Source: Roseateles aquatilis (GTDB lineage Bacteria > Pseudomonadota > Gammaproteobacteria > Burkholderiales > Burkholderiaceae_C). Taken from it: DNA of 64,000 bases. The notes beneath the pieces are model-generated. The model was not told the DNA's origin. It did no database searches and saw only the letters and a program-made list of their open reading frames with translations. The position numbers were made by a program, and so were the translations under genes. Below are positions 1 to 64,000 of this stretch, one piece after another (positions within the stretch are counted from its first letter, which is position 1; the number at the start of each line of letters is the position of its first letter). The DNA lies in NCBI RefSeq assembly GCF_002205645.1, contig NZ_NIOF01000013.1, positions 62,001 to 126,000 of the forward strand. Reading direction: 5' to 3'.

Positions 1-5
1 GAAGC

Positions 6-311
6 ATGACGAGCGGGATCAATCAGGATCGGCCTCCGGTGGAGGCGTGGCAGGCGCAGGGGATCTACCCCTTCCACAGGGAGGCCGAGACGCCGGTCGA
101 GTTGCTGGAGCGGCAGCTGTTCGATCAGGTGGCGTGGCTTTTGTCCCGTTTCCATGCTGGCTGCCGGGCGCTCGCGCCGGCGGCGGTCTCGCTGCAGTTC
201 CGGCTGCTGAGGCAGGCGGTCGAATGCGGGCCGGAGGAGCTGCAGTCCTTGTTGACCGAGGTGCTCGATCTGCCGCATGAAGAGCGGCGAGCCGTTCATG
301 TCCGGGCATGA
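6..311 (+). CDS. Hypothetical protein, about 101 aa
   Basis: I do not recognise this protein. The reading frame has strongly GC-biased third positions, like neighbouring genes, and runs 101 codons to a TGA. It is predicted soluble, with no signal peptide or membrane segment. The middle contains leucine- and glutamine-rich helical stretches (roughly residues 30-45 and 60-90). The window starts only five bases upstream of the ATG, so the ribosome binding site is not visible and the true start could lie outside. An antisense open frame covers the same bases and I regard it as the shadow. Confidence 0.45.
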   Translation: MTSGINQDRPPVEAWQAQGIYPFHREAETPVELLERQLFDQVAWLLSRFHAGCRALAPAAVSLQFRLLRQAVECGPEELQSLLTEVLDLPHEERRAVHVRA

Positions 312-364
312 CGCCTTGACGCGTGCGGGAGCGATCCCCCTTCGCGCGTCTTGGGCGGTGGGGT

Positions 365-1156
365 TCAAACAAACATCCCGCCCGACGCCTCCACCCGCTG
401 CGCGTTGACCCACCTGCTGTCATCGGACAGCAGCGAGGCCACGACCCGTCCGATGTCGTCAGGCAGTCCGGCGCGGCCGAGCGCGGTCACCGAGGCGACG
501 AACTGGTTGAGCCCCGCCTGATCCCGGACCGCGCCGCCGCCGAAGTCGGTCTCGATCGCGCCGGGGGCCAGCGTGTTGACGCGGATGCCGCGGGCGCCGA
601 ACTCCTTGGCCATGTAGCGCGTCAGCACCTCGATGCCGCCCTTCATCGTCGCGTAGGCGCCGTAGCCCGGCAGCGAGAAACGCGCCAGCCCGCTGGACAC
701 GTTCAGCACGCTGCCACCGTCGTTGATCATCGGCAGCAGCGCCTGCGTCAGGAAGAACGGGCCCTTCAGATGGACGCGCATCAGCTCGTCGAATTGCGCC
801 TCGGTGGTTTCGGCCAGCGACGCATGCGTGCCCATGCCGGCGTTGTTGACCAGGTGATCGATGCGGTCCCGCCCCCAATGCTGTCGCAGCGCCTGCCGCA
901 GGGCCTGGGCGAAGGCGGCGAAGCTGCCGCTGTCGCCGACGTCGAGTTGCAGCGCCGCGGCACGGGCGCCGAGCGAGTGGATCTCGTCCACCACCGCTTG
1001 CGCCTCGCCCTGCTGGCTGCGGTAGGTCACGACGCTGTCGATGCCGCGACGCGCCAACTGCAGCGCTGCGTTGCGGCCCAGGCCGCGGCTGCCGCCGGTG
1101 ATCACAGCGATCTTCGAGGGCGCAGTGTTGGGGGTGGTGTCGGTGGTCGTGGTCAT
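365..1156 (-). CDS. SDR family NAD(P)-dependent oxidoreductase
   Basis: This is a 263-aa classical short-chain dehydrogenase/reductase. The Rossmann motif TGGSRGLG lies near residues 20-27, the NNAG motif near 107, the catalytic Ser in NVSS near 152, and the YATMK (YxxxK) catalytic pair near 166-170. The length is normal for the family and the protein looks cytosolic. AGGAG precedes the ATG at 1156 by 6 bases. It is divergent from a LysR regulator 125 bp away, an arrangement usual for a LysR gene controlling its neighbour. The substrate cannot be inferred from sequence; a ketone or aldehyde reductase is the generic expectation. Confidence 0.9.
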   Translation of the reverse strand: MTTTTDTTPNTAPSKIAVITGGSRGLGRNAALQLARRGIDSVVTYRSQQGEAQAVVDEIHSLGARAAALQLDVGDSGSFAAFAQALRQALRQHWGRDRIDHLVNNAGMGTHASLAETTEAQFDELMRVHLKGPFFLTQALLPMINDGGSVLNVSSGLARFSLPGYGAYATMKGGIEVLTRYMAKEFGARGIRVNTLAPGAIETDFGGGAVRDQAGLNQFVASVTALGRAGLPDDIGRVVASLLSDDSRWVNAQRVEASGGMFV

Positions 1157-1262
1157 GGGAACTCCTGCCGGTTGAGACGGGTTAAGACAGCGATCCAGAG
1201 ATCGATGACGGGACTGTATTGATCCGTTCTTGTCGTATAAATCACCAGAGAACGATTTGACC

Positions 1263-1279
1263 GTTCATGTGGGATGAAC
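1263..1279. promoter_or_regulatory. Putative LysR-type operator
   Basis: A perfect inverted repeat, GTTCAT-N5-ATGAAC, contains a T-N11-A core, the classical LysR box form. It lies between the divergent SDR and LysR genes and overlaps an alternative upstream ATG (1267) of the LysR gene. That position favours translation from the ATG at 1282. Binding is inferred, not shown. Confidence 0.4.
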
Positions 1280-1281
1280 AA

Positions 1282-2241
1282 ATGAGCGACCCTCTCACCA
1301 CACCACCGCTTTCGATCGAGACCCTGCAGGTCTTCGTCCGCGTGGCCGAACTGGCCAGCTTCACCCAGGCCGCGCAGAGCCTGGGGCTGCCCAAGGCGAG
1401 CGCGTCCACGGCCGTCCAGCGGCTGGAGGCGAGCCTGGGCACGCGGCTGTTCCACCGCACGACGCGCCGCGTGCAGCTGACCCAGGACGGGCAGGCCTGC
1501 TACGAGCGCTGCAAGGATCTGCTCGCCGATCTCGACGACATGCAGACGATGTTCCAGCCCGCCGCCAGCGGCTTGCGCGGGCGGCTGCGCGTGGACATGC
1601 CGATGCGCGTCGCCCATGACGTCGTGATCCAGCGGTTGCCGGAGTTCCTGGCCGCGCACCCCGGGCTGGAGGTCGAGTTGAGCAGCACCGATCGCCGCGT
1701 CGACGTCGTGCGCGAGGGCTTCGACTGCGTGCTGCGGGTGGGGCCGCTGAGCGACTCCACCCTCGTGGCGCGGCCGCTGGGCGCGATGGAGATGGCCAAC
1801 CTCGCCAGCCCCGCCTACCTGGCCCGGCACGGGACGCCGATGTCGCTGGAAGACCTGGCGGACCATCGGCTGGTCCAGTACGTGACGACGCTGGGCCAGC
1901 GCTGCCCCGGCTTCGAATGGGTGGACGACCACGGCGCGGCGCACTTCGTGCCCATGGGGGGCTCGCTGACGGTGAGCGATTCCGGCGCGTACACGGCGGC
2001 GTGTCTGGCGGGGCTGGGCCTCATCCAGGTGCCCCGGCACGGCGCCGAGCAGGAGGTGCTGGACGGGCGGCTGGTCGAGGTGCTGCCGCGCTGGCGCGCC
2101 GCGCCGATGCCCGTGCATCTGCTCTACGCGCATCGCCGCCAGCTGCCGCGGCGCGTTCAGGCCTTCATGCAATGGCTGGCCGATCTGCTGACGCCGCGGC
2201 TGTTGCCGCTATCCTCTGCATCCTCGGTTTCGTCGTCCTGA
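1282..2241 (+). CDS. LysR family transcriptional regulator
   Basis: This 319-aa LysR-type regulator has an N-terminal winged helix-turn-helix (roughly residues 10-70: ETLQVFVRVAELASFTQA and the following SASTAVQRLE recognition helix). A periplasmic-binding-protein-like effector domain follows (about 95-300). An in-frame ATG at 1267 would add five residues but sits inside a palindrome that looks like the operator, so I prefer 1282. No strong Shine-Dalgarno is visible for either start. It probably controls the divergent SDR gene and itself. The sequence fits the group of LysR proteins often found next to SDR or quinone-reductase genes. The inducer is unknown. Confidence 0.9.
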   Translation: MSDPLTTPPLSIETLQVFVRVAELASFTQAAQSLGLPKASASTAVQRLEASLGTRLFHRTTRRVQLTQDGQACYERCKDLLADLDDMQTMFQPAASGLRGRLRVDMPMRVAHDVVIQRLPEFLAAHPGLEVELSSTDRRVDVVREGFDCVLRVGPLSDSTLVARPLGAMEMANLASPAYLARHGTPMSLEDLADHRLVQYVTTLGQRCPGFEWVDDHGAAHFVPMGGSLTVSDSGAYTAACLAGLGLIQVPRHGAEQEVLDGRLVEVLPRWRAAPMPVHLLYAHRRQLPRRVQAFMQWLADLLTPRLLPLSSASSVSSS

Positions 2242-2265
2242 ACCTCCCAGCGATCCGTTCCCGCC

Positions 2266-3870
2266 TTGGACCTGCATCACCTCCCCCAGCAAGCCCGCGC
2301 CGCGCTCCAGTCCGGCGACCCCGCCGCCGCTCAGGCGCCTGGCGAGGAATGGCTGCTCATGGCGCTCGAGGAGCGGGACGACGCGCAGCAGGCGCAGGCG
2401 CTGCTGCACCTGGCACGCTGCGACCGCGCGCTGCACCGGCCCGGCGACGCCCGCGGCCGCAGCGAGCTCGCCGCGCGGCTGTTCCGGCAGCAGGGCGACG
2501 CGTCCGGCGAGGCCGGCGCGCTGTCGGTGCTGGCACACAGCGCGTCGCTGGCCGGCCATCACGAGGAAGCGATCGAGGCCGCCTTGCTCGGCCTGCGCCT
2601 GGCGCAGCAACGCGGCGACGGCGCGGCGCTGGTGGTGGCGTTGCAGGACCTGGGCGCGTGCCATGTCTGGGCCCGGAATTTCGACAAGGCCGGCGAGGTG
2701 CTGCGGCAGGCCGCCGACGCGGCCAATGCCTGCAAACCGCGCTTGAGCCCGCTGACCGCCTGCCTGTGGCTGGCGATGAGCACGCTGCTGGCGCTCGCCG
2801 GTGATCGCGAGCAACGTGGCCAGTTGCCGCCGCTCGGCGCGCTGGAAGGGCACCTGATCAACGCGCGCCACCTGCTGCCGGAAGGCGACGCGGAAACCCG
2901 CTGCTGGTGGACGCTGATGCAGACGCTGGCGCAGATCTGGAAGGGCGCGTCGGCGCTGGCGCAGCCGGAGCTGCAGCAGGCGCTGATGCTGCTGCCGGAG
3001 CAGGAGCGCCACTGGCTCGCCGCGCTGGCGGGCTGGGTGCAGGCGGAGCTGGCCTGGGCGCGGCGGCTGTGGCCGCAAGCCCGGCGTGCGGCCGCGCAAC
3101 TGGTGACGCAGGCCGACGCGGTCCAGCACGAGCCGCTGGCGCAGCTCGGCGAGCTGATTGCCAGCCAGATCGAGGAACAGCAGGGGCAGCCGCAACGCGC
3201 GCTGCAGCGCATGCGCGCCCTGCGCGAACGCGAGACGCGCGTGCGCATCGCCAGTCTCGCGAGCCGCGAGGAAACGGTGCAGTGGCAGCTCGATGCGCGC
3301 CGCAGCGAGCGCGACCGCGCGCAGCTCGCCGACGAGGCGCAGCGGCTGGAGAAGCTGTCGATGGAGGATCCGCTGACGGGCCTCGCGAATCGACGCAGCT
3401 TCGAGGCGCATGCCCGGGCGCAATTGAAGGCCGGCGGCGTGGTGAGCCTGGCGCTGATCGATGTCGACCACTTCAAGCAGGTCAACGACCGGCACTCCCA
3501 CCTGGTCGGCGATCAAGTGCTGAGCCAGATCGCGCGCCTGATGCGCCAGCATGTCCGCGAACACGACATCGCCGCGCGCCTGGCCGGCGACGAATTCGTC
3601 CTGCTGCTGCGCGGCGCGACGGAAGAGATCGCGCAGCAGGCCTGCCGCCGCCTCGACGAGGCCGTGCGGCGCCACGACTGGCGCGGCGTGTCCGAAGGAC
3701 TGCGGGTGAGCATCAGCATCGGCGCGTCGCAGCGCCAGGACGGTGACACGCTCGAATCGCTGCTCGCGCGCAGCGACGCGGCGATGTACGCGGCCAAGCG
3801 GGAACGGCAGGGCGCGGCCATGGCCGGCGTCACGCTGATGGACGACGACGAGGGCGATTCGACCGATTGA
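2266..3870 (+). CDS. TPR-containing diguanylate cyclase (GGDEF)
   Basis: The product is 534 aa and should make cyclic di-GMP from two GTP. Residues about 1-330 are helical and Ala/Leu-rich and read as TPR-like repeats. A short coiled-coil linker (about 325-360) leads into a GGDEF domain (365-525). The active-site loop is AGDEF at 440-444, a common active variant of GGDEF. An RxxD inhibitory site (REHD, 431-434) sits five residues upstream, so product feedback inhibition is expected. There is no membrane segment, so the protein is probably cytosolic. The best-fitting start is TTG at 2266; the next ATG is at 2359, so the N-terminus is uncertain. It lies 24 bp after lysR. Confidence 0.85.
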   Translation: MDLHHLPQQARAALQSGDPAAAQAPGEEWLLMALEERDDAQQAQALLHLARCDRALHRPGDARGRSELAARLFRQQGDASGEAGALSVLAHSASLAGHHEEAIEAALLGLRLAQQRGDGAALVVALQDLGACHVWARNFDKAGEVLRQAADAANACKPRLSPLTACLWLAMSTLLALAGDREQRGQLPPLGALEGHLINARHLLPEGDAETRCWWTLMQTLAQIWKGASALAQPELQQALMLLPEQERHWLAALAGWVQAELAWARRLWPQARRAAAQLVTQADAVQHEPLAQLGELIASQIEEQQGQPQRALQRMRALRERETRVRIASLASREETVQWQLDARRSERDRAQLADEAQRLEKLSMEDPLTGLANRRSFEAHARAQLKAGGVVSLALIDVDHFKQVNDRHSHLVGDQVLSQIARLMRQHVREHDIAARLAGDEFVLLLRGATEEIAQQACRRLDEAVRRHDWRGVSEGLRVSISIGASQRQDGDTLESLLARSDAAMYAAKRERQGAAMAGVTLMDDDEGDSTD

Positions 3871-3906
3871 TCGGCCGGAATCGACCGACCGGATCGATTC
3901 GGTCGA
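3859..3906. repeat. Clustered inverted repeats after the cyclase gene
   Basis: TCGACCGA occurs at 3859-3866 (within the end of the gene) and 3881-3888. Its exact complement TCGGTCGA is at 3899-3906, forming an 8-bp stem with a 10-nt loop. There is no T tract, so this is at best a Rho-assisted terminator. The remaining bases up to 4073 hold GTTTC-N6-GAAAC, which might belong to regulation of the following toxin-antitoxin pair. Confidence 0.35.
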
Positions 3907-4073
3907 CTGCGCAGGCGGCCGGGATGGCCGTGTTCATCGAGGTTTGCGCGCGTGTGTTTCGAATCAGAAACGCAAAAACGTGCGATTCGACATCGGCGCG
4001 GAAGCAACAGGTTGTCGGTTGACCCGTCTCTAGACTGACCGCCTTCTTTTGCAATCGCCTGTGAGGAGGCCGC

Positions 4074-4409
4074 ATGAACCGGATCGTCGATACCCCCGCC
4101 ATCACGCACGACGCGCACGCGCCGCCCATGCTCGCGGCGGCCGTTCAAACGCTCGATGCGTTCGACGTCATTCCCGGACCGTACTCGGTCACTGCCCGAC
4201 GGCAGTTGGAGGCCATCAATCGGCTCATCCGCCGCAGGTCCGAGCGGCGACTCGCGCGTCGAGAGGGCAAGGGTTTCTGGGCCCACGACATGCCGGAAAA
4301 AATGCTGGCGCTCTATTCGAGGCATCCAGAGCTTCTGGAAGAGCCTCCCGGCGGGGCCGATGTCGTGACCTGGATCAGGGAGGCTCGCGATGACGACCAT
4401 CGTGGTTGA
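4074..4409 (+). CDS. Putative antitoxin partner of PIN toxin
   Basis: This is a 111-aa protein starting at ATG 4074 behind a clear GAGGAGG ribosome binding site. It overlaps the downstream PIN-domain gene by 20 bp, the arrangement expected of a type II antitoxin-toxin pair. I do not recognise the family. The N-terminal half lacks an obvious AbrB or ribbon-helix-helix signature. Residues 45-75 form a very basic helix (a run of Arg around RLIRRRSERRLARR), which could bind DNA. The C-terminal half is acidic and proline-containing, as expected for a toxin-neutralising tail. The antitoxin function rests on context only. Confidence 0.6.
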   Translation: MNRIVDTPAITHDAHAPPMLAAAVQTLDAFDVIPGPYSVTARRQLEAINRLIRRRSERRLARREGKGFWAHDMPEKMLALYSRHPELLEEPPGGADVVTWIREARDDDHRG

Positions 4410-4812
4410 TGCCAGCGCGGCACTCGGCTGGATGGTGTTGAGCACCGACAGCGAGGCGGTGCATCAATACAGCAGCCGGCTAGCCGATGCCGCGTTGAGC
4501 AATGGAGCGCAGTTGATCGCGCCCTATGTCTTCAATGCGGAATGCGCGCACGCGATGTTGAAGCGAAGCCGCGCCGAGGCATGGCCACGGAACAGGATTG
4601 AGGCTTACGCCGAGCTGATCGACCTCTACGAAGTCGGACTTGATGACGACATCCTGCCTTTGCCCGAGCATGTCGATTGGGCCGTCCAACATCACGTGCA
4701 AGGCTATGACGCGTTGTATCTGGCGCTTGCAATCGAGCGCGGCGCCAAGTTGGCAACCACGGATCGCGGGCTTCGCGCCGCCGCCGAACGCGCCGGCGTC
4801 GAACTGTTCTGA
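4390..4812 (+). CDS. PIN domain ribonuclease (VapC-like toxin)
   Basis: A 140-aa single PIN domain. All four acidic metal-binding residues are present: D7 in IVVDAS, E51 in FNAECAH, D107 in YDALYLALA and D125 in TTDRGL. VapC toxins use such residues to cleave tRNA or rRNA with Mg2+. The start ATG lies inside the upstream gene after GGAGG, giving a 20-bp overlap and likely translational coupling. The YDALYLALA motif is typical of bacterial VapC proteins. The gene is convergent with the sigma-factor gene, 11 bp away. Target RNA unknown. Confidence 0.85.
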   Translation: MTTIVVDASAALGWMVLSTDSEAVHQYSSRLADAALSNGAQLIAPYVFNAECAHAMLKRSRAEAWPRNRIEAYAELIDLYEVGLDDDILPLPEHVDWAVQHHVQGYDALYLALAIERGAKLATTDRGLRAAAERAGVELF

Positions 4813-4823
4813 CCCCCAGGGCC

Positions 4824-6116
4824 TCAGTGCCCCTGCTCCCTCGCCCGCTTGAGCAGCAACGCCCGCTCCCGCTCATTGCTCGTCATCCCGGCCGCGCGCT
4901 CGAATTCCACCTTCGCCTCGGCATTGCGCCCGAGCTTGGCCAGCAGATCGGCGCGCACGCTGGGCAGCCAGTGATACTGCTTCAGCGCCGGATCGTCCAT
5001 CAACTGATCGACCAGCTCCAGCCCCAGCGCCGGGCCGAAGGCCATGGACAGCGCCACCGCGCGGTTGAGCTCCACCACCGGCGACGGATGCCGGATCGCC
5101 AGCGCTTCGTAGAGCGCGGCGATGCGTGTCCAGTCGGTGTCCTCGGCACGATGCGCCCGCGCGTGGCAGGCCGCGATCGCCGCCTGCAGCGCATAGGGGC
5201 CGAGCCCGCGCCCTTCGCCGGACTGGGTCGCCAGCTCGTCGGCCTTCGTCAATGCCGCGAGCCCGCGCCGGATCAGCAGGCCGTCCCAGCGCGCCCGGTC
5301 CTGCTCCAGCAACAGCACCGGCTGGCCCTGCTCGTCGACGCGCGCCGCGGCGCGCGAGGCCTGCAGCTCCAGCAGCGCCTGCAGGCCGTGCGCCTCGGAC
5401 GCCTGAGGCGCCAGGTTGACCAGCATGCGCGCCAGCCGCAGCGCCTCGTCGCAGAGGTCCTTGCGCATCCACTGCTCGCCGCTGGTCGCCGTGTAGCCCT
5501 CGTTGAAGATCAGGTAGATCACCTCCAGCACCGAGCCGAGCCGCTCCGCCAGCAGCGCGCCGCGCGGCAGGTCGAAGGGCACGCGGGCCTCGCCCAGCGT
5601 GCGTTTGGCGCGGACCAGCCGCTGCGCCACCGTCGGCTCGGATTGCAGGTAGGCCCGCGCGATCTCCGCGGTCGACAGGCCGGCGACGAGCTTCAGCGTC
5701 AGCGCCACGCGCGCCTCCAGGCTCAGCACCGGATGGCAGGCGCAGAACATCAGCCGCAGCACGTCGTCGCCGATCTCGCGGGCGGCGCGGTCCTCGTCCA
5801 GGGTGTTGACGAAGTCGGGCACGATCATGGCCTCGCGCGCATCGAGCTCATGGCCGAGTTGCTCCAGCTTGTCGCCGCTCAGCTTCGCGTGCCGCAGCCG
5901 GTCCAGCGCGCGGTGCTTGGCGGTGGTCATCAACCAGGCGCCCGGCTTGTCCGGCAGTCCTTGCTGGGGCCAGGTCTCCAGCGCCGCCACCAGCGCGTCC
6001 TGCGCCAGTTCCTCGGCCAGCGACACGTCGCGCGTCAGCCGCGCGACGGCGCCGATGATCTTGGCCGATTCCAGACGCCAGACCGTCGAGATCGCGCGAT
6101 GGATGTCCTCGGGCAT
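4824..6116 (-). CDS. ECF sigma factor with C-terminal TPR-like extension (ECF42 type)
   Basis: This 430-aa protein begins with sigma-70 region 2 (about 12-85, with DVSLAEELAQDALVAAL and the core-binding and promoter-melting helices). Region 4 follows (about 120-175, with a LKLVAGLSTAEIARAY helix-turn-helix). About 250 residues of helical extension resembling DUF6596/TPR follow. That architecture and its length are those of the ECF42 group. ECF42 genes are characteristically linked to DGPF-motif YciI proteins, exactly as here: two DGPF genes and a VOC gene lie upstream on the same strand. No anti-sigma factor is nearby, and the C-terminal extension is thought to take over regulation in this group. 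It is the last gene of the putative operon. Confidence 0.9.
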   Translation of the reverse strand: MPEDIHRAISTVWRLESAKIIGAVARLTRDVSLAEELAQDALVAALETWPQQGLPDKPGAWLMTTAKHRALDRLRHAKLSGDKLEQLGHELDAREAMIVPDFVNTLDEDRAAREIGDDVLRLMFCACHPVLSLEARVALTLKLVAGLSTAEIARAYLQSEPTVAQRLVRAKRTLGEARVPFDLPRGALLAERLGSVLEVIYLIFNEGYTATSGEQWMRKDLCDEALRLARMLVNLAPQASEAHGLQALLELQASRAAARVDEQGQPVLLLEQDRARWDGLLIRRGLAALTKADELATQSGEGRGLGPYALQAAIAACHARAHRAEDTDWTRIAALYEALAIRHPSPVVELNRAVALSMAFGPALGLELVDQLMDDPALKQYHWLPSVRADLLAKLGRNAEAKVEFERAAGMTSNERERALLLKRAREQGH

Positions 6117-6158
6117 GAAGGGCTCGATTCGAAAGGAAGGGTTTCGGGCGGGGCCGCC

Positions 6159-6569
6159 TCAGGCGCCCGGGAATTGCGTGATGTCCATGTACATCAGCTC
6201 CCACATGTGCCCGTCCGGATCGGCATAGGCCTGGGAGTACATGAAGCCCATGTCCTGCGGCTCGCGCGGCACCGTGCCGCCAGCGGCGACAGCCTTGGCG
6301 ATCAGCTCGTCCACCTGCGCGCGGCTCTCGCAGGACAGGCAGGTCAGCACTTCCGTCGACGCGTGCGCGTCCGAGATCGCTCGCGGCGTGAAAGTCTGGA
6401 AGAAGGATTCCACCAGCAGCATCGCGTAGATGTCATCCGAGATGATCATCGACAGCGCCTGCTCGTTCGAGAACTGCGGATTGAACTCGTAACCCATCGC
6501 GCTGTAGAAGCGCCGGGTGCGCTCGATGTCCTTGACGGGCAGGTTCACGAAGATTTGTTGGTGACGCAT
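6159..6569 (-). CDS. VOC family protein (glyoxalase-like)
   Basis: A 136-aa vicinal-oxygen-chelate fold protein. The N-terminus QIFVNLPVKDIERTRRFYSAMGYEF is the typical first beta-alpha-beta unit. The C-terminus holds the second (MGFMYSQAYADPDGHMWELMYMD), with the conserved DPDGHxWE motif. It resembles the lactoylglutathione-lyase-related family often found beside ECF42 sigma factors. The ATG at 6569 has AGGAG upstream; longer frames further upstream lack one. It lies 42 bp before the sigma-factor gene and 95 bp after a YciI gene, so co-transcription is likely. Substrate unknown. Confidence 0.88.
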   Translation of the reverse strand: MRHQQIFVNLPVKDIERTRRFYSAMGYEFNPQFSNEQALSMIISDDIYAMLLVESFFQTFTPRAISDAHASTEVLTCLSCESRAQVDELIAKAVAAGGTVPREPQDMGFMYSQAYADPDGHMWELMYMDITQFPGA

Positions 6570-6664
6570 GGAAGGCTCCTGAAAGCGTTGAGGAAGGAAT
6601 GGAATGGGGCGAGTGGAGGGGAGGGCGACGAGTCCGGAGGATCGCCGCCCGTTCGAGCGGCCGA

Positions 6665-7078
6665 TCAGTCCCCGAGCCCGATCGCGCGGAAGCGGTTCAT
6701 CGATTCGGCGGCACCGACCTCCTCGATCTCCTTGACGCGGCGGATCTCGATCTCGGCGGCGACGCGCCGGCCGTGCGGCGCCGGGAAGCGGCGCGACCAT
6801 TCCAGTGCCTCCTCGCGGGATCGCACCTGGATCACGGTGAAACCGGCGATCAGTTCCTTGGTTTCGGCGAAGGGACCGTCGACGATGCGTCGCGTGCCGT
6901 CGGCGGCGTGCTGGACGCGCCAGCCCTCGCGGCTGGGGTGCAGTCCCATGCCCTCGAGCAGCACGCCGGCGCGGGCCAGCTCCTCGTGAAAGGTCGCCAT
7001 CTCATCGATCAGCGCCTCGGTCGGCGCGTCGCCGGCCTCGGAGCCGGGTGTCGCCTTGATGATGATCATGTATCGCAT
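6665..7078 (-). CDS. YciI family protein (DGPF domain)
   Basis: A 137-aa YCII-related protein with the diagnostic DGPFAETKE motif (about residues 62-70) and the MRYMIIIKA start usual for the family. AGGAG precedes the ATG at 7078. DGPF proteins are small cytosolic dimers of uncertain function, repeatedly linked to ECF42 sigma factors and thought to be among their targets. This is the second gene of a four-gene set (YciI, YciI, VOC, sigma) on the minus strand. Confidence 0.88.
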   Translation of the reverse strand: MRYMIIIKATPGSEAGDAPTEALIDEMATFHEELARAGVLLEGMGLHPSREGWRVQHAADGTRRIVDGPFAETKELIAGFTVIQVRSREEALEWSRRFPAPHGRRVAAEIEIRRVKEIEEVGAAESMNRFRAIGLGD

Positions 7079-7186
7079 CGGGTTCTCCTGGGGCCGCCCT
7101 GGACACGGGGCGGCTACACAGGCACGACGATGCGGACGCCGGGATTTCGACACCCCCGGCCCCTGCGGCGCAAAAAAACCGTCCGC

Positions 7187-7555
7187 TCAGGACGCCTTCG
7201 ATTCCTCGTAACACGGCACCAGGGTGCGCACCTCCACGGTGGCCCATTCGGCCGCCGGGCATTCGCGGGCGATCGCGAGGGCCGCCTCCAGCGTGTCCAC
7301 GTTCAGCCAGAAGAACCCGCCGACCATCTCCTTGGCCTCGGCGAAGGGGCCGTCGATCGTGGCGACCCGCCCCTCGCGCTTGCTGACGCGGGTCGCGCCG
7401 TTGACGGATTGCAGCGACTGCGCGGCGCGCAGCAGGCCCTGCGCGGCCAACTGCTCGGCGAAGGCGGTCATCTCGGCATAGACCTGGCGGCCTTGCTCGG
7501 GCGTGCGCGCCTCGCGCTGGCCGACCGGTTCGTTGATCAACAGGATGTAGCTCAT
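7187..7555 (-). CDS. YciI family protein (DGPF domain)
   Basis: A 122-aa paralogue of the next gene, with the DGPFAEAKE motif and a MSYILLINEP start. GGAGA lies just ahead of the ATG at 7555. It is the promoter-proximal gene of the YciI-YciI-VOC-sigma set. If the sigma factor autoregulates, its promoter should lie in the 194 bp between this gene and the divergent histidine kinase. I could not identify an unambiguous ECF -35/-10 pair there. Confidence 0.87.
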   Translation of the reverse strand: MSYILLINEPVGQREARTPEQGRQVYAEMTAFAEQLAAQGLLRAAQSLQSVNGATRVSKREGRVATIDGPFAEAKEMVGGFFWLNVDTLEAALAIARECPAAEWATVEVRTLVPCYEESKAS

Positions 7556-7736
7556 GGAGGTCTCCGATGCGGATGCCGAAAATCGCCACGTGGCGCGGCG
7601 GTCGCGGGCCATTTGACACCAGCCCCCCCGCTCCCTGCCAAAGGTCAGTCCCTGCTGGCGGTCGGGGCTTGCGTCGATCCGCGCCGCCGGCTGTCGATCC
7701 GTCGTTTCCCGGTCCGGGGCGTCCGGACCGGCTCCC

Positions 7737-7742
7737 TACACT
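7737..7742 (+). promoter_or_regulatory. Candidate -10 box (TACACT) for the LytS kinase gene
   Basis: TACACT ends 7 bases before the ATG at 7750. That would put the transcript start at or next to the start codon (leaderless or nearly so). No good -35 is visible 16-18 bp upstream. A perfect hairpin, GGTCCGG-N5-CCGGACC, lies at 7711-7729 and could be an activator site. The same TACACT box precedes the cyclase gene at 9801. Confidence 0.3.
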
Positions 7743-7749
7743 GCGCCGC

Positions 7750-8892
7750 ATGAGCTTCCCGAACGATTCCCGCCCCCTCTGGCGCGACCCGCGCCGGCTC
7801 CGCGCCTCCTGGCAGTCCTGGATCAGCGTGGAGGCCCAGCCCAGCGGGCCGCAGTGGCTGCAGTGGGTGTGGACGCTGCTGTTCTCCGCCACGCTGGCGA
7901 TCGGCTTCACGGTGCTGAGCTTCGTGCTCAACGCGCGCGTGGCCCGGTGGGGAAGCCTGGACGCGTGGCTCTTCTGGTACGGCAAGAACCTGACGGTCTG
8001 CCTCGTCATCGGCGTGTTGATCCAGATCCTGTTCACGATCCTGATCCCGCGGGTCGGCGGCCGGCCGGGCATCCTGCGCTGGCCGGCCTGGCGGCGGACG
8101 GCGTTCTTCTCGGGCGTGCCGATGCTCGGCGTGCTGCTCGGCTGGGTCCCCGGCATGTGGCTGGCCGGCCTGGGGGCCTGGGTGCGGCTGGACTTCAACC
8201 AGGGCGGCAAGGTGCTGCTGTTCACCGCGATCCTGTCGCTGGGCATCACGCTGGTGCTGCATTTCTGGTTCGACGCGAAGAAGCGCGAGATCGTCGCCGA
8301 GCGCCGCGCCACCGAGGCCCAGTTGCGCCTGCTGCAAGGCCAGATCGAGCCGCACTTCCTGTTCAACACGCTGGCCAACGTGCATTCGCTGATCGACTAC
8401 GACGCACCGAAGGCCAAGGCGATGCTGGGCGCGTTCACCGCCTACCTGCGCGCCTCGCTCGGCGGCCTGCGGCGCGAGAGCGGCCCGCTGGAGGACGAGC
8501 TGGCGCTGGCCGACGCCTACCTGCGGGTGCTGCACACCCGCATGGAGGACCGGCTGCGTTTCGAGATCGACGCCAGCGAGGAAGCCCGGCGCGTGCCGCT
8601 GCCGCCGATGCTGCTGCAGCCGCTGGTGGAGAACGCCGTGCATCACGGCCTGGAGCCCAAGATCGAGGGCGGCACCGTCCGCGTGCGCGCCGAGCTGCAA
8701 GGCGGCGGCCTGCGCGTGGAAGTCCTGGACGACGGCATCGGCCCCGGTGCCTCGCGGCGCGGCGGCAATGGCATGGCGCTGGCCAACCTGCGCGAACGGC
8801 TCTTCGCGCATTACGGCGATCGCGCCACGCTGACCCTGACCGCCGCCGACCCCGGCTGCCGCGTCACCCTGTGGCTGCCCCTGGACGCTTGA
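7750..8892 (+). CDS. LytS/AlgZ-type sensor histidine kinase
   Basis: A 380-aa membrane kinase. Four hydrophobic segments (about 40-62, 75-98, 117-140 and 153-172) precede a His_kinase domain whose phosphoacceptor is H202 in QIEPHFLFNTLANVHSLI. An HATPase domain follows (about 285-378), with LLQPLVENAVHHGLEP as N-box and a DDGIGPG G-box. This single-domain arrangement is typical of the LytS/YehU/AlgZ family, whose partners are LytTR regulators, and such a gene follows 47 bp downstream. The signal is unknown because there is no periplasmic sensor domain. The start was chosen at 7750, where the membrane domain begins; an upstream in-frame extension has no ribosome binding site. Confidence 0.92.
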   Translation: MSFPNDSRPLWRDPRRLRASWQSWISVEAQPSGPQWLQWVWTLLFSATLAIGFTVLSFVLNARVARWGSLDAWLFWYGKNLTVCLVIGVLIQILFTILIPRVGGRPGILRWPAWRRTAFFSGVPMLGVLLGWVPGMWLAGLGAWVRLDFNQGGKVLLFTAILSLGITLVLHFWFDAKKREIVAERRATEAQLRLLQGQIEPHFLFNTLANVHSLIDYDAPKAKAMLGAFTAYLRASLGGLRRESGPLEDELALADAYLRVLHTRMEDRLRFEIDASEEARRVPLPPMLLQPLVENAVHHGLEPKIEGGTVRVRAELQGGGLRVEVLDDGIGPGASRRGGNGMALANLRERLFAHYGDRATLTLTAADPGCRVTLWLPLDA

Positions 8893-8939
8893 GCGCCCGA
8901 GTGCCGCCCCTCTTTTCCCCATTCCTTCACGAGCGCGAC

Positions 8940-9761
8940 ATGACCTCGACCTCCGCCTCCCGGCCCACCGCCCTGATCGCCGACGACGAACCGCACCTGG
9001 CCCGCGCGCTCGCGGCCCAACTGGCGGAGGTCTGGCCCGAGCTGACCATCGTCCACGTGGCCCGCAACGGCCAGGAGGCGGCCGAACAGATCGCGGCGCT
9101 GCGGCCGGATCTGGCCTTCCTCGACATCCAGATGCCCGGCCTGACCGGGCTGGAAGTCGCCGAGGGCATCGAGGGCGCGACGCGGGTCGTCTTCGTCACC
9201 GCCTACGACCAGTACGCGGTGCAGGCCTTCGAGCAGGAGGCGATCGACTACGTCCTCAAGCCGGTGGAGGCGGACCGGCTGACGCGCGCCGTGGATCGCG
9301 TCCGGCGGGCCCTGGCGAAGACCGTGACGGCCGACGGGGCCAATGAAGCCACTGGGGCAGACGGCGACGCCGGGCTCGATGCGCGGCTGCTGGCGGCGCT
9401 GCAGCGCCTGCAACCGCCGGTGGCGACGACGACGGGTCCGCTGCGCTGGGTGCGCGCGATGCAGGGCGACCTGACGCATCAGATCCCCGTCGACCAGGTG
9501 ATGTTCTTCCGCGCCGATGACAAGTACACCTGCGTCCAGACCGCCACGGCCGAGTACCTGATCCGCACGCCGATCCAGGAGCTGGCCGCCCAGCTCGACG
9601 GCGAGCGCTTCTGGCAGGTGCACCGCTCGACGATCGTGAACCTGGATTACGTCGCCGGCACGCGGCGCGACGACCTGAGCCGGCTGTTCGTGCGGGTGCG
9701 CGGGCATGCGAGCGAGCTGCCCGTCAGCCGCGCCTACGTGCATCTGTTCAAGGCGATGTGA
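8940..9761 (+). CDS. LytTR family response regulator
   Basis: A 273-aa regulator with a receiver domain (residues about 8-125) and a C-terminal LytTR DNA-binding domain (about 165-270). The receiver has acidic pocket D15-D16, phosphoacceptor D62 in LAFLDIQMPG, and conserved T/K in VFVTAYDQYAVQAF and DYVLKPV. The LytTR domain reads VDQVMFFRADDKYTCVQT and FWQVHRSTIVNLDYV. An Ala/Gly-rich linker joins them. It is the cognate partner of the kinase ending 47 bp upstream, similar to AlgR and YehT. LytTR regulators bind pairs of direct repeats; targets are not identifiable here. Confidence 0.92.
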   Translation: MTSTSASRPTALIADDEPHLARALAAQLAEVWPELTIVHVARNGQEAAEQIAALRPDLAFLDIQMPGLTGLEVAEGIEGATRVVFVTAYDQYAVQAFEQEAIDYVLKPVEADRLTRAVDRVRRALAKTVTADGANEATGADGDAGLDARLLAALQRLQPPVATTTGPLRWVRAMQGDLTHQIPVDQVMFFRADDKYTCVQTATAEYLIRTPIQELAAQLDGERFWQVHRSTIVNLDYVAGTRRDDLSRLFVRVRGHASELPVSRAYVHLFKAM

Positions 9762-9785
9762 CGCCGCGTTTTCGCGGGGGCGGCC

Positions 9786-9791
9786 TACACT
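9786..9791 (+). promoter_or_regulatory. Candidate -10 box (TACACT) for the GGDEF gene
   Basis: TACACT lies 9 bases upstream of the ATG at 9801, in the same context (CCTACACTGC) as the box before the kinase gene. It suggests an independent promoter with almost no 5' leader. No matching -35 is evident. Confidence 0.3.
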
Positions 9792-9800
9792 GCCGGTCTC

Positions 9801-10949
9801 ATGCAGTCGCTGGACCCCCGCTCGATCACTGTCATGACCGCGTTGATGGCGGCGGTGATGGGGGCCGTGCTGCTGGGCATGCGCCGCAACTACCCGTCGG
9901 GCATCCAGGGCCTGCTGCTCTGGGCGCTGGCGCCGATGGCCTGCGCGGCGTCGGCCGGCGTCTACGCGGCGCACGGCTTGTTGCCGGAGATCCTCATCGC
10001 TCAGACCGGCAACGCGCTGCTGCTGACCGGCTGCGGGCTGTTCTATTTCGGGACGCAGCGTTTCCTGGAGCGGCCGGTGACCTGGCGCTTCTGGGGCGGG
10101 ATCGCGCTGCTCAGCCTGGCGCTGCTGACGTGGTTCTTCATCCGACCCGACTACCGCGTCCGCATGGTCTTGTTCACCGGGACCATGACGGCCTGCGTGC
10201 TGGCGCATGCCCGGCTGCTGTTGTGGCACGGCGCGCGCACCGAACGGGGGTTCGCGGCGTGGCTGTGCATCGCGACGCTGCTGCTGCAGGCCGTCGTGCT
10301 GGTGCTGCGCGGCGCGGCGACGTTCTGGGTCGACACCGCCGATGCCTCGCGTTTCACGCCGACCTTCGTGCAGAACGCCTACATCGCCAGCTATTGCTTC
10401 AGCGTGCTGCTGCTCAGCGTGGGCGTGCTGCTGATGTCCAGCGAGCGCGTCCGGCAGGAGTTCGAGCTGCTCGCCACGCGTGACGTGCTGACCGGCGCGC
10501 TGACGCGGCGCGCGCTGCTGCAGGCCGGCGGCGAGGAGTTCGACCGCTGGCGCCGCTACGAGCATCCGCTGTCGCTGCTGCTGCTCGACCTCGACCACTT
10601 CAAGCAGGTCAACGACCGCCACGGACATCTGGTCGGAGACCGGGTGCTGGCCGGATCGGCCGCGGCGATCCGGGCGGCGCTGCGCGGCACCGACCGGCTG
10701 GGCCGCTACGGCGGCGAGGAGTTCGTCATCCTGCTGCCGTCGACCGGCGCCGACGCGGCGCGGGCCTCCGCCGAGCGCGTGAGGACGGCGCTGCTCGCGC
10801 ACGAGCCGGCGCCCGGTGTTCCGCCGTGTTCAGCGAGCATCGGCGTGGCCTGGGCGCAGCCCGGAGACACCAGCCTGGACACGCTGCTCGCGCGTGCGGA
10901 CGTGGCGCTCTATCGCGCGAAAGCGAACGGGCGGAACCGGGTCGAGTGA
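9801..10949 (+). CDS. Membrane-bound diguanylate cyclase (GGDEF)
   Basis: A 382-aa cyclic-di-GMP synthase. The N-terminal half has about six or seven hydrophobic helices (residues 10-205) without a recognisable ligand-binding motif, like MASE-type sensor regions. A GGDEF domain follows at about 215-380. The active site is GGEEF (304-308) and the inhibitory RxxD site is RGTD (295-298). The LDLDHFKQVNDRHGHLVGD motif with its metal-binding Asp is intact, so activity and feedback inhibition are expected. It is 39 bp after the LytTR regulator; whether it shares that transcript is unclear because a candidate promoter lies between. Confidence 0.9.
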   Translation: MQSLDPRSITVMTALMAAVMGAVLLGMRRNYPSGIQGLLLWALAPMACAASAGVYAAHGLLPEILIAQTGNALLLTGCGLFYFGTQRFLERPVTWRFWGGIALLSLALLTWFFIRPDYRVRMVLFTGTMTACVLAHARLLLWHGARTERGFAAWLCIATLLLQAVVLVLRGAATFWVDTADASRFTPTFVQNAYIASYCFSVLLLSVGVLLMSSERVRQEFELLATRDVLTGALTRRALLQAGGEEFDRWRRYEHPLSLLLLDLDHFKQVNDRHGHLVGDRVLAGSAAAIRAALRGTDRLGRYGGEEFVILLPSTGADAARASAERVRTALLAHEPAPGVPPCSASIGVAWAQPGDTSLDTLLARADVALYRAKANGRNRVE

Positions 10950-11010
10950 CGGCCGGTCGCCGACGATCCGGCCTCCAGCGACTCGCCCCCGGCGGCGCGG
11001 ACGTCGTTCC

Positions 11011-12258
11011 TCACTTGAAGAACCAGTACCCCACCGCGATCGCGCCCACGAGCCCGACCAGGTCGGCCAGCAGGCCGCAGGTCAGCGCATAACGCGTCTT
11101 CTTGATGTTCACGCTGCCGAAGTAGACGGCCAGCACGTAGAACGTCGTCTCGGTCGAGCCCTGGATGATCGCGGCCAGCTTGCCCTCGAAGCTGTCGACG
11201 CCGTAGGTCTTGAGCACGTCCACCATCAGGCCGCGCGCGCCGCTGCCCGACAGCGTCTTCATCAGTCCGATGGGCAGCGCCGGCACGAAGTCGGTGGGCA
11301 GGCCCAGCGCGCCGACGCCGGCGGCGATGCCGCGCACGATGTAGTCCATGCAGCCGGTGGTGCGGAACACCGAGATCGCCACCAGGATCGCCACCAGGTA
11401 CGGAATGATCTGCACCGCGACGCCGAAGCCCTCCTTGGCGCCCTCGACGAAGGACTCGTAGACGTTGATGCGGCGCCAGGCGCCGACGGCGATGAACGTC
11501 ACGATGATGCTCAGGATCACGCCGCTGCCCAGCAACCCGATGTACTGCGACATCTGCTCCGGCGGATAGCTGTGCAGCCAGCCGAAGACGGCGGCCATGA
11601 TCGCGATGAAGCCGCCGACGAACACCAGCACCGGCGCGCTGAACAGGTTGATGCGCTGCACCCAGGCCACCGCGACCAGCCCCGACATGAACGAGATGAA
11701 GGTCGCGACCAGCGTCGGCAGGAAGATGTCCGCGGCGTTGAAGCCGACCAGCCCCTGGTCCACCGCCATCGCCTGGCGGATCGCGATCACCGAGGTCGGG
11801 ATCAGCGTGATGCCGGCGGTGTTCAGCACCAGGAACATGATCATCGCGTTGCTGGCGGTGTCCTTGCGGGGATTGAGCTCCTGCAGCTCCTTCATCGCCT
11901 TCAGGCCCAGCGGCGTGGCGGCGTTGTCCAGGCCGAGCATGTTGGCCGAGAAGTTCATCACCATCGAGCCGCCGGCCGGATGACCGCGCGGCACCTCCGG
12001 GAAGATGCGGCCGAAGAAGGGCCCCATCGCGCGGGCGAACAGCTGGATCACGCCGGCGTTCTCGCCGATCTTCATGATGCCCAGCCACAGGCTCATCACC
12101 CCGACCAGCCCGAGCGAGATGTCGAAGCCCGTCTTGGCGGTGTCGAAGATGCCGGTCAGCACCTGCGTGAAGATCGTCAGGTCCCCTTGCAACAGACGCA
12201 CGAGGGCCACCGCGAAGCCGATCAGGAAGAACCCGATCCAGATGAAGTTGAGAACCAT
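11011..12258 (-). CDS. SpmA-SpmB fusion, nucleoside recognition domain membrane protein
   Basis: A 415-aa polytopic membrane protein with about ten hydrophobic segments and two 'nucleoside recognition' (Gate) domains. The first (residues about 40-170, with NMLGLDNAATPLGLKAM) matches spore maturation protein A. The second (about 265-400, with GSTETTFYVLAVYFGSV) matches SpmB. In Bacillus these are separate genes needed for spore core dehydration. Fused forms occur widely in non-sporulating Gram-negatives, where the role is unknown. The gene stands alone, convergent with the upstream cyclase gene and divergent from the pseudoprotease pair. Confidence 0.9.
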   Translation of the reverse strand: MVLNFIWIGFFLIGFAVALVRLLQGDLTIFTQVLTGIFDTAKTGFDISLGLVGVMSLWLGIMKIGENAGVIQLFARAMGPFFGRIFPEVPRGHPAGGSMVMNFSANMLGLDNAATPLGLKAMKELQELNPRKDTASNAMIMFLVLNTAGITLIPTSVIAIRQAMAVDQGLVGFNAADIFLPTLVATFISFMSGLVAVAWVQRINLFSAPVLVFVGGFIAIMAAVFGWLHSYPPEQMSQYIGLLGSGVILSIIVTFIAVGAWRRINVYESFVEGAKEGFGVAVQIIPYLVAILVAISVFRTTGCMDYIVRGIAAGVGALGLPTDFVPALPIGLMKTLSGSGARGLMVDVLKTYGVDSFEGKLAAIIQGSTETTFYVLAVYFGSVNIKKTRYALTCGLLADLVGLVGAIAVGYWFFK

Positions 12259-12519
12259 GGGGGCGGATTATTCCGGCACCGCGCGGCGCCGGCCGCCGGA
12301 CTCGGGATTGCGAGCATCACCTTGTGGGGGCGGGTCATAACCGGCGACGCCGGCGGACGGCCGTGGCCGGAGCGCGGATGACACGACTCGGACCCGTCGC
12401 GCGTGCGCCGATCGCGGGCGGTGCCGGGACGCGCGAGCCCCGGTTGGAGCCATTGAGCCCGCGGGGGGGCTCTCGAAGAATGGACCTGCCCTTCTCGCCA
12501 TGAAGGGTTGGAGTTCCGC

Positions 12520-13977
12520 ATGATCGATCTTGTCTCCCGCCCTCTCCCGGCCATCGGCCGACGTTTCCTTGCCACGCCGCGCCGGACCGCCTGCTGGGTG
12601 GCAGCCGCCTTGCTGAGCACGTCGCTCGCGGTGAGCGCATCCACCGACGCGAGGTGGCCCGCGCCCTCGGCGCGGCTCTATCGCATCCCGGCCTGGGCCT
12701 TGGGCGATGACAGCTGCTCCGCGACCCTGATCACGCCACGCGTCGCGCTGACGACCTACTACTGCGGCGGCCCGGCCGTGCTGCCCGGAGGCAGCGGCCG
12801 TATCACCTTCGCGCAGCGCAGCACTGGACGGTCGTTCGAAGGCCGACTGGTGAACGACCCGCAGCTTCAGGCCGCGCCTCCTGCAGGGCTGTTGATGATC
12901 GTCTTCGATCAGGCCTCCGAGGCGCGAGCCGCGGTCGCGGCCGGCCGGGCCTCACCACCGGCCGAGGCGGCATCGCAGCCCTTGCGCTCATCGGGAGCGC
13001 CGGTGGCGAGTTATCGCCGCGAGGCCCGGTTGCTCCGAGACCCAACCGGCGCCAGGCGCGATGACCGCCGCGCGGGCACCCGCGTCTATGCCTATGGACC
13101 GCGGTCCGTGCAATGGCGCTCCGGCACGGGCCCCACGGTTCACCTCGGCTATCAGCTGGTGGCCGGGGACGGGCAGTTGCAGCGTGTGGGCGCCCCCGCC
13201 GACATGCCCTTGACCTACCGTTCGCTGGCGTACTTGCGCAGTTCGGAGCCGGGGCGTTTCCTGACCACTGCGCGGCCGTGGGCGAGCGGCGACGATCTGC
13301 TGGGCGTGGCGACGACCTTGGCGCTGGGCGGCCGCGACGCGGCGGCGGCCGACGAATGGCTGCTGCCGCTGGTCGGCAGCGCCGCCGACGGCATCACGCG
13401 GCACGCGCTCCCGTCGCCCACGCCGCAGCGTCCGACGGTCGAGCCGCCGTTCGTTCGGGCGGACAGCGGCGCGGGGCTGATGGCGACGCGTCCGCGTCCG
13501 TCAGATGAGTTCTACGTGCCCGGCGCGCTGGTGGGTTTGTCGACGGCGCCAGGCCATTTGCACATTCGACTGGTCAGGCACTGGCCGGACGTCCATCGCG
13601 TCATGCTGGCCGAGGGCCTGCGCGACGATGCCGCCCATCTCGCGCGTCGAGTCCTCGCGCTCAAGACCTGGGAGCAAGGCGGACGAGGGGTTCCCGGGGA
13701 TGTGTATGGCCGGCGCGATGCCGTCACCGGCGAGCAGCGCTTCTATCGGCTGCGTGCGCTCTCGGCCGACGGAACCTACTGGAGCCTGCCTGACGACGAC
13801 GCCGACAACGTGTGGTGGGAGTCGCTGGGGACCGCGCTGCCGACGCGACATGAGGTCTTGAACTGGCGCCCACCTGGGGCGTTCCCGTCCACGGCCCCGT
13901 CAATGCCGGCGACCGACTCGGCGGAAGGCCCCGAGTCTGCAGGGACGAATGAGTCGGGGCACGGAGTGCAATCATGA
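12520..13977 (+). CDS. Secreted trypsin-fold protein with altered catalytic triad (first of pair)
   Basis: A 485-aa secreted protein. GGAG sits 6 bases before the ATG at 12520; an N-terminal signal peptide ends near VSAS (about 41). The fold reads as trypsin-like (S1). DSCSATLITPRVALTTYYC matches the C-x-GTLI...VLTAAHC region, with both Cys (66 and 82) kept but Tyr (81) in place of the catalytic His. The Asp segment (GLLMIVFDQ) lacks the expected Asp. The Ser loop reads ADSGAG (S316), close to GDSGG. LVGLSTAP...HWPDVHRVM matches the trypsin C-terminus. Residues 406-450 form an extra module ending in WWESLGTALPTRH. Probably inactive as a protease. A related gene follows directly. Confidence 0.75.
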   Translation: MIDLVSRPLPAIGRRFLATPRRTACWVAAALLSTSLAVSASTDARWPAPSARLYRIPAWALGDDSCSATLITPRVALTTYYCGGPAVLPGGSGRITFAQRSTGRSFEGRLVNDPQLQAAPPAGLLMIVFDQASEARAAVAAGRASPPAEAASQPLRSSGAPVASYRREARLLRDPTGARRDDRRAGTRVYAYGPRSVQWRSGTGPTVHLGYQLVAGDGQLQRVGAPADMPLTYRSLAYLRSSEPGRFLTTARPWASGDDLLGVATTLALGGRDAAAADEWLLPLVGSAADGITRHALPSPTPQRPTVEPPFVRADSGAGLMATRPRPSDEFYVPGALVGLSTAPGHLHIRLVRHWPDVHRVMLAEGLRDDAAHLARRVLALKTWEQGGRGVPGDVYGRRDAVTGEQRFYRLRALSADGTYWSLPDDDADNVWWESLGTALPTRHEVLNWRPPGAFPSTAPSMPATDSAEGPESAGTNESGHGVQS

Positions 13978-14031
13978 AGTCGAAGCAATCCACCTGCTCG
14001 ACATGTCCTCCGACGGGGCACGCGCGCAGGC

Positions 14032-15645
14032 GTGGCCGGCATGCTCGGCCTGGCGATGACGTGCGGCGCCAACGCCGATCCGAACCCCGAGGCGGATGTC
14101 CCGCTCTGGGCGTTTGGCAACGGCAGTTGTGCCGGTACGCTGCTCACGTCGCGCGTTGTGCTGAGCCACGCCGCATGCTTTGCAGAACTCGGCGTGGCCG
14201 GGTCCGGCGAGCCGCCGACCTTCAAGCCTCGTGGCGACATGAAGCAGATTCGGACGGGGACGACTCATCCCGGCAAGGTGGTGCAGGACAGCCTGGATGC
14301 GGCGAAGGTGCTTCGCGCGGACCCGGCGCCTCTGGCATCGCTGCTGTTGGACGAGCCCGTCCGCGCGCCCAAGGCGGGCGATGCTGGAAACCGCAAGGAG
14401 AAGCGCTTTGTCAGGATTCCCACCTACCGCTTCGAACAACGCTTGTTGAGGGACGTTCCGCTTTCGGCAACGACCGGGGCGGATGCCCCGACGCTGGGTA
14501 CTCGCCTGAGTTTCTATAGAGGGAGCTTCAACACCTACGGTGCAACCGCCTATCGACATGCGACCTACGACTACTACTGGGACGTGGCGCTTGACGAGCG
14601 AGGGTGGGGGTTTGTGGACCGTTCGTCCTTGTCTGAGCGTCCTTTGGTGTATCGCTCGGTGAGTCGCATCCGGCAGCAGGAGCCAGAGCGCTTCATAGGC
14701 GATGTTCCGCGCTTGACGCGCTCATCGGGGAGGGCCACCTCCCCGCCAACGTCCGAGGAGAAGGAGGGCGTGCGGTCGCTGCTGAGCCGCTATCACTTGG
14801 GAGGCCTGCTCCGCGCGCAATTCGGTACGCCCGTGATGCCGGACCGGGCCGTGGATGATCGGGTCATCGCCATCGTGGGCATGGGCAAGGATCGAACGCC
14901 GGTGCATCTGCGTCCCCACCGGGGTTCCATCACCGGCACCTACGGTGTCAGAGTCATGCCTCCCTTCCAATCTGGAGACAACGGCGCCGGATTGCTGGCG
15001 TGGCACGACAAGTCGGGCAAGGACTTGCTGGTGGGCGTCGTGAGCGGCGGTGCTGCACTTCATTCGCGGATGAGCGCCCATTGGCCATGGGTGTATCGGA
15101 TGCTCATGAAGGACGGTCTGTCGAACGACGCCCGCCTGCTCGCGAAGCAGGTGCTGGGCGCACGTAGCGAGGACTGTCCGTCTGCGAAGTTCGGCGAGCT
15201 TTGCTTCCGGGTCGCCGAGGCGGGGCAGGCGCCTGCGTTCTTCCGGCGCGTTGCCGAGACGGGCGCTTCGCTGCCAGTGGATGGGCTGGACGGCGAGGAT
15301 TGGGAGTACCTCGGTACCGAATTGCCTGACCGTCATGCGGCGACGCGGCGCGTGAGCGCTTGGGATTCGGCCGACGCGTCCCAGGCACCGAAACCCGGCG
15401 CGACCTACGTGCGGTTCAATGGCAAGAGCAGGGTGGTGGAGTACTTCCAGCGGAAGACGTCCGTGAGGGCGCAGCCGATGGACGAGCTGCCATTGGACGG
15501 GCAAGGCAATAACGACTGGCTCTACCTGGGCACGGACCTTCCCTCGGTCCATGGGCGCGCTCTCGTGGATACGGAGCCGGACGACATCGCGCTCACTCCT
15601 CCAGGAATCGCTCCCGCACTTCCCGCATCTGCGGCAACGCCGTGA
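14032..15645 (+). CDS. Secreted trypsin-fold pseudoprotease (second of pair)
   Basis: About 537 aa from a GTG at 14032 (ATG alternative at 14041). It is a paralogue of the preceding gene in the same frame, separated only by that gene's stop. GSCAGTLLTSRVVLSHAACF matches the S1 His region but has Ala at the position before Cys49; a His lies two residues earlier (H46). The Asp motif reads ASLLLDEPV. The Ser loop is GDNGAG (315-320), so Asn317 replaces the catalytic Ser. LVGVVSGG...HWPWVYRMLM matches the trypsin C-terminus. Two copies of a 50-60-residue module follow (WEYLGTELPDRH, WLYLGTDLPSVH). The N-terminus looks incomplete as a signal peptide. Its 3' end overlaps the convergent HD-GYP gene by 53 bp. 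Confidence 0.7.
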   Translation: MAGMLGLAMTCGANADPNPEADVPLWAFGNGSCAGTLLTSRVVLSHAACFAELGVAGSGEPPTFKPRGDMKQIRTGTTHPGKVVQDSLDAAKVLRADPAPLASLLLDEPVRAPKAGDAGNRKEKRFVRIPTYRFEQRLLRDVPLSATTGADAPTLGTRLSFYRGSFNTYGATAYRHATYDYYWDVALDERGWGFVDRSSLSERPLVYRSVSRIRQQEPERFIGDVPRLTRSSGRATSPPTSEEKEGVRSLLSRYHLGGLLRAQFGTPVMPDRAVDDRVIAIVGMGKDRTPVHLRPHRGSITGTYGVRVMPPFQSGDNGAGLLAWHDKSGKDLLVGVVSGGAALHSRMSAHWPWVYRMLMKDGLSNDARLLAKQVLGARSEDCPSAKFGELCFRVAEAGQAPAFFRRVAETGASLPVDGLDGEDWEYLGTELPDRHAATRRVSAWDSADASQAPKPGATYVRFNGKSRVVEYFQRKTSVRAQPMDELPLDGQGNNDWLYLGTDLPSVHGRALVDTEPDDIALTPPGIAPALPASAATP

Positions 15646-16578
15646 CGAAGCGCTCGACCAGGGCCGGGTCGAAGTGCCGGCCCGCCTGCGCCTGCAGGTG
15701 CTCCACGGCCTGTTCGATCGGCCAGGCCGGCTTGTAGGGCCGCACGCTGGTCAGCGCGTCGAATACATCGGCGATGGCGACGATGCGCGCCTCGATCGGG
15801 ATCGACTCGCCGGCCAGCCCTTCGGGATAGCCGCTGCCGTCCCACTTCTCGTGGTGGGCCAGCGCGATGCGCCGCGCCATGCCGAGCAGGCCGGTGGTGT
15901 GGTCGCCGAGGATCTCGGCGCCGATGGTCGGATGGCGGCGCATCACCGTCCATTCGGCCTCGGTCAGCGGACCCGGCTTCTGCAGGATCGCGTCGGGGAT
16001 GCCGAGCTTGCCGATGTCGTGCATCGGTGCGGCATGCAGCAGGTCGTCGGCCTCCTGCTCGGACCATCCGGAGGCCAGCGCCAGCAACTGCGAGTAGTGG
16101 CTCATCCGCACGACGTGCCAGCCGGTCTCGTTGTCCTTGTACTCGGCCGCGCGGCCCAGGCGCTGGACGATCTGCAGGCGGGTCTCGCGCAGTTCCTCGG
16201 CGCGGACCAGCGACAGGTGGGTGCGCACCCGTGCCCGCACCACCGGCGGACTGATCGGCTTGGCGATGTAGTCGACGGCGCCGGCCTCGAAGCCCTCGGT
16301 CTCGTCGCGCGTGTCGGCCAGCGCGGTGACGAAGATCACCGGCGTCTGCCGCGTCGCCGGCTGCGACTTCAGCAGCCGGCAAACGTCCAGGCCGGACAGG
16401 CCCGGCATCATGATGTCCAGCAGAATGAGCTGCGGCGATTCCGTCCGCGCCAGCTCCAGCGCCTTGTGCCCGTCGCGCGCGAAGAGCAGCCGATAGTCGT
16501 CCTGCAGCACGTGGCGCAGCACTTGCAAGTTGGCCGGCTCGTCGTCGACGAGCAGCAGTTTGGGGCGATGGTCCGCCA

Positions 16579-16582
<4 letters not shown>
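15593..16582 (-). CDS. Response regulator with HD-GYP phosphodiesterase domain
   Basis: A 329-aa protein. It has a receiver domain (residues 6-125; acidic pair D13-D14, phosphoacceptor D56 in LILLDIMMPG, K108) and an HD-GYP domain (about 145-325). The latter has HD at 188-189 (MHDIGKLGIPD) and the GYP motif in HHEKWDGSGYPEGL (about 243-256). HD-GYP enzymes hydrolyse cyclic di-GMP. AAGGAG lies 7 bases before the first of two adjacent ATGs; the ATGA overlaps the kinase stop codon, so translation is coupled. Phosphorylation by the upstream hybrid kinase would tie an environmental signal to c-di-GMP breakdown. Confidence 0.92.
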
Positions 16583-19653
<3,071 letters not shown>

Positions 19654-19778
19654 GGGGAGGACGTGGGAACGGGGGAGGGGGAGGCCGTCACCCGGACAGA
19701 AAATACGAAACCGTCATGGTGAGGCCAAGCGGTCGGGGGTAAGCGGCACAAATGCGCGGGAAGTCCGGCTCAAATGCA

Positions 19779-19802
19779 AGCGCCCCGTCGTTGCGGGGCG
19801 CT
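19779..19802. terminator. Perfect hairpin in long intergenic region
   Basis: AGCGCCCCG-N6-CGGGGCGCT is a 9-bp perfect stem. On the minus strand it is followed by a weak T-rich stretch (TTGCATTT). It could end read-through from the met operon 310 bp upstream on that strand, or serve as a transcript-stabilising hairpin. Bases 19654-19778 show no gene. Confidence 0.4.
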
Positions 19803-19873
19803 ATGCGTAACGGTGCACGACGTCGGAGGCGGGCCGGAGCAGGGCGCGGGTTGCGCAGGGGCCTCGACTGCCG

Positions 19874-20107
19874 CCTTCAGGGCGCGGGTCCGCCCGGGTC
19901 ACGAGGGCTCTCTCCAGGACCCTCAAGCCCTGCGCGGACCCCCGCTGTATCGCGTTCTTCGGGAGAGGACCGAGCGGTACCCCACGGCCACCTTCAGGGC
20001 ACGGGCCCGCCCGGGGCACGAGGGCTCCCTCCAGGACCCTCAAGCCCGGCGCAGACCCCGGCCGCACCGCCTTCCTCGGGAGAGGATCGAGGTGGGCGTG
20101 CCGGGTC
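19874..20107. repeat. Tandem repeat, two copies of 117 bp
   Basis: Copy 1 starts at 19874 and copy 2 at 19991 (both begin CCTTCAGGGC). Over the first 100 bases I count 13 mismatches, so about 87 percent identity. Open frames exist across it on both strands because the period is a multiple of three, but they are Pro/Gly/Arg-rich and lack ribosome binding sites. The repeat fills the space between the kinase and the 3' end of metQ. I see no gene in 19654-20115. Confidence 0.75.
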
Positions 20108-20115
20108 TCTCGGGG

Positions 20116-20898
20116 TCAGAACGCCGGGACGACGGCGCCCTTGTACTGGGTCTGCAGGAAACGCTTGACGGCGTCGGACTGAAGCGCGGCGGCGAGCTTC
20201 TTCACGGCGGGCGCGTTCTGGTTGTCGTCACGGGTGACCAGCCAGTTGGCGTACGGCGACTCACCGCCTTCGATCGCCAGGGCGTCCTTGGCCGGGTTGA
20301 GCTTGGCCTCGAGCGCGTAGTTGGTGTTGATCAGCGCCAGGTCCACCTGCGGCAGGATGCGCGGCAGCGTGGCGGCCTCGATCTCGCGGAACTTCAGCTT
20401 CTTGGGGTTGCCGGCGATGTCCTTGGTGGTGGACAGGATGTTGGTCTTGTCCTTGAGCGTGATCACGCCGGCCTTGTCGAGCAGCAGCAGCGCGCGGCCG
20501 CCGTTGGTCGGGTCGTTGGGGATCGCGACGGTGCCGCCCTCGGGCAGCGCGGCCAGGGTCTTGTGCTTGGTCGAGTAAGCGCCGAACGGCTCCACGTGCA
20601 CCGCCGCCACGGCGACCAGATGCGTGCCCTTGCCCTTGTTGAATTCGTTCAGGTAGGGCTTGTGCTGGAAGAAGTTGGCGTCCAGGCGCTTCTCCGCCAC
20701 TTGCACGTTGGGCTGGACGTAGTCGGTGAAGACCTTGACCTCCAGCTCCACGCCCTGCCTGGCCAGCTCGGGCTTGATCAGGTTCAGGATCTCGGCGTGC
20801 GGCACCGCGGTGGCGGCGACGGTCAGCTTCTCGGCCGAGGCGGTACCGGCGGCGGCCAGCGACAGGGCCGCGATGGCGGCGGTGAACAGCTTCTTCAT
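20116..20898 (-). CDS. metQ: Methionine ABC transporter substrate-binding protein
   Basis: A 260-aa NLPA/MetQ family periplasmic protein. The signal peptide runs MKKLFTAAIAALSLAAAGTASA, cleaved before EKLTVAATAVPHAEIL. Family motifs follow: VQPNVQVAEKRLDANFFQHKPYL, VAIPNDPTNGGRALLLL, and NWLVTRDDNQNAPAVKKL near the end. Most MetQ proteins are lipoproteins, but no lipobox Cys is present here, so this one is probably a soluble periplasmic binder. AGGAG lies 8 bases upstream of the ATG at 20898. It is the third gene after metN and metI, 134 bp downstream of metI. Confidence 0.93.
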   Translation of the reverse strand: MKKLFTAAIAALSLAAAGTASAEKLTVAATAVPHAEILNLIKPELARQGVELEVKVFTDYVQPNVQVAEKRLDANFFQHKPYLNEFNKGKGTHLVAVAAVHVEPFGAYSTKHKTLAALPEGGTVAIPNDPTNGGRALLLLDKAGVITLKDKTNILSTTKDIAGNPKKLKFREIEAATLPRILPQVDLALINTNYALEAKLNPAKDALAIEGGESPYANWLVTRDDNQNAPAVKKLAAALQSDAVKRFLQTQYKGAVVPAF

Positions 20899-21032
20899 GC
20901 TCAAACTCCTCTGAAGGGTCGGATCGCGCTGCCGGCGGCGGCGATCCTTGTGATGACCGCGGGCCGGTCAGGGCCGCGCGGCGGGCAAGCGGGGAAGGCT
21001 CGGGTTCGGGTGGGACGACTGGTGACGTCCGG

Positions 21033-21716
21033 TCAACGGTGGGACACGCGCTGGACCAGCCAGTCGCCCAGCATCTGCAGCAGTTGCACCAGCACCAGCA
21101 GCAGCACGACGGTGACGACCATGACCTCGGTCTGGAAGCGCTGATAGCCGAAGCGGATCGCCAGGTCGCCCAGGCCGCCGCCGCCGATCACGCCGGACAT
21201 CGCCGTGTAGCCGACCAGCGTGATCGCGGTCACTGTCAGCGCGGACAGCAGGCCGGGCAAGGCCTCCGGCAGCAGCGCCTGCCAGACGATCTGGCGCGTG
21301 CTGGCGCCCATCGCCTGGCCGGCCTCGACGATGCCGCGGTCGACGCCGCGCAGCGCGGTCTCGACCAGCCGCGCCAGGAACGGCGTCGCGCCGACGACCA
21401 GCGGCGGGATCGCGCCGGCCACGCCCAGCGACGTGCCGGTGACCAGCAAGGTGAACGGGATCAGCACGATCAGCAGGATGACGAATGGGAGCGAGCGCAG
21501 CACGTTCACCACCAGCGACAGCAGCGCATACAGCTTCGGCGACGAGACCAGCCGGCCCCGGTCGAACAGGTAGAGCGCGATGCCCAGCGGCAAGCCGAGC
21601 AGCGTGGTGAAGCACAGCGATCCGCCCAGCATCAGCAGCGTGTCGCCGCCGGCGGAGGCGATCTCGGCCCAGTCGATCGCGCGCAGCGTGTCGAGCAACG
21701 TGGTGGTGGCGCTCAT
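21033..21716 (-). CDS. metI: Methionine ABC transporter permease
   Basis: A 227-aa inner-membrane permease with five or six hydrophobic helices. It carries the binding-protein-dependent EAA loop ([20 protein letters not shown]), which contacts MetN. It starts at the ATG overlapping the metN stop (ATGA), so the two are translationally coupled. The length is normal for MetI (about 217-230 aa). Confidence 0.94.
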
Positions 21717-22720
21717 GCCCGCAGCTCCTCGATCTGCACGCCGCGCTCGGCCAGCAGCCGTCGCGCGGTGGCCTGGTCGCCGCCGCTGATCGCGATCGTC
21801 AATTGGCCGTAGGGCTCGCGCTTGATGCGGTCGATGCGGCCGGCCAGGATGCCGAAGTCCAGGTTGGCCTGGCGGGCCACCTCGCCCAGCAGCGGCTCAT
21901 AGGTCCGCTCGCCGAAGAAGGTCAGCCGCCACAGGCTGCCGGCGACGTGGGCGTGATCGTCGTTCTGGTCACCCTCGTCGACATGTTCCGCGGCCAGCAC
22001 GAATCGCCGGGCCGTGGCCGAGCGCGGATGCAGGAAGACCTGCGCCACCGGCCCCTGCTCGACGATGCGGCCGTCCTCCAGCACCGCCACGCGGTCGCAG
22101 ACGCGGCGCACCACGTCCATCTCGTGGGTGATCAGGACGATGCTCAGCCCGAGCTCCTCGTTGAGCTCGGCCAGCAGATCGAGGATCGCGCGCGTGGTCT
22201 CGGGGTCGAGGGCGCTGGTGGCCTCGTCGCACAGCAGCACCTGCGGGTCCAGCGCCAGCGCGCGGGCGATGCCGACGCGTTGCTTCTGGCCGCCGGAGAG
22301 CTGGGCCGGGTACTTGTCCGCCTGATCGGCCAGCCCGACGCGCGCCAGCAGCGCCTGCACGCGCGGCCCGATGCGGGCGGCGTCCCAGCCGGCGATGCGC
22401 AGCGGCCAGGCGACGTTCTGCGCCACGGTGCGCGACGCCAGCAAGTTGAAGTGCTGGAAGATCATCGCGATCTTCTGCCGCGCGGCGCGCAGCCCGGCGG
22501 CGTCCAGCGCCTGCAGGTCCCGCCCGGCGACCGACACGCGGCCGCTGTCGGGCCGCTCCAGCAGGTTGATCACGCGCAGCAGCGTGCTCTTGCCCGCCCC
22601 CGAGGCGCCGATGATGCCGAACACCTCGCCCGCCTCCACGCGCAGATCCACGCCTTGCAGCGCCGGCACGCGGCGGCCGTCGACTTCGTAGGACTTGTGC
22701 AGCTGTTCGAGTTGGATCAC
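21713..22720 (-). CDS. metN: Methionine ABC transporter ATP-binding protein
   Basis: A 335-aa ATPase of the MetNIQ D,L-methionine importer. Walker A is GASGAGKST (about 38-46), the signature is LSGGQKQR, Walker B is [12 protein letters not shown], and the switch His is in LITHEMD. The C-terminal NIL domain (about 265-335: [22 protein letters not shown]) is the methionine-binding regulatory domain responsible for trans-inhibition. It is the first gene of the metN-metI-metQ operon. Confidence 0.95.
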
Positions 22721-22821
22721 GGAGACATGAAGGGCGCTGGCGACCGATGCCGGCGTGCGCCTCTTTGGGGCGAAAAGCCGTGATCCTTAGGGATTACCCG
22801 GGAAATGGCAAGCAATGAATG

Positions 22822-22852
22822 CTTATATGCATATGCCGACCCGCCAATGCAA
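22822..22852 (-). promoter_or_regulatory. Candidate promoter upstream of metN
   Basis: Read on the minus strand, TTGCAT (22852-22847) is followed after 19 bp by TATAAG (22827-22822). It lies in a strikingly AT-rich patch with alternating GCATATGCATAT sequence, about 100 bp before the metN start. I see no SAM-riboswitch-like structure in the leader. Confidence 0.35.
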
Positions 22853-23005
22853 CGTTTTCGCATATGGAGGAGGGCGCCTTCGCGGCGGGGATGCAATGCG
22901 GCGCGGCTTGCCGGTCGTCGCGGCCACGTCGTCCGCGCGTGATCGATCTGATGTCGATCCGCGGCGCGGTGGCCTCGGCGCCCGCCTTTGGTGGTGGCGC
23001 CTCGC

Positions 23006-23608
23006 TCAGCCGGGCAGCGGGAGCGAGGCCAGCTCGCGGATCAATTCGGCGATGTTGTTGCGCAGCGCCGCCTCGGTGGCGATGCGCAGCTGCTCGGTCG
23101 GGTTGAGGCTGTCGTCGATGCCGGCCTTCTGCGTCGTGCGCAGCACCCGTTGGTAGAGCACGTTGCCACCGCCGGCGGCCCGCTCGCTCAGGGTGTAGCG
23201 CACGGCGATCGCGACCTCCGGCCCCATCGGCACGTTGGGCTGCGCCAGCGCCAGCACCTCGACCTTGAGCTGGAAGCGGCCCGTCTCCGGCACGTCGGGC
23301 ATCAGGCCCAGGCGGCGCAGCGACTCCTGATAGGCCTGGTTCAGGCTCATCGCGTTGAAGCGCGTGCCCCACCAGCGCGAGGTTTCCTGACCGCCGGTCA
23401 CCGGCAGCAGGTCGATGTTGCGACGCAACTGCGGGCTGATCCAGGACCGCAGCTGCAGCGAGTCCATGTCGGTCAGCGACGATTCCAGCGGCCGGGCCGG
23501 CGCGCCGCAGCCCGCCACCAGCGCGCAAGCGCAGGCCGCGGCGGCAAGCAGCGCCAGCGGCGCGGAGCGGGCGGGCAGAGCGGGGCGACGGTCGATCATG
23601 GCGGGCAT
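23006..23608 (-). CDS. Predicted lipoprotein, unknown function
   Basis: A 200-aa product. A signal peptide with a lipobox (ALVAGC, Cys about 31) indicates a lipid-anchored envelope protein. I do not recognise the family. The mature part contains DMDSLQLRSWISPQL, SRWWGTRFNAMSLNQAYQESLR and a two-strand beta segment (FQLKVEVLALAQPN, EVAIAVRYTLSE) ahead of an amphipathic C-terminal helix. This is broadly reminiscent of small beta-rich outer-membrane-associated lipoproteins. GGAGG sits 4 bases before the ATG at 23608. It is not obviously part of the met operon or of the amidase gene. Confidence 0.7.
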   Translation of the reverse strand: MPAMIDRRPALPARSAPLALLAAAACACALVAGCGAPARPLESSLTDMDSLQLRSWISPQLRRNIDLLPVTGGQETSRWWGTRFNAMSLNQAYQESLRRLGLMPDVPETGRFQLKVEVLALAQPNVPMGPEVAIAVRYTLSERAAGGGNVLYQRVLRTTQKAGIDDSLNPTEQLRIATEAALRNNIAELIRELASLPLPG

Positions 23609-23734
23609 CTTGCCTCCGGGAAGAACGGGGCGATCGTCGGAAGTGGGCGGCATTCCCGGCCCAACGTTCAGGCAACGACCGGGTCAAGACCGGACAAGGG
23701 CGACGCGACCGCGCCTCGACGGGCGGCCGGCCGC

Positions 23735-24664
23735 TCAGAGCCGCCGATGCTGCAGCGCCGGCAGTTGCGAGCGGACCTGCGCGATGCGCGCGGGATCGAG
23801 CCGCGCCAGCGCCAGCCCTTCGCCCTCGGGCAGGCAGGCCAGCACCTCGCCCCAGGGGTCGACGACCATGCTGTGGCCCCAGGTGCGGCGGCCGTTCTCG
23901 TGGGTGCCGCCCTGCGCGGCGGCGATCACGTAGGCCTGGTTCTCGACCGCGCGGGCACGCAGCAGCAGTTCCCAGTGCGCCTGGCCGGTGGTGTGGGTGA
24001 ACGCGGCCGGCACGCTGATCAGGTCCAGCGGCGCCTGTCCGGCGCTGAAGCTCATCGCGCGGTAGAGCTCCGGGAAGCGCAGGTCATAGCAGATCGACAG
24101 GCCCACGCGCAGCGACGGGCCGCCGCCGGGCATCGCCGCGTCCAGCGTGACCGGCGCCTCGCCGGCTTCGAGCACGCGGGCCTCGTCGTAGCGCTCACGG
24201 CCGTTGTCGTAGCAGAAGAGGTGGAGCTTGTCGTACCGCGTGACCAGCGAGCCGTCCGGCGCGAAGACGCAGGTGGTGTTGCGCACCCGGTCGGCCGGGA
24301 TCGGCGCGCCGGCGATGGCCATCGGCAGCGTGCCGCCGAGGATCCAGACGCCGTGCTCGCGGGCGGCGCGGCTGAGCATGCCCTGGATGGGCGCGTCCAG
24401 GTCGCCGGGGCGCTCGGCGAAGGGCAGCTTGTCGGTGTCCTGGTGGCCCATCAGGCAGAAGTACTCGGGCAGCGACACCAGCGCCGCGCCTTGCCGCGCG
24501 GCTTGCGCGATCCAGTGGCCGGCGCGCGCGAGGTTGGCCTCCAGCGACGTGCCGGAGACCATCTGGACGGCGGCGACCGTGACCGGCGCGCCCGCGGTGG
24601 CCGGGGCGCCCGAGGCGTGCGAGCCAGGGCCGGCGCCAGTGGATTGCGGAGAAGCGGAACTCAT
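23735..24664 (-). CDS. Carbon-nitrogen hydrolase family amidase (Nit1/YbeM-like)
   Basis: A 309-aa nitrilase-superfamily enzyme with the full catalytic triad: E67 in SLPEYFC, K146 in RYDKLHLF and C192 in LSICYDLRFPE. The closest relatives by motif are the Nit1/YbeM proteins, which hydrolyse deaminated glutathione (metabolite repair); a general omega-amidase role is the alternative. The first 27 residues are a low-complexity Ser/Gly/Ala tail. The ATG overlaps the stop codon of the upstream yhdP gene (ATGA), so the two are co-translated. This yhdP-amidase coupling is, to my knowledge, common in betaproteobacteria. Confidence 0.92.
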   Translation of the reverse strand: MSSASPQSTGAGPGSHASGAPATAGAPVTVAAVQMVSGTSLEANLARAGHWIAQAARQGAALVSLPEYFCLMGHQDTDKLPFAERPGDLDAPIQGMLSRAAREHGVWILGGTLPMAIAGAPIPADRVRNTTCVFAPDGSLVTRYDKLHLFCYDNGRERYDEARVLEAGEAPVTLDAAMPGGGPSLRVGLSICYDLRFPELYRAMSFSAGQAPLDLISVPAAFTHTTGQAHWELLLRARAVENQAYVIAAAQGGTHENGRRTWGHSMVVDPWGEVLACLPEGEGLALARLDPARIAQVRSQLPALQHRRL

Positions 24665-27600
24665 TGGACGGACTCCCCTTGCGCGGTCGACGTGCCGTTG
24701 TAGTTGCCCTGCGGTTGCGCGCGGCGCGGCAGCTGCTCGATGCGTGGATCGGACCAGGTGCCGGTGACGCGGAACTCCTCGGTGTTGGCCGCGACGATCG
24801 GCTTGCGCAGCAGCCACTGGGCCAGGAACGCGCCCAGGCCGATGGCCGGGTTGATCGCGGCATAGGCCAGCGCGGCACCGCCGGCGTTGATCTCGGGCAG
24901 GACCAGCACGTGCAGGTCCTGCGTCTCGGCCGCCAGGTCGGCGGTGCCTTCCATCATGACCGCCGCCTGCAGGCCGCGCATGCGCAGGTTGTCGCTGCGG
25001 GCCACGCCCTTGGCGATGCGGATGTCGCCGATGACGTTGTCGAAGGCGAAGCCCTCCGAGAACACGTCGCGGAAGTCCAGCATCAGGCGCCGCGGCAGCG
25101 ATTGCAGGCTCAGCACGCCGAGCAGCCGGCCGACGCCGGGCTCGGCCTTCAGGAACTGGCCCGAGTCGATCGAGACGTTCAACTGGCCGTTCATGCTCGC
25201 GTAGTCGGGCGAGAGCGGCGAGCCCTGCCAGGACACCTTGCCGGTCAACTGCCCCTTGCCGCCGCGCAGGACCTGGCCCTGGCCGAGCCGCTCCAGCAGC
25301 TTGCCGGCGTCCGCCACGTCGAGCTTCCAGTCCAGGTCGGTGCGGCGCGGGGCGCGGCCGGGCTCCGGCGCCCACTGGCCGGCGGCGGTCAGCGTCGCGT
25401 CGGGGCTCTTGAGCAGCAGCTTGTTGAGCTTCCAGTCGCGTGCGTCGCTCTGCTGCTGCGCGTCGATCTCAAGCCGGCCCAGGTGCTTGCCGCGCAGCTC
25501 GAAGTCGTCGACGACGATGTCCAGCGCCGGCACCGAGCGCGGCTGCTTGTCCAGCAGTTGCTCGACCGAATCGGCGTCGCTCTTGGGCACCGACAGGCGG
25601 GTCAGCCGCGCGAAGACGCGGCCCGGCTGGCCAGCCTTGGCCGCGCGCACCTCGATGACGCCGCTGAGCTGTTCCGCGTCGCCCGAGACGCGCCAGCCCG
25701 CGCCCGCGCTGTCGCGCGAAACGGCGGCGTTGACGCGGTTGAGCGTGCGGCCGGCCGCTTGCAGCGTCTGCGCCTTCAGCGTCAGTTGCGCCGGCGCGTA
25801 GCCATCGTCGATGGCGCCGTCGAGGTCGACGCCCGTGTCCTTCGCCCCGGTCAGCGCCGGCAGCGCGGTCTGCCACGCGTCGGCGTTGAACTGGTCGAAG
25901 GTCGCGCGCGCCACCACGCCTTGCGCGGGCAGGTCGGGCAGCTTCTCGCGCACCGCGATCGCGCCGCGCAGGACCTTGGGCTCGTGGGTCACGTCGCGTT
26001 GGTAGACGGCCTGCACCGGGCCGGCCTCGACACGCAACTCGTCGCGCTGCGTGCCGGCCGGCGCCGCCAGCGCGCGCGTGGCGACACGCAGCGGCCAGGA
26101 TTCCTCGGCGCTCTTGCGCAGCGGCGCCGGCAGGTCGATCGCGATGCCCTGCATCGGACTCGACACGGTGACCTCGGTCTGGCCCTTGACGATGCCCAGC
26201 TCGAAACGCACCGCGGCCTGCCCGCTCATGACCGACGCCGCATGCGTCAGGCCCAGTTCCGGCGCGGCGCGCAGGGCCTCGGCCGTGACGGCGCCCTGCG
26301 CGACGAAACGCATGTTGCCGTCGGGCAGGCTGCCGCCTTCGAAGCTGGCATCCCCGCCCAGCACGCGGGCCTGGCCGCCGCGGATCTGCAAGCCCTTCTG
26401 GTCGAAGTCGATGCGGGCCCGGGCCTGGCCCAGCAGCGGCGTGTCCGGACGGATCCGCACGTCGTTGCCGGTCAGCAGGACCTGCCCCTTCACCGTCGTG
26501 CCGTCGATGTGGTTCAGCGGCAGCCGCAGGTTGAGCTTGAGCGCCAGCGGGCCGTTGGCGACGGTGTTGTCCAGCACGTGGCTGGTCAGCTCGGCCACCG
26601 GCGAGGCCCGCACGTAGCGCAGGCCGTCGGCCAGCGCGCCGCGCGCCTGGCCGTCGATCTCCAGCACCGGCTGGTGGTGGTACAGGTCGGGGATGGCGCC
26701 CTGGACGTTGGTCAGTTCCACGCCCATCAGCCGGGCGCGGCCGTTGCGGATGTTCATCGCGGCGCGGTCGAAGACCAGCTCGGCGTTGAGCTGCTCCATC
26801 GCGGGCCAGGGCGAGTTGAAGGCGGGGTGGTCGTCCTCGGCGGGATGGCTGGGCACGTAGGCCAGCGTCAGGTCGCGCACCTGGCCCACCACGCGGAACT
26901 GGCCCTTGCTGCGTGGCGCGTCGAAGGGGAACTCCGCCATGTCGCCCTGCAGTCGCACCTGGATCTTGTGGACGATACCGTCCCGGATCGCGTCGCGGAT
27001 GTAGCGGCGCGCGTCGGGTCCCATCGTGGACGGCAGGTAACGCAGCACGCGCGGCGCGCGGATCTCGTCGATCCGGCCGGTGAGGTCGAGCTTGCCCGAG
27101 TCGTGCGGCCGCTTGCCGTCGCCGTTCTGCCAGACGCCGTCCAGCTCGGCGTGCAGGTCTTCGTTGACGAGCCGGACGCCGGCGAACTTCACCGTCCATT
27201 GCACGTGCGGCGCCGATGCCGCCGACGCGGGCGCGGCCGGCACCGAGGCGGCCGCCAGCGGGCTGACAACGGCGGCGGGGGCCGGGGCGCGCCGGCCGGC
27301 GGGCGCGGGCGGGCGCTGCGCGTGCCAGCTCAGCGCGGCCTCGGCCTGCTTCAGCGGGACCAGCGCTTCCTCGAAGACGCCCGGCACGGTGATCTGTCCG
27401 TCCCGGATCGCCAGCGTCGCGGTGCCGCCCTGCTCGGTGGCCTCGAACTGCAGGTCGGCGCCGCTGACGCCGGGCCGCCCGGTCGGCGGCGCGGAGCCGG
27501 GCTCGGCCGGCGGCTCCGGCGCGGCCGCCGCCAGTTGCAGCCCCTGCAACTGCCCGCGGGCGCGGTAGGCGTGCGGCGTGTCGATCGGGCCGTCCCAGTG

Positions 27601-28836
27601 GAACTGAAGCTCGCGCAGCAGGCCGCCGGGTTTCATGTCCGCAATGAGCTGGCGCTGCGATTCGGCCAGCGGCAGGCGCGCCAGGATCTGCGCGCCGAGC
27701 GCCAGGTCCAGCTGCTGCGCATGGAAGTCGCCGCCGGTCAGCGCGCCGGTCTTGGGATCGCGCTTCACGTCCAGCATCCAGTCGGAACGCGGCCAGTCCA
27801 GCCCGTCGCCGGCCTGGAAGCCGAGCTGCCGGGCTTCCAGCGACATCGACTGCGGCGTCTGCTTCAGCACCAGCCGGCCGCCGATCTGCGCCAGCGCCAG
27901 TTCCGGCAGGCCTGGCCCGACGCGCAGCTTGACCGCGCGCAGGCCCATGTCCAGCGTCAGGCTGCGCGGCTGGCCCTTGTCCAGCTCCAGCCAGGCGCGC
28001 AGGGCGCCGTCGCCCTCGTTGAGCTCGAACGGCAGGTCGACGTAGCGGCGCAGCTCGCGCACGTCGGTGCGCGGCAGGTCGCCGTAGAGCTGGCCGCTCC
28101 AGTGCTGCAGCGCGCCGGGGCGGTCCAGCAGGGACTGGGTGAACTCGCCGCGCAGCGTGAAGCGCTCGCCCCAGCCGGCCGGCGGCGTGGCGTCGACGCG
28201 CAGCCGGTGGCGGCGCAGGCCGTTGCGCAGCACCAGGTTGAGATCGAAGAGCTCCAGCGGCGGCGCGGCGCGCAGCTCGTCGACCCAGCGGATGCGGCCG
28301 TGCAGGATGACGAACTCGTGCTGCTCGAAGAACCAGTCGGTGGCGGCCTCGGAGGTCGGCGCGTCGGCGGCGCCGTCCACGCTGAGCCCGGCGACGAAGA
28401 CGCGGCCCTGCGCGTCGCGGCGCAGCAGGAGTTCCGGACTGTCCAGCAGCAACTGGGAGAAGCGCAGCTCCATCGCCACCAGCGAGCGGGCCGACACGGC
28501 GGCGCTGACGCGCGGCAGATGCAGGGCCTCGTGGCCGTTGGCATCGATGACGCGGACATCGCGCAGGTCCAGCGCGGGGATCCAGCCGGAGGAATTGGCG
28601 CTGATCGCGCCGATCCGCACGGGTACCCCCAATGCCTTGGTGGCTTGCTTTTCGAGCTCGGGGCGCCAGTCGTCGATGTGGGGCAGAATCGCCCAGTGCA
28701 GCGCCAGCCAGGCCGCCATCAGCAGGGTGAAAAGACCCAGCAGGGGGAGTCCGAGCCAGAGGGCGCAGCGCGTCCCCCAGTGTCGCGTCGCGACCGCGGA
28801 ACCAGAGTCAGTACGGGTGACGGCAGACGAGGACAT
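24661..28836 (-). CDS. yhdP: YhdP family AsmA-like envelope protein
   Basis: A 1391-aa protein of the YhdP/TIGR02099 family. One N-terminal transmembrane helix (about 22-45, WLGLPLLGLFTLLMAAWLAL) anchors a very long periplasmic beta-rich region. The C-terminus carries the AsmA-like signature (DFRDVFSEGFAFDNVIGDIRI, ILPEINAGGAALAYAAINPAIGLGAFL). E. coli YhdP, with TamB and YdbH, moves phospholipids between the inner and outer membranes; the same role is inferred here. The length is near the family norm (about 1270-1400). The ATG at 28836 has no clear Shine-Dalgarno; an upstream in-frame ATG at 28932 would overlap glnE and is rejected. It is divergent from glnE, 74 bp apart. Confidence 0.93.
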   Translation of the reverse strand: MSSSAVTRTDSGSAVATRHWGTRCALWLGLPLLGLFTLLMAAWLALHWAILPHIDDWRPELEKQATKALGVPVRIGAISANSSGWIPALDLRDVRVIDANGHEALHLPRVSAAVSARSLVAMELRFSQLLLDSPELLLRRDAQGRVFVAGLSVDGAADAPTSEAATDWFFEQHEFVILHGRIRWVDELRAAPPLELFDLNLVLRNGLRRHRLRVDATPPAGWGERFTLRGEFTQSLLDRPGALQHWSGQLYGDLPRTDVRELRRYVDLPFELNEGDGALRAWLELDKGQPRSLTLDMGLRAVKLRVGPGLPELALAQIGGRLVLKQTPQSMSLEARQLGFQAGDGLDWPRSDWMLDVKRDPKTGALTGGDFHAQQLDLALGAQILARLPLAESQRQLIADMKPGGLLRELQFHWDGPIDTPHAYRARGQLQGLQLAAAAPEPPAEPGSAPPTGRPGVSGADLQFEATEQGGTATLAIRDGQITVPGVFEEALVPLKQAEAALSWHAQRPPAPAGRRAPAPAAVVSPLAAASVPAAPASAASAPHVQWTVKFAGVRLVNEDLHAELDGVWQNGDGKRPHDSGKLDLTGRIDEIRAPRVLRYLPSTMGPDARRYIRDAIRDGIVHKIQVRLQGDMAEFPFDAPRSKGQFRVVGQVRDLTLAYVPSHPAEDDHPAFNSPWPAMEQLNAELVFDRAAMNIRNGRARLMGVELTNVQGAIPDLYHHQPVLEIDGQARGALADGLRYVRASPVAELTSHVLDNTVANGPLALKLNLRLPLNHIDGTTVKGQVLLTGNDVRIRPDTPLLGQARARIDFDQKGLQIRGGQARVLGGDASFEGGSLPDGNMRFVAQGAVTAEALRAAPELGLTHAASVMSGQAAVRFELGIVKGQTEVTVSSPMQGIAIDLPAPLRKSAEESWPLRVATRALAAPAGTQRDELRVEAGPVQAVYQRDVTHEPKVLRGAIAVREKLPDLPAQGVVARATFDQFNADAWQTALPALTGAKDTGVDLDGAIDDGYAPAQLTLKAQTLQAAGRTLNRVNAAVSRDSAGAGWRVSGDAEQLSGVIEVRAAKAGQPGRVFARLTRLSVPKSDADSVEQLLDKQPRSVPALDIVVDDFELRGKHLGRLEIDAQQQSDARDWKLNKLLLKSPDATLTAAGQWAPEPGRAPRRTDLDWKLDVADAGKLLERLGQGQVLRGGKGQLTGKVSWQGSPLSPDYASMNGQLNVSIDSGQFLKAEPGVGRLLGVLSLQSLPRRLMLDFRDVFSEGFAFDNVIGDIRIAKGVARSDNLRMRGLQAAVMMEGTADLAAETQDLHVLVLPEINAGGAALAYAAINPAIGLGAFLAQWLLRKPIVAANTEEFRVTGTWSDPRIEQLPRRAQPQGNYNGTSTAQGESVQ

Positions 28837-28910
28837 GTAAGAGGAAACGGCGGAGGCCGAATCTAGCACAGCCGTTTCCGGCCACGAGCCAGCGAGAGCT
28901 TTCTTTACCG

Positions 28911-31664
28911 ATGGATTCAGTTGCCTCGGCAACCTCTGACACGGCAGGCGTTTCGACCCCCGCCGCGTCCGCGGACCACAGCCGTTTCGTTCAGCGCATC
29001 CGCCGCCGTTACGCGGCCGACCTGCCGTTGCTGCCGCCCGGATTGCCGGACGACACGACGATGCGGGCCGTGGTGGATCGTCTCCGGCAAGAAGGGCGCC
29101 CGCTGCCCGCCGCGCTGCGCGTGATGCGCCAGCTGGTGATGGAGCGGCTGGCCGTGCTCGACGTCGAGCAGGGCGCCGCGATGACCGACATCACGCAGGC
29201 CATGACCCACCTGGCCGAGACCGCGCTGGACATCGGCGTGGCCCATTGCCGCGCCGAGCTCGACGCCCAATACGGCCAGCCGCGCGACGCGGTCGGCCAG
29301 GAGATCGACTTCTGGGTCGTCGGCATGGGCAAGCTGGGCGGGCGGGAGCTCAATGTCTCCTCCGACATCGACCTGATCTACGTCTATGAGGACGACGGCC
29401 AGACCGAGGGCCCGCAGCGGATCTCTGCGCACGAATACTTCGCGCAGCTGTCGCGCCGCCTGTCGACGCTGATCGGCGACGTGACCGAGGACGGGCAGGT
29501 CTTCCGCGTCGACCTGGCGCTGCGGCCCAACGGCAACTCGGGACCGCCGGCCGTGAGCATGGCGATGCTGGAGGAATACTTCCTGGTCCAGGGCCGCGAG
29601 TGGGAGCGCTTCGCCTGGCTCAAGAGCCGCGTGGTCGCGCCGCGCGAGAGCGTCCGGACCGGGCGCGCGCTGCAGCTTCGCAGCCTGGTGACGCCCTTCG
29701 TCTACCGTCGTTATCTGGATTACGGTGTCTTCGAGGGCCTGCGGCAACTGCACCGCAAGATCCGCGACGAGGCCCAGCGCCGCGCCGCCGGCCGGCCCGA
29801 GCGGGCCAACGACGTCAAGCTGTCGCGCGGCGGGATCCGCGAGATCGAGTTCATCGTCCAGCTGCTGCAGGTCGTGCGCGGCGGGCAGTTCCCCGAGATC
29901 CGCACCCGCTCGACGCTCAAGGCGCTCAGTCGACTCGCCGCGCGCGGGCTGATGAAGCCGGAGACGGCGGCCGCGCTGGCCAAGGGGTATGACTTCCTGC
30001 GCCGTGTCGAGCACCGCATCCAGTACCTGGACGACCAGCAGACCCATTGCCTGCCGGGCGCCGACGAGGACATCGGCTGGATCGCCCGCAGCCTGTGCCT
30101 GACCTGCGACAGCCATGCCTGCCCGCTGATGGACAGGCTGATGGAAGTGCGCGAGCTGGTCGCGACCGAATTCGACGCGCTGCTGCACGACGGCGTGGCG
30201 CCGGCGGCTGGCGGTTGCAGGACCGGCATGTGCGGCGGTCCGCCGCTGCCGATCGACAGCGAGGAGTTCCTCGACAAGCTGCAGCCCGAGCTGGCCGCCA
30301 ACGTGCGCCGCTGGGCGCAGCAGCCGCGCGTGCAGGGACTGCGCGAGGAATCGCGCCTGCGGCTGGCCAAGCTGATCGGCCGCGCCGCGCTGGCGGTGCG
30401 CCAGGGCGAATGCACGATGGACGCGGCGCAGCGCTTCGTCGACTGGGTCGAGCCGCTGCTGCGGCGCGAGAGCTACCTGGCGCTGCTGGTCGAGCGGCCG
30501 GCGGTGCAGGGACGGCTGCTGCGGCTGCTGGGCCTGGCGCGCTGGCCGATGCGCTACCTGATGCAGCACCCCGGCGTCATCGACGAGTTGGCCGACGCGC
30601 GGCTGCTGCACGAGCGCTTCGACGGCCCCGCCTTCATCCAGGACCTGCAGGCGCGTCACGACGCCTGGGCCGATCACGGCGAGGCGAGCGAGGACGCGCT
30701 GCTGGACAGCGTGCGCCGCGCGCATCACGCCGAGGTCTTCCGCACGCTGGTGCGGGACGTGGAGGGGCAGATCAGCGTCGAGCAGGTCGCCGACGAGCTC
30801 TCGCTGCTGGCCGACGCCACGCTGCAATGCGTGATCGCGTGGGCCTGGGACCGGCTCAAGCAGAAGCACCGTCCGTCGCCTCGGCTGGCGGTGATCGCCT
30901 ACGGCAAGCTGGGCGGCAAGGAGCTGGGCTACGGCAGCGACCTGGACGTGGTCTTCCTCTTCGAGGACGACGACGACAACGCCAGCGAGATCTACGGCGC
31001 CTTCATCCGCAAGCTGATCACCTGGCTGACGCTGCGCACGGCCGCGGGCGAGCTCTTCGACATCGACACCGCGTTGCGGCCCAACGGCAATTCGGGGCTG
31101 CTGGTGACGTCGCTGGCGTCGTTCGAGAACTACCAGGCCGGACGCGGCAGCAACACCGCGTGGACCTGGGAGCATCAGGCGATCACGCGGGCGCGGTTCT
31201 GCGCCGGCGACGCCTCGCTGGCCGAGCGTTTCGAGGCCACGCGCCGCGCGGTGCTGACGGCGCCGCGTGATCCGAAGGCGCTGCGCGACGAGGTCGTCGC
31301 GATGCGCGACAAGCTGCGCGCCGCGCGGCCGGTGCGGGCGGGCTTCTTCGACGTGAAGCACAGCCCGGGCGGCATGGTGGACGCGGAATTCGCGCTGCAG
31401 TACCTGATCCTGGCGCACTCCGCGGCGCATCCGGAATTGCTGGCCAACGCCGGCAACATCGCGCTGCTGCAGCGCGCCGAGGCGGCCGGCCTGTTGCCCG
31501 CCGACGTGGGCCGCGAGGCGGCGGATGCCTACCGCGAGCTGCGCCGCGTGCAGCACCGGGCGCGCCTGAACGAGCAGTCCACCGCGCTGGACGGCGAGGC
31601 CGCCGACGCGCTGGCGCCGCAGCGCGACGCGGTGCTGGCGCTGTGGCGCGCCGTCTTCGGCTGA
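28911..31664 (+). CDS. glnE: Bifunctional glutamine synthetase adenylyltransferase/deadenylylase
   Basis: A 917-aa enzyme that adds AMP to and removes it from glutamine synthetase under control of PII. The two nucleotidyltransferase domains are clear. The N-terminal deadenylylase has GMGKLGGRELNVSSDIDLIY (about 138-157). The C-terminal adenylylase has AYGKLGGKELGYGSDLDVVF (about 663-682). Each has the G-S-D-x-D metal motif, and RPNGNSG occurs in both halves. The length is normal. It is divergent from yhdP and 11 bp upstream of a rhombosortase gene. Confidence 0.96.
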   Translation: MDSVASATSDTAGVSTPAASADHSRFVQRIRRRYAADLPLLPPGLPDDTTMRAVVDRLRQEGRPLPAALRVMRQLVMERLAVLDVEQGAAMTDITQAMTHLAETALDIGVAHCRAELDAQYGQPRDAVGQEIDFWVVGMGKLGGRELNVSSDIDLIYVYEDDGQTEGPQRISAHEYFAQLSRRLSTLIGDVTEDGQVFRVDLALRPNGNSGPPAVSMAMLEEYFLVQGREWERFAWLKSRVVAPRESVRTGRALQLRSLVTPFVYRRYLDYGVFEGLRQLHRKIRDEAQRRAAGRPERANDVKLSRGGIREIEFIVQLLQVVRGGQFPEIRTRSTLKALSRLAARGLMKPETAAALAKGYDFLRRVEHRIQYLDDQQTHCLPGADEDIGWIARSLCLTCDSHACPLMDRLMEVRELVATEFDALLHDGVAPAAGGCRTGMCGGPPLPIDSEEFLDKLQPELAANVRRWAQQPRVQGLREESRLRLAKLIGRAALAVRQGECTMDAAQRFVDWVEPLLRRESYLALLVERPAVQGRLLRLLGLARWPMRYLMQHPGVIDELADARLLHERFDGPAFIQDLQARHDAWADHGEASEDALLDSVRRAHHAEVFRTLVRDVEGQISVEQVADELSLLADATLQCVIAWAWDRLKQKHRPSPRLAVIAYGKLGGKELGYGSDLDVVFLFEDDDDNASEIYGAFIRKLITWLTLRTAAGELFDIDTALRPNGNSGLLVTSLASFENYQAGRGSNTAWTWEHQAITRARFCAGDASLAERFEATRRAVLTAPRDPKALRDEVVAMRDKLRAARPVRAGFFDVKHSPGGMVDAEFALQYLILAHSAAHPELLANAGNIALLQRAEAAGLLPADVGREAADAYRELRRVQHRARLNEQSTALDGEAADALAPQRDAVLALWRAVFG

Positions 31665-31675
31665 CGTCCGACGCC

Positions 31676-32293
31676 ATGCGTGCGGGGGCCGTGGCGGGAC
31701 GCGCGTGGATGTGGGTCGCGCTGGTCCTGGCGGCCGGCGCGTCGCTCGCGTGGGCTCAGCCGCCCGATGTCCAGGCGGCGATGGAATGGCGGCCCGAGCT
31801 GGCCTGGCGGGAGCCGTGGCGGGCCATCACCGCGGCCCTGCTGCACTGGAGTCCCCAACACCTGATCGCCAACCTGGCGGGCTGCGCGGTGCTCGGCCTG
31901 CTGGGCCTGGCCGCGCGCCTGTCGCCGCGCGACGCGGCGGCGTGGCTGCTGGCCTGGCCGCTGACGCAATTCGGCCTGCTGGCGGAGCCCCACCTGACGC
32001 GCTACGGCGGCCTGTCCGGTGTGCTGCATGCCGGGGTCGCGGTGGCGGTGGTCGGCATGATTCGCCGGCGTGACGCTCACGGGCGCGAGCGCGTCATCGG
32101 CCTCCTCATCGGGCTGGGCCTGATCGTGAAGGTGGCGGCGGAACGGCCCTTGTCCGGACCACCGCTGCGGCACTGGGACGGCTGGGGCATCGCCATCGCG
32201 CCGCTGGCCCACCTGACGGGGCTGGTGGCGGGTGTCTGCGCGGCGCTGTTGTGTGCGTTGGCCGCGCAGGCCTGGGCACGCCGCCGGGCATGA
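31676..32293 (+). CDS. rrtA: Rhombosortase (rhomboid-family intramembrane protease)
   Basis: A 205-aa membrane protein with about six hydrophobic segments. The catalytic Ser is S114 in YGGLSGVLHAG and the His is H179 in LAHLTGL. The HxxxN oxyanion motif is QHLIAN (H62, N66). The small size and GLSGVLHA motif fit rhombosortases, which process and sort proteins ending in a GlyGly-CTERM tail. No such protein is encoded in this window. The start at 31676 follows the glnE stop; a longer frame would reach into glnE. It is probably co-transcribed with glnE and the following transporter (9-bp gap). Confidence 0.82.
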   Translation: MRAGAVAGRAWMWVALVLAAGASLAWAQPPDVQAAMEWRPELAWREPWRAITAALLHWSPQHLIANLAGCAVLGLLGLAARLSPRDAAAWLLAWPLTQFGLLAEPHLTRYGGLSGVLHAGVAVAVVGMIRRRDAHGRERVIGLLIGLGLIVKVAAERPLSGPPLRHWDGWGIAIAPLAHLTGLVAGVCAALLCALAAQAWARRRA

Positions 32294-32302
32294 TCCGGCG
32301 CC

Positions 32303-33187
32303 ATGGAACGCAAGCAGCATCTCGACGGCACGGCGGTGGCCATCCTGCTCGGATGCTGCCTGTCGTGGGGTCTCAATCAGGTCGCCGCCAAGACGGCGCT
32401 GACCGAGATCGGCCCGCTGTGGCAGGCCGCGCTGCGCTCGGGCGTGGCCGGCGTGCTGGTGTGGCTGTTCGCCGCGGCTCGAGGCATTGCGCTATTCCGT
32501 CGCGACGGCAGCCTGCCGGGCGGGATGCTGGCGGGGCTGCTCTTCGCCGCTGAATTCGCCTGCATCTTCGTGGGCCTGCAGTACACGACGGCGTCGCGGA
32601 TGGTGGTGTTCCTGTACCTCTCGCCGTTCGTGGTGGCGCTGGGCATGCCGCTGATTTCACCGTCGGAGAAACTGACGCTGCGGCAGACGGCCGGCCTCGT
32701 GATCGCGTTCGGCGCGGTGGCCTTCGCCTTCGGCGAGGGGCTGCGGGGCGGCGGCCAGGCGATGCAGTGGCTGGGGGATGCGCTGGGCGTGCTGGCCGCG
32801 TTGCTGTGGGCCGGCACGACGCTGGCGATCCGCGGGACGCGGCTGTCCACGGCCAGCGCCGAGAAGACGCTGCTCTACCAACTGGCGGTGTCCGCGCTCG
32901 CGCTCGGGGCCGGCGCGGTGGCCACCGGCGAGATCCTGCCGCTGGCCTGGTCCTGGCGCCTGTTGGGGCTGTTCGCCTTCCAGGCGGTGATCGTGTCGTT
33001 CGTCAGCTACCTGTTGTGGTTCTGGCTGATCCGCCATTACGTGGCGACCCGCCTGTCCAGCTTCACACTGAGCACGCCGCTGTTCGGCCTGCTGGCCGGC
33101 GCGCTGCTGCTCGGCGAACCGATCACGCCGCGCCTGATGCTCGCGCTGGCGGGACTGGCGGTGGGCATCGTGATGGTGAATCGCTGA
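32303..33187 (+). CDS. DMT superfamily transporter (EamA)
   Basis: A 294-aa protein with ten hydrophobic helices and two EamA repeats (about 10-145 and 155-290). The LGCCLSWGLNQVAAKTAL start is typical of the drug/metabolite transporter superfamily. It is a likely inner-membrane exporter of amino acids or other small metabolites; substrate not predictable. It follows the rhombosortase gene by 9 bp on the same strand. Confidence 0.9.
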   Translation: MERKQHLDGTAVAILLGCCLSWGLNQVAAKTALTEIGPLWQAALRSGVAGVLVWLFAAARGIALFRRDGSLPGGMLAGLLFAAEFACIFVGLQYTTASRMVVFLYLSPFVVALGMPLISPSEKLTLRQTAGLVIAFGAVAFAFGEGLRGGGQAMQWLGDALGVLAALLWAGTTLAIRGTRLSTASAEKTLLYQLAVSALALGAGAVATGEILPLAWSWRLLGLFAFQAVIVSFVSYLLWFWLIRHYVATRLSSFTLSTPLFGLLAGALLLGEPITPRLMLALAGLAVGIVMVNR

Positions 33188-33197
33188 GACGGGTCCG

Positions 33198-33222
33198 GGT
33201 CGCGCCGGCTGGAAGCGCGACC
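33198..33222. terminator. Hairpin between convergent genes
   Basis: GGTCGCGC-N9-GCGCGACC is an 8-bp perfect stem in the 67-bp gap between the EamA gene and the convergent serine hydrolase gene, where a bidirectional terminator is expected. A T tract is missing, so the call is tentative. Confidence 0.45.
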
Positions 33223-33254
33223 GGACGGCCTGGATCGGGCGATTCGAAGGCCGG

Positions 33255-34418
33255 TTATTTGTTCTCGACGTTCAGGCCGGGGATATAGATCGCGGCGATC
33301 TTGTCGATGAACTTCTGGGGTGCGGCGCCCATCAGGTTCGTCAGCACGATGATCGAGAGGTCGTCCTCGGGATAGATGAAGACGGCCGCGCGTTCCCCGC
33401 CGATGAGCGTGATGGCCGGATGCGCCGGACGTTGCATGCTGGGCCAGCCCAATCCATAGGCATTGACGCTGGCATTGAAGCCGCGGGACGTGCCGTCCTT
33501 CAGCGTCAGGGGTTTCGACAGCTGTTCCAGGCTGCCCTTGCTGACCAGTTTCAGCTTCTGCAAGGCCAGGACCCATTCCGCCAGATCCGTGGACGTGCTC
33601 TGGACGCCGCCGGTCGGGTACACGTACTCGAGCATGACCTCCTGACGCGGCAGCAGATCCTTGCTCCGCTCGACGCCGACGGTTTTCATCCCCTTCATCA
33701 ACAACGTCATGTAGGTGTAGAGCGAAGCCACCTGGGGCTGGGTGCCGGCAGGTTGCGCAAAGCCCGTCTGCTTCATGCCCGCGACATTGAATTGCCGCTC
33801 GCGCACGAAATCGGAAAAGGACCTGCCAGTGATCTTTTCGATGACCTTGCCCATCAGGACATAGTTCGTCTGCGTGTAGGAGAAGCGCGTCCCGGGCGGG
33901 AAATTCAGCGGCAGCTCCTGTACTTTCGCCCAGGCGGCGGCGGGTTCGGCGCCATCGATGGCCCGGACGTTGTCATCCACGATTTCGGGCAGCCCGGACG
34001 TGTGGGTGAGCAGTTGCCGAACGGTGACTTCCTTCCAGGATTCCGGCAGCGAGTCGACATAGGTGACCGCCGGCCTATCGAGGTCGAGCTTGCCAGCCTC
34101 GACGAGCTGCATCGCCGCGACGCCGGTCACCGCCTTGCTGATGGAATTGATGCCGAAGACCGTCTGTTTCGTCACCGGCGTCGCCGCCTCGACATTGGCC
34201 TGGCCATAGGCGCCGGTGAATACGACCTTGCCGCGCTGCACGATCGATATCTGCGCGCCGGGAATGCCGCGGGCGGTCATTTCGCCCTGCAACACACGCT
34301 CGATCGCGGCAGTCTTGTTTTCAATGTCCGAGGCGGACGGCGTGGCGGCATGGGCGCTGCCGCCCAACCCGCTCAGAACCGCGACCAGGCCGATCGCGGC
34401 CGAAATTCCATTCACCAT
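33255..34418 (-). CDS. Serine hydrolase, beta-lactamase/PBP4* family
   Basis: A 387-aa secreted protein. Its signal peptide is cleaved after GSAHA (about 24). The class C beta-lactamase/penicillin-binding fold is shown by the SxxK nucleophile motif S92-I-S-K95 (INSISKAVTG), LLTHTSGLP (about 137-145) and YTQTNYVLMG at 181-190. The second motif is normally YxN; here it reads Y181-T-Q, a deviation that may alter or lower activity. The C-terminal strand ITLIGGERAAVFIYPEDDLSIIVLTN fits the third-motif region. Members include esterases, D-aminopeptidases and peptidoglycan-active enzymes; true beta-lactamase activity is not implied. No close operon partner. Confidence 0.87.
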   Translation of the reverse strand: MVNGISAAIGLVAVLSGLGGSAHAATPSASDIENKTAAIERVLQGEMTARGIPGAQISIVQRGKVVFTGAYGQANVEAATPVTKQTVFGINSISKAVTGVAAMQLVEAGKLDLDRPAVTYVDSLPESWKEVTVRQLLTHTSGLPEIVDDNVRAIDGAEPAAAWAKVQELPLNFPPGTRFSYTQTNYVLMGKVIEKITGRSFSDFVRERQFNVAGMKQTGFAQPAGTQPQVASLYTYMTLLMKGMKTVGVERSKDLLPRQEVMLEYVYPTGGVQSTSTDLAEWVLALQKLKLVSKGSLEQLSKPLTLKDGTSRGFNASVNAYGLGWPSMQRPAHPAITLIGGERAAVFIYPEDDLSIIVLTNLMGAAPQKFIDKIAAIYIPGLNVENK

Positions 34419-34819
34419 TGGCGGTGCTCCCCGATTGAACTGTGCATCCCTGCACTTGTTATGAGACTGGATGCGCGGCGCGGCGAATGAGCGGCCGGCC
34501 GAATCCCAGCATGTGATGACAAGGGGCGAAAAACCGCCCCACAGAGGCGCGGATTGGCGGCGATCGCGCCACCCCGGTCAAGGTCGTTTTCCCTGCCGGC
34601 GAGTTCGTGAGGGGGCGGGCCACCAGGCACCGGGCGTCGCCTCCAACCGGTTCTGTCGGTTCTCACCCATGTCAAACCTGATCTGGCCAGCTGGGCAAAG
34701 CCTTGGCGGCGAGCACCTCACGGCACCCTGAACTGCCGTCTCACTGAACGTTGAACGCTCCAGGACCATCCTGAATGGCACCGTCTCGGCGTTCAAGATG
34801 GGTTTACTGGCCGCTGACC
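34419..34819. other. 401-bp intergenic region with several hairpins
   Basis: No convincing gene. It contains GGGGCG-N6-CGCCCC (34523-34540). It also holds a nested structure: TTGAACGC (34751-34758) pairs with GCGTTCAA (34789-34796), and inside it CAGGA pairs with TCCTG (34761-34773). Both neighbours are on the minus strand, so this is the 3' region of the PadR operon and the promoter region of the serine hydrolase. Minus-strand frames across it are Arg/Pro-rich without a ribosome binding site. It may be a dispersed intergenic repeat. Confidence 0.5.
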
Positions 34820-35722
34820 TCACTTCGCTAAAAACTCCGTCAGCGAATCCACGTCCACCGCGCAGTGCCCGCCGTACAGAGGATGCCACTCCGCACTGAC
34901 ACCGCGTCGCCGAGCAGCCTCTGCCAGGCGCTGCGTGCCCTCGTAGTTGCCGTAGGCGTCGTACAGACCACAAGACAGGTACAGCGCGGGCGTGCCGGGT
35001 CCGGCGCGTTCGATGAGGCTGAGCGGCGAGATGCGCTGCCATTCGTCGGCGTCGCCCACGTACTGCCTGGCCAGGAGCCAGATGCCTGCAATGATCTTGG
35101 GGCTCGCGCCCGTTCGCCCCATCGAGGCCCACAGGGTACCCAAGGAATCGAATGGCGAGTCTGCATAGACGCCTGGGCATAGCGCAGCGACCTTGGTGAA
35201 TCGGGCCGGGTAGGACAGGCCGGCGATGAGCACATTGAGGCCGCCCATGGATTCACCCATCAGCATGCGGCGCCTGGGCGCTCCTACCCGAGCCTCGATC
35301 TCCGGCATGCGGATCATCAGATCGTCCAGCAGGCCGCTGTCGGGCTTGCGACCCTTGGGCGTCAGTAGCCAGGTCGGACCATAGGAGATCGAGATCACGG
35401 TCGGTGGCAATACCCGCGTCTCCTGCCAGCGCGCCTGCAGCATGGCAGTGAAGTAGGTGTCGTCGTTCCAGATCTGCTCGTCGAGGCCGCGACCATGCAG
35501 GTGATAAACGAAGTCTCCGTTCGTGCCGCCCACGGCGCGATTGACGCAGTAGCGCAGCGGCCCGGCGATGGCGCATTCCTGCTTGGCTGGAACAAAAGTC
35601 ACCGCCTGGGAGCCGCGTGTGCGGGTCAACTCCGCCCACGCGCCGTAGAGTGCGGCGGCGGCCATCAGCGCGATGGCCAGGTAGCGCCACGGCTTGCGCC
35701 AGACAAGGTTGAGTCGCTGCAT
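34820..35722 (-). CDS. Alpha/beta hydrolase, esterase D-like
   Basis: A 300-aa protein with one N-terminal hydrophobic segment (about 13-30) that may be an anchor or uncleaved signal. The nucleophile elbow is GESMGG (S158) and the catalytic His is H286 in GGHCAVD near the C-terminus. An Asp in GLYDAYGNYEG is the likely acid. It resembles putative esterases of the esterase D/Fes type; the true substrate is unknown. It starts 2 bp after the membrane protein gene and closes the PadR operon. Confidence 0.85.
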   Translation of the reverse strand: MQRLNLVWRKPWRYLAIALMAAAALYGAWAELTRTRGSQAVTFVPAKQECAIAGPLRYCVNRAVGGTNGDFVYHLHGRGLDEQIWNDDTYFTAMLQARWQETRVLPPTVISISYGPTWLLTPKGRKPDSGLLDDLMIRMPEIEARVGAPRRRMLMGESMGGLNVLIAGLSYPARFTKVAALCPGVYADSPFDSLGTLWASMGRTGASPKIIAGIWLLARQYVGDADEWQRISPLSLIERAGPGTPALYLSCGLYDAYGNYEGTQRLAEAARRRGVSAEWHPLYGGHCAVDVDSLTEFLAK

Positions 35723-35724
35723 GT

Positions 35725-36747
35725 CTAGGTGTCCTCGATGGCTGGAGTCCGAGGTTCAGGGACTGGAAGGGAACCTAGGCTCAGGAAGTAGCCCAGCACC
35801 GCACTGCCGCCGAAACTCACCAGTGGTGCTCCGCCATGGCACAGCAGGCTGGCGACGGCGAGGCCGCCCCAGAAGCAGCCGAAAGAAGCAAGCGCCGTAG
35901 AGGTCTGCGCCCCATCCTCCCGCCTGAACCACAAGGCCGGCACGATAAGCGCGGCCAGCCCGGCGCAGAGCAGCGTGCCCTGGAAGACGCTACTGCCAAA
36001 TGCCATCGCTACGATGCCGTCGACGAAGGGCGCATCTGCGCTGGATGAGGCTCTGTGCACGGCAGCGGCCCAGGTCGCCACCAGCCAGATCAGCAATGTT
36101 GAGGACCGCCGGCGCAGGATGAGCGGCAATAGCGCCATCAGCACTGCGGTGGAGAGCGCCACGTCCGCCTGCAGGGCCAGTGCCAGCGCCGCAAGGCATA
36201 CCCCGAGCGAGGCCGCTCGAGTCGGGCGGGCGGCAAGGATCACGACCATCATGGGCACTAGCACCAGGCTGGGCTGCAGTCTCAGCGGCCCCAGGACCAG
36301 CCAACGCGCTGTGTCGTCGACCTCGACGCCGAAGAGCGCCGTGGCCAGCATCACCAAGCCGAAGGCAATGGGAGCCAGCGGCCGGGATAGGGCAAGCGTC
36401 CGCGCAGGTTTCCACGCCATCACGCCGCAGGCCAGCAGCAAGGAGGCTCCGTTGAGCACCACATAGTTCCGCGGCGCGCCCATGCTCCACATGACGGCGC
36501 ATCCCAGCAAGGTCGCTGCGCATCCGCACACCAGACCGACGCGCAGCGGCGTCGCCGCACTGGTCACTGCCATTGCAGCCATGAGCCGTAGGCACCCAAC
36601 CGCGAAGAACAGGGCCTCGCGGTCACCGGCAATGCATTCGACCTCGGCCGCCATGGCGTCGATCCAGACACCCTGTGTTGGTGGGCAAAGCCGCCGTGCC
36701 CATCGCATGCACAGCCGTGCCAGCATGCGCGCTGCCTGCGAATTCAT
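35725..36747 (-). CDS. Polytopic membrane protein in PadR operon
   Basis: A 340-aa protein I cannot assign to a named family. The N-terminal 60 residues are soluble and contain WIDAMAAEVECIAGDREALFFAVGCLRLM, a pattern seen in membrane proteins encoded next to PadR regulators. About eight hydrophobic helices follow (roughly 68-310). The start ATG overlaps the padR stop (ATGA), so it is translationally coupled to the regulator, and the esterase gene follows after 2 bp. A role in a PadR-controlled envelope response is inferred from context only. Confidence 0.75.
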   Translation of the reverse strand: MNSQAARMLARLCMRWARRLCPPTQGVWIDAMAAEVECIAGDREALFFAVGCLRLMAAMAVTSAATPLRVGLVCGCAATLLGCAVMWSMGAPRNYVVLNGASLLLACGVMAWKPARTLALSRPLAPIAFGLVMLATALFGVEVDDTARWLVLGPLRLQPSLVLVPMMVVILAARPTRAASLGVCLAALALALQADVALSTAVLMALLPLILRRRSSTLLIWLVATWAAAVHRASSSADAPFVDGIVAMAFGSSVFQGTLLCAGLAALIVPALWFRREDGAQTSTALASFGCFWGGLAVASLLCHGGAPLVSFGGSAVLGYFLSLGSLPVPEPRTPAIEDT

Positions 36748-37043
36748 GATGCGACAGGGAAGGTTTCGCCGGGGCCCGTTGTGGTGGCGTCACGAGCTGC
36801 CTGCAATCCCTGAGCCGTCAATCGATAGGCGTGCCGCGCCGGGCGTCCTGGTTGGTCCGACTCGCGCCATTCCGCCTCCAGCAAGCCCTGGCCCTCCAGG
36901 CGCATCAGCAGCGGGTACAGCGTGCCGGACTTGATGCCCAGGGCTTTGGTCAGTTCATAGCCGTGATGCCAGATTCGTGGCGCACGGGCCAGTTCTGCGA
37001 GTAGCCCTACGGCTTGGGGTGAGGGTGCGCGTTTGCGGATCAT
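36744..37043 (-). CDS. PadR family transcriptional regulator
   Basis: A 99-aa winged-helix protein of the short PadR type (PadR-s2-like). HGYELTKALGIKSGTLYPLLMRLEGQGLLEAEW (about 27-59) is the DNA-binding wing, with GRPARHAYRLTAQG closing the fold. The ATG is at 37043; TTG at 37046 is a possible alternative. A 30-bp perfect inverted repeat begins at the base immediately before the start codon, so strong autorepression is expected. It is the first gene of the padR-membrane protein-esterase operon. Confidence 0.92.
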   Translation of the reverse strand: MIRKRAPSPQAVGLLAELARAPRIWHHGYELTKALGIKSGTLYPLLMRLEGQGLLEAEWRESDQPGRPARHAYRLTAQGLQAARDATTTGPGETFPVAS

Positions 37044-37073
37044 CAAATAACTCTACATATATAGAGTTATTTG
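37044..37073. promoter_or_regulatory. PadR operator, 30-bp perfect palindrome
   Basis: CAAATAACTCTA (37044-37055), spacer CATATA, then TAGAGTTATTTG (37062-37073). The 12-bp arms are fully complementary and the element is AT-rich against a GC-rich background. It abuts the padR start codon, so a bound dimer would cover the promoter/leader. The rest of the gap up to 37289 holds no gene, only a nine-G run at 37159-37167. Confidence 0.8.
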
Positions 37074-37289
37074 GTCAATGGAGATCGTGTTTTCGGGTTG
37101 AATGGGACAAACGCCCTGATCGGTTGGATGTTCCGCCTTTTGCAAGATGCACCCGCGAGGGGGGGGGCTGCACCCCGGGGCTGGGATGGACTGCCCCTGG
37201 TCAGGTAGACCCCAACCGGTTCCCCGCTTCATCCCCCCTTTTCTGCAGTCCGTCGCGCGTTGCTGGGGCGGCCCCCGGTGGCTTGATAT

Positions 37290-37313
37290 GGTGTGCTACA
37301 TCAGCAACACACC
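37290..37313. promoter_or_regulatory. Putative GntR (YtrA-type) operator
   Basis: GGTGTG-N12-CACACC is an inverted repeat 22 bp upstream of the GntR start codon, overlapping a TATGGT -10-like sequence at 37287-37292. Autoregulation by the GntR protein is the natural inference. Confidence 0.45.
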
Positions 37314-37334
37314 GGCGCGTCCGCGCCCCGCGAC

Positions 37335-37685
37335 ATGCACAGCTGGAACGATCAAGCGCCGATCTATCAGCAGCTCGCCGACCAGTTGGCGGCGCAACTG
37401 CTGGACGGCGATCCGCCCGAAGGTGAAGCCCTGCCGTCCGTCAGGACGCTGGCCAGCCGCTACGTCATCAACCCGCTGACCGTCAGCCGCGCCCTCCAGG
37501 CGCTCGTGGACGAAGGCCTGCTCGAGAGCCGTCGCGGCATGGGCATGTACGTCCGCGACGGCGCCCGCATCCGGCTGCTGCGCACCGAGCGCGAGCAATT
37601 CCTCCAGGAGGAATGGCCCCGATTGCGGGAGAAACTCCGGCGCCTGGGCCTGACCGCCAAGGATCTGAAATGGGAGGACGCATGA
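37335..37685 (+). CDS. GntR family regulator, YtrA subfamily
   Basis: A 116-aa protein. The winged helix-turn-helix occupies residues 8-75 (APIYQQLADQLAAQLLDG, LPSVRTLASRYVINPLTVSRAL, LLESRRGMGMYV). A short C-terminal helical tail follows with no large ligand domain. This is the YtrA form of GntR, which typically represses a co-encoded ABC transporter. The ATPase gene start overlaps its stop by 4 bp, confirming an operon. Confidence 0.92.
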   Translation: MHSWNDQAPIYQQLADQLAAQLLDGDPPEGEALPSVRTLASRYVINPLTVSRALQALVDEGLLESRRGMGMYVRDGARIRLLRTEREQFLQEEWPRLREKLRRLGLTAKDLKWEDA

Positions 37686-38554
37686 AGACGCTCATCGAGG
37701 CCAAGCACCTCAGCCTTAACTACGGCAGCAAGGCCGCCCTGCAGGACTTGTCCTTCACCATCCCGGCGGGCCGGGTGGTCGGACTGCTGGGCCATAACGG
37801 CGCCGGCAAGACCACGCTGATGAAGGCGCTGGTCGGCCTGAAGCGCCCGGCGGGCGAGCTCACCGTGCTCGGCCGCGACCCGCATGCCCGGCGCAACGAG
37901 CTGCTCACCGAGCTCTGCTACATCCCCGACGTGGCGGTGCTGCCGCGCTGGGCCCGCGTGTCGGAGCTGATCACGCTGATGAGCGGCCTGCAGCCGCGCT
38001 TCTCCGCCGACCGTGCCCGCCAGTTGCTCAAGCGCACCTCGGTGACCGAGCAGGACAAGGTCAAGCACCTGTCCAAGGGCATGGTGACCCAGCTGCACCT
38101 GGCGCTGGTGGCCGCCATCGACGCCAAGCTGATGATCCTGGACGAGCCCACGCTGGGCCTGGACGTCATGTCGCGCAAGAGCTTCTACGAGATGCTCATC
38201 GACGAATGGTGCGACGGCGAGCGCAGCGTGCTCATCTCCACCCACCAGGTCGAGGAAGTCGAGTCGCTGCTGTCCGACGTCATGATGCTCGACGAGGGCC
38301 GGCTGGTGCTCAACATCTCGCTGGAGGAGATGGACTCGCGCTTCGTCGCGCTGTCCCACGATCCCGAGGCGGCCGATGCCGTCGCCGCCGGCCATCCGCT
38401 GCTGCGCTACCGGCTGCAGGGCCGCCACACGGCGCTGTTCGACGGCGCGCCGCCGGAGACGATCTCGCACCTGGGCCAGCGCGTGCGGCCCAGCCTGGTC
38501 GACCTGTTCATGGCCCTGACCCGCAAGCCCGAGATCCAGGGCCGCGAGCTCTGA
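37682..38554 (+). CDS. ABC transporter ATP-binding protein
   Basis: A 290-aa ATPase with Walker A GHNGAGKTT (about 37-45), a variant signature LSKGM, Walker B LMILDEPTLGLD and switch His in ISTHQVEE. It resembles YtrB/CcmA-type ATPases of ABC-2 exporters. It starts at the ATG overlapping the GntR stop and is followed by the permease gene. Its expression is probably released when the GntR repressor responds to its signal. Substrate unknown. Confidence 0.92.
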   Translation: MKTLIEAKHLSLNYGSKAALQDLSFTIPAGRVVGLLGHNGAGKTTLMKALVGLKRPAGELTVLGRDPHARRNELLTELCYIPDVAVLPRWARVSELITLMSGLQPRFSADRARQLLKRTSVTEQDKVKHLSKGMVTQLHLALVAAIDAKLMILDEPTLGLDVMSRKSFYEMLIDEWCDGERSVLISTHQVEEVESLLSDVMMLDEGRLVLNISLEEMDSRFVALSHDPEAADAVAAGHPLLRYRLQGRHTALFDGAPPETISHLGQRVRPSLVDLFMALTRKPEIQGREL

Positions 38555-38601
38555 TCGGGCCGCGCGACGACACGCCTCAGGCAGACAAGAAAGGACATCC
38601 G

Positions 38602-39501
38602 ATGACGCTCTTCAACACGCTGCTGCTGCGCGAGTGGCTGCAATACAAGTGGGCCTGGATCGGCCTGATCGCCGGGCCCATCCTGGTGCTGATGGTGCTG
38701 GTGCCGTTCAGCCAGGTCGACGGCCTGGACGCCGTCTCGCCCGAGCCGGTGGCCCTGGTCGCCGGCCTGATGACGCTGGGCCTGGTGCTGGCGCTGACGC
38801 TGGCGGTGTCCGGCTATCAGCTGATGGGCCTGGCCCGACGCGACCAGCAGGACCGCTCGATCGAGTTCTGGGCCTCGCTGCCCGGCAGCCACGGCGCCAG
38901 CGTCGCCGCGCCGCTGGTCGCGCACGGGCTGCTGATGCCGCTGGCGGCGATGGCCATCGCCGTGGTCGGCGGCGGACTGGTCGGCGTGGCGATGGCGGTC
39001 AAGGAGATCGGCTTCGTCGCGCTCCATCAGATGCAATGGCCGGCGCTGTTCCAGTTCGGGTTGTGGCTCGCGATCCGGCTGGCCGTCGGCATGGTGCTGG
39101 CCGCGCTGTGGCTCGCGCCGATCGCGCTGGCGCTGATGGCCGCCTCGGCCTGGCTCAAGCGCTGGGGCGCGCCGCTGCTGATCATCGCCGTCGCGGCCTT
39201 CCTGAAGCTCTACAAGGGCGAGTACGCCGCCGAGGTCGTCGCCCGCGTGATCGGGCATCAGATGGAAGGCGTCGGCCGGTCGCTGGTCTTCGGCGTGCAC
39301 AACATGATCATCGAGACCGGCGAGGAGGGCCACCTGCGCATGGAAGCCTTCTTCCAGATGCTGTACCAGTTCCCGCAGGGGGCCCGCGTGGACCTGGCCG
39401 GCGCGTTGCAGTACGCGCTGCAGCCGCAGTTCTTCATCGGACTGGCGGTCGCGGCGGGCTGCTTCTGGCTGCTGGTCCTGCAGCGTCAGCGCAAGCTCTG
39501 A
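38602..39501 (+). CDS. ABC-2 type permease
   Basis: A 299-aa protein with about six hydrophobic helices (near 18-40, 55-78, 100-130, 145-175, 180-200 and 275-295). LLLREWLQYKW at the N-terminus is typical of ABC-2 export permeases partnered with YtrA-controlled ATPases. AAGGA sits 6 bases before the ATG. It is the last gene of the GntR-ATPase-permease operon. A cell-envelope stress or drug-efflux role is plausible but not shown. Confidence 0.87.
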   Translation: MTLFNTLLLREWLQYKWAWIGLIAGPILVLMVLVPFSQVDGLDAVSPEPVALVAGLMTLGLVLALTLAVSGYQLMGLARRDQQDRSIEFWASLPGSHGASVAAPLVAHGLLMPLAAMAIAVVGGGLVGVAMAVKEIGFVALHQMQWPALFQFGLWLAIRLAVGMVLAALWLAPIALALMAASAWLKRWGAPLLIIAVAAFLKLYKGEYAAEVVARVIGHQMEGVGRSLVFGVHNMIIETGEEGHLRMEAFFQMLYQFPQGARVDLAGALQYALQPQFFIGLAVAAGCFWLLVLQRQRKL

Positions 39502-39508
39502 AATCCAT

Positions 39509-39534
39509 GGGCCGGACCGGACCGCGGCCGGCCC
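39509..39534. terminator. Hairpin between convergent transcripts
   Basis: GGGCCGG-N12-CCGGCCC forms a 7-bp stem between the ABC permease gene and the convergent small membrane protein gene. It may serve both strands. No T tract is present. Confidence 0.4.
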
Positions 39535-39542
39535 GGTCCCGG

Positions 39543-39773
39543 TCAAGCGACCGCGGTGACGGCCGGTTCGAACGAGGGCGCCCGGACCTGGCGCAGGTCA
39601 CCCTCGGCGCGGTCCAGCAAGGCCATCGCCGCGAAGGCGACGAGGATCAGCGCGACGATGCCGGCCGCGCGCAGCAACGCGCGACGCCACCGATGGTCCG
39701 GAGCGGAAGAAGCGGGGACGAGCGGAGATGGCGCGCGAGGCGCGGCGCCACCGAGGCGGGCGGGGGCTTTCAT
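39543..39773 (-). CDS. Small single-pass membrane protein, 76 aa
   Basis: I do not recognise this protein. CAGGAG precedes the ATG by 6 bases, which sets the start. The sequence is a Pro/Ala-rich N-terminal 25 residues, a basic cluster (DHRWRRALLR), one hydrophobic helix (about 34-53) and a mixed charged C-terminus. The charge distribution suggests the N-terminus stays in the cytoplasm. It follows a 44-aa membrane protein gene by 35 bp on the same strand, probably in one transcript. Confidence 0.6.
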   Translation of the reverse strand: MKAPARLGGAAPRAPSPLVPASSAPDHRWRRALLRAAGIVALILVAFAAMALLDRAEGDLRQVRAPSFEPAVTAVA

Positions 39774-39808
39774 GGCGGACTCCTGGAGCGACGGGATCGT
39801 GTCGCCCC

Positions 39809-39943
39809 TCAGGGCAGCACCGCGCCGAGTCCCCACAGCAACGCCGGATAGACCGCGCCCCAGGCCACCGCCACGACGGCGAGAGCCTTCAAGCCGATGA
39901 CCATCGGCGGGACGTGCTTGGCGGTGACGGGGGGCTTCGACAT
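39809..39943 (-). CDS. Very small membrane protein, 44 aa
   Basis: Too short for most gene finders, but AGGAG lies 7 bases before the ATG at 39943 and the codon use is like that of neighbours. After a basic N-terminus (MSKPPVTAKHV) comes a single hydrophobic helix (about 14-40: MVIGLKALAVVAVAWGAVYP onward). The GAVYPALLW segment faintly recalls the N-terminal helix of KdpC, but nothing else of kdp is present. It is the first gene of a probable two-gene unit with the 76-aa protein. Function unknown. Confidence 0.55.
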   Translation of the reverse strand: MSKPPVTAKHVPPMVIGLKALAVVAVAWGAVYPALLWGLGAVLP

Positions 39944-40069
39944 GGTGCGCTCCTGGAGCTGGCGACGTCTCACGTGCAAACGGCATGCCAACCCGCGCCG
40001 TTGACGCGCCACCGCCCCGAACACCGGGAGTTACGCACGCTCACGAAGTTGACATGAACGCCGCGCCGC

Positions 40070-40579
40070 TCAGGCGCTCCGGTCGACACGCAAGGCCAGC
40101 AGGACCGAGGTGTGGGTCTTGATGACGCCCTCCATCTCGCCGATCTCGTCGAGCAGCGCGTCCAGCCGCGCCGTGCTGTCGGCGCGCAGCGTGGCCATGT
40201 AGTCGAACTCCCCGCTGACCGACGCCAGCTGGCGCAACTCCGGCAACCGGGAGATCCGCTTCACCACCTCCCGCCCGGCGCGTGGCTCCACGGTGATGCC
40301 GACGAAGGCCTGCACGCCGCGCTCCACCGCCTCGCCGCCGAGCCGCACCGTGTAGCCGGCGATCAGTCCCTCCGCTTCCAGCCGCGCGAGCCGGGCCACC
40401 ACGGTGGTGCGGGCCACGCCCAGTTTGCGTGCGAGGTCGGCGGTGCTCTCCCGGGCATTGGCCTGCAGCAGCGCGATCAGATCGCGGTCGGTGCGGTCGC
40501 GCAGCGTGGCGGCGGGCGCCGGCTGCGCGGTGGACGTCGCCACCGCGGCGGGGGACGGGGCGGATTTCCTCGCGTTCAT
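40070..40579 (-). CDS. Lrp/AsnC family transcriptional regulator
   Basis: A 169-aa regulator. After a 25-residue low-complexity N-terminus come the AsnC-type helix-turn-helix (about 28-80: TDRDLIALLQANARESTADLARKLGVARTTVVARL) and the RAM effector domain (about 90-165). It is divergent from the saccharopine/lysine dehydrogenase gene with 175 bp between, and Lrp-family proteins commonly sense amino acids. Control of the lysine catabolic cluster by lysine or a pathway intermediate is the likely role. Confidence 0.9.
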   Translation of the reverse strand: MNARKSAPSPAAVATSTAQPAPAATLRDRTDRDLIALLQANARESTADLARKLGVARTTVVARLARLEAEGLIAGYTVRLGGEAVERGVQAFVGITVEPRAGREVVKRISRLPELRQLASVSGEFDYMATLRADSTARLDALLDEIGEMEGVIKTHTSVLLALRVDRSA

Positions 40580-40602
40580 GACGGCCTCCTGATAAACCCT
40601 CG

Positions 40603-40615
40603 ATTTCGCCGAAAT
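40603..40615. promoter_or_regulatory. Putative Lrp operator
   Basis: ATTTCG-C-CGAAAT is a perfect 13-bp palindrome about 23 bp upstream of the lrp start, at the lrp side of an AT-richer divergent intergenic region. The region also carries ATATCAATATT near 40650. Site size and symmetry fit Lrp/AsnC regulators. Confidence 0.4.
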
Positions 40616-40754
40616 GAATGATTCGGCTGACGGATCGTCACGATATCAATATTTTTCGTCGAACTCGTGCTTTCTTTCGTCGGCGCCCCTTGGGAGACTG
40701 CGGCCATCGCATCTCGACATCCCTCCGATTTCCTCGGATCACAAGGAGCAAGAC

Positions 40755-41849
40755 ATGAAAGTGGCACTGCTGGGCGCCGGACACATCGGCCAGACGATCG
40801 CGCGACTGCTGCAAGGCAGCGGCGACTACCAGGTCACCGTGATGGACAAGAACGAGGCTGCGCTGAAGCAGCTGGCCGCGCAGGGCCTGTCCACGCAGAC
40901 CGTCGACACCGAGAACAACGCGCAGCTCGCCGCCGCGCTGCGTGGCAACGAGGTCGTGGTCAACGCGCTGCCGTACCACCTGGCGATCCCCGCCGCGCAC
41001 ATGGCGCTGGAAGCCGGCTGCCACTATTTCGACCTGACCGAGGACGTGGCCGCGACGCAGGAGATCAAGCGCATCGCCCAAGGCGCCAAGACCGCGTTCA
41101 TGCCGCAATGCGGCCTGGCGCCCGGCTTCATCGGCATCGTCGCCCATCACCTGGCCAAGAGCTTCGACACGCTGCACGACGTGAAGATGCGCGTCGGCGC
41201 GCTGCCGGCGTTCCCGACCAACGCCCTGAAGTACAACCTGACGTGGAGCGTCGACGGCCTGATCAACGAGTACTGCCATCCCTGCGAGGCCATCCATGAC
41301 GGCGACGTCATCGCGGCCCTGCCGCTGGAAGGACTGGAGCATTTCTCGCTGGACGGCGTCGAGTACGAGGCCTTCAATACCTCGGGCGGCCTGGGCACCC
41401 TGTGCGAGACCTGGGACAGCAAGGTCCGCAACCTGGACTACAAGACCGTCCGTTACCCGGGTCACCGCGACCTGATGATGTTCCTGCTGGACGACCTGCA
41501 GCTGAAGAACGACCAGGAAGCGCTCAAGGCCATCATGCGCAAGAGCATGCCGGCGACGATGCAGGACGTGGTGCTGGTGTTCGTGACCGTCTCCGGCATG
41601 AAGAACGGCGTGCTGCTGCAGGAAGTCTTCGCCCGCAAGATCTTCGCGCAGCGCGACGGCGACCAGCCGCTGTCGGCGATCCAGATCACCACCGCCGCCG
41701 GCATCTGCGCCGCGGTCGATCTGTTCCGCGAGGGCAAGCTGCCGCAGCGCGGCTTCATCCGCCAGGAAGAAGTGGCGCTGCCGGACTTCTTGTCCAACCG
41801 CTTCGGCATGGCGTATCAACAATCGAGACAAGTCGAGTCCATCGGCTGA
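40755..41849 (+). CDS. Saccharopine dehydrogenase-family protein, probable lysine dehydrogenase
   Basis: A 364-aa enzyme with an N-terminal NAD(P) Rossmann fold (LLGAGHIG, residues 5-12) and the saccharopine dehydrogenase C-terminal fold (CGLAPGFIGIVAHHL and the following catalytic region). AAGGAG is 7 bases before the ATG. Two functions are possible. One is saccharopine dehydrogenase (saccharopine to allysine plus glutamate). The other is L-lysine 6-dehydrogenase (lysine directly to allysine plus ammonia), which belongs to the same family. No lysine-ketoglutarate reductase is encoded nearby, which favours the second. The downstream genes process allysine. An Lrp regulator is divergent. Confidence 0.85.
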   Translation: MKVALLGAGHIGQTIARLLQGSGDYQVTVMDKNEAALKQLAAQGLSTQTVDTENNAQLAAALRGNEVVVNALPYHLAIPAAHMALEAGCHYFDLTEDVAATQEIKRIAQGAKTAFMPQCGLAPGFIGIVAHHLAKSFDTLHDVKMRVGALPAFPTNALKYNLTWSVDGLINEYCHPCEAIHDGDVIAALPLEGLEHFSLDGVEYEAFNTSGGLGTLCETWDSKVRNLDYKTVRYPGHRDLMMFLLDDLQLKNDQEALKAIMRKSMPATMQDVVLVFVTVSGMKNGVLLQEVFARKIFAQRDGDQPLSAIQITTAAGICAAVDLFREGKLPQRGFIRQEEVALPDFLSNRFGMAYQQSRQVESIG

Positions 41850-41857
41850 TTGAGCGC

Positions 41858-42044
41858 GCCTACCGCGCAGCCCTCATGCGTCGTTGGCCGGTGCTCGGAA
41901 TCCTTGCGTACAGGAAGTACGCTCCGGTTCCTGCCGTGAGCGGGCCTACTGCGCAGCCCTCATGCGTCGTTGACCGGTGCTCGGAATCCTCACGTACAGG
42001 AAGTACGTTCCGGTTCCTGCGCGCCGTCCGCCTAGCCTGACGGC
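41858..42044. repeat. Tandem 86-bp-period repeat with covarying hairpins
   Basis: Two copies (41858-41934 and 41944-42020) differ at 5 of 77 bases. Each holds a 6-bp hairpin with the loop AGGAA: GCGTAC/GTACGC in copy 1 (41906-41922) and ACGTAC/GTACGT in copy 2 (41992-42008). The two differing bases keep the pair. A further hairpin, GCCGTC-N10-GACGGC, follows at 42023-42044. The 325-bp gap (41850-42174) holds no gene. Being within an operon-like cluster, the repeat may affect mRNA stability or downstream expression, or be a dispersed palindromic repeat. Confidence 0.8.
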
Positions 42045-42174
42045 CGCTCGCTACGGCCGACAGACCGAGGCACGACAGACCAGACAGAGCCGCGTCGGAC
42101 CGGGCAGCGATGGATCGAGCCGCGCGACGCACTGGCGAGCGATCAAGCAGTCAGAGACAAAGGAGAATCCAAAG

Positions 42175-43680
42175 ATGACTTCCACCACCCACGATCTGCT
42201 GGCCGCCCTGGGCGTGCCGGCCGCCGCCGCGACGGGCGGCTCGATGACCGTCCGCAGCCCGATCGACGGCGCCGTGATCGGCGCCGTGCACGAGGCCGAG
42301 GCCGCCGACATGGCCGAGGCCGTCGCGCGGGCGCATGCGGCCTTCCTGGCCTGGCGCAACGTGCCGGCGCCCAAGCGCGGCGAGCTGGTGCGCCTGTTCG
42401 GCGAGGAACTGCGCGCCCACAAGGCCGACCTGGCCCGCCTGGTCTCGCTGGAAGCCGGCAAGGTGACCAGCGAAGGCGAGGGCGAGGTGCAGGAGATGAT
42501 CGACATCTGCGACTTCGCCGTCGGCCTGTCGCGCCAACTGCACGGCCTGACGATCGCCAGCGAGCGTCCCGGCCACCGGATGATGGAGCAGTACCTGCCG
42601 CTGGGCGTGGTCGGCATCATCTCGGCCTTCAACTTCCCGGTCGCGGTGTGGGCCTGGAACTCGGCGCTGGCGCTGGTCTGCGGCGACACCTGCGTCTGGA
42701 AGCCCAGCGAGAAGACCCCGCTGACGGCGCTCGCGACGCAGGCCCTGTTCGAGAAGGCCGTGGCCCGCTACGCCGGCGCGCCGGCTTACCTGTCGCAGGT
42801 CCTCATCGGCGGCGCGTCCGTCGGCGAAGCGATGGTCGACGACCCGCGCGTCGCGCTGGTCTCCGCCACCGGCTCGACCCGAATGGGCCGAGCCGTCGGC
42901 CCGCGCGTCGCGGCGCGTTTCGGCCGCTGCCTGCTGGAACTGGGCGGCAACAACGCGATCATCGTCACCCCCAGCGCCGACCTGGACCTGGCCGTGCGCG
43001 GCATCCTGTTCGGCGCCTACGGCACGGCCGGCCAGCGCTGCACGACGACGCGCCGCGTGATCGCGCACGAATCCATCCATGACGAACTGGTCGCCCGCCT
43101 GGACCGCGCCCGCGCGCAGCTCAAGATCGGCAGCCCGATCGAGGCCGGCAACCTGATCGGTCCGCTGATCGACAAGGCCGGCTTCGACGCGATGCAGGCG
43201 GCGCTGGCCGCCGCGCGCGAGCAGGGCGGCGAGGTCAGCGGCGGCGACCGCGCGCTGGCGCAGCAGTATCCGCAAGCCTGGTACGCGACGCCCGCGCTGG
43301 TCCGGATGCCGGCGCAGACCGACATCGTCAAGCACGAGACCTTCGCCCCCATCCTCTACACGCTGAAGTACAAGACGCTCGACGAGGCGATCGCGCTGCA
43401 GAACGACGTGCCGCAGGGCCTGTCGTCGGCGATCTTCACCAACGACATCCGCGAGGCCGAGACCTTCGTCAGCGCCAGCGGTTCCGACTGCGGCATCGCC
43501 AACGTCAACATCGGCACCTCGGGCGCGGAGATCGGCGGCGCCTTCGGCGGCGAGAAGGAGACCGGCGGCGGCCGCGAGTCCGGCTCCGATGCCTGGAAGG
43601 CCTACATGCGTCGCACGACCAACACCGTCAACTACTCGCGTGAACTGCCGTTGGCGCAGGGCGTGAAGTTCGATGTCTGA
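42175..43680 (+). CDS. amaB: L-aminoadipate-semialdehyde dehydrogenase (ALDH7)
   Basis: A 501-aa aldehyde dehydrogenase of the ALDH7/AmaB type, converting allysine (2-aminoadipate 6-semialdehyde, in equilibrium with piperideine-6-carboxylate) to 2-aminoadipate with NAD. The catalytic Glu is E255 in LLELGGNNAI and the nucleophile is C289 in TAGQRCTTTRR, a string typical of this subfamily. AAAGGAG precedes the ATG at 42175. Neighbours before and after supply and consume its metabolites. It lies 325 bp after the dehydrogenase gene across a repeat-bearing gap and 16 bp before hglS. Confidence 0.93.
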   Translation: MTSTTHDLLAALGVPAAAATGGSMTVRSPIDGAVIGAVHEAEAADMAEAVARAHAAFLAWRNVPAPKRGELVRLFGEELRAHKADLARLVSLEAGKVTSEGEGEVQEMIDICDFAVGLSRQLHGLTIASERPGHRMMEQYLPLGVVGIISAFNFPVAVWAWNSALALVCGDTCVWKPSEKTPLTALATQALFEKAVARYAGAPAYLSQVLIGGASVGEAMVDDPRVALVSATGSTRMGRAVGPRVAARFGRCLLELGGNNAIIVTPSADLDLAVRGILFGAYGTAGQRCTTTRRVIAHESIHDELVARLDRARAQLKIGSPIEAGNLIGPLIDKAGFDAMQAALAAAREQGGEVSGGDRALAQQYPQAWYATPALVRMPAQTDIVKHETFAPILYTLKYKTLDEAIALQNDVPQGLSSAIFTNDIREAETFVSASGSDCGIANVNIGTSGAEIGGAFGGEKETGGGRESGSDAWKAYMRRTTNTVNYSRELPLAQGVKFDV

Positions 43681-43696
43681 GGGGGCGACCACGACC

Positions 43697-44770
43697 ATGG
43701 CTGATCCGCAAGCTCGTGCCGTCGCCGCGTCCGGCACCGGTGTCTTCCATCTGCTGAGCGTTGCGCTGGGCGAGCCGGCCGCGCAGGCCGCGTTCGGGCG
43801 GCTGCGGGTGGTGCCGGGCCTGTTGCGGCCGGTCGGCGATCGCATCGAGCGCGCCGAGCTGGCGCAGGCGCTGAACATGGCGCTGTTCCTCGACGTCACG
43901 CAGCGCGTGCCGATGGCCGCCGCCTACGTGGCCGACCTGCAGCGCGACGGGCAGTCGCTGGTCTTCGACCACGGCGCGCTGCGCACGGTGGCCTGGCCCG
44001 CGGGCGCGTTGCCGCCTGGCGAGGCCGCGATCACCCGCGTGCTGCGTCCGCTGGGTTTCGTGATGGCGGCGACCTATCCGCTGCCGCGCCTGAAGATGAC
44101 CGGCCGCGCCTGGCGCCATGCCGACTTCCCCGAGGACATCGCGCAGTTCTTCGTCTCGGAGTTGCATCCCGAGCGTTTCTCCGCGGACTTCCAGGACGCG
44201 GTGACGCGCGTGCTGTCGACGTCGCGCGATCCGCTGGCGCCGGTCGATCTGGCCTTGCTGGAGCATCTCGCGCGTGACGGCGGCCTGCCCACGACCGATG
44301 CGGCGGCGCTGCTGCCGAGGCTGATCGGCTGCTTCGCGCGCCAGCATGGGCTGTTCGAGGTCGACGACTACCAGACGCTGCAGGCCGAGTCCGCCGAGAT
44401 GGCGTGGATCTCGACCGAAGGCAACGCGTTCAATCACGCGACCGACCGCGTCGCCGACATCGAGGCGGTCGTCGCCGGTCAGCGGGCGCTTCAGCGGCCG
44501 GTGAAGGACGCGATCGAAACCTCGGCGACGGGCCGCGTGCGGCAGACCGCGTTCAAGGCGGCGCGCGTGATGCGGGAGTTCCACGACCGCGGCCAGCGCG
44601 TGATGCGCGAGGTGCCGGGCAGCTTCCACGAATTCATCCAGCGCGCGCCGCTGGAGGCGTCCGGCGCGCTGGACCTGGCCTTCGACGCGGGCAACGCCAC
44701 CGGCATCTTCAAGATGACGGCCGGTGCCGCCAAGGACGCGGACACTGCCGGCGAGGCCGCCGCGTGCTGA
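43697..44770 (+). CDS. hglS: 2-oxoadipate dioxygenase/decarboxylase (DUF1338, HglS-like)
   Basis: A 357-aa DUF1338 protein. HglS of Pseudomonas putida converts 2-oxoadipate to D-2-hydroxyglutarate using Fe(II) and O2. The metal ligands can be seen: H92 with R96 in FDHGALRTV, H247 in GNAFNHATDR, and E312 in SFHEFIQR. The P. putida protein is longer (about 460 aa), so this is a shorter form; the core with all ligands is present. An ATG at 43673 overlapping the amaB stop would add 8 residues. The gene overlaps the next, a D-2-hydroxyglutarate dehydrogenase, by 7 bp, which strongly supports the function. Confidence 0.88.
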   Translation: MADPQARAVAASGTGVFHLLSVALGEPAAQAAFGRLRVVPGLLRPVGDRIERAELAQALNMALFLDVTQRVPMAAAYVADLQRDGQSLVFDHGALRTVAWPAGALPPGEAAITRVLRPLGFVMAATYPLPRLKMTGRAWRHADFPEDIAQFFVSELHPERFSADFQDAVTRVLSTSRDPLAPVDLALLEHLARDGGLPTTDAAALLPRLIGCFARQHGLFEVDDYQTLQAESAEMAWISTEGNAFNHATDRVADIEAVVAGQRALQRPVKDAIETSATGRVRQTAFKAARVMREFHDRGQRVMREVPGSFHEFIQRAPLEASGALDLAFDAGNATGIFKMTAGAAKDADTAGEAAAC

Positions 44771-46173
44771 GCGACTTCCTCGCCGAGGCGCGCGCGCGCT
44801 GCGGCGAGGCGCATGTCAGCGAGGGCGCGGCGATCGAGCCGCGTTACCTGCAGCCCGCGCGTTACGCTGCCGGGCAGGCCGCCGCGCTGGCGCTGCCGGG
44901 CAGCCGCGACGAGGCGGCCGACGTGATCCGCCTCGCCCTGCGGCACGGCCTGCGTGTCGTGCCGCAGGGCGCGCACACCGGGCTGGTCCGCGCGGGGACA
45001 CCCGACGATGCCTCCGGCGATTTGCTGCTCAGCACCGAACGTCTGCGGCAGGTCTTCGAGCTCGATCTGCTGGACCGCACGCTGCGTGTCTCGTCGGGCT
45101 TCAAGCTGTCCGACATCAACGAGCGGCTGGCCGCCCACGGCCTGTGGTTTCCGGTCGACCTGAGCGCTGATCCGTCCATCGGCGGCATGGTCGCGCACAA
45201 CACCGGCGGCACGCGCATGCTGCGCTACGGCGACGTCCGCGCCAACACGCTGGCGCTGGAGGTGGTGCTCGCCGAGCCGGCGGGTCAGGTCTTGCGCCTG
45301 GGGCAGGGGCTGCAGAAGGACAACTCGGCGATGGCGCTGGGGCAGCTGTTCATCGGCTCGTCCGGCAGCCTGGGACTGATCACCGAGGTCACGATCAAGC
45401 TCGCGCCGCTGCCGCGTCAGCGCGCGGTGGCGCTGGTGGCGCCGGCGTCGACGGGCGAGGTCTTCCCGCTCTACGCCGACGTGATGCAGCGCTGGGGCGG
45501 GCTGGTGTCCGCCTTCGAAGGCATCAGCCGCGCGGCCCTGGAGGCCGGCCTGCACGGCCAGGACCTGGCGCGCTGGTTCGACGGCCAACTGCCGGACTAC
45601 GCCATGCTGATCGAGCTCAGCAGCGAGTTGCCGGCCGAGCAGTTGGCGCTGAATGAGTTGCTGCAGGGCTGGCTCGAAGGCGAGTTCGAGTCCGGCCGCG
45701 TGCGTGATGCCGTGCTGGACGCCGACGAGGCCATCTGGGGCTTGCGCCACCGCATCAGCGAAGGGCTGCGGGTGCGGGGCAAGGTGATCGGGCTCGACCT
45801 CTCGCTGCCGCGCCGGCATTTCATGGCTTTCCGCGAGCGCGGGGCCGCGTGGCTCGCCACGCATTTCCCGCAGGTCGAGCTGGCCGACTTCGGCCACCTG
45901 GGCGACGGCGGCATGCACTTCAACATGGTGTGGCCGCTGTCGGCCGGAGCGCTGAGCGCCGGGCAAGAACTGACCCTCCGCGAGGGCCTGTACGCCTTGG
46001 TCGCCGAGCTGGGCGGCTCCATCAGCGCGGAGCACGGCGTGGGACCGCAACTGCAAGCGGCGTACCGGGCGCATTGGGGGCGGGTCGAGCCGGGCGTCCT
46101 GGACTGGGCGAGGCGCGTACAGCTGGTGTGGGATCCGCACGGACGAATGGGTCAAGTGGATTGGGGCCCATAA
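44764..46173 (+). CDS. FAD-linked D-2-hydroxyglutarate dehydrogenase
   Basis: A 469-aa flavoprotein of the FAD_binding_4/GlcD family, beginning at a GTG inside the end of hglS. The PCMH-type FAD domain covers about 35-215 (VVPQGAHTGLV, PSIGGMVAHNTGG, IGSSGSLGLITEVTIKL). The C-terminal FAD-oxidase domain has FGHLGDGGMHFN and SAEHGVG, where the metal and substrate ligands lie. The expected reaction is D-2-hydroxyglutarate to 2-oxoglutarate with electrons passed to the respiratory chain, completing lysine breakdown. Related D-lactate or glycolate dehydrogenases are the alternative, but the hglS overlap argues for hydroxyglutarate. Confidence 0.87.
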   Translation: MLSDFLAEARARCGEAHVSEGAAIEPRYLQPARYAAGQAAALALPGSRDEAADVIRLALRHGLRVVPQGAHTGLVRAGTPDDASGDLLLSTERLRQVFELDLLDRTLRVSSGFKLSDINERLAAHGLWFPVDLSADPSIGGMVAHNTGGTRMLRYGDVRANTLALEVVLAEPAGQVLRLGQGLQKDNSAMALGQLFIGSSGSLGLITEVTIKLAPLPRQRAVALVAPASTGEVFPLYADVMQRWGGLVSAFEGISRAALEAGLHGQDLARWFDGQLPDYAMLIELSSELPAEQLALNELLQGWLEGEFESGRVRDAVLDADEAIWGLRHRISEGLRVRGKVIGLDLSLPRRHFMAFRERGAAWLATHFPQVELADFGHLGDGGMHFNMVWPLSAGALSAGQELTLREGLYALVAELGGSISAEHGVGPQLQAAYRAHWGRVEPGVLDWARRVQLVWDPHGRMGQVDWGP

Positions 46174-46253
46174 ATCGTTTGGCAACTCGCGAACTTATGC
46201 TACAGTCCAATTCTTCGCTGCAACGCAAGTTGTGACGGAGACAAATCCTGAAA

Positions 46254-46338
<85 letters not shown>

Positions 46339-46344
46339 AATCTG

Positions 46345-46369
46345 AAAAGCCGGCTTCAAGCCGGCTTTT
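46345..46369 (+). terminator. Intrinsic terminator of tRNA-Leu
   Basis: AAAA, then GCCGGCTT-C-AAGCCGGC and TTTT. It is a strong GC-rich hairpin with a T run, 7 bases after the CCA end. Confidence 0.9.
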
Positions 46370-46389
46370 CTCATTCTGAGGCCCAGGAA

Positions 46390-46479
46390 GTGATGTCCGA
46401 GGGACATCACGGGGGACTCGAATGGTTTGGACGGGACGTCCAAACCGGGGGCGCGCTGGCGTGACCGAGTCCTCTCCTG
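46390..46479. repeat. Two perfect palindromes and a tRNA 3'-end duplicate
   Basis: GTGATGTCC-GAG-GGACATCAC (46390-46410) and GGTTTGGAC-N5-GTCCAAACC (46424-46446) are consecutive 9-bp perfect stems. At 46466-46479 the 14-mer CGAGTCCTCTCCTG repeats tRNA positions 46318-46331 exactly. This is the pattern of a partial tRNA 3'-end copy flanking a short insert. No gene lies in 46370-46587. The palindromes could alternatively be regulator sites for the lacI gene. Confidence 0.6.
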
Positions 46480-46587
46480 CGGGCGGCCTCGTCGGCGTGG
46501 TGTCTTCTCTCACAAGAGCTTGCTCACGAGCGCCCCGTCGAGACGCCCCGCGCATGTGGCACAGTCGAGCGACCACTCCCCCGCGCC

Positions 46588-47652
46588 ATGCCGCCACCGA
46601 AACCCGCCACCATCATCGACGTCGCGCGCGAAGCCGGCGTGTCGATCAAGACCGTCTCGCGGGTCCTGAACCAGGAGCCCGGCGTCCACACCGAAACCCG
46701 CGAGCAGGTCCTGAAGGTCGTCGCCGACCTCAAGTACCGCCCGAAGCAATCCGCCCGCAGCCTCGCGGGGGGGCGGTCCTTCCTCATCGGCCTGCTGTAC
46801 TACGACCCGTCCGCCGCCTTCGTCGGCGGCGTTCAGCAGGGCGCCACGCTGCGCTGCCGCGAGGCCGGCTACCACCTCGTCGTCGAGTCCCTGCACAACG
46901 ACGCGCCCGATCTGCCGATGCAGGTCGACCGCATGGTCTCCGCGCTGCGTCCGGACGGCATGATCCTCACGCCGCCGCTGTGCGACAACCCGCAGGTGCT
47001 GAGCGCCCTGCGCGACAGCCAGACCCCCTGCGTGCTGATCTCCCCCGCCGCGGACAACCCCGACCACCCGAGCGTCCGCATGGACGACATCCATGCCGCC
47101 GAGGAGATCACCAACCTGCTGATCAGCCTGGGCCACACGCGCATCGCGATCATCAAGGGCGCGAAGGAGCAGGTCGCGTCCAAGCGCCGCTACCAGGGCT
47201 ACCTGGCCGCGCTGAAATCGCACCGCATCGCGCTGGACAAGGATTTGGTCGTGCAGGGCGACTTCACCTTCGACACCGGCGTCGAGGCCGCCTATCAGTT
47301 GCTGAGCCGTCGCCAGCGCCCCACCGCCGTCTTCGCCAGCAACGACGAGATGGCGCTGGGCGTGCTGGCCGCCGCGCAGCGCCTGGGCCTGGCGGTGCCG
47401 GGCGACCTGTCCATCGCCGGCTTCGACGACACGCCCGCCGCGGCGCGCGTCTGGCCGCCGCTGACGACGGTGCGGCAACCGATGGACGACATGGCCCGCG
47501 CGGCCGTCGACCTGCTGGTGGGGGCGCCCCGCGATGCCGGCGCCGCGACCGAGGCGGCGCCCATTCACCGTGTGCTGCCGCACGAGCTCATCGTGCGCGA
47601 CTCCACCGCGGCGCTCGGCGCCAAGAACACGGCGCGGCCCAAACGCGCCTGA
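46588..47652 (+). CDS. LacI family transcriptional regulator
   Basis: A 354-aa repressor. The LacI helix-turn-helix is at residues 8-30 (TIIDVAREAGVSIKTVSRVLN), the hinge helix near 55-62 (SARSLAGG), and a periplasmic-binding-protein-like sugar domain spans 65-340. It sits beside the halogenase, TonB receptor, sugar ABC, GH1 and glucokinase genes. Two TGACAAC-type palindromes with central CG in the promoter of that operon are the likely targets. The probable inducer is a beta-glucoside or glucose-derived sugar. Confidence 0.93.
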   Translation: MPPPKPATIIDVAREAGVSIKTVSRVLNQEPGVHTETREQVLKVVADLKYRPKQSARSLAGGRSFLIGLLYYDPSAAFVGGVQQGATLRCREAGYHLVVESLHNDAPDLPMQVDRMVSALRPDGMILTPPLCDNPQVLSALRDSQTPCVLISPAADNPDHPSVRMDDIHAAEEITNLLISLGHTRIAIIKGAKEQVASKRRYQGYLAALKSHRIALDKDLVVQGDFTFDTGVEAAYQLLSRRQRPTAVFASNDEMALGVLAAAQRLGLAVPGDLSIAGFDDTPAAARVWPPLTTVRQPMDDMARAAVDLLVGAPRDAGAATEAAPIHRVLPHELIVRDSTAALGAKNTARPKRA

Positions 47653-47745
47653 TCCGAGCCGGAGGCGCGTCTGGCGCTCGCATCACGGGCGCCTGGACGA
47701 GCGCCCGATCCGAGCTCCCGGTTTCGATGTGCGCCGAAGCCGCGC

Positions 47746-49314
47746 TCAAGCGGCCTGCGTCGCCGCGCTCTTCATGCCGGCGCGCGCCAGCATCTGCTCG
47801 ATCAACGCGCGATGCGGCGGCAGATCCCGCAGCGCATGGGCGCCGAGTTGCGCGATGGCCTGGAACTCACGCCGTGCCTCGTCCGCGCGGGTCAGCGCCG
47901 CGGTCGCCGCGCCCAGGTCGGTTTTGAATTCCATCCCGTACAGCACGTACTGCCAGCTCGCCGGCAGGTACATCTCGACGTCCGTGATGAAGTCCAGGCG
48001 CTGCGGCGGCCGCGCGCGCCACATCGCGAGCTTGTCCGTCAGCGTGCCGGTCCAACTGGACGGATCCGCGTTGTCCCGCCAGAACGCCGAGTCCCGCCGC
48101 TGCGTCAGCGCGTAGTGCATCTTGATGAAGTCGACGATGCGCACGTAGCGCTCGCGCATGAATGCGTTGAAGTGCCGGGCCGCCGGGCCCATATCGCCGT
48201 TGAACGGGAACAGTTGGCCGATCAGGTAGGCGGCCGTCTCGATCAAGCCGATGCCGGATGATTCCAGCGGTTCGAGGAAGCCGCCCGACAGTCCCACCGC
48301 CACGCAGTTGTGTGTCCACTGCGTCTCGCGATAGCCGACGTTGAGCGTCAGCTTGCGCGGCGTGAGCGCATCGCCGGCCGGGCCGACGTAGCGGCGCAGC
48401 ACGCGCTCCGCGTCGTCGTCGTCGCAGTGGCGGCTGCTGTAGACGTGACCGATGCCGCGGCGCTCCTGCAGGCCGATGTCCCAGATCCAGCCATGCTGCC
48501 GGGCGCTCGCGATCGTGCATGACGCGATCGGCGCATCCGGCCGTCCGTAGGGCACCTGCATCGCCAACGCGCGGTCGACGAAGAGCACGTCGTTCAGCGG
48601 CTTGAACGGCGAGCCCATCGCCTCGCCGATCAGGCGGGCACGGAAGCCGCTGCAATCGATGTAGAGATCGGCCGTCAGCGCGCCGGCCTCGCGCGTGTGC
48701 ACCGTGGCGATCGCGCCGCGCTCGTCGAGGTCCACGCGGTCCACCGTCGCCAGCACCCGCTTCACGCCCAGCGACTGGCCGTGCTCCGCCAGCAGCGCCG
48801 CGAACCGGCCCGCGTCGAAGTGATAGGCGTAGTTCAGCGGGCCAACGAAGTCCCCGTCCACCGCGCGCTTGGGCCCGTGGCGCGCATCGACCACCGCCTT
48901 CTGCAGCGTCACCGCGTCCGCGAAGGCCCGGCCCGCGCCGGCTTCGCCGCGCAGCCAGTAGGGCAGCAGCTCCGGCGCGCCCGGTCGCTGGCTGGGCTGG
49001 CTGAACGGATGGAAGTAGTGGTCATGCCCCGGCGTACCTTCGGGCCGCACCCAATGGTCGAAGCGGATGCCCTGCTTGAAGGTCGCCGAGCACGCTTCCA
49101 GGAAGCGCGCCTCGCCGATGCCGATCGCCGACAAGGTGCCGCGGATCGAGGGAAAGGTGCCTTCGCCGACGCCGATGATGCCGATGTCGCTGGACTCGAC
49201 CAGCGTGATGCGCACCCCGCCGCGGGCGGTGCCGAGCTGCTTCGCGAGGAAGGCTGCCGTGAGCCAGCCGGCCGTGCCGCCGCCGACGATGAGAACGTCC
49301 TGGATGGGGTTCAT
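47746..49314 (-). CDS. Flavin-dependent halogenase-like protein
   Basis: A 522-aa protein of the tryptophan halogenase family. The FAD motif GGGTAGW is at residues 11-17. The catalytic Lys is K80 in ATFKQGIRFDHW, and the Glu is E351 in FLEPLESSGIGLIE. The WxWxIP motif reads W276-I-W-D-I-G281, so the Pro is replaced by Gly. AGGAG lies upstream of the ATG at 49314. Members next to TonB-dependent receptors, such as those in Caulobacter and Xanthomonas relatives, have mostly unknown substrates; some halogenate free indoles in vitro. Its place in a beta-glucoside locus makes tryptophan an unlikely natural substrate. It is divergent from the receptor gene. Confidence 0.88.
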   Translation of the reverse strand: MNPIQDVLIVGGGTAGWLTAAFLAKQLGTARGGVRITLVESSDIGIIGVGEGTFPSIRGTLSAIGIGEARFLEACSATFKQGIRFDHWVRPEGTPGHDHYFHPFSQPSQRPGAPELLPYWLRGEAGAGRAFADAVTLQKAVVDARHGPKRAVDGDFVGPLNYAYHFDAGRFAALLAEHGQSLGVKRVLATVDRVDLDERGAIATVHTREAGALTADLYIDCSGFRARLIGEAMGSPFKPLNDVLFVDRALAMQVPYGRPDAPIASCTIASARQHGWIWDIGLQERRGIGHVYSSRHCDDDDAERVLRRYVGPAGDALTPRKLTLNVGYRETQWTHNCVAVGLSGGFLEPLESSGIGLIETAAYLIGQLFPFNGDMGPAARHFNAFMRERYVRIVDFIKMHYALTQRRDSAFWRDNADPSSWTGTLTDKLAMWRARPPQRLDFITDVEMYLPASWQYVLYGMEFKTDLGAATAALTRADEARREFQAIAQLGAHALRDLPPHRALIEQMLARAGMKSAATQAA

Positions 49315-49477
49315 GTCCGCTTGTCTCCTGTGATGACGAGGACGGCTTTTCCCTGCCGCCTTGCGCGCGTCGGGTGGCCCGCCCGACCTTGAGGGCAAAC
49401 CCTTGATCGCCCAGGAGTCCGATGGATACGGGGATCCCGGCCGTAGCCCGACTACGGGTAAATGATAGTGCGTGAAA

Positions 49478-49491
49478 TGACAACGATGTCA
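49478..49491. promoter_or_regulatory. LacI-type operator 1
   Basis: TGACAACGATGTCA is an imperfect palindrome with a central CG, the form bound by LacI/GalR repressors. Its start lies 24 bp before that of operator 2, roughly two helical turns. A separate perfect hairpin, CCGTAG-N5-CTACGG, is at 49441-49457. The 347-bp region 49315-49661 holds no gene. Confidence 0.75.
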
Positions 49492-49500
49492 ATCTTCGCG

Positions 49501-49530
49501 TTGACAACGTTGTCATCGACTGACTACGAT
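49501..49530 (+). promoter_or_regulatory. Promoter of the TonB-receptor/sugar operon
   Basis: A consensus -35 TTGACA (49501-49506) is separated by 18 bp from TACGAT (49525-49530). The -35 is embedded in operator 2, so repressor binding would block RNA polymerase directly. Confidence 0.7.
49502..49515. promoter_or_regulatory. LacI-type operator 2 (perfect palindrome)
   Basis: TGACAACGTTGTCA is a perfect 14-bp palindrome centred on CG. It overlaps the -35 box and lies 147 bp upstream of the TonB receptor start. The nearby LacI protein is the obvious ligand. Confidence 0.8.
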
Positions 49531-49661
49531 GTACTCAAACTACAAGATCAACGTCGGGACACGTCGCGATCATCACCGCCACGAGCGGAAGATTCCCGCG
49601 ACGTCGACGACGGCCGAAGTCGGTACAGAGCTTTGATTCGAAGAGCCCACCAGGAGACAAC

Positions 49662-52103
49662 ATGACTGATCGCCCCTTCCGCCGGCCGCGTCCCGGCCTG
49701 GCCACGCCCGTCCAGATCGCCGTCCTCGCCTTGATGACCGGTGCCGCGTACGCCCAATCCACCCCGGCCCCGGCGCCCGCGCCGCAGGCGGAGAACTCGC
49801 CGGCCGCCACCGCCGCGGACGGCAAGGAGTCCAAGGCGCTGCCGCAGGTCGTGGTGACCGCGACCAAGCGCAGCACCTCGCTGCAGAAGACCCCGATCGC
49901 GGTGACCGCGATCAGCTCGTCCACGCTGGACGACGCGCATGTGACCAACATGCTCGACGTCTTCAACCTCGTGCCCAGCATGCAGGGCACGGGGCAGGGC
50001 GACCACGGCATCGTCAGCATCACGATGCGCGGCATCGGCAACGACTCGGCCAAGACCGAGTACGCCGATCCGGAGGTCGCGCTGTTCGTCGACGGCGTCT
50101 TCGCGCCGCGCCCCGAGGGCGCCGCGACGATGCTCTTCGATCTCGACGGCATCGAGGTCCTGCGCGGACCGCAGGGCACGCTGTGGGGCCGCAACTCCAC
50201 CGTCGGCACCATCAACATGAAGACCGCCAAGCCGGTCTTGAAGGACAACTCCGGCTACGTGGAAGGCGGCGTCGGCAGCTACAACCGCATGGGCGTCAAG
50301 GGCGCGATCAACATCCCGCTGGGCGACACGGCGGCGATGCGCGTGGCCTTCATCCACGAGCAGCACGACGGCTACGTCGACTACCAGAAGCCCACGCAGT
50401 ACACGCTGGCCCAGCAGCAGACCGCCTATGCCGCGTCCAACGGCGGCAGCCTGACCGGCTTCCAGCCGATCAACTACAACCTCTTCGTCACCGGTGGACC
50501 GAAGTACAACGCGCAGGACCAGACCGCCGCGCGCCTGAGCTTCCTGTGGAAGCCGAGCGAGCAGTTCCGCTGGGATGTCTCGGTGGAGCAGTTCGCCGAC
50601 CGCGGCACGCCGTCGATGAGCCTGATGCAGACGCCGCGCTCGGGCGAGAAGCTCTGGTCGGCGTTGATCGACACCGCGCCTTCGCTCAAGCGGGACTCCA
50701 CGTCCATCCGCAGTCGCATGGAGTACGACCTCGGCGGCATGGCGCTGGCCTACGTCGCGGGCTACACGCACTTCAAGGGCTCGGGCACCTACGACCAGGA
50801 CTTCGGCGTCAACATGCCGACCAGCTTCACCACCGGCGCGACGCACCAGGAGGACAACACCGTCTGGACCAGCTACCGCAGCCAGAGCCATGAGCTGACG
50901 CTGCAGAGCACCGCGAAGCAGACGGTGGACTGGGTGCTGGGCCTGTACTACGCCGCCGAGGACAACGGCATCCGCTTCGACATCCCGATCGTGAACGGCA
51001 CCCAGCAGGGCACGATCAACTGGGCGGGATCGTTCATCCAGCCCAAGGAGACGGTCGACTCCAAGGCCGTCTTCGGCCAGGCGACCTGGAACGTCAACGA
51101 CGCGCTGCACCTCACCGGCGGCCTGCGCTACACCCACGACGATCGCAAGAACATCGGCGGCCGCGGCTGGTTCTGGGCCGCCAATCCCAACGCGCCGCAG
51201 ATCCCGCTGAACGCGACGATCGATCCGACCGATCCGGCCAACGGCTACACCGCCGGCAACATCAACGACGCGCACTACACCGGCGGCAAGACCACCTGGC
51301 TGGCCCGCGCCACCTACGACCTGAGCAAGACCGCGATGGCCTACGCCAGCGTGTCCACCGGCTACAAGTCCGGCGGCTCCGGCGACGGCGGCCTGCACTA
51401 CGGGCCCGAGTCGCTGACCAACTACGAGGTCGGCTACAAGACCACGCTGTGGGACGGCCGCATGACCTTCAACGTCAGCGCGTATCACATGAAGTTCCGG
51501 GACTTCCAGTTCAGCGCGCCGGTCATCGTCAACGGCAACCGCCAATTCGCATACAGCAACGCCGAGGGCGCGAAGGTCTCCGGCGTCGAGATCGAGAGCT
51601 CCCTCCTGGTCACCAACGACGACAAGCTGATGGTGTCGGCGGCGTACACGAAGACCAAACTCGGCGCGCTGGTGGCGGCGTCCAACGACTATGCGCTGCC
51701 GGTCTGCTTCGACGCCGCGCTGGGCGGCAACTGCCTGAACGTCACCGGCAACGAGCTGCCGCACGCGCCGAAATTCGCGCTGCAGCTGATGTACGAGCAC
51801 ACCTTCCCGCTGTCCAACGGCGACACCATCGCGCCGCGCATCAGCTTCCACTACCAGACGGCCAACTGGCTGTCGGTCTTCAACCTCGGCGACGGGGACC
51901 GTCAGAAGGCGTACTCGACGGCCGACATCAGCCTGCGCTACGTGTCGAAGAAGAACTGGTACGTGGACGCCTTCGTGCGCAACGTCTCGGACGAGAAGAT
52001 CAAGACCAGCGCGGGCAGCTCCGGTGCCTTCGCCAACGCGATCTGGACCGCCCAGTACGCCGCGCCGCGGACCTTCGGCGTCAACGCCGGCTACAACTTC
52101 TGA
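49662..52103 (+). CDS. TonB-dependent receptor
   Basis: An 813-aa outer-membrane receptor. GGAG is 5 bases before the ATG. The signal peptide ends at AAYAQ (about 32) after a long n-region. A Pro/Ala-rich stretch and the TonB-box-like QVVVTATKR (about 62-70) lead into the plug domain (75-190, with IEVLRGPQGTLWGRNSTVGTIN) and a 22-strand beta-barrel ending in NAGYNF with terminal Phe. The family resembles receptors used for sugars and other nutrients in Xanthomonas, Caulobacter and relatives. It is the first gene of a sugar operon and probably brings beta-glucosides across the outer membrane. Confidence 0.93.
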   Translation: MTDRPFRRPRPGLATPVQIAVLALMTGAAYAQSTPAPAPAPQAENSPAATAADGKESKALPQVVVTATKRSTSLQKTPIAVTAISSSTLDDAHVTNMLDVFNLVPSMQGTGQGDHGIVSITMRGIGNDSAKTEYADPEVALFVDGVFAPRPEGAATMLFDLDGIEVLRGPQGTLWGRNSTVGTINMKTAKPVLKDNSGYVEGGVGSYNRMGVKGAINIPLGDTAAMRVAFIHEQHDGYVDYQKPTQYTLAQQQTAYAASNGGSLTGFQPINYNLFVTGGPKYNAQDQTAARLSFLWKPSEQFRWDVSVEQFADRGTPSMSLMQTPRSGEKLWSALIDTAPSLKRDSTSIRSRMEYDLGGMALAYVAGYTHFKGSGTYDQDFGVNMPTSFTTGATHQEDNTVWTSYRSQSHELTLQSTAKQTVDWVLGLYYAAEDNGIRFDIPIVNGTQQGTINWAGSFIQPKETVDSKAVFGQATWNVNDALHLTGGLRYTHDDRKNIGGRGWFWAANPNAPQIPLNATIDPTDPANGYTAGNINDAHYTGGKTTWLARATYDLSKTAMAYASVSTGYKSGGSGDGGLHYGPESLTNYEVGYKTTLWDGRMTFNVSAYHMKFRDFQFSAPVIVNGNRQFAYSNAEGAKVSGVEIESSLLVTNDDKLMVSAAYTKTKLGALVAASNDYALPVCFDAALGGNCLNVTGNELPHAPKFALQLMYEHTFPLSNGDTIAPRISFHYQTANWLSVFNLGDGDRQKAYSTADISLRYVSKKNWYVDAFVRNVSDEKIKTSAGSSGAFANAIWTAQYAAPRTFGVNAGYNF

Positions 52104-52104
52104 C

Positions 52105-53421
52105 GTGAGCCGAGGCCCCGCGATCGACCGGCGATCGGCGGCCCGCGCGCTGCTGGCGGCCGGGATCGCGGCCGCCGTGCCGGGCGTGATCGCCCAGCCG
52201 GCGGGATCGATCCCAGGACCGGGAGAACGGCCGGCGACGCGCACGCCGCTGCGCGTCGCCACCTTTCCCGACCTGGACCGCGCCGCCATCGCCGCGGCGC
52301 CGCGCTGGCGCGCGCTTCATCCGGATGTCGAGCTGAAGATCCTGGCCATGCAGTACGCCGACCATCACCTGTCGATGACGACCGCCCTGGCGACCGGTTC
52401 CGGCCTGCCGGACGTGATGGCGATCGACCTGCGGCACATCGGCAAGTTCGTCGGTTCCGGCGGCTTCGTCGATCTGAACCCGCCGCCGTATGACGTCGCG
52501 TCGCGTGCGGGCGAGTACGTCCGCTACGCGATGGCGCAGGGGCGGGACGCACGCGGCGCGCAGGTGGCGATCCCCGCCGACATCGGGCCCGGCACGCTGA
52601 TCTACCGCAAGGACGTTCTCGACAAGGCCGGCGTGAGCGAGACCGAGATCACCCGCGACTGGGACGCCTATCTGGCCGCCGGCCAACGCATCCGGAAGAC
52701 GACCGGGGCGTACCTGATGACCGATGCCGCCGACCTGCGCGACATCGCGTTGCGGCAGGGGCTGCAGGATGGCGAGGGCCTGTACTTCGACGCGGACGGG
52801 CGCGTGCTGGTCGACTCGGCGCGCTTCCGCCATGCGTTCGAGCTCGGCCGCGCCGCGCGCCGGGCGGGGCTGGACGCGCGCGCGGTGGCGTGGACCAACG
52901 ACTGGGCGGCGGGCTTCAAGCAGGGCCGCATCGCGACGCAGATGATGGGCGCCTGGCTGGTCGGCCAGCTGCGCAATTGGATCGCGCCGGCGACGGCCGG
53001 CCTGTGGCGCTCGGCGCCGCTGCCCGGCGGCGTGCTGGCCGCCTACGGCGGCTCGTTCTACGCGATCCCGAAGAAGGCCGCCAACAAGGCCGCGGCCTGG
53101 GACTTCATCCGCCTGATGACGGCGGATCCGCACGTGCAGCTCGAATCGCTCAAGGTGCTGGACAGCTTCCCCGCGCTGCTGTCGGTGCATGGCGATCCGG
53201 TGATGGACGAGCCGATCGCCTTCCTCGGCGGTCAGCGCGCGCGCCAACTGTGGCGCGACACCGCGCGGCGCATCCCCGCCATCCCGGTCAATCGCTTCGA
53301 CGCCATCGCGACGCAGATCATCCGCGACGAGTTCGAGAAGGTCGTCGCGCGCGGCAAGGACATCGGGGAGGCGCTCAAGGATGCGCGCCGCCTCATCGAG
53401 CGCCGCGCGCGCCGCCGCTGA
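52105..53421 (+). CDS. Sugar ABC transporter substrate-binding protein
   Basis: A 438-aa family-1 extracellular solute-binding protein, starting at GTG 52105, one base after the TonB receptor stop. The N-terminus IDRRSAARALLAAGIAAAVPG resembles a twin-arginine signal. Core motifs include LPDVMAIDLRHIGKF, GTLIYRKDVLDKAGV and a C-terminal AAWDFIRLMT segment. An in-frame ATG at 52024 would lie inside the receptor gene and is less likely. It feeds the two permeases downstream. The likely ligand is a di- or oligo-beta-glucoside, inferred from the GH1 gene. Confidence 0.9.
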   Translation: MSRGPAIDRRSAARALLAAGIAAAVPGVIAQPAGSIPGPGERPATRTPLRVATFPDLDRAAIAAAPRWRALHPDVELKILAMQYADHHLSMTTALATGSGLPDVMAIDLRHIGKFVGSGGFVDLNPPPYDVASRAGEYVRYAMAQGRDARGAQVAIPADIGPGTLIYRKDVLDKAGVSETEITRDWDAYLAAGQRIRKTTGAYLMTDAADLRDIALRQGLQDGEGLYFDADGRVLVDSARFRHAFELGRAARRAGLDARAVAWTNDWAAGFKQGRIATQMMGAWLVGQLRNWIAPATAGLWRSAPLPGGVLAAYGGSFYAIPKKAANKAAAWDFIRLMTADPHVQLESLKVLDSFPALLSVHGDPVMDEPIAFLGGQRARQLWRDTARRIPAIPVNRFDAIATQIIRDEFEKVVARGKDIGEALKDARRLIERRARRR

Positions 53422-53433
53422 GGGAGCCGCCCG

Positions 53434-54480
53434 ATGAGCCGCTTCCCTCGTCCCGGTCTCGCCAGCCCCGGCCCTGCTCGGCCCGAAGCCGCGAATGCCG
53501 GACCTGCTCGCTCCGGCCTGCCGCGTCCACCGTGGTGGCGGTCGCGCGCGTGGGCGCCTTATCTCTTCATCGCGCCGTTCTTCGCGCTGTTCGTGGTCTT
53601 CGGCCTGTTCCCGTTGCTGTTCTCGATCTGGCTGTCGCTGCAGCAGTGGAATCCGGCGGAGGGGCTGCACACGATGCACTGGGTCGGGCTGGAGAACTAC
53701 GTCTACGCGCTCACCGATCCATGGTTTCACGACGCGCTCTACAACACCGCCTGGTTCGCGCTCGTGGCCGGCGTGCCGCAGCACCTGGTCGCGCTGCCGC
53801 TGGCGTTCTTCATCCATCGGCGCGCCGGGCGCGGGCGCGACCTGATCGTCGGCGCCTATTTCGTGCCGTACATCACCTCCAGCGTCGCCATCGCGCTGAT
53901 CTTCAACACGCTGTACTCGAAGGACTACGGCCTGATCAACGCGGCGCTGGCGGAGCTGACCCGCATCCCGTTCCTGGGCAGCCCGCTCGCGACGCTGCCG
54001 TCGCTGAAGGACGGCGGCATCGACTGGCTCGGCGACGCCGACTACACGCGGCCCGCCGTCGCGTTCGTCGTGTTCTGGCGCTACCTCGGCTGGAACGTCG
54101 TGCTTTACCTGTCCGGCCTGCAGATCATCGACAAGGACCTCTACGAGGCCGCCACGCTGGACGGCGCCAGCGAGTGGCAGCAGTTCCGTCACGTCACGCT
54201 GCCGCTGCTCAAGCCCATCATGTTCTTCGCGGTGACGCTGACGATCATCGGCAACCTGCAGCTGTTCGAGGAGCCCTTCATCCTCGTCGACGGCGAGCAG
54301 GGTGTGGCGACGTCGGTGATGACCAGCGCGATCTTCATGTACCGGACGGCGTTCTCCGACGGCGACTTCGGCACCGCGTCGGCGATGTCCTGGCTGATGT
54401 TCCTGTTGATCGCCGCGCTGACCTGGCTCAATGCCCGGCTCTTCGGCCGCGACGCGCGAGGCGGCCATGGCGCGCCCTGA
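53434..54480 (+). CDS. Sugar ABC transporter permease (MalF type)
   Basis: A 348-aa protein with a 40-residue Pro/Arg-rich N-terminus and six hydrophobic helices. The EAA loop is EAATLDGASEWQQFRHVTLPLLKP (about 240-263), the site that contacts the ATPase. GGGAG precedes the ATG. It lies 12 bp after the binding protein gene and overlaps the second permease gene by 14 bp. Confidence 0.92.
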   Translation: MSRFPRPGLASPGPARPEAANAGPARSGLPRPPWWRSRAWAPYLFIAPFFALFVVFGLFPLLFSIWLSLQQWNPAEGLHTMHWVGLENYVYALTDPWFHDALYNTAWFALVAGVPQHLVALPLAFFIHRRAGRGRDLIVGAYFVPYITSSVAIALIFNTLYSKDYGLINAALAELTRIPFLGSPLATLPSLKDGGIDWLGDADYTRPAVAFVVFWRYLGWNVVLYLSGLQIIDKDLYEAATLDGASEWQQFRHVTLPLLKPIMFFAVTLTIIGNLQLFEEPFILVDGEQGVATSVMTSAIFMYRTAFSDGDFGTASAMSWLMFLLIAALTWLNARLFGRDARGGHGAP

Positions 54481-55366
54481 ACGGGTCCGGCCGTGGAGCG
54501 TCGACCGCCGCCGCGCGGTCGGTGGCGGGTGCGCCCGCCCGCGGTCCGCGCGGGGGCGGCCGTGGCTGGCCTGGGCGCTGGTCATCGCCGGCGCGGTCGT
54601 GCTGGTGTCGCCGCTGTACTTCACCTTCGTCTTCGCGACGCATGGCCGCGCCGAGATCTTCAACTCGCCGCCGCCGCTGGGGTTCGGTGACGCGGCCGTC
54701 TCCAACCTGCGCCTGCTCGAAGAGCGGCTGCCGTTCTGGCGCAACCTGGGCATGAGCCTGTACGTCGCGTCGATGACGACGGCGTTGAACCTGCTGCTGT
54801 GCTCGCTGGCCGGCTACGGCTTCGCGATCTACGAGTTCCGCTTCAAGCGCCCGCTGTTCGCCGTCGTGCTCGGCTCGATGATGCTCCCGAGCTTCCTGCA
54901 CATGATCCCGAGCTTCATGGTGATGGACGCACTCGGCTGGATCGACGAGCCGCGCGCGCTCTACGTGCCGGCGGCGGCGAGCGCGCTGGGCATCTTCCTG
55001 ATGCGCCAGTACATCGGCGCGGCGATCCCGCGCGACCTGCTCGACGCCGCGCGCATCGACGGCTGCGGCGAGCTGCGCATCTTCTGGAGCATCGTGCTGC
55101 CGCTGCTCAAGCCCGCGCTGGGCACGCTGGGCCTGATCACCTTCATCGCCAGCTGGAACAACTTCGTCGGGCCGCTCGTGGTGATGCGATCGGTGGAGCA
55201 CTACACGCTGCCGCTGGCGCTGCGCTCGATGCAGGCGCCCAACAACACCGAATGGGGCGCGCTCATGATGGGCAGCGCGATCGCGATGCTGCCCTTGCTG
55301 GTGGCCTATTGCTTCAGCGCCCGGCGCCTCGTCGCCGGGCTCACCTCGGGCGCCGTGCGCGGTTGA
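54467..55366 (+). CDS. Sugar ABC transporter permease (MalG type)
   Basis: A 299-aa partner permease with six helices and the EAA-type loop (DLLDAARIDGCGELRIFWSIVLPLLKP, about 190-215). GAGG sits 5 bases before the ATG at 54467; an upstream ATG at 54431 would overlap further. No ATP-binding subunit is encoded in the operon, so a shared MsmK/UgpC-type ATPase from elsewhere must energise the system. Confidence 0.9.
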   Translation: MARPERVRPWSVDRRRAVGGGCARPRSARGRPWLAWALVIAGAVVLVSPLYFTFVFATHGRAEIFNSPPPLGFGDAAVSNLRLLEERLPFWRNLGMSLYVASMTTALNLLLCSLAGYGFAIYEFRFKRPLFAVVLGSMMLPSFLHMIPSFMVMDALGWIDEPRALYVPAAASALGIFLMRQYIGAAIPRDLLDAARIDGCGELRIFWSIVLPLLKPALGTLGLITFIASWNNFVGPLVVMRSVEHYTLPLALRSMQAPNNTEWGALMMGSAIAMLPLLVAYCFSARRLVAGLTSGAVRG

Positions 55367-55394
55367 GCCGCCCCAGGACCGACACGGACACGCC

Positions 55395-56999
55395 ATGCCC
55401 GCCGCCACCCCGATCCCCCCCAACGACCGACACGCGTCGAGCGCTCCCGGCGCCGCCGCGACCCGGCCGTCAGCGCCGTCGACGCCGTCGACGCGCGCCC
55501 CGACTCCCCTGCCTTCCACGTCCCCCATGCCTTCCTTCGACCGGACCACCATGCACGCGACCGCCGCCCACCCCGCCACCAGTGCCGCCACCACGCCCGC
55601 CACCAGCTCCGCCGCCTCCCCCGGCGTCGATCCGTCGACCCCGTCCTCCGCGGACACGGACACCTTCCGTGCCCTGATCCGGTCGCTGCCGGCCGGCTTC
55701 CAGTGGGGCTCCGCGACCAGCGCGGCGCAGATCGAGGGCGCCGCCCGCGAGGACGGCAAGGGCGAGTCGATCTGGGACCGCTTCTGCGCCCGGCCGGGCG
55801 CGATCAAGGACGGCTCCGACATCGACGTCGCCTGTGACCACTACCGGCGCTATCCGCAGGACGTGAAGCTGATGCAGTGGTTGGGCCTGGACGCCTACCG
55901 CTTCTCCTTCGCCTGGCCGCGTGTGCAGCCGCTGGGCCGAGGCGCCTGGAACGAGGCCGGCTTCGCCTTCTACGACCGGCTCATCGACACGCTACTGGAG
56001 GCCGGCATCCAGCCCAACGCGACGCTGTACCACTGGGACCTGCCGCAGGCGCTGGACGAGTCCATCGGCGGGCTGCTGTCGCGCGAGGTGGTGCCGCTGT
56101 TCGCCGACTACGCGGCGGAGATCGCGCGACGTTTCGGCGATCGCCTCGCCACCATCGCGACCTTGAACGAGCCCTGGTGCTCGGCCACGCTCGGCTACGA
56201 GACCGCGCAGTTCGCGCCCGGCCACCGCAACCGCGCCGAGGCGACGCAGGTGTCGCACCACCTGCTCATGATGCACGGCGCCGCGATCCAGGCGATGCGC
56301 GCGGTGGGCGGCCAGGCCAGGCTGGGCATCGTGCTCAACCACACGCCGTCCTTCCCGGCCGATCCGCTGAGCGAGGCCGACCGCCGCGCCGCCCGCATCG
56401 ACGACGGCACCAATGTGCGCTGGTACATGGACCCGGTGTTCCGCGGCCAGTACCCGGCCGACATCGTCGAGTACCTGGGCGCCGACGCGCCGCTGATCGA
56501 GGTCGGCGACCTGGCGCTGATCCAGCAGCCGCTGGACTTCCTGGGCGTCAACTTCTACACCCGCAGCGTGCTCGACGGGCGCCAGGCCATGGTCAAGCCG
56601 CCCGGCGAGCTGGGCTTCACCGACATGGGCTGGGAGATCTATCCGCAGGCGCTGACGCAGCACCTGCTGCGCATCAGCCGCGAGTACACGCCGCCGCCCA
56701 TCGTCATCACCGAGAACGGCATGGCCAACGCCGACCGCGTCGTCGACGGCCGCGTGGCCGATCCGGCGCGCATCGCCTACCTGCGCGGCCACCTCGAAGC
56801 GGTGGCGCAGGCGGTGGCGCTGGGCGCCGACGTGCGCGGGTACTTCTACTGGAGCCTGCTGGACAATTTCGAGTGGAACTCCGGCTACGAGAAGCGCTTC
56901 GGGCTCTTCCACGTCGACTACGCAACCCAGCAGCGCCTGGCCAAGGACAGCGCGCACTGGTACCGGGACATGATCGCGGCGTTCAAGGCGCCGCGCTGA
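55395..56999 (+). CDS. bglA: GH1 beta-glucosidase with long low-complexity N-terminus
   Basis: A 534-aa glycoside hydrolase family 1 enzyme. The acid/base is E259 in TLNEPW and the nucleophile is E440 in IVITENGM; FQWGSATSAAQIEGA, LYHWDLPQAL and FYWSLLDNFEW are also intact. The catalytic core begins near residue 92. The first about 90 residues are almost entirely Pro, Ala, Ser and Thr and form no domain. Alternative ATGs at 55527 and 55551 would shorten this tail, and none has a strong ribosome binding site. It has no signal peptide, so it is cytosolic and would hydrolyse imported beta-glucosides to glucose for the kinase encoded next. Confidence 0.92.
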   Translation: MPAATPIPPNDRHASSAPGAAATRPSAPSTPSTRAPTPLPSTSPMPSFDRTTMHATAAHPATSAATTPATSSAASPGVDPSTPSSADTDTFRALIRSLPAGFQWGSATSAAQIEGAAREDGKGESIWDRFCARPGAIKDGSDIDVACDHYRRYPQDVKLMQWLGLDAYRFSFAWPRVQPLGRGAWNEAGFAFYDRLIDTLLEAGIQPNATLYHWDLPQALDESIGGLLSREVVPLFADYAAEIARRFGDRLATIATLNEPWCSATLGYETAQFAPGHRNRAEATQVSHHLLMMHGAAIQAMRAVGGQARLGIVLNHTPSFPADPLSEADRRAARIDDGTNVRWYMDPVFRGQYPADIVEYLGADAPLIEVGDLALIQQPLDFLGVNFYTRSVLDGRQAMVKPPGELGFTDMGWEIYPQALTQHLLRISREYTPPPIVITENGMANADRVVDGRVADPARIAYLRGHLEAVAQAVALGADVRGYFYWSLLDNFEWNSGYEKRFGLFHVDYATQQRLAKDSAHWYRDMIAAFKAPR

Positions 57000-57182
57000 G
57001 CGACGGATGCCGAGGCCGGGCAATGGGCACCGGGCCGCGGCCAGGGTCGAGGAGGGGGCGGACTGTGGCAGCATCCAGGGCTTTCGCGCGGCCGGCGAGG
57101 GCGGGTCCGTCCCGCGGGGGGCTCCGGCCGGGGCCACGACCGCGCGCTCGACGCGGAGCAAGCATGAAGGAGCAAGCAAGGC

Positions 57183-58196
57183 ATGAGGCAGGGCTCGGAG
57201 ACCGGCGCGCACGACGCGGCGCCGACGCGATTGCTGGCGGACGTGGGCGGCACGCATGTGCGCTTCGCCAGCCAGGGTGGTGCGGCGGGGCCGCTCGAGC
57301 ATGTGGCGCGTTATGCCTGCCGCGACTTCGACAGCCTGGCCGACGCGATCTTCTATCACCTGCATCGCGAGGGCCTGCCGACGCCGCGCAGCTGCGCGAT
57401 CGGCATCGCCACGGCGATCACCGGCGACCACGTCCGGATGACCAACCACCACTGGAGTTTTTCGACCCGCGCGCTGCAGTCCGCGCTGGGCGCCGAGCGC
57501 CTGCTGGTGATCAACGACTTCACCGCGCTGGCGCTCGCGCTGCCGGCGCTCGGGCCGCGATCGACGCGCAAGATCGGCGGCGGCGAGGCCGTCGCCGGCG
57601 GCCCGATGGGGCTGGTCGGCCCGGGCACCGGCCTGGGCGTGTCGGGCCTGCTGCCGTCGGAGGACGACGGCGTGTTGGTGGCCGTGGCCGGCGAGGGCGG
57701 TCACGCCACGCTGGCGTCGTACGACCCCGAGGAGCGCGCGGTGCTGGACCTGCTGCATCGCCGCTTCGGCCATGTCTCGGCGGAGCGCGCCGTGTCCGGC
57801 CCGGGGCTGGAGAACCTCTACACCGCGCTGGCCGAATTGCGCGGCCTCAAGATGGCGCCCGGCGAATGCCGCGACGCGCCCGCGATCACCGCCGCCGCGC
57901 TGGCCGGCGAGCCCTTCAGCAGCGAGGTCCTGCGCATGTTCTGCGCCCTGCTGGGCGACGTCGCCGGCAACGTCGCGCTGACGCTGGGCGCGCGCGGCGG
58001 CCTGTACATCGGCGGCGGCATCGTGCCGCGGCTGGGCGAGTGGTTCGACGCCAGCCCGTTCCGTGCCCGCTTCGAGTCCGCCGGCCGGCTCACGGCCTAC
58101 CTGCGCGCGATCCCCACCTTCGTCGTGCACGAGGCGGACCAGGCCGCGCTGCTCGGCGCCAGCCGCGCGCTGGACCGCGGCGCGTCGCCGCACTGA
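57183..58196 (+). CDS. glk: Glucokinase
   Basis: A 337-aa Glk-type glucokinase (ATP-dependent glucose phosphorylation). The phosphate motif ADVGGTHVRFA is at about 19-29. VINDFTALALALP holds the catalytic Asp, LVGPGTGLGVSGLL the adenosine region, and GLYIGGGIVPR the C-terminal motif. AAGGAG is 10 bases before the ATG. It lies 183 bp after the GH1 gene with no other gene between; a separate promoter is possible. It traps glucose released by the beta-glucosidase. Confidence 0.94.
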   Translation: MRQGSETGAHDAAPTRLLADVGGTHVRFASQGGAAGPLEHVARYACRDFDSLADAIFYHLHREGLPTPRSCAIGIATAITGDHVRMTNHHWSFSTRALQSALGAERLLVINDFTALALALPALGPRSTRKIGGGEAVAGGPMGLVGPGTGLGVSGLLPSEDDGVLVAVAGEGGHATLASYDPEERAVLDLLHRRFGHVSAERAVSGPGLENLYTALAELRGLKMAPGECRDAPAITAAALAGEPFSSEVLRMFCALLGDVAGNVALTLGARGGLYIGGGIVPRLGEWFDASPFRARFESAGRLTAYLRAIPTFVVHEADQAALLGASRALDRGASPH

Positions 58197-58198
58197 GA

Positions 58199-58227
58199 CG
58201 AAAAAAGGCCGGGACAAGCCCGGCCTT
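58199..58227 (-). terminator. Intrinsic terminator of the M13 peptidase gene
   Basis: Read on the minus strand: AAGGCCGGG-N5-CCCGGCCTT followed by TTTT. It lies 24 bp past the M13 peptidase stop and directly after the convergent glucokinase stop, so it can also halt that transcript, although the T run exists only on the minus strand. Confidence 0.85.
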
Positions 58228-58250
58228 CGTCGTCAGCGCGGACGCGCGGA

Positions 58251-60272
58251 TCACCAGATCCGGATGCGGTCCTCGCTGGCCTTGAACATCTTGTCGCCCG
58301 GCTTGGTCTTGAAGGCCTCGTGGAAGCCGTCGTGGTTGACCGCGGCGCCGTTGGCGCGGAACTCGGCCGGCGAGTGCGGATCGGTCGTCAGCAACTGCAG
58401 GCGGCGTTCCTCGCGCGACTTCTCGCGCCAGGCCTGGGACCAGCCCATGAAGAAGCGCTGCTCGCCGGTGAAGCCGTTGATCACCGGGGCCGGCTTGCCG
58501 TTCAGCGAGCGCAGGTAGGCCTTGTACGCGATCTGCAGGCCGGACAGGTCGGCGATGTTCTCGCCCAGCGTCAGCTTGCCGTTGACGTGCTTGCCGGGGA
58601 TCGGCTCGTAGCCTTCGTACTGGGCGACCAGCTTCGCGCCGATGGCCTCGAAGGCCTTGCGGTCGTCGTCGGTCCACCAGTTGCGCAGCGCACCGTCGCC
58701 GTCGAACTGGCTGCCCTGGTCGTCGAAGCCGTGGCTGATCTCATGCCCGATCACCGCGCCGATCGCGCCGTAGTTGACCGCGTCGTCCGCCTTCGTGTTG
58801 TAGAAGGGCGGCTGCAGGATCGCGGCCGGGAAGACGATCTCGTTGAGCGTCGGGTTGTAGTAGGCGTTGACGGTCTGCGGCGTCATCAGCCACTCGCGAC
58901 GGTCCACCGGCTTGCTGGCCTTGGCGGCCTGGCGCTGCCACTCGAAGGACGCGGCGCGCAGGCCGTTGCCCACCGCGTCGCCGGCGCGGACTTCCAGCGC
59001 GCCGTAGTCGCGCCAGACGTCGGGGTAGCCGATCTTGACCATGTACTTGGACAGCTTCTCCTGCGCCTGCGCCTTGGTGGCCGGCGTCATCCAGCTCAGC
59101 TTGTCGATGGAGTCCTTGTACGAGCCCAGCAGGTTGTTGACCAGCTGCAGCATGCGGGCCTTGTCGGCGGCCGGGAAGTAGCGCTTCACGTAGACCTCGC
59201 CGACGGCTTCGCCGAGCGCGCCGTTGACGTTGCCCACCGCCTGCTGCCAGCGCGGCTTCTGGCTCTTGGCGCCGGTCAGCGCGGTGCCGTGGTACGCGAA
59301 GTGCGCCTCGCGCAGCGCCTTGGGCAGCACGTCGGCGTTGCCGTCCAGCGCGCGCATCGTCAGGTAGAGCTTGATGTCCTCCAGCGGCGCCTCGGACAGG
59401 ATCTTGGCCACGCCGGTCAGGTAGCTCGGCTGCGAGCCCGACAGCTTGTCCAGCTTGGGCAGCGAGGCCGCCGCGAAGAAGCCGTTCCAGTCGAAGCCGG
59501 GCGCCTTCTGCGCCAGCTCGGCCGGCGTCATCGGGTTGTAGAGCTTGACCGGGTCGCGGTTGGCGACCTTGTCCCACTGCACCTCGGCCAGTTGGTTCTC
59601 CAGCGCCAGCACGCGCTTGGCGGCGTCGGCGGGGTCCTTGACGCCGGCCTCGCGGGCCAGTGTCTCAAGGTAGGTCTGATAGGCGGCGCGGGCCTTGGAC
59701 AGGCGCTCGTCGTCCTTCTTGAGGTAGTAGTCGCGGTCCGGCAGACCCAGGCCGCCCTGCCAGGTGATCAGGCGGTTGACCGTGGGTTCCTTGAAGTCGG
59801 CCTCGATGCCCAGCGGCACGGGCGTGTCGATCACGCCCATCTGGCGGCCCATCCAGGCGGCCAGTTGCTCGCGGGTCTGGATCGCGGCGATGCTGTCCAG
59901 CAGCGGCTTGACCGGCGCCAGGCCGGCCTTGTCGATCGTGGCGGTGTCGGTATAGGTGGCGTAGTAGTCGCCGATCTTCTGCTCGACCGAGCCGGTCTTG
60001 CCCTTCTTCTTCGCCAGCTCCTCGATGATGGTGCGGGCGCGTTGGTCGGACGTGTCGCGCAGTTGGATGAACACGCCGAAGGACGACTTGTCGGCGGGGA
60101 TCTCGGTCGTCTCCAGCCAGTGGCCGTTGGCGGCGCGGAACAGGTCGTCCTGCGGGCGCACCTTCTTGTCGAAGGCCTGGGTGTCCAGGCCGGACTGCGG
60201 CGGCGCGGCCATCGCGAGGCCGCCCAGCTGCATCAGCAGGGCCAGGGTGGTGAGACGAAGTGCTTTGTTCAT
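58251..60272 (-). CDS. M13 family metallopeptidase (neprilysin/PepO-like)
   Basis: A 673-aa secreted zinc peptidase. The signal peptide ends near GGLAMA. The zinc site is H510-E511-I-S-H514 in VIGHEISHGFDDQGSQFD; the third ligand is E571 with D575 in GENIADLSG. The NAYYNPTLNEIVFPAAILQPPF substrate-binding region and the C-terminal IRIW ending are typical of the family. The full length is close to PepO and neprilysin-like bacterial members (about 630-700). It cleaves peptides in the periplasm or outside the cell. The ATG at 60272 was chosen because the signal peptide starts there; no strong Shine-Dalgarno is seen. Confidence 0.94.
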   Translation of the reverse strand: MNKALRLTTLALLMQLGGLAMAAPPQSGLDTQAFDKKVRPQDDLFRAANGHWLETTEIPADKSSFGVFIQLRDTSDQRARTIIEELAKKKGKTGSVEQKIGDYYATYTDTATIDKAGLAPVKPLLDSIAAIQTREQLAAWMGRQMGVIDTPVPLGIEADFKEPTVNRLITWQGGLGLPDRDYYLKKDDERLSKARAAYQTYLETLAREAGVKDPADAAKRVLALENQLAEVQWDKVANRDPVKLYNPMTPAELAQKAPGFDWNGFFAAASLPKLDKLSGSQPSYLTGVAKILSEAPLEDIKLYLTMRALDGNADVLPKALREAHFAYHGTALTGAKSQKPRWQQAVGNVNGALGEAVGEVYVKRYFPAADKARMLQLVNNLLGSYKDSIDKLSWMTPATKAQAQEKLSKYMVKIGYPDVWRDYGALEVRAGDAVGNGLRAASFEWQRQAAKASKPVDRREWLMTPQTVNAYYNPTLNEIVFPAAILQPPFYNTKADDAVNYGAIGAVIGHEISHGFDDQGSQFDGDGALRNWWTDDDRKAFEAIGAKLVAQYEGYEPIPGKHVNGKLTLGENIADLSGLQIAYKAYLRSLNGKPAPVINGFTGEQRFFMGWSQAWREKSREERRLQLLTTDPHSPAEFRANGAAVNHDGFHEAFKTKPGDKMFKASEDRIRIW

Positions 60273-60387
60273 CGCAAGCAGTGATGGGAGCGCGGGTCGT
60301 GCCCGACGAAGCCGACAGGCTATGTCAAAAGGCATGGCGTGCCAAAAGCCATGAGCCCCGGGGCTTTCCTGCTTGTGGGAATGCCCC

Positions 60388-61437
60388 TCAGGTGGCTGGA
60401 CAGCGCCCGATCGGCACGCCGGGCGCCCGCATCTTCACGCCATCCTGACCGTCGAGCCAGGTAGGGGTGGACGTCGTCGCGGCGGCCGGCAGGGCCGGCG
60501 AAAGCGATGAAGGCGACGAGCGGGACGAGGCCGCCGGGGCCGCGGCAGGCGACGAGGCCGACGCGCGCGTGCTCAAGGTCAGCGCCGCGATCACCAGCGC
60601 CGCGCCCATCCATTCCTGCGCCGCCGGATGCTGACCGAGCGCGACGCTCATCAGCAGCGCCGATACCGGCACGCCGTTCAGGAACAGCGTGCCGCGCGAG
60701 GCGCCGAGTTGCCGCACGCCGTAATTGAAGGCCAGCACCGCCGCGACCGTCGGCACCGCCGCGACGTACAGCAGGTGCGGCGCCACCGGGGGCAGGTCCT
60801 GCCACGCCGGCGCCGCGGACCAGCCCGCCGCCGTGGCGGCGAGCGCGAACAGCACCTGCCAGGGCAGGGCGGCGAGCGCGGTCAGGCCGGAGTACTCCAG
60901 CGGGCTGAAGCCCGGCAGCCGCGCCGCGCCGCGCGTGTAAAGCACCCAGCCGAGCGTGCCGAGCAGCGTCAGCGCGTCGCCCAGCAGCACATGCGGCGGA
61001 CCGTCGGCGCGGCCGATCACGCCGGACACCATCACCACGCCGCCGAGCGCCAGCACCGCCGCGCCGGCCAGGCCCAGACCGGGGCGGTGACCGTCGAGCA
61101 GCCAGCGCAGCAGCAGCGTGGTCAGCGGCATCGTCGCCATCAGGACCGCGCCGTGCGAGGGCAGGGACAGCTTCAGCCCCTCCAGCACCAGCACGCCGAA
61201 GAAGCCGTAACCCAGCACGCCGAGCCCGGTCAGCCGGCCCCAGTGCGCGCGCAGCTTGGCCCACGGCCGATCGCCGAAACGCCAGAGCAGGACCGCCATG
61301 ACGGTGCTGGCGAGCAGGTAGCGCAGCGCGGTGAACCAGACGGGATCGAGCCGGCCCAGCACCGGCTTGCCGACGAGGAAGAGGCTGCCCCACGAGACGG
61401 CGGCGAACAGCATGGCGAGAACAGCGGACAGGCGCAT
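60388..61437 (-). CDS. DMT superfamily transporter (EamA)
   Basis: A 349-aa protein. Ten hydrophobic helices make two EamA repeats (about 5-140 and 150-285), with AAVSWGSLFLVGKPVL typical of the superfamily. The last 55 residues are a Ser/Ala/Pro-rich soluble tail. GGGAGG lies 6 bases before the ATG at 61437. It is divergent from a LysR regulator 140 bp away, which probably controls it. Export of a small metabolite is likely; substrate unknown. Confidence 0.88.
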   Translation of the reverse strand: MRLSAVLAMLFAAVSWGSLFLVGKPVLGRLDPVWFTALRYLLASTVMAVLLWRFGDRPWAKLRAHWGRLTGLGVLGYGFFGVLVLEGLKLSLPSHGAVLMATMPLTTLLLRWLLDGHRPGLGLAGAAVLALGGVVMVSGVIGRADGPPHVLLGDALTLLGTLGWVLYTRGAARLPGFSPLEYSGLTALAALPWQVLFALAATAAGWSAAPAWQDLPPVAPHLLYVAAVPTVAAVLAFNYGVRQLGASRGTLFLNGVPVSALLMSVALGQHPAAQEWMGAALVIAALTLSTRASASSPAAAPAASSRSSPSSLSPALPAAATTSTPTWLDGQDGVKMRAPGVPIGRCPAT

Positions 61438-61577
61438 GGCGGCCCTCCCTTTCGAACGTGACATTGATCGGGGGCCAGTCTGGGCGGCGCCTCGCGCGCG
61501 GTCCATGCGTTTGTTCCGAACGGGTCTTTGGCGAATCCGAACGCCGGCCGCGGCGCCGCTGGCCACAATGGGGGCCC

Positions 61578-62456
61578 ATGGAGCTTTACCAGCTGAAGAG
61601 TTTTCTGGCCGTCGTGGCCGAGGGCAACCTGACCCGCGCCGCGGAGAAGGTCTTCACCAGCGTGCCCGCCGTCAGCGCGCAGATCAAGGCGCTGGAGGAG
61701 GAGCTCGGCGTGCAGCTGTTCGAGCGCAGTTCGCGCGGCATGGCGCCGACCGTCGCCGGTGAGCGCCTGGCCGACGAGGCCCGCCGCACGCTCGACGCCG
61801 CGCAGCGCCTGCGGCAGGCCGCCGCGCAGATCCGCGGCGAGGTGCGCGGCGTGCTGCGCATGGGCACGGTGACCGATCCGATCTCGCTGCGCCTGGGCGA
61901 GGTGATGGTCAAGCTGGCCGAGCATCACCCCGGCATCGCGCTGCAGCTGATGCAGCGCCTGTCGCTGCACAGCGTGCAGGCGCTGCGGCGCGGCGAGGTG
62001 GACTGCGCCTACGTGCTCAACGAGGGCGATCCGATCGACGGGCTGGAGGTGCGTCGCCTGCGCCGGATGGAGCTGGTCGTCGCGGTGCCTCGGCGTTTCG
62101 CGGACCGCGAGTGGCCGCCGACGCACGAGGCGCTGCTGGCCCTGCCGTGGATCGCCACGCCGCCCGATTGCGGGCTGCGCCCGGCGGCGGAGCGGCTGTT
62201 CCGCAGCGCCGGGCGCGACCCGTCGCAAGGACTGATGGCCGAGACCGAGGCCGCCGTGCGCGGCATGGTGGCCAGCGGACTCGGCGCCGCCGTGCTGCGT
62301 CGCGATCAGGCGCAGGCCGCTGAGGCGGCCGGCGAGCTGCGCGTCTGGCCGCATTGGCAGGACGAGACCTGGCTGTGCTGGCTGCAGCGCGAAGGCCCGG
62401 AGGAGCCGGCGCTGAGCGCGCTGCGGGAGCTGGTGCTCGAGGTCTGGGGGCACTGA
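61578..62456 (+). CDS. LysR family transcriptional regulator
   Basis: A 292-aa LysR protein. The helix-turn-helix is at residues 3-62 (ELYQLKSFLAVVAEGNLTRAAEKVFTSVPAVSAQIKALEEELG). The effector domain is at about 90-290 (LRMGTVTDPISLRLGEVM and LLALPWIATPPDCGLRP). A CACAAT -10-like sequence at 61565-61570 ends 7 bases before the ATG, suggesting a very short leader. Divergent from the EamA gene. Confidence 0.92.
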   Translation: MELYQLKSFLAVVAEGNLTRAAEKVFTSVPAVSAQIKALEEELGVQLFERSSRGMAPTVAGERLADEARRTLDAAQRLRQAAAQIRGEVRGVLRMGTVTDPISLRLGEVMVKLAEHHPGIALQLMQRLSLHSVQALRRGEVDCAYVLNEGDPIDGLEVRRLRRMELVVAVPRRFADREWPPTHEALLALPWIATPPDCGLRPAAERLFRSAGRDPSQGLMAETEAAVRGMVASGLGAAVLRRDQAQAAEAAGELRVWPHWQDETWLCWLQREGPEEPALSALRELVLEVWGH

Positions 62457-62571
62457 CGTCCGCGGTGTCCACGCGCTCGCGCGCGTGTCGGCGCCCGGAG
62501 CGCGGACCTCGCCCGGCGATCGGGCACCGTCGTCGGCTGCGATACTCCTCCGATAACAACGGAGTTACATC

Positions 62572-63363
62572 GTGGAGACCTTGCAGATCGCGACCGATGC
62601 GCGCGGCGTCGCGCGCGTGACGATGAACCGGCCCGAGGTGTTCAACGCCTTCAATGAGGCCATGATCGCGGACCTGGACGCGGCCTTCGAGCAACTCGGC
62701 CAGGATCCCGCCGCGCGCGTGATCGTGCTGGACGGCGCCGGCAAGGCCTTCAGCGCCGGGGCGGACATCCAGTGGATGAGACGCGCCTCCGAGGCCACGC
62801 AGGAATGGAACGTCGAGGACGCGCGCCGCTTCGCCGCGATGCTGGACCGCATCGCCCGCTGCCCGAAACCGACGATCGCCCGCGTGCACGGCGTGGCGCT
62901 GGGCGGTGGCGTGGGCCTGACACTGGCCTGCGACATCGCGGTGGCCGCGTCCGGCGCGCAGTTCGCGGTGAGCGAGGCGCGCTTCGGCATCCTGCCGGCC
63001 GTGATCGGCCCCTACGTGGTGAACGCCGTGGGCCCGCGCGAGGCGCGCCGGCTGGCGCTGACCGCCAGCCGCATCACCGCCGCCGAGGCGCTGCGCATCG
63101 GCCTGCTGCACGAGGTGGCGGAGGCGGACGGTCTGGAGGCCGCCGTCGAGCGCTGGATCGCCGAGCTGTTGATGAACGGCCCGCGCGCGCAGGCCGAGAT
63201 CAAGACGCTGCTGGCGCAACTGGAGGTCGGTCCCGTCACGGGGCAGGTCCGCGAGCTCACGGCGCAGACCATCGCCCGCGTGCGCATGGGCGCCGAGGCC
63301 AAGGAAGGCTTCGCGGCCTTCCTGGCCAAGCGGCCCGCGGCGTGGGTGCCCAAGGCGGAATGA
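62572..63363 (+). CDS. Enoyl-CoA hydratase, methylglutaconyl-CoA hydratase-like
   Basis: A 263-aa crotonase-fold enzyme, starting at GTG with GGAG 9 bases upstream. The oxyanion-hole motifs are AFSAGADIQWMRR and VHGVALGGGVGLTLACD. The catalytic Glu lies in FAVSEARFGILPAVIGPYV. GADIQWM followed by the CPKPTIARVHG region resembles LiuC (3-methylglutaconyl-CoA hydratase of leucine breakdown) more than PaaG. The next gene is a 3-hydroxyacyl-CoA dehydrogenase, so a general beta-oxidation or aromatic acid role is also possible. Confidence 0.85.
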   Translation: METLQIATDARGVARVTMNRPEVFNAFNEAMIADLDAAFEQLGQDPAARVIVLDGAGKAFSAGADIQWMRRASEATQEWNVEDARRFAAMLDRIARCPKPTIARVHGVALGGGVGLTLACDIAVAASGAQFAVSEARFGILPAVIGPYVVNAVGPREARRLALTASRITAAEALRIGLLHEVAEADGLEAAVERWIAELLMNGPRAQAEIKTLLAQLEVGPVTGQVRELTAQTIARVRMGAEAKEGFAAFLAKRPAAWVPKAE

Positions 63364-63514
63364 CCGGCCCGCGCGCGCGAGCACGAGGCCGGGAGAACCC
63401 CGGCAAGCCGCAGACCGCGCGGGCAACCCGCATGAGCGACACGCGCGAGCAGCCGCGCGATCGCATGCACGAGCAGATTCACGAGCAGGACGCACAAGCA
63501 GGACGGAGAAGGCA

Positions 63515-64000
63515 ATGACGGAATCGACAGCAGCCTGGCGCATCACGAGCGCCGCCCCCGCGCAAGCGCCGGTGGCGGTCATCGGTGCCGGCGTGATGGG
63601 CGCGGGCATCGCGCAGGTGGCGGCGCAGGCCGGGCATCCGGTGACGCTGATGGATCTGCGCGAGGGCGCCGCCGCGGCGGCGATCGCGCAGATCGGCAAG
63701 GGGCTGGACGGCCTCGTCGCCAAGGGTCGCATGGAGGCACAGACGCGCGAGGCCGTGATGGGCCGGATCTCCGCGGCCGGCGCCGTCGCCGACCTGGGCG
63801 GCGCGGCGCTGGTGATCGAGGTGATCGTGGAGAAGCTCGATCCCAAGCAGGCGCTGCTGCGCGAACTCGACGCGCTGCTGCCGCCCGATGCGCTGATCGC
63901 GTCCAACACCTCGTCGATCAGCATCACCGCGCTGGCCAACGGCATGACGACGCCGAGCCGACTGGTCGGCATGCATTTCTTCAATCCGGTGCCGGTGATG
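63515..64000 (+). CDS. 3-hydroxyacyl-CoA dehydrogenase, N-terminal part
   Basis: The window ends after 162 codons. The visible part is the NAD-binding domain: VAVIGAGVMGAGIAQVAAQ (about 20-38), SNTSSISITALA (about 129-140) and GMHFFNPVPVM (152-162). GGAGAA sits 4 bases before the ATG. The closest families are PaaH (phenylacetate pathway) and FadB-like dehydrogenases; deciding between them needs the missing part. It lies 151 bp after the hydratase gene, with a 28-codon frame of doubtful meaning between them. Confidence 0.88.
   Translation, partial: MTESTAAWRITSAAPAQAPVAVIGAGVMGAGIAQVAAQAGHPVTLMDLREGAAAAAIAQIGKGLDGLVAKGRMEAQTREAVMGRISAAGAVADLGGAALVIEVIVEKLDPKQALLRELDALLPPDALIASNTSSISITALANGMTTPSRLVGMHFFNPVPVM

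What the first reader, a model, noticed from the sequence alone, without database searches (positions are those of the whole stretch)
12520..15645. Tandem secreted trypsin-fold proteins with different catalytic losses
Both keep the S1 core motifs (C-x-GTLI...C, LVG-S, HWP), but the first has Tyr at the catalytic His position with a near-normal DSGAG loop. The second has Ala at the His position and Asn317 in GDNGAG. Neither shows the DIALL Asp. This looks like a paired pseudoprotease system, perhaps inhibitors, binding proteins or decoys, kept as a coupled pair rather than one decaying gene.
Basis: partly seen in the sequence, partly recalled or inferred. Interest (0 to 1): 0.72.

Follow-up and report, generated by a model that had tools for sequence, protein, structure and literature searches.

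The report
Variable arrays of dead trypsin-like proteins
Two neighbouring bacterial genes encode trypsin-shaped proteins that have lost their cutting machinery; they belong to an unnamed, fast-changing family seen in some species of one genus, carry small modules otherwise found on secreted enzymes such as chitinases and surface proteases, and most likely bind something rather than cut it.

Summary
P1 (12520-13977) has Tyr, Gly, Ser and P2 (14032-15645) has Ala, Pro, Asn at trypsin positions His57, Asp102, Ser195. AlphaFold models of both retrieve S1 proteases; P2 His46 aligns with residue 55. The "coupled pair" reading is not supported. Both belong to a family (16 genes, 7 of 16 genomes of a Roseateles-like genus) without a Pfam or NCBIfam name. 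In 15 members examined His57 is kept in 0, Asp102 in 5, Ser195 in 3, two or more in none; the disulphide cysteines and Gly196 stay. The replacing residues drift even between orthologues. All genes lie at one chromosomal site, 0-5 copies per genome; four genomes have an empty 113-153 bp gap there. Members carry 1-4 copies of a ~50-residue module homologous to part of the SPATE protease Hbp (E 3.8e-13), also found on M66 and S6 proteases, a GH19 chitinase and PI-PLC-X proteins. Best explanation: secreted, non-catalytic binding proteins held on surfaces by these modules, with rapid copy turnover, comparable to scabies-mite inactivated proteases. In this genome the start codon overlapping P1's stop is out of frame with P2, so P2 itself may be decaying.

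The parts
12520..13977 (+). P1: pseudo-trypsin with signal-peptide-like N-terminus (Tyr/Gly/Ser at the triad sites) and one Hbp-type module at residues 392-441
14032..15645 (+). P2: pseudo-trypsin (Ala/Pro/Asn at the triad sites) with two Hbp-type modules, residues 398-432 (degenerate) and 455-504; GTG 14032 is the first in-frame ATG/GTG/TTG after the upstream stop
13974..13977 (+). ATGA: start codon overlapping the P1 stop, GGAG 7 nt upstream; its frame is not that of the P2 body, although a like overlap is in frame in Roseateles noduli (L032:13305)
   Evidence: sequence read directly
11011..12258 (-). nucleoside-recognition Gate protein, the constant left flank of the site
15593..16582 (-). 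response regulator with HD domain (HD-GYP-like), the constant right flank; its 3' end overlaps the 3' end of P2 by 53 bp, so the conserved C-terminal tail seen in relatives is its antisense
9801..10949 (+). GGDEF protein; in a relative (G007) a family gene lies between it and the Gate gene, not so here

Best explanation
P1 and P2 are members of a secreted pseudoprotease family. Shown: homology to S1 trypsins, absence of a usable triad in every member examined, free variation at the catalytic positions while the disulphide cysteines and Gly196 are kept, fusion to modules homologous to part of the class-2 SPATE Hbp, and tandem gain and loss of copies at one chromosomal site. Inferred: after export, the modules hold the protein on glycan-rich surfaces (chitin, cell wall or glycoprotein) and the trypsin-fold head binds a protein or glycoprotein ligand without cutting it, acting as adhesin, blocker or decoy; copy number and sequence change quickly because the target or competitor changes. 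Target and benefit are not shown.
For: Fold: by title, all 50 listed Foldseek rows of each model are S1-type proteases or homologues, or complexes holding one (136 and 123 matches at E <= 0.001 in all); [quoted passage not shown] Triad: His 0 of 15, Asp 5 of 15, Ser 3 of 15, two or more 0 of 15. Six trypsin ORFs from related genomes keep His and Asp 6 of 6 in the same alignment, but they had been picked with a pattern that asks for AA[HS]C-like and GDSG-like motifs, so the His count is partly built in; their Ser site did not align. Cys42 15 of 15, Cys58 14 of 15, Gly196 15 of 15; the His57 and Ser195 columns are more variable than 70% and 76% of 217 domain columns. Module: Hbp 501-542 at E 3.8e-13; elsewhere on M66, S6, GH19, PI-PLC-X and PAN proteins. 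dN/dS 0.44 and 0.41 in the two least saturated family pairs, against 0.037-0.064 for flanking genes of the same genome pairs. 13 of 16 N-termini show a hydrophobic stretch preceded by K/R (crude check, starts chosen by me).
Against: No ligand is known. Glycan binding by the module is inferred; [quoted passage not shown] Family dS is 1.8-3.8 times that of the flanks, so the pairs may not be simple orthologues; other family pairs give 0.28-0.53 at dS near or above 1, and flanks in other genome pairs reach 0.16. P2 has an out-of-frame overlapping start and no K/R before its hydrophobic stretch from GTG 14032; G009_b and G013 also fail the crude signal check. Models rest on 11 sequences, pLDDT 68 and 71; the second barrel has no significant sequence support.
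Confidence: 0.6

Rival explanations
1. Regulators of active proteases: the dead copies bind an active secreted protease, its substrate or its inhibitor and tune or shield it, as MamO does for MamE.
For: A bacterial precedent exists (PMC4794232, passages read); the own genome has six Pfam Trypsin matches.
Against: The site holds family genes, a Peptidase_M2 gene or nothing; no active trypsin was seen in the interval, though genes beyond the flanks were not scanned for one. Modules and copy turnover are not explained.
Confidence: 0.15
2. A decaying gene family: the triad was lost once and the copies now drift, being duplicated and deleted without function.
For: The start overlapping P1's stop is out of frame with P2; G013 carries a shortened P1-type gene; 4 of the 13 genomes with the interval on one contig have it empty; weak constraint.
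Against: The 15 members of A1 are open frames of 421-825 aa (one cut at 458 aa by a contig end) at pairwise identities down to 20%; dN/dS stays below 1 in all 10 family pairs tried; cysteines, Gly196 and module residues are kept.
Confidence: 0.17
3. A reshaped enzyme: a different chemistry or a triad supplied by other residues.
For: The fold and a GDxGxG-like loop persist in some members.
Against: All three catalytic columns vary widely with no substitute residue conserved; P2 His46 sits at residue 55 and the other members have other residues there.
Confidence: 0.04

Closest known systems
Scabies mite inactivated protease paralogues (SMIPP-S)
   Same: Multi-member, secreted, S1 fold, dead active sites; 3h7t is at ranks 4 and 6 in the structure searches. 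SMIPPs act by binding complement proteins (PMC5427104, passages read).
   Different: Animal parasite proteins; no relation by sequence search of P1 or P2 against PDB chains. That they lack an Hbp-type module is recalled, not tested.
Class-2 SPATE autotransporters (Hbp/Tsh, Pic; Peptidase_S6)
   Same: Trypsin-type head plus a homologous module (E 3.8e-13 to Hbp 501-542). [quoted passage not shown] that residues 501-542 lie in it is recalled, from no call.
   Different: SPATEs are active and carry a long beta-helix and an outer-membrane barrel; P1, P2 and the other A1 members match none of these Pfam models.
MamO and inactive MamE (magnetotactic bacteria)
   Same: Bacterial trypsin-like pseudoproteases kept after loss of catalysis (PMC4794232, passages read).
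   Different: From the HtrA/Deg branch, with a metal-binding role in MamO; not described there as a copy-variable array with Hbp-type modules.
S1 trypsin family (Pfam PF00089)
   Same: First barrel and Cys42-Cys58 pair; Trypsin matched in 5 of 15 members at E up to 1, at least one over the curated cut-off through 26 residues of its second trypsin-like domain.
   Different: No catalytic triad in any of the 15 members.

Membership tests
S1 trypsin-like peptidases | Chymotrypsin/trypsin double-barrel fold | tested here: met
   Foldseek best E 1.6e-5 (P2) and 7.1e-6 (P1), TM by target about 0.45-0.61 for chains under 300 residues; first barrel also by profile; second barrel by prediction and motif only (not significant)
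S1 trypsin-like peptidases | His57-Asp102-Ser195 triad | tested here: not met
   0 of 15 members keep two or more of the three; Ser site by motif register
S1 trypsin-like peptidases | Cys42-Cys58 disulphide pair | tested here: met
   Cys 15 of 15 and 14 of 15; the bond itself not tested
Class-2 SPATE / S6 | Hbp-type second-subdomain module | tested here: met
   E 3.8e-13 to Hbp 501-542
Class-2 SPATE / S6 | Peptidase_S6 domain, beta-helix and autotransporter barrel | tested here: not met
   no such Pfam match in P1, P2 at E 10 or in the 15 members at E 1
SMIPP-like multigene pseudoprotease family (as a way of working) | Several paralogues without triad, secreted, binding a target | tested here: inconclusive
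   paralogues and triad loss met; secretion inferred from a crude check; target not testable here
MamO-type pseudoproteases | di-histidine metal site and TauE domain | tested here: not met
   TauE part: no Pfam match in P1 or P2; metal site not examined

The most novel reading that the evidence does not exclude
A bacterial multigene pool of secreted pseudo-glycoproteases: trypsin heads freed from catalysis have become variable recognition domains, displayed on Hbp-type anchors and reshuffled by tandem duplication and loss at a fixed site, a free-living bacterial counterpart of the scabies-mite SMIPP system aimed at microbial or eukaryotic surfaces.
Probability: 0.33. Interest if true: 0.75.

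Novelty: new variant of a known kind. Interest (0 to 1): 0.5.

Why it matters
Dead S1 homologues were rare in a survey of prokaryotes (2 of 247 trypsin-like proteins in 91 genomes; PMC2605481, passages read). Here is a bacterial family in which none of the 15 members examined keeps a triad while the scaffold persists, copies turn over at one locus, and the module links it to surface-directed secreted enzymes. It gives a tractable system for asking how protease scaffolds become binding proteins, and it suggests that the Hbp-type module is a widely shared surface-targeting part.

Tried and rejected
Rejected: P2 His46 as a replacement catalytic residue. Rejected: a conserved C-terminal sorting signal. 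The tail of the PLPGTGPALPAPAAAR kind seen in several relatives is antisense to the 3' end of the convergent HD-GYP gene; one internal R. noduli gene is followed by a 113-bp, 92% copy of that gene end, which marks a tandem duplication. The P1 tail looks similar by eye but gave no significant DNA match. No sign of phage, plasmid or defence origin: no relative in viral contigs by peptide-pattern scan (P2; A3), none in plasmids (P1 only) or phages (P2 only), no PADLOC match at E 0.1. The G001 hit is by eye a KsgA-like methyltransferase (the chance P2 hit is of the same kind). Promoter and terminator scans gave nothing above shuffles. TPR rows were judged chance.

Limits: the family-wide and class-wide searches scored at most 4 candidates per genome and the named scan used two peptide patterns, so absence outside the genus is of lower sensitivity. 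Other-genus hits there were partial: first-barrel matches in 5 of 399 and 3 of 369 genomes, module-only in 1 of each. The profile and triad table use 15 of the 16 genes found; G013 (shortened) was left out. The two second trypsin-like domains of the double-domain proteins did not align and were dropped; by eye they have Asp at the His site. Entropy percentiles use columns filled in at least 12 of 15 rows. The control trypsins were 6 of the 7 ORFs that passed a motif pattern, so their His is partly by construction. A second-barrel hhalign was not significant. GH19 was confirmed by Pfam for one of three such proteins; L104 carries a module and has no Pfam match; L072, L106 and the two very long proteins were not scanned.

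Full report
What is there. Two + strand genes fill the interval between a nucleoside-recognition Gate gene (11011-12258, -) and a response-regulator/HD gene (15593-16582, -). P1 (12520-13977) and P2 (14032-15645) are paralogues, 35% identical, E 2.4e-20. Neither reaches a Pfam or NCBIfam model even at E 10, and none of the 15 members of the family alignment A1 matches NCBIfam at E 0.01. The own genome is about 6.4 Mb.

Fold. The A1 profile finds S1 proteases with the first barrel (plasminogen, E 1.2e-3), hhalign against six trypsins gives 94.6% and E 6.6e-8, and Pfam Trypsin appears in 5 of 15 members at E up to 1, at least one above the curated cut-off. AlphaFold2 models (P2 pLDDT 67.7, pTM 0.75; P1 71.2, 0.74; 11 sequences each) retrieve, by title, only S1-type proteases or homologues, or complexes holding one, among the 50 listed rows each; best E 1.6e-5 and 7.1e-6. 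Rmsd over the alignments is high (5.5-11.4 A), so the fold is assigned, not refined. The second barrel rests on the models and on the conserved GxGL...LVG...HxRxSxxWP stretch; its hhalign with trypsins puts P2 GDNGAGLLA on the GDSGG loop but is not significant (E 0.14).

Catalytic residues. In the profile alignment the triad sites read Y/G/S in P1 and A/P/N in P2. Over 15 members: His57 0 of 15 (R5, Y3, Q2, and A, S, L, D, V once each), Asp102 5 of 15, Ser195 3 of 15, two or more of three in 0 of 15. Six trypsins keep His and Asp 6 of 6, with the caveat that they were chosen by motif and that their Ser site did not align. Cys42 is 15 of 15, Cys58 14 of 15, Gly196 15 of 15; the His57 and Ser195 columns are more variable than 70% and 76% of 217 domain columns. 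P2 His46 aligns with trypsin residue 55. Loss of activity is a family property and does not distinguish the two window genes.

The modules. Members carry one to four copies of a motif of about 50 residues, GxxYxYxNPxxxxxExFRL...DGxYxxFPxDxxxNxxWxYLGT, behind each trypsin-like head (for G009_d they lie on the abutting contig). Its profile finds Hbp (1wxr) residues 501-542 at E 3.8e-13. [quoted passage not shown] that these residues lie in it is recalled. In other proteins the module sits on a GH19 chitinase, PI-PLC-X proteins, M66/TagA peptidases, S6 autotransporters and a PAN-domain protein. It is rare: 6 of 399 genomes of the order and 5 of 398 of the phylum, own genome included in each. This association points to glycan- or glycoprotein-rich surfaces. 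Against it, one paper suggests that SPATE lectin activity lies in domain 1 around the triad (PMC4176022, passages read).

Distribution and locus. In the genus, 7 of 16 genomes carry trypsin-fold members, 16 genes in all: G004 5, G009 4, G000 2, G007 2, and G013, G014, G015 1 each. Three more of the 16 matched by the module only. No full-length member turned up in another genus among 399 genomes of the family or 369 of the class (at most 4 candidates scored per genome). The Gate/HD-GYP interval could be measured on one contig in 13 of 16 genomes: 6 hold family genes, 4 are empty (113-153 bp) and 3 hold a Peptidase_M2 gene. In G009 the interval is split over two contigs whose ends share 49 bp; in G002 the markers lie on different contigs; G012 has no HD-GYP hit at the limit used. 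G004 has three genes in the interval and two beyond the Gate gene; G007 has one on each side. A 113-bp copy of the HD-GYP 3' end behind an internal G004 gene shows tandem duplication of the terminal copy.

Is it a pair? The tree gives a P1 type (P1, G004_c, G009_e, G013; 100/99) and a P2 type (P2, G009_d; 99/98). They co-occur in G000 and G009 only, in opposite order. Within the P1 type the His site is Y, R, R and the Ser site S, E, A. So neither the pairing nor the substitutions persist. In the window the ATG that overlaps the P1 stop, with a GGAG 7 nt upstream, is out of frame with the P2 body, whereas a like overlap is in frame in R. noduli. P2 may start at GTG 14032 with a poor signal peptide, or be on the way out, or the assembly may be wrong.

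Selection. For the two least saturated family pairs (G004_b/G009_a, G015/G014) dN/dS is 0.44 and 0.41, with dN 0.25 and 0.34; the flanking genes of the same genome pairs have dN 0.005-0.029 and ratios 0.037-0.064. In the three other genome pairs tried the flanks give 0.08-0.16, and the other family pairs give 0.28-0.53 at dS near or above 1. Family dS is 1.8-3.8 times that of the flanks, so exchange or hidden paralogy may contribute. The family evolves very fast but is not free of constraint.

How it most likely works. Export by a Sec-type signal (crude hydropathy check, 13 of 16 N-termini; P2 uncertain), anchoring by the modules, and binding by the dead trypsin head. Known precedents are scabies-mite SMIPPs, which bind complement proteins (PMC5427104, passages), and MamO, a bacterial pseudoprotease (PMC4794232, passages). 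Searches for a previous description of such a bacterial family (20 of 85 listed, 5 of 5, 10 of 32) listed none that fits by title or abstract; the library holds open-licence papers only.

Noticed in passing
window 13974-14032: Start codon overlapping the P1 stop, with a GGAG 7 nt upstream, lies in a different frame from the P2 body; a like overlap is in frame in Roseateles noduli.
   Followed up: partly
L091, L092, L093 (G001, G008, G011), interval between Gate and HD-GYP genes: Three related species carry a Peptidase_M2 (angiotensin-converting-enzyme-like) gene at exactly this site.
   Followed up: partly
L070, L071, L072, L074, L075, L078, L102, L103, L105, L110, L115, L116, L117: The Hbp-type module occurs on GH19, PI-PLC-X, M66, S6 and PAN proteins (Pfam run on most, not on L070, L071, L072); P1 and P2 match no Pfam model for it, and L117 gave a weak match to PF24077 (IgA0_D2).
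   Followed up: yes
L073 (G000:C43:20001-32000) 3150-7196: The window's own genome encodes a very long protein with one such module; function not examined.
   Followed up: no
L032:14847-14959: A 113-bp, 92% copy of the HD-GYP gene end behind an internal array gene, a footprint of tandem duplication.
   Followed up: yes
L077 (G013) 3012-3794: A shortened P1-type gene: no clear signal peptide, and the region matching P1 residues 209-370 is missing, while part of the first barrel and the module remain.
   Followed up: partly
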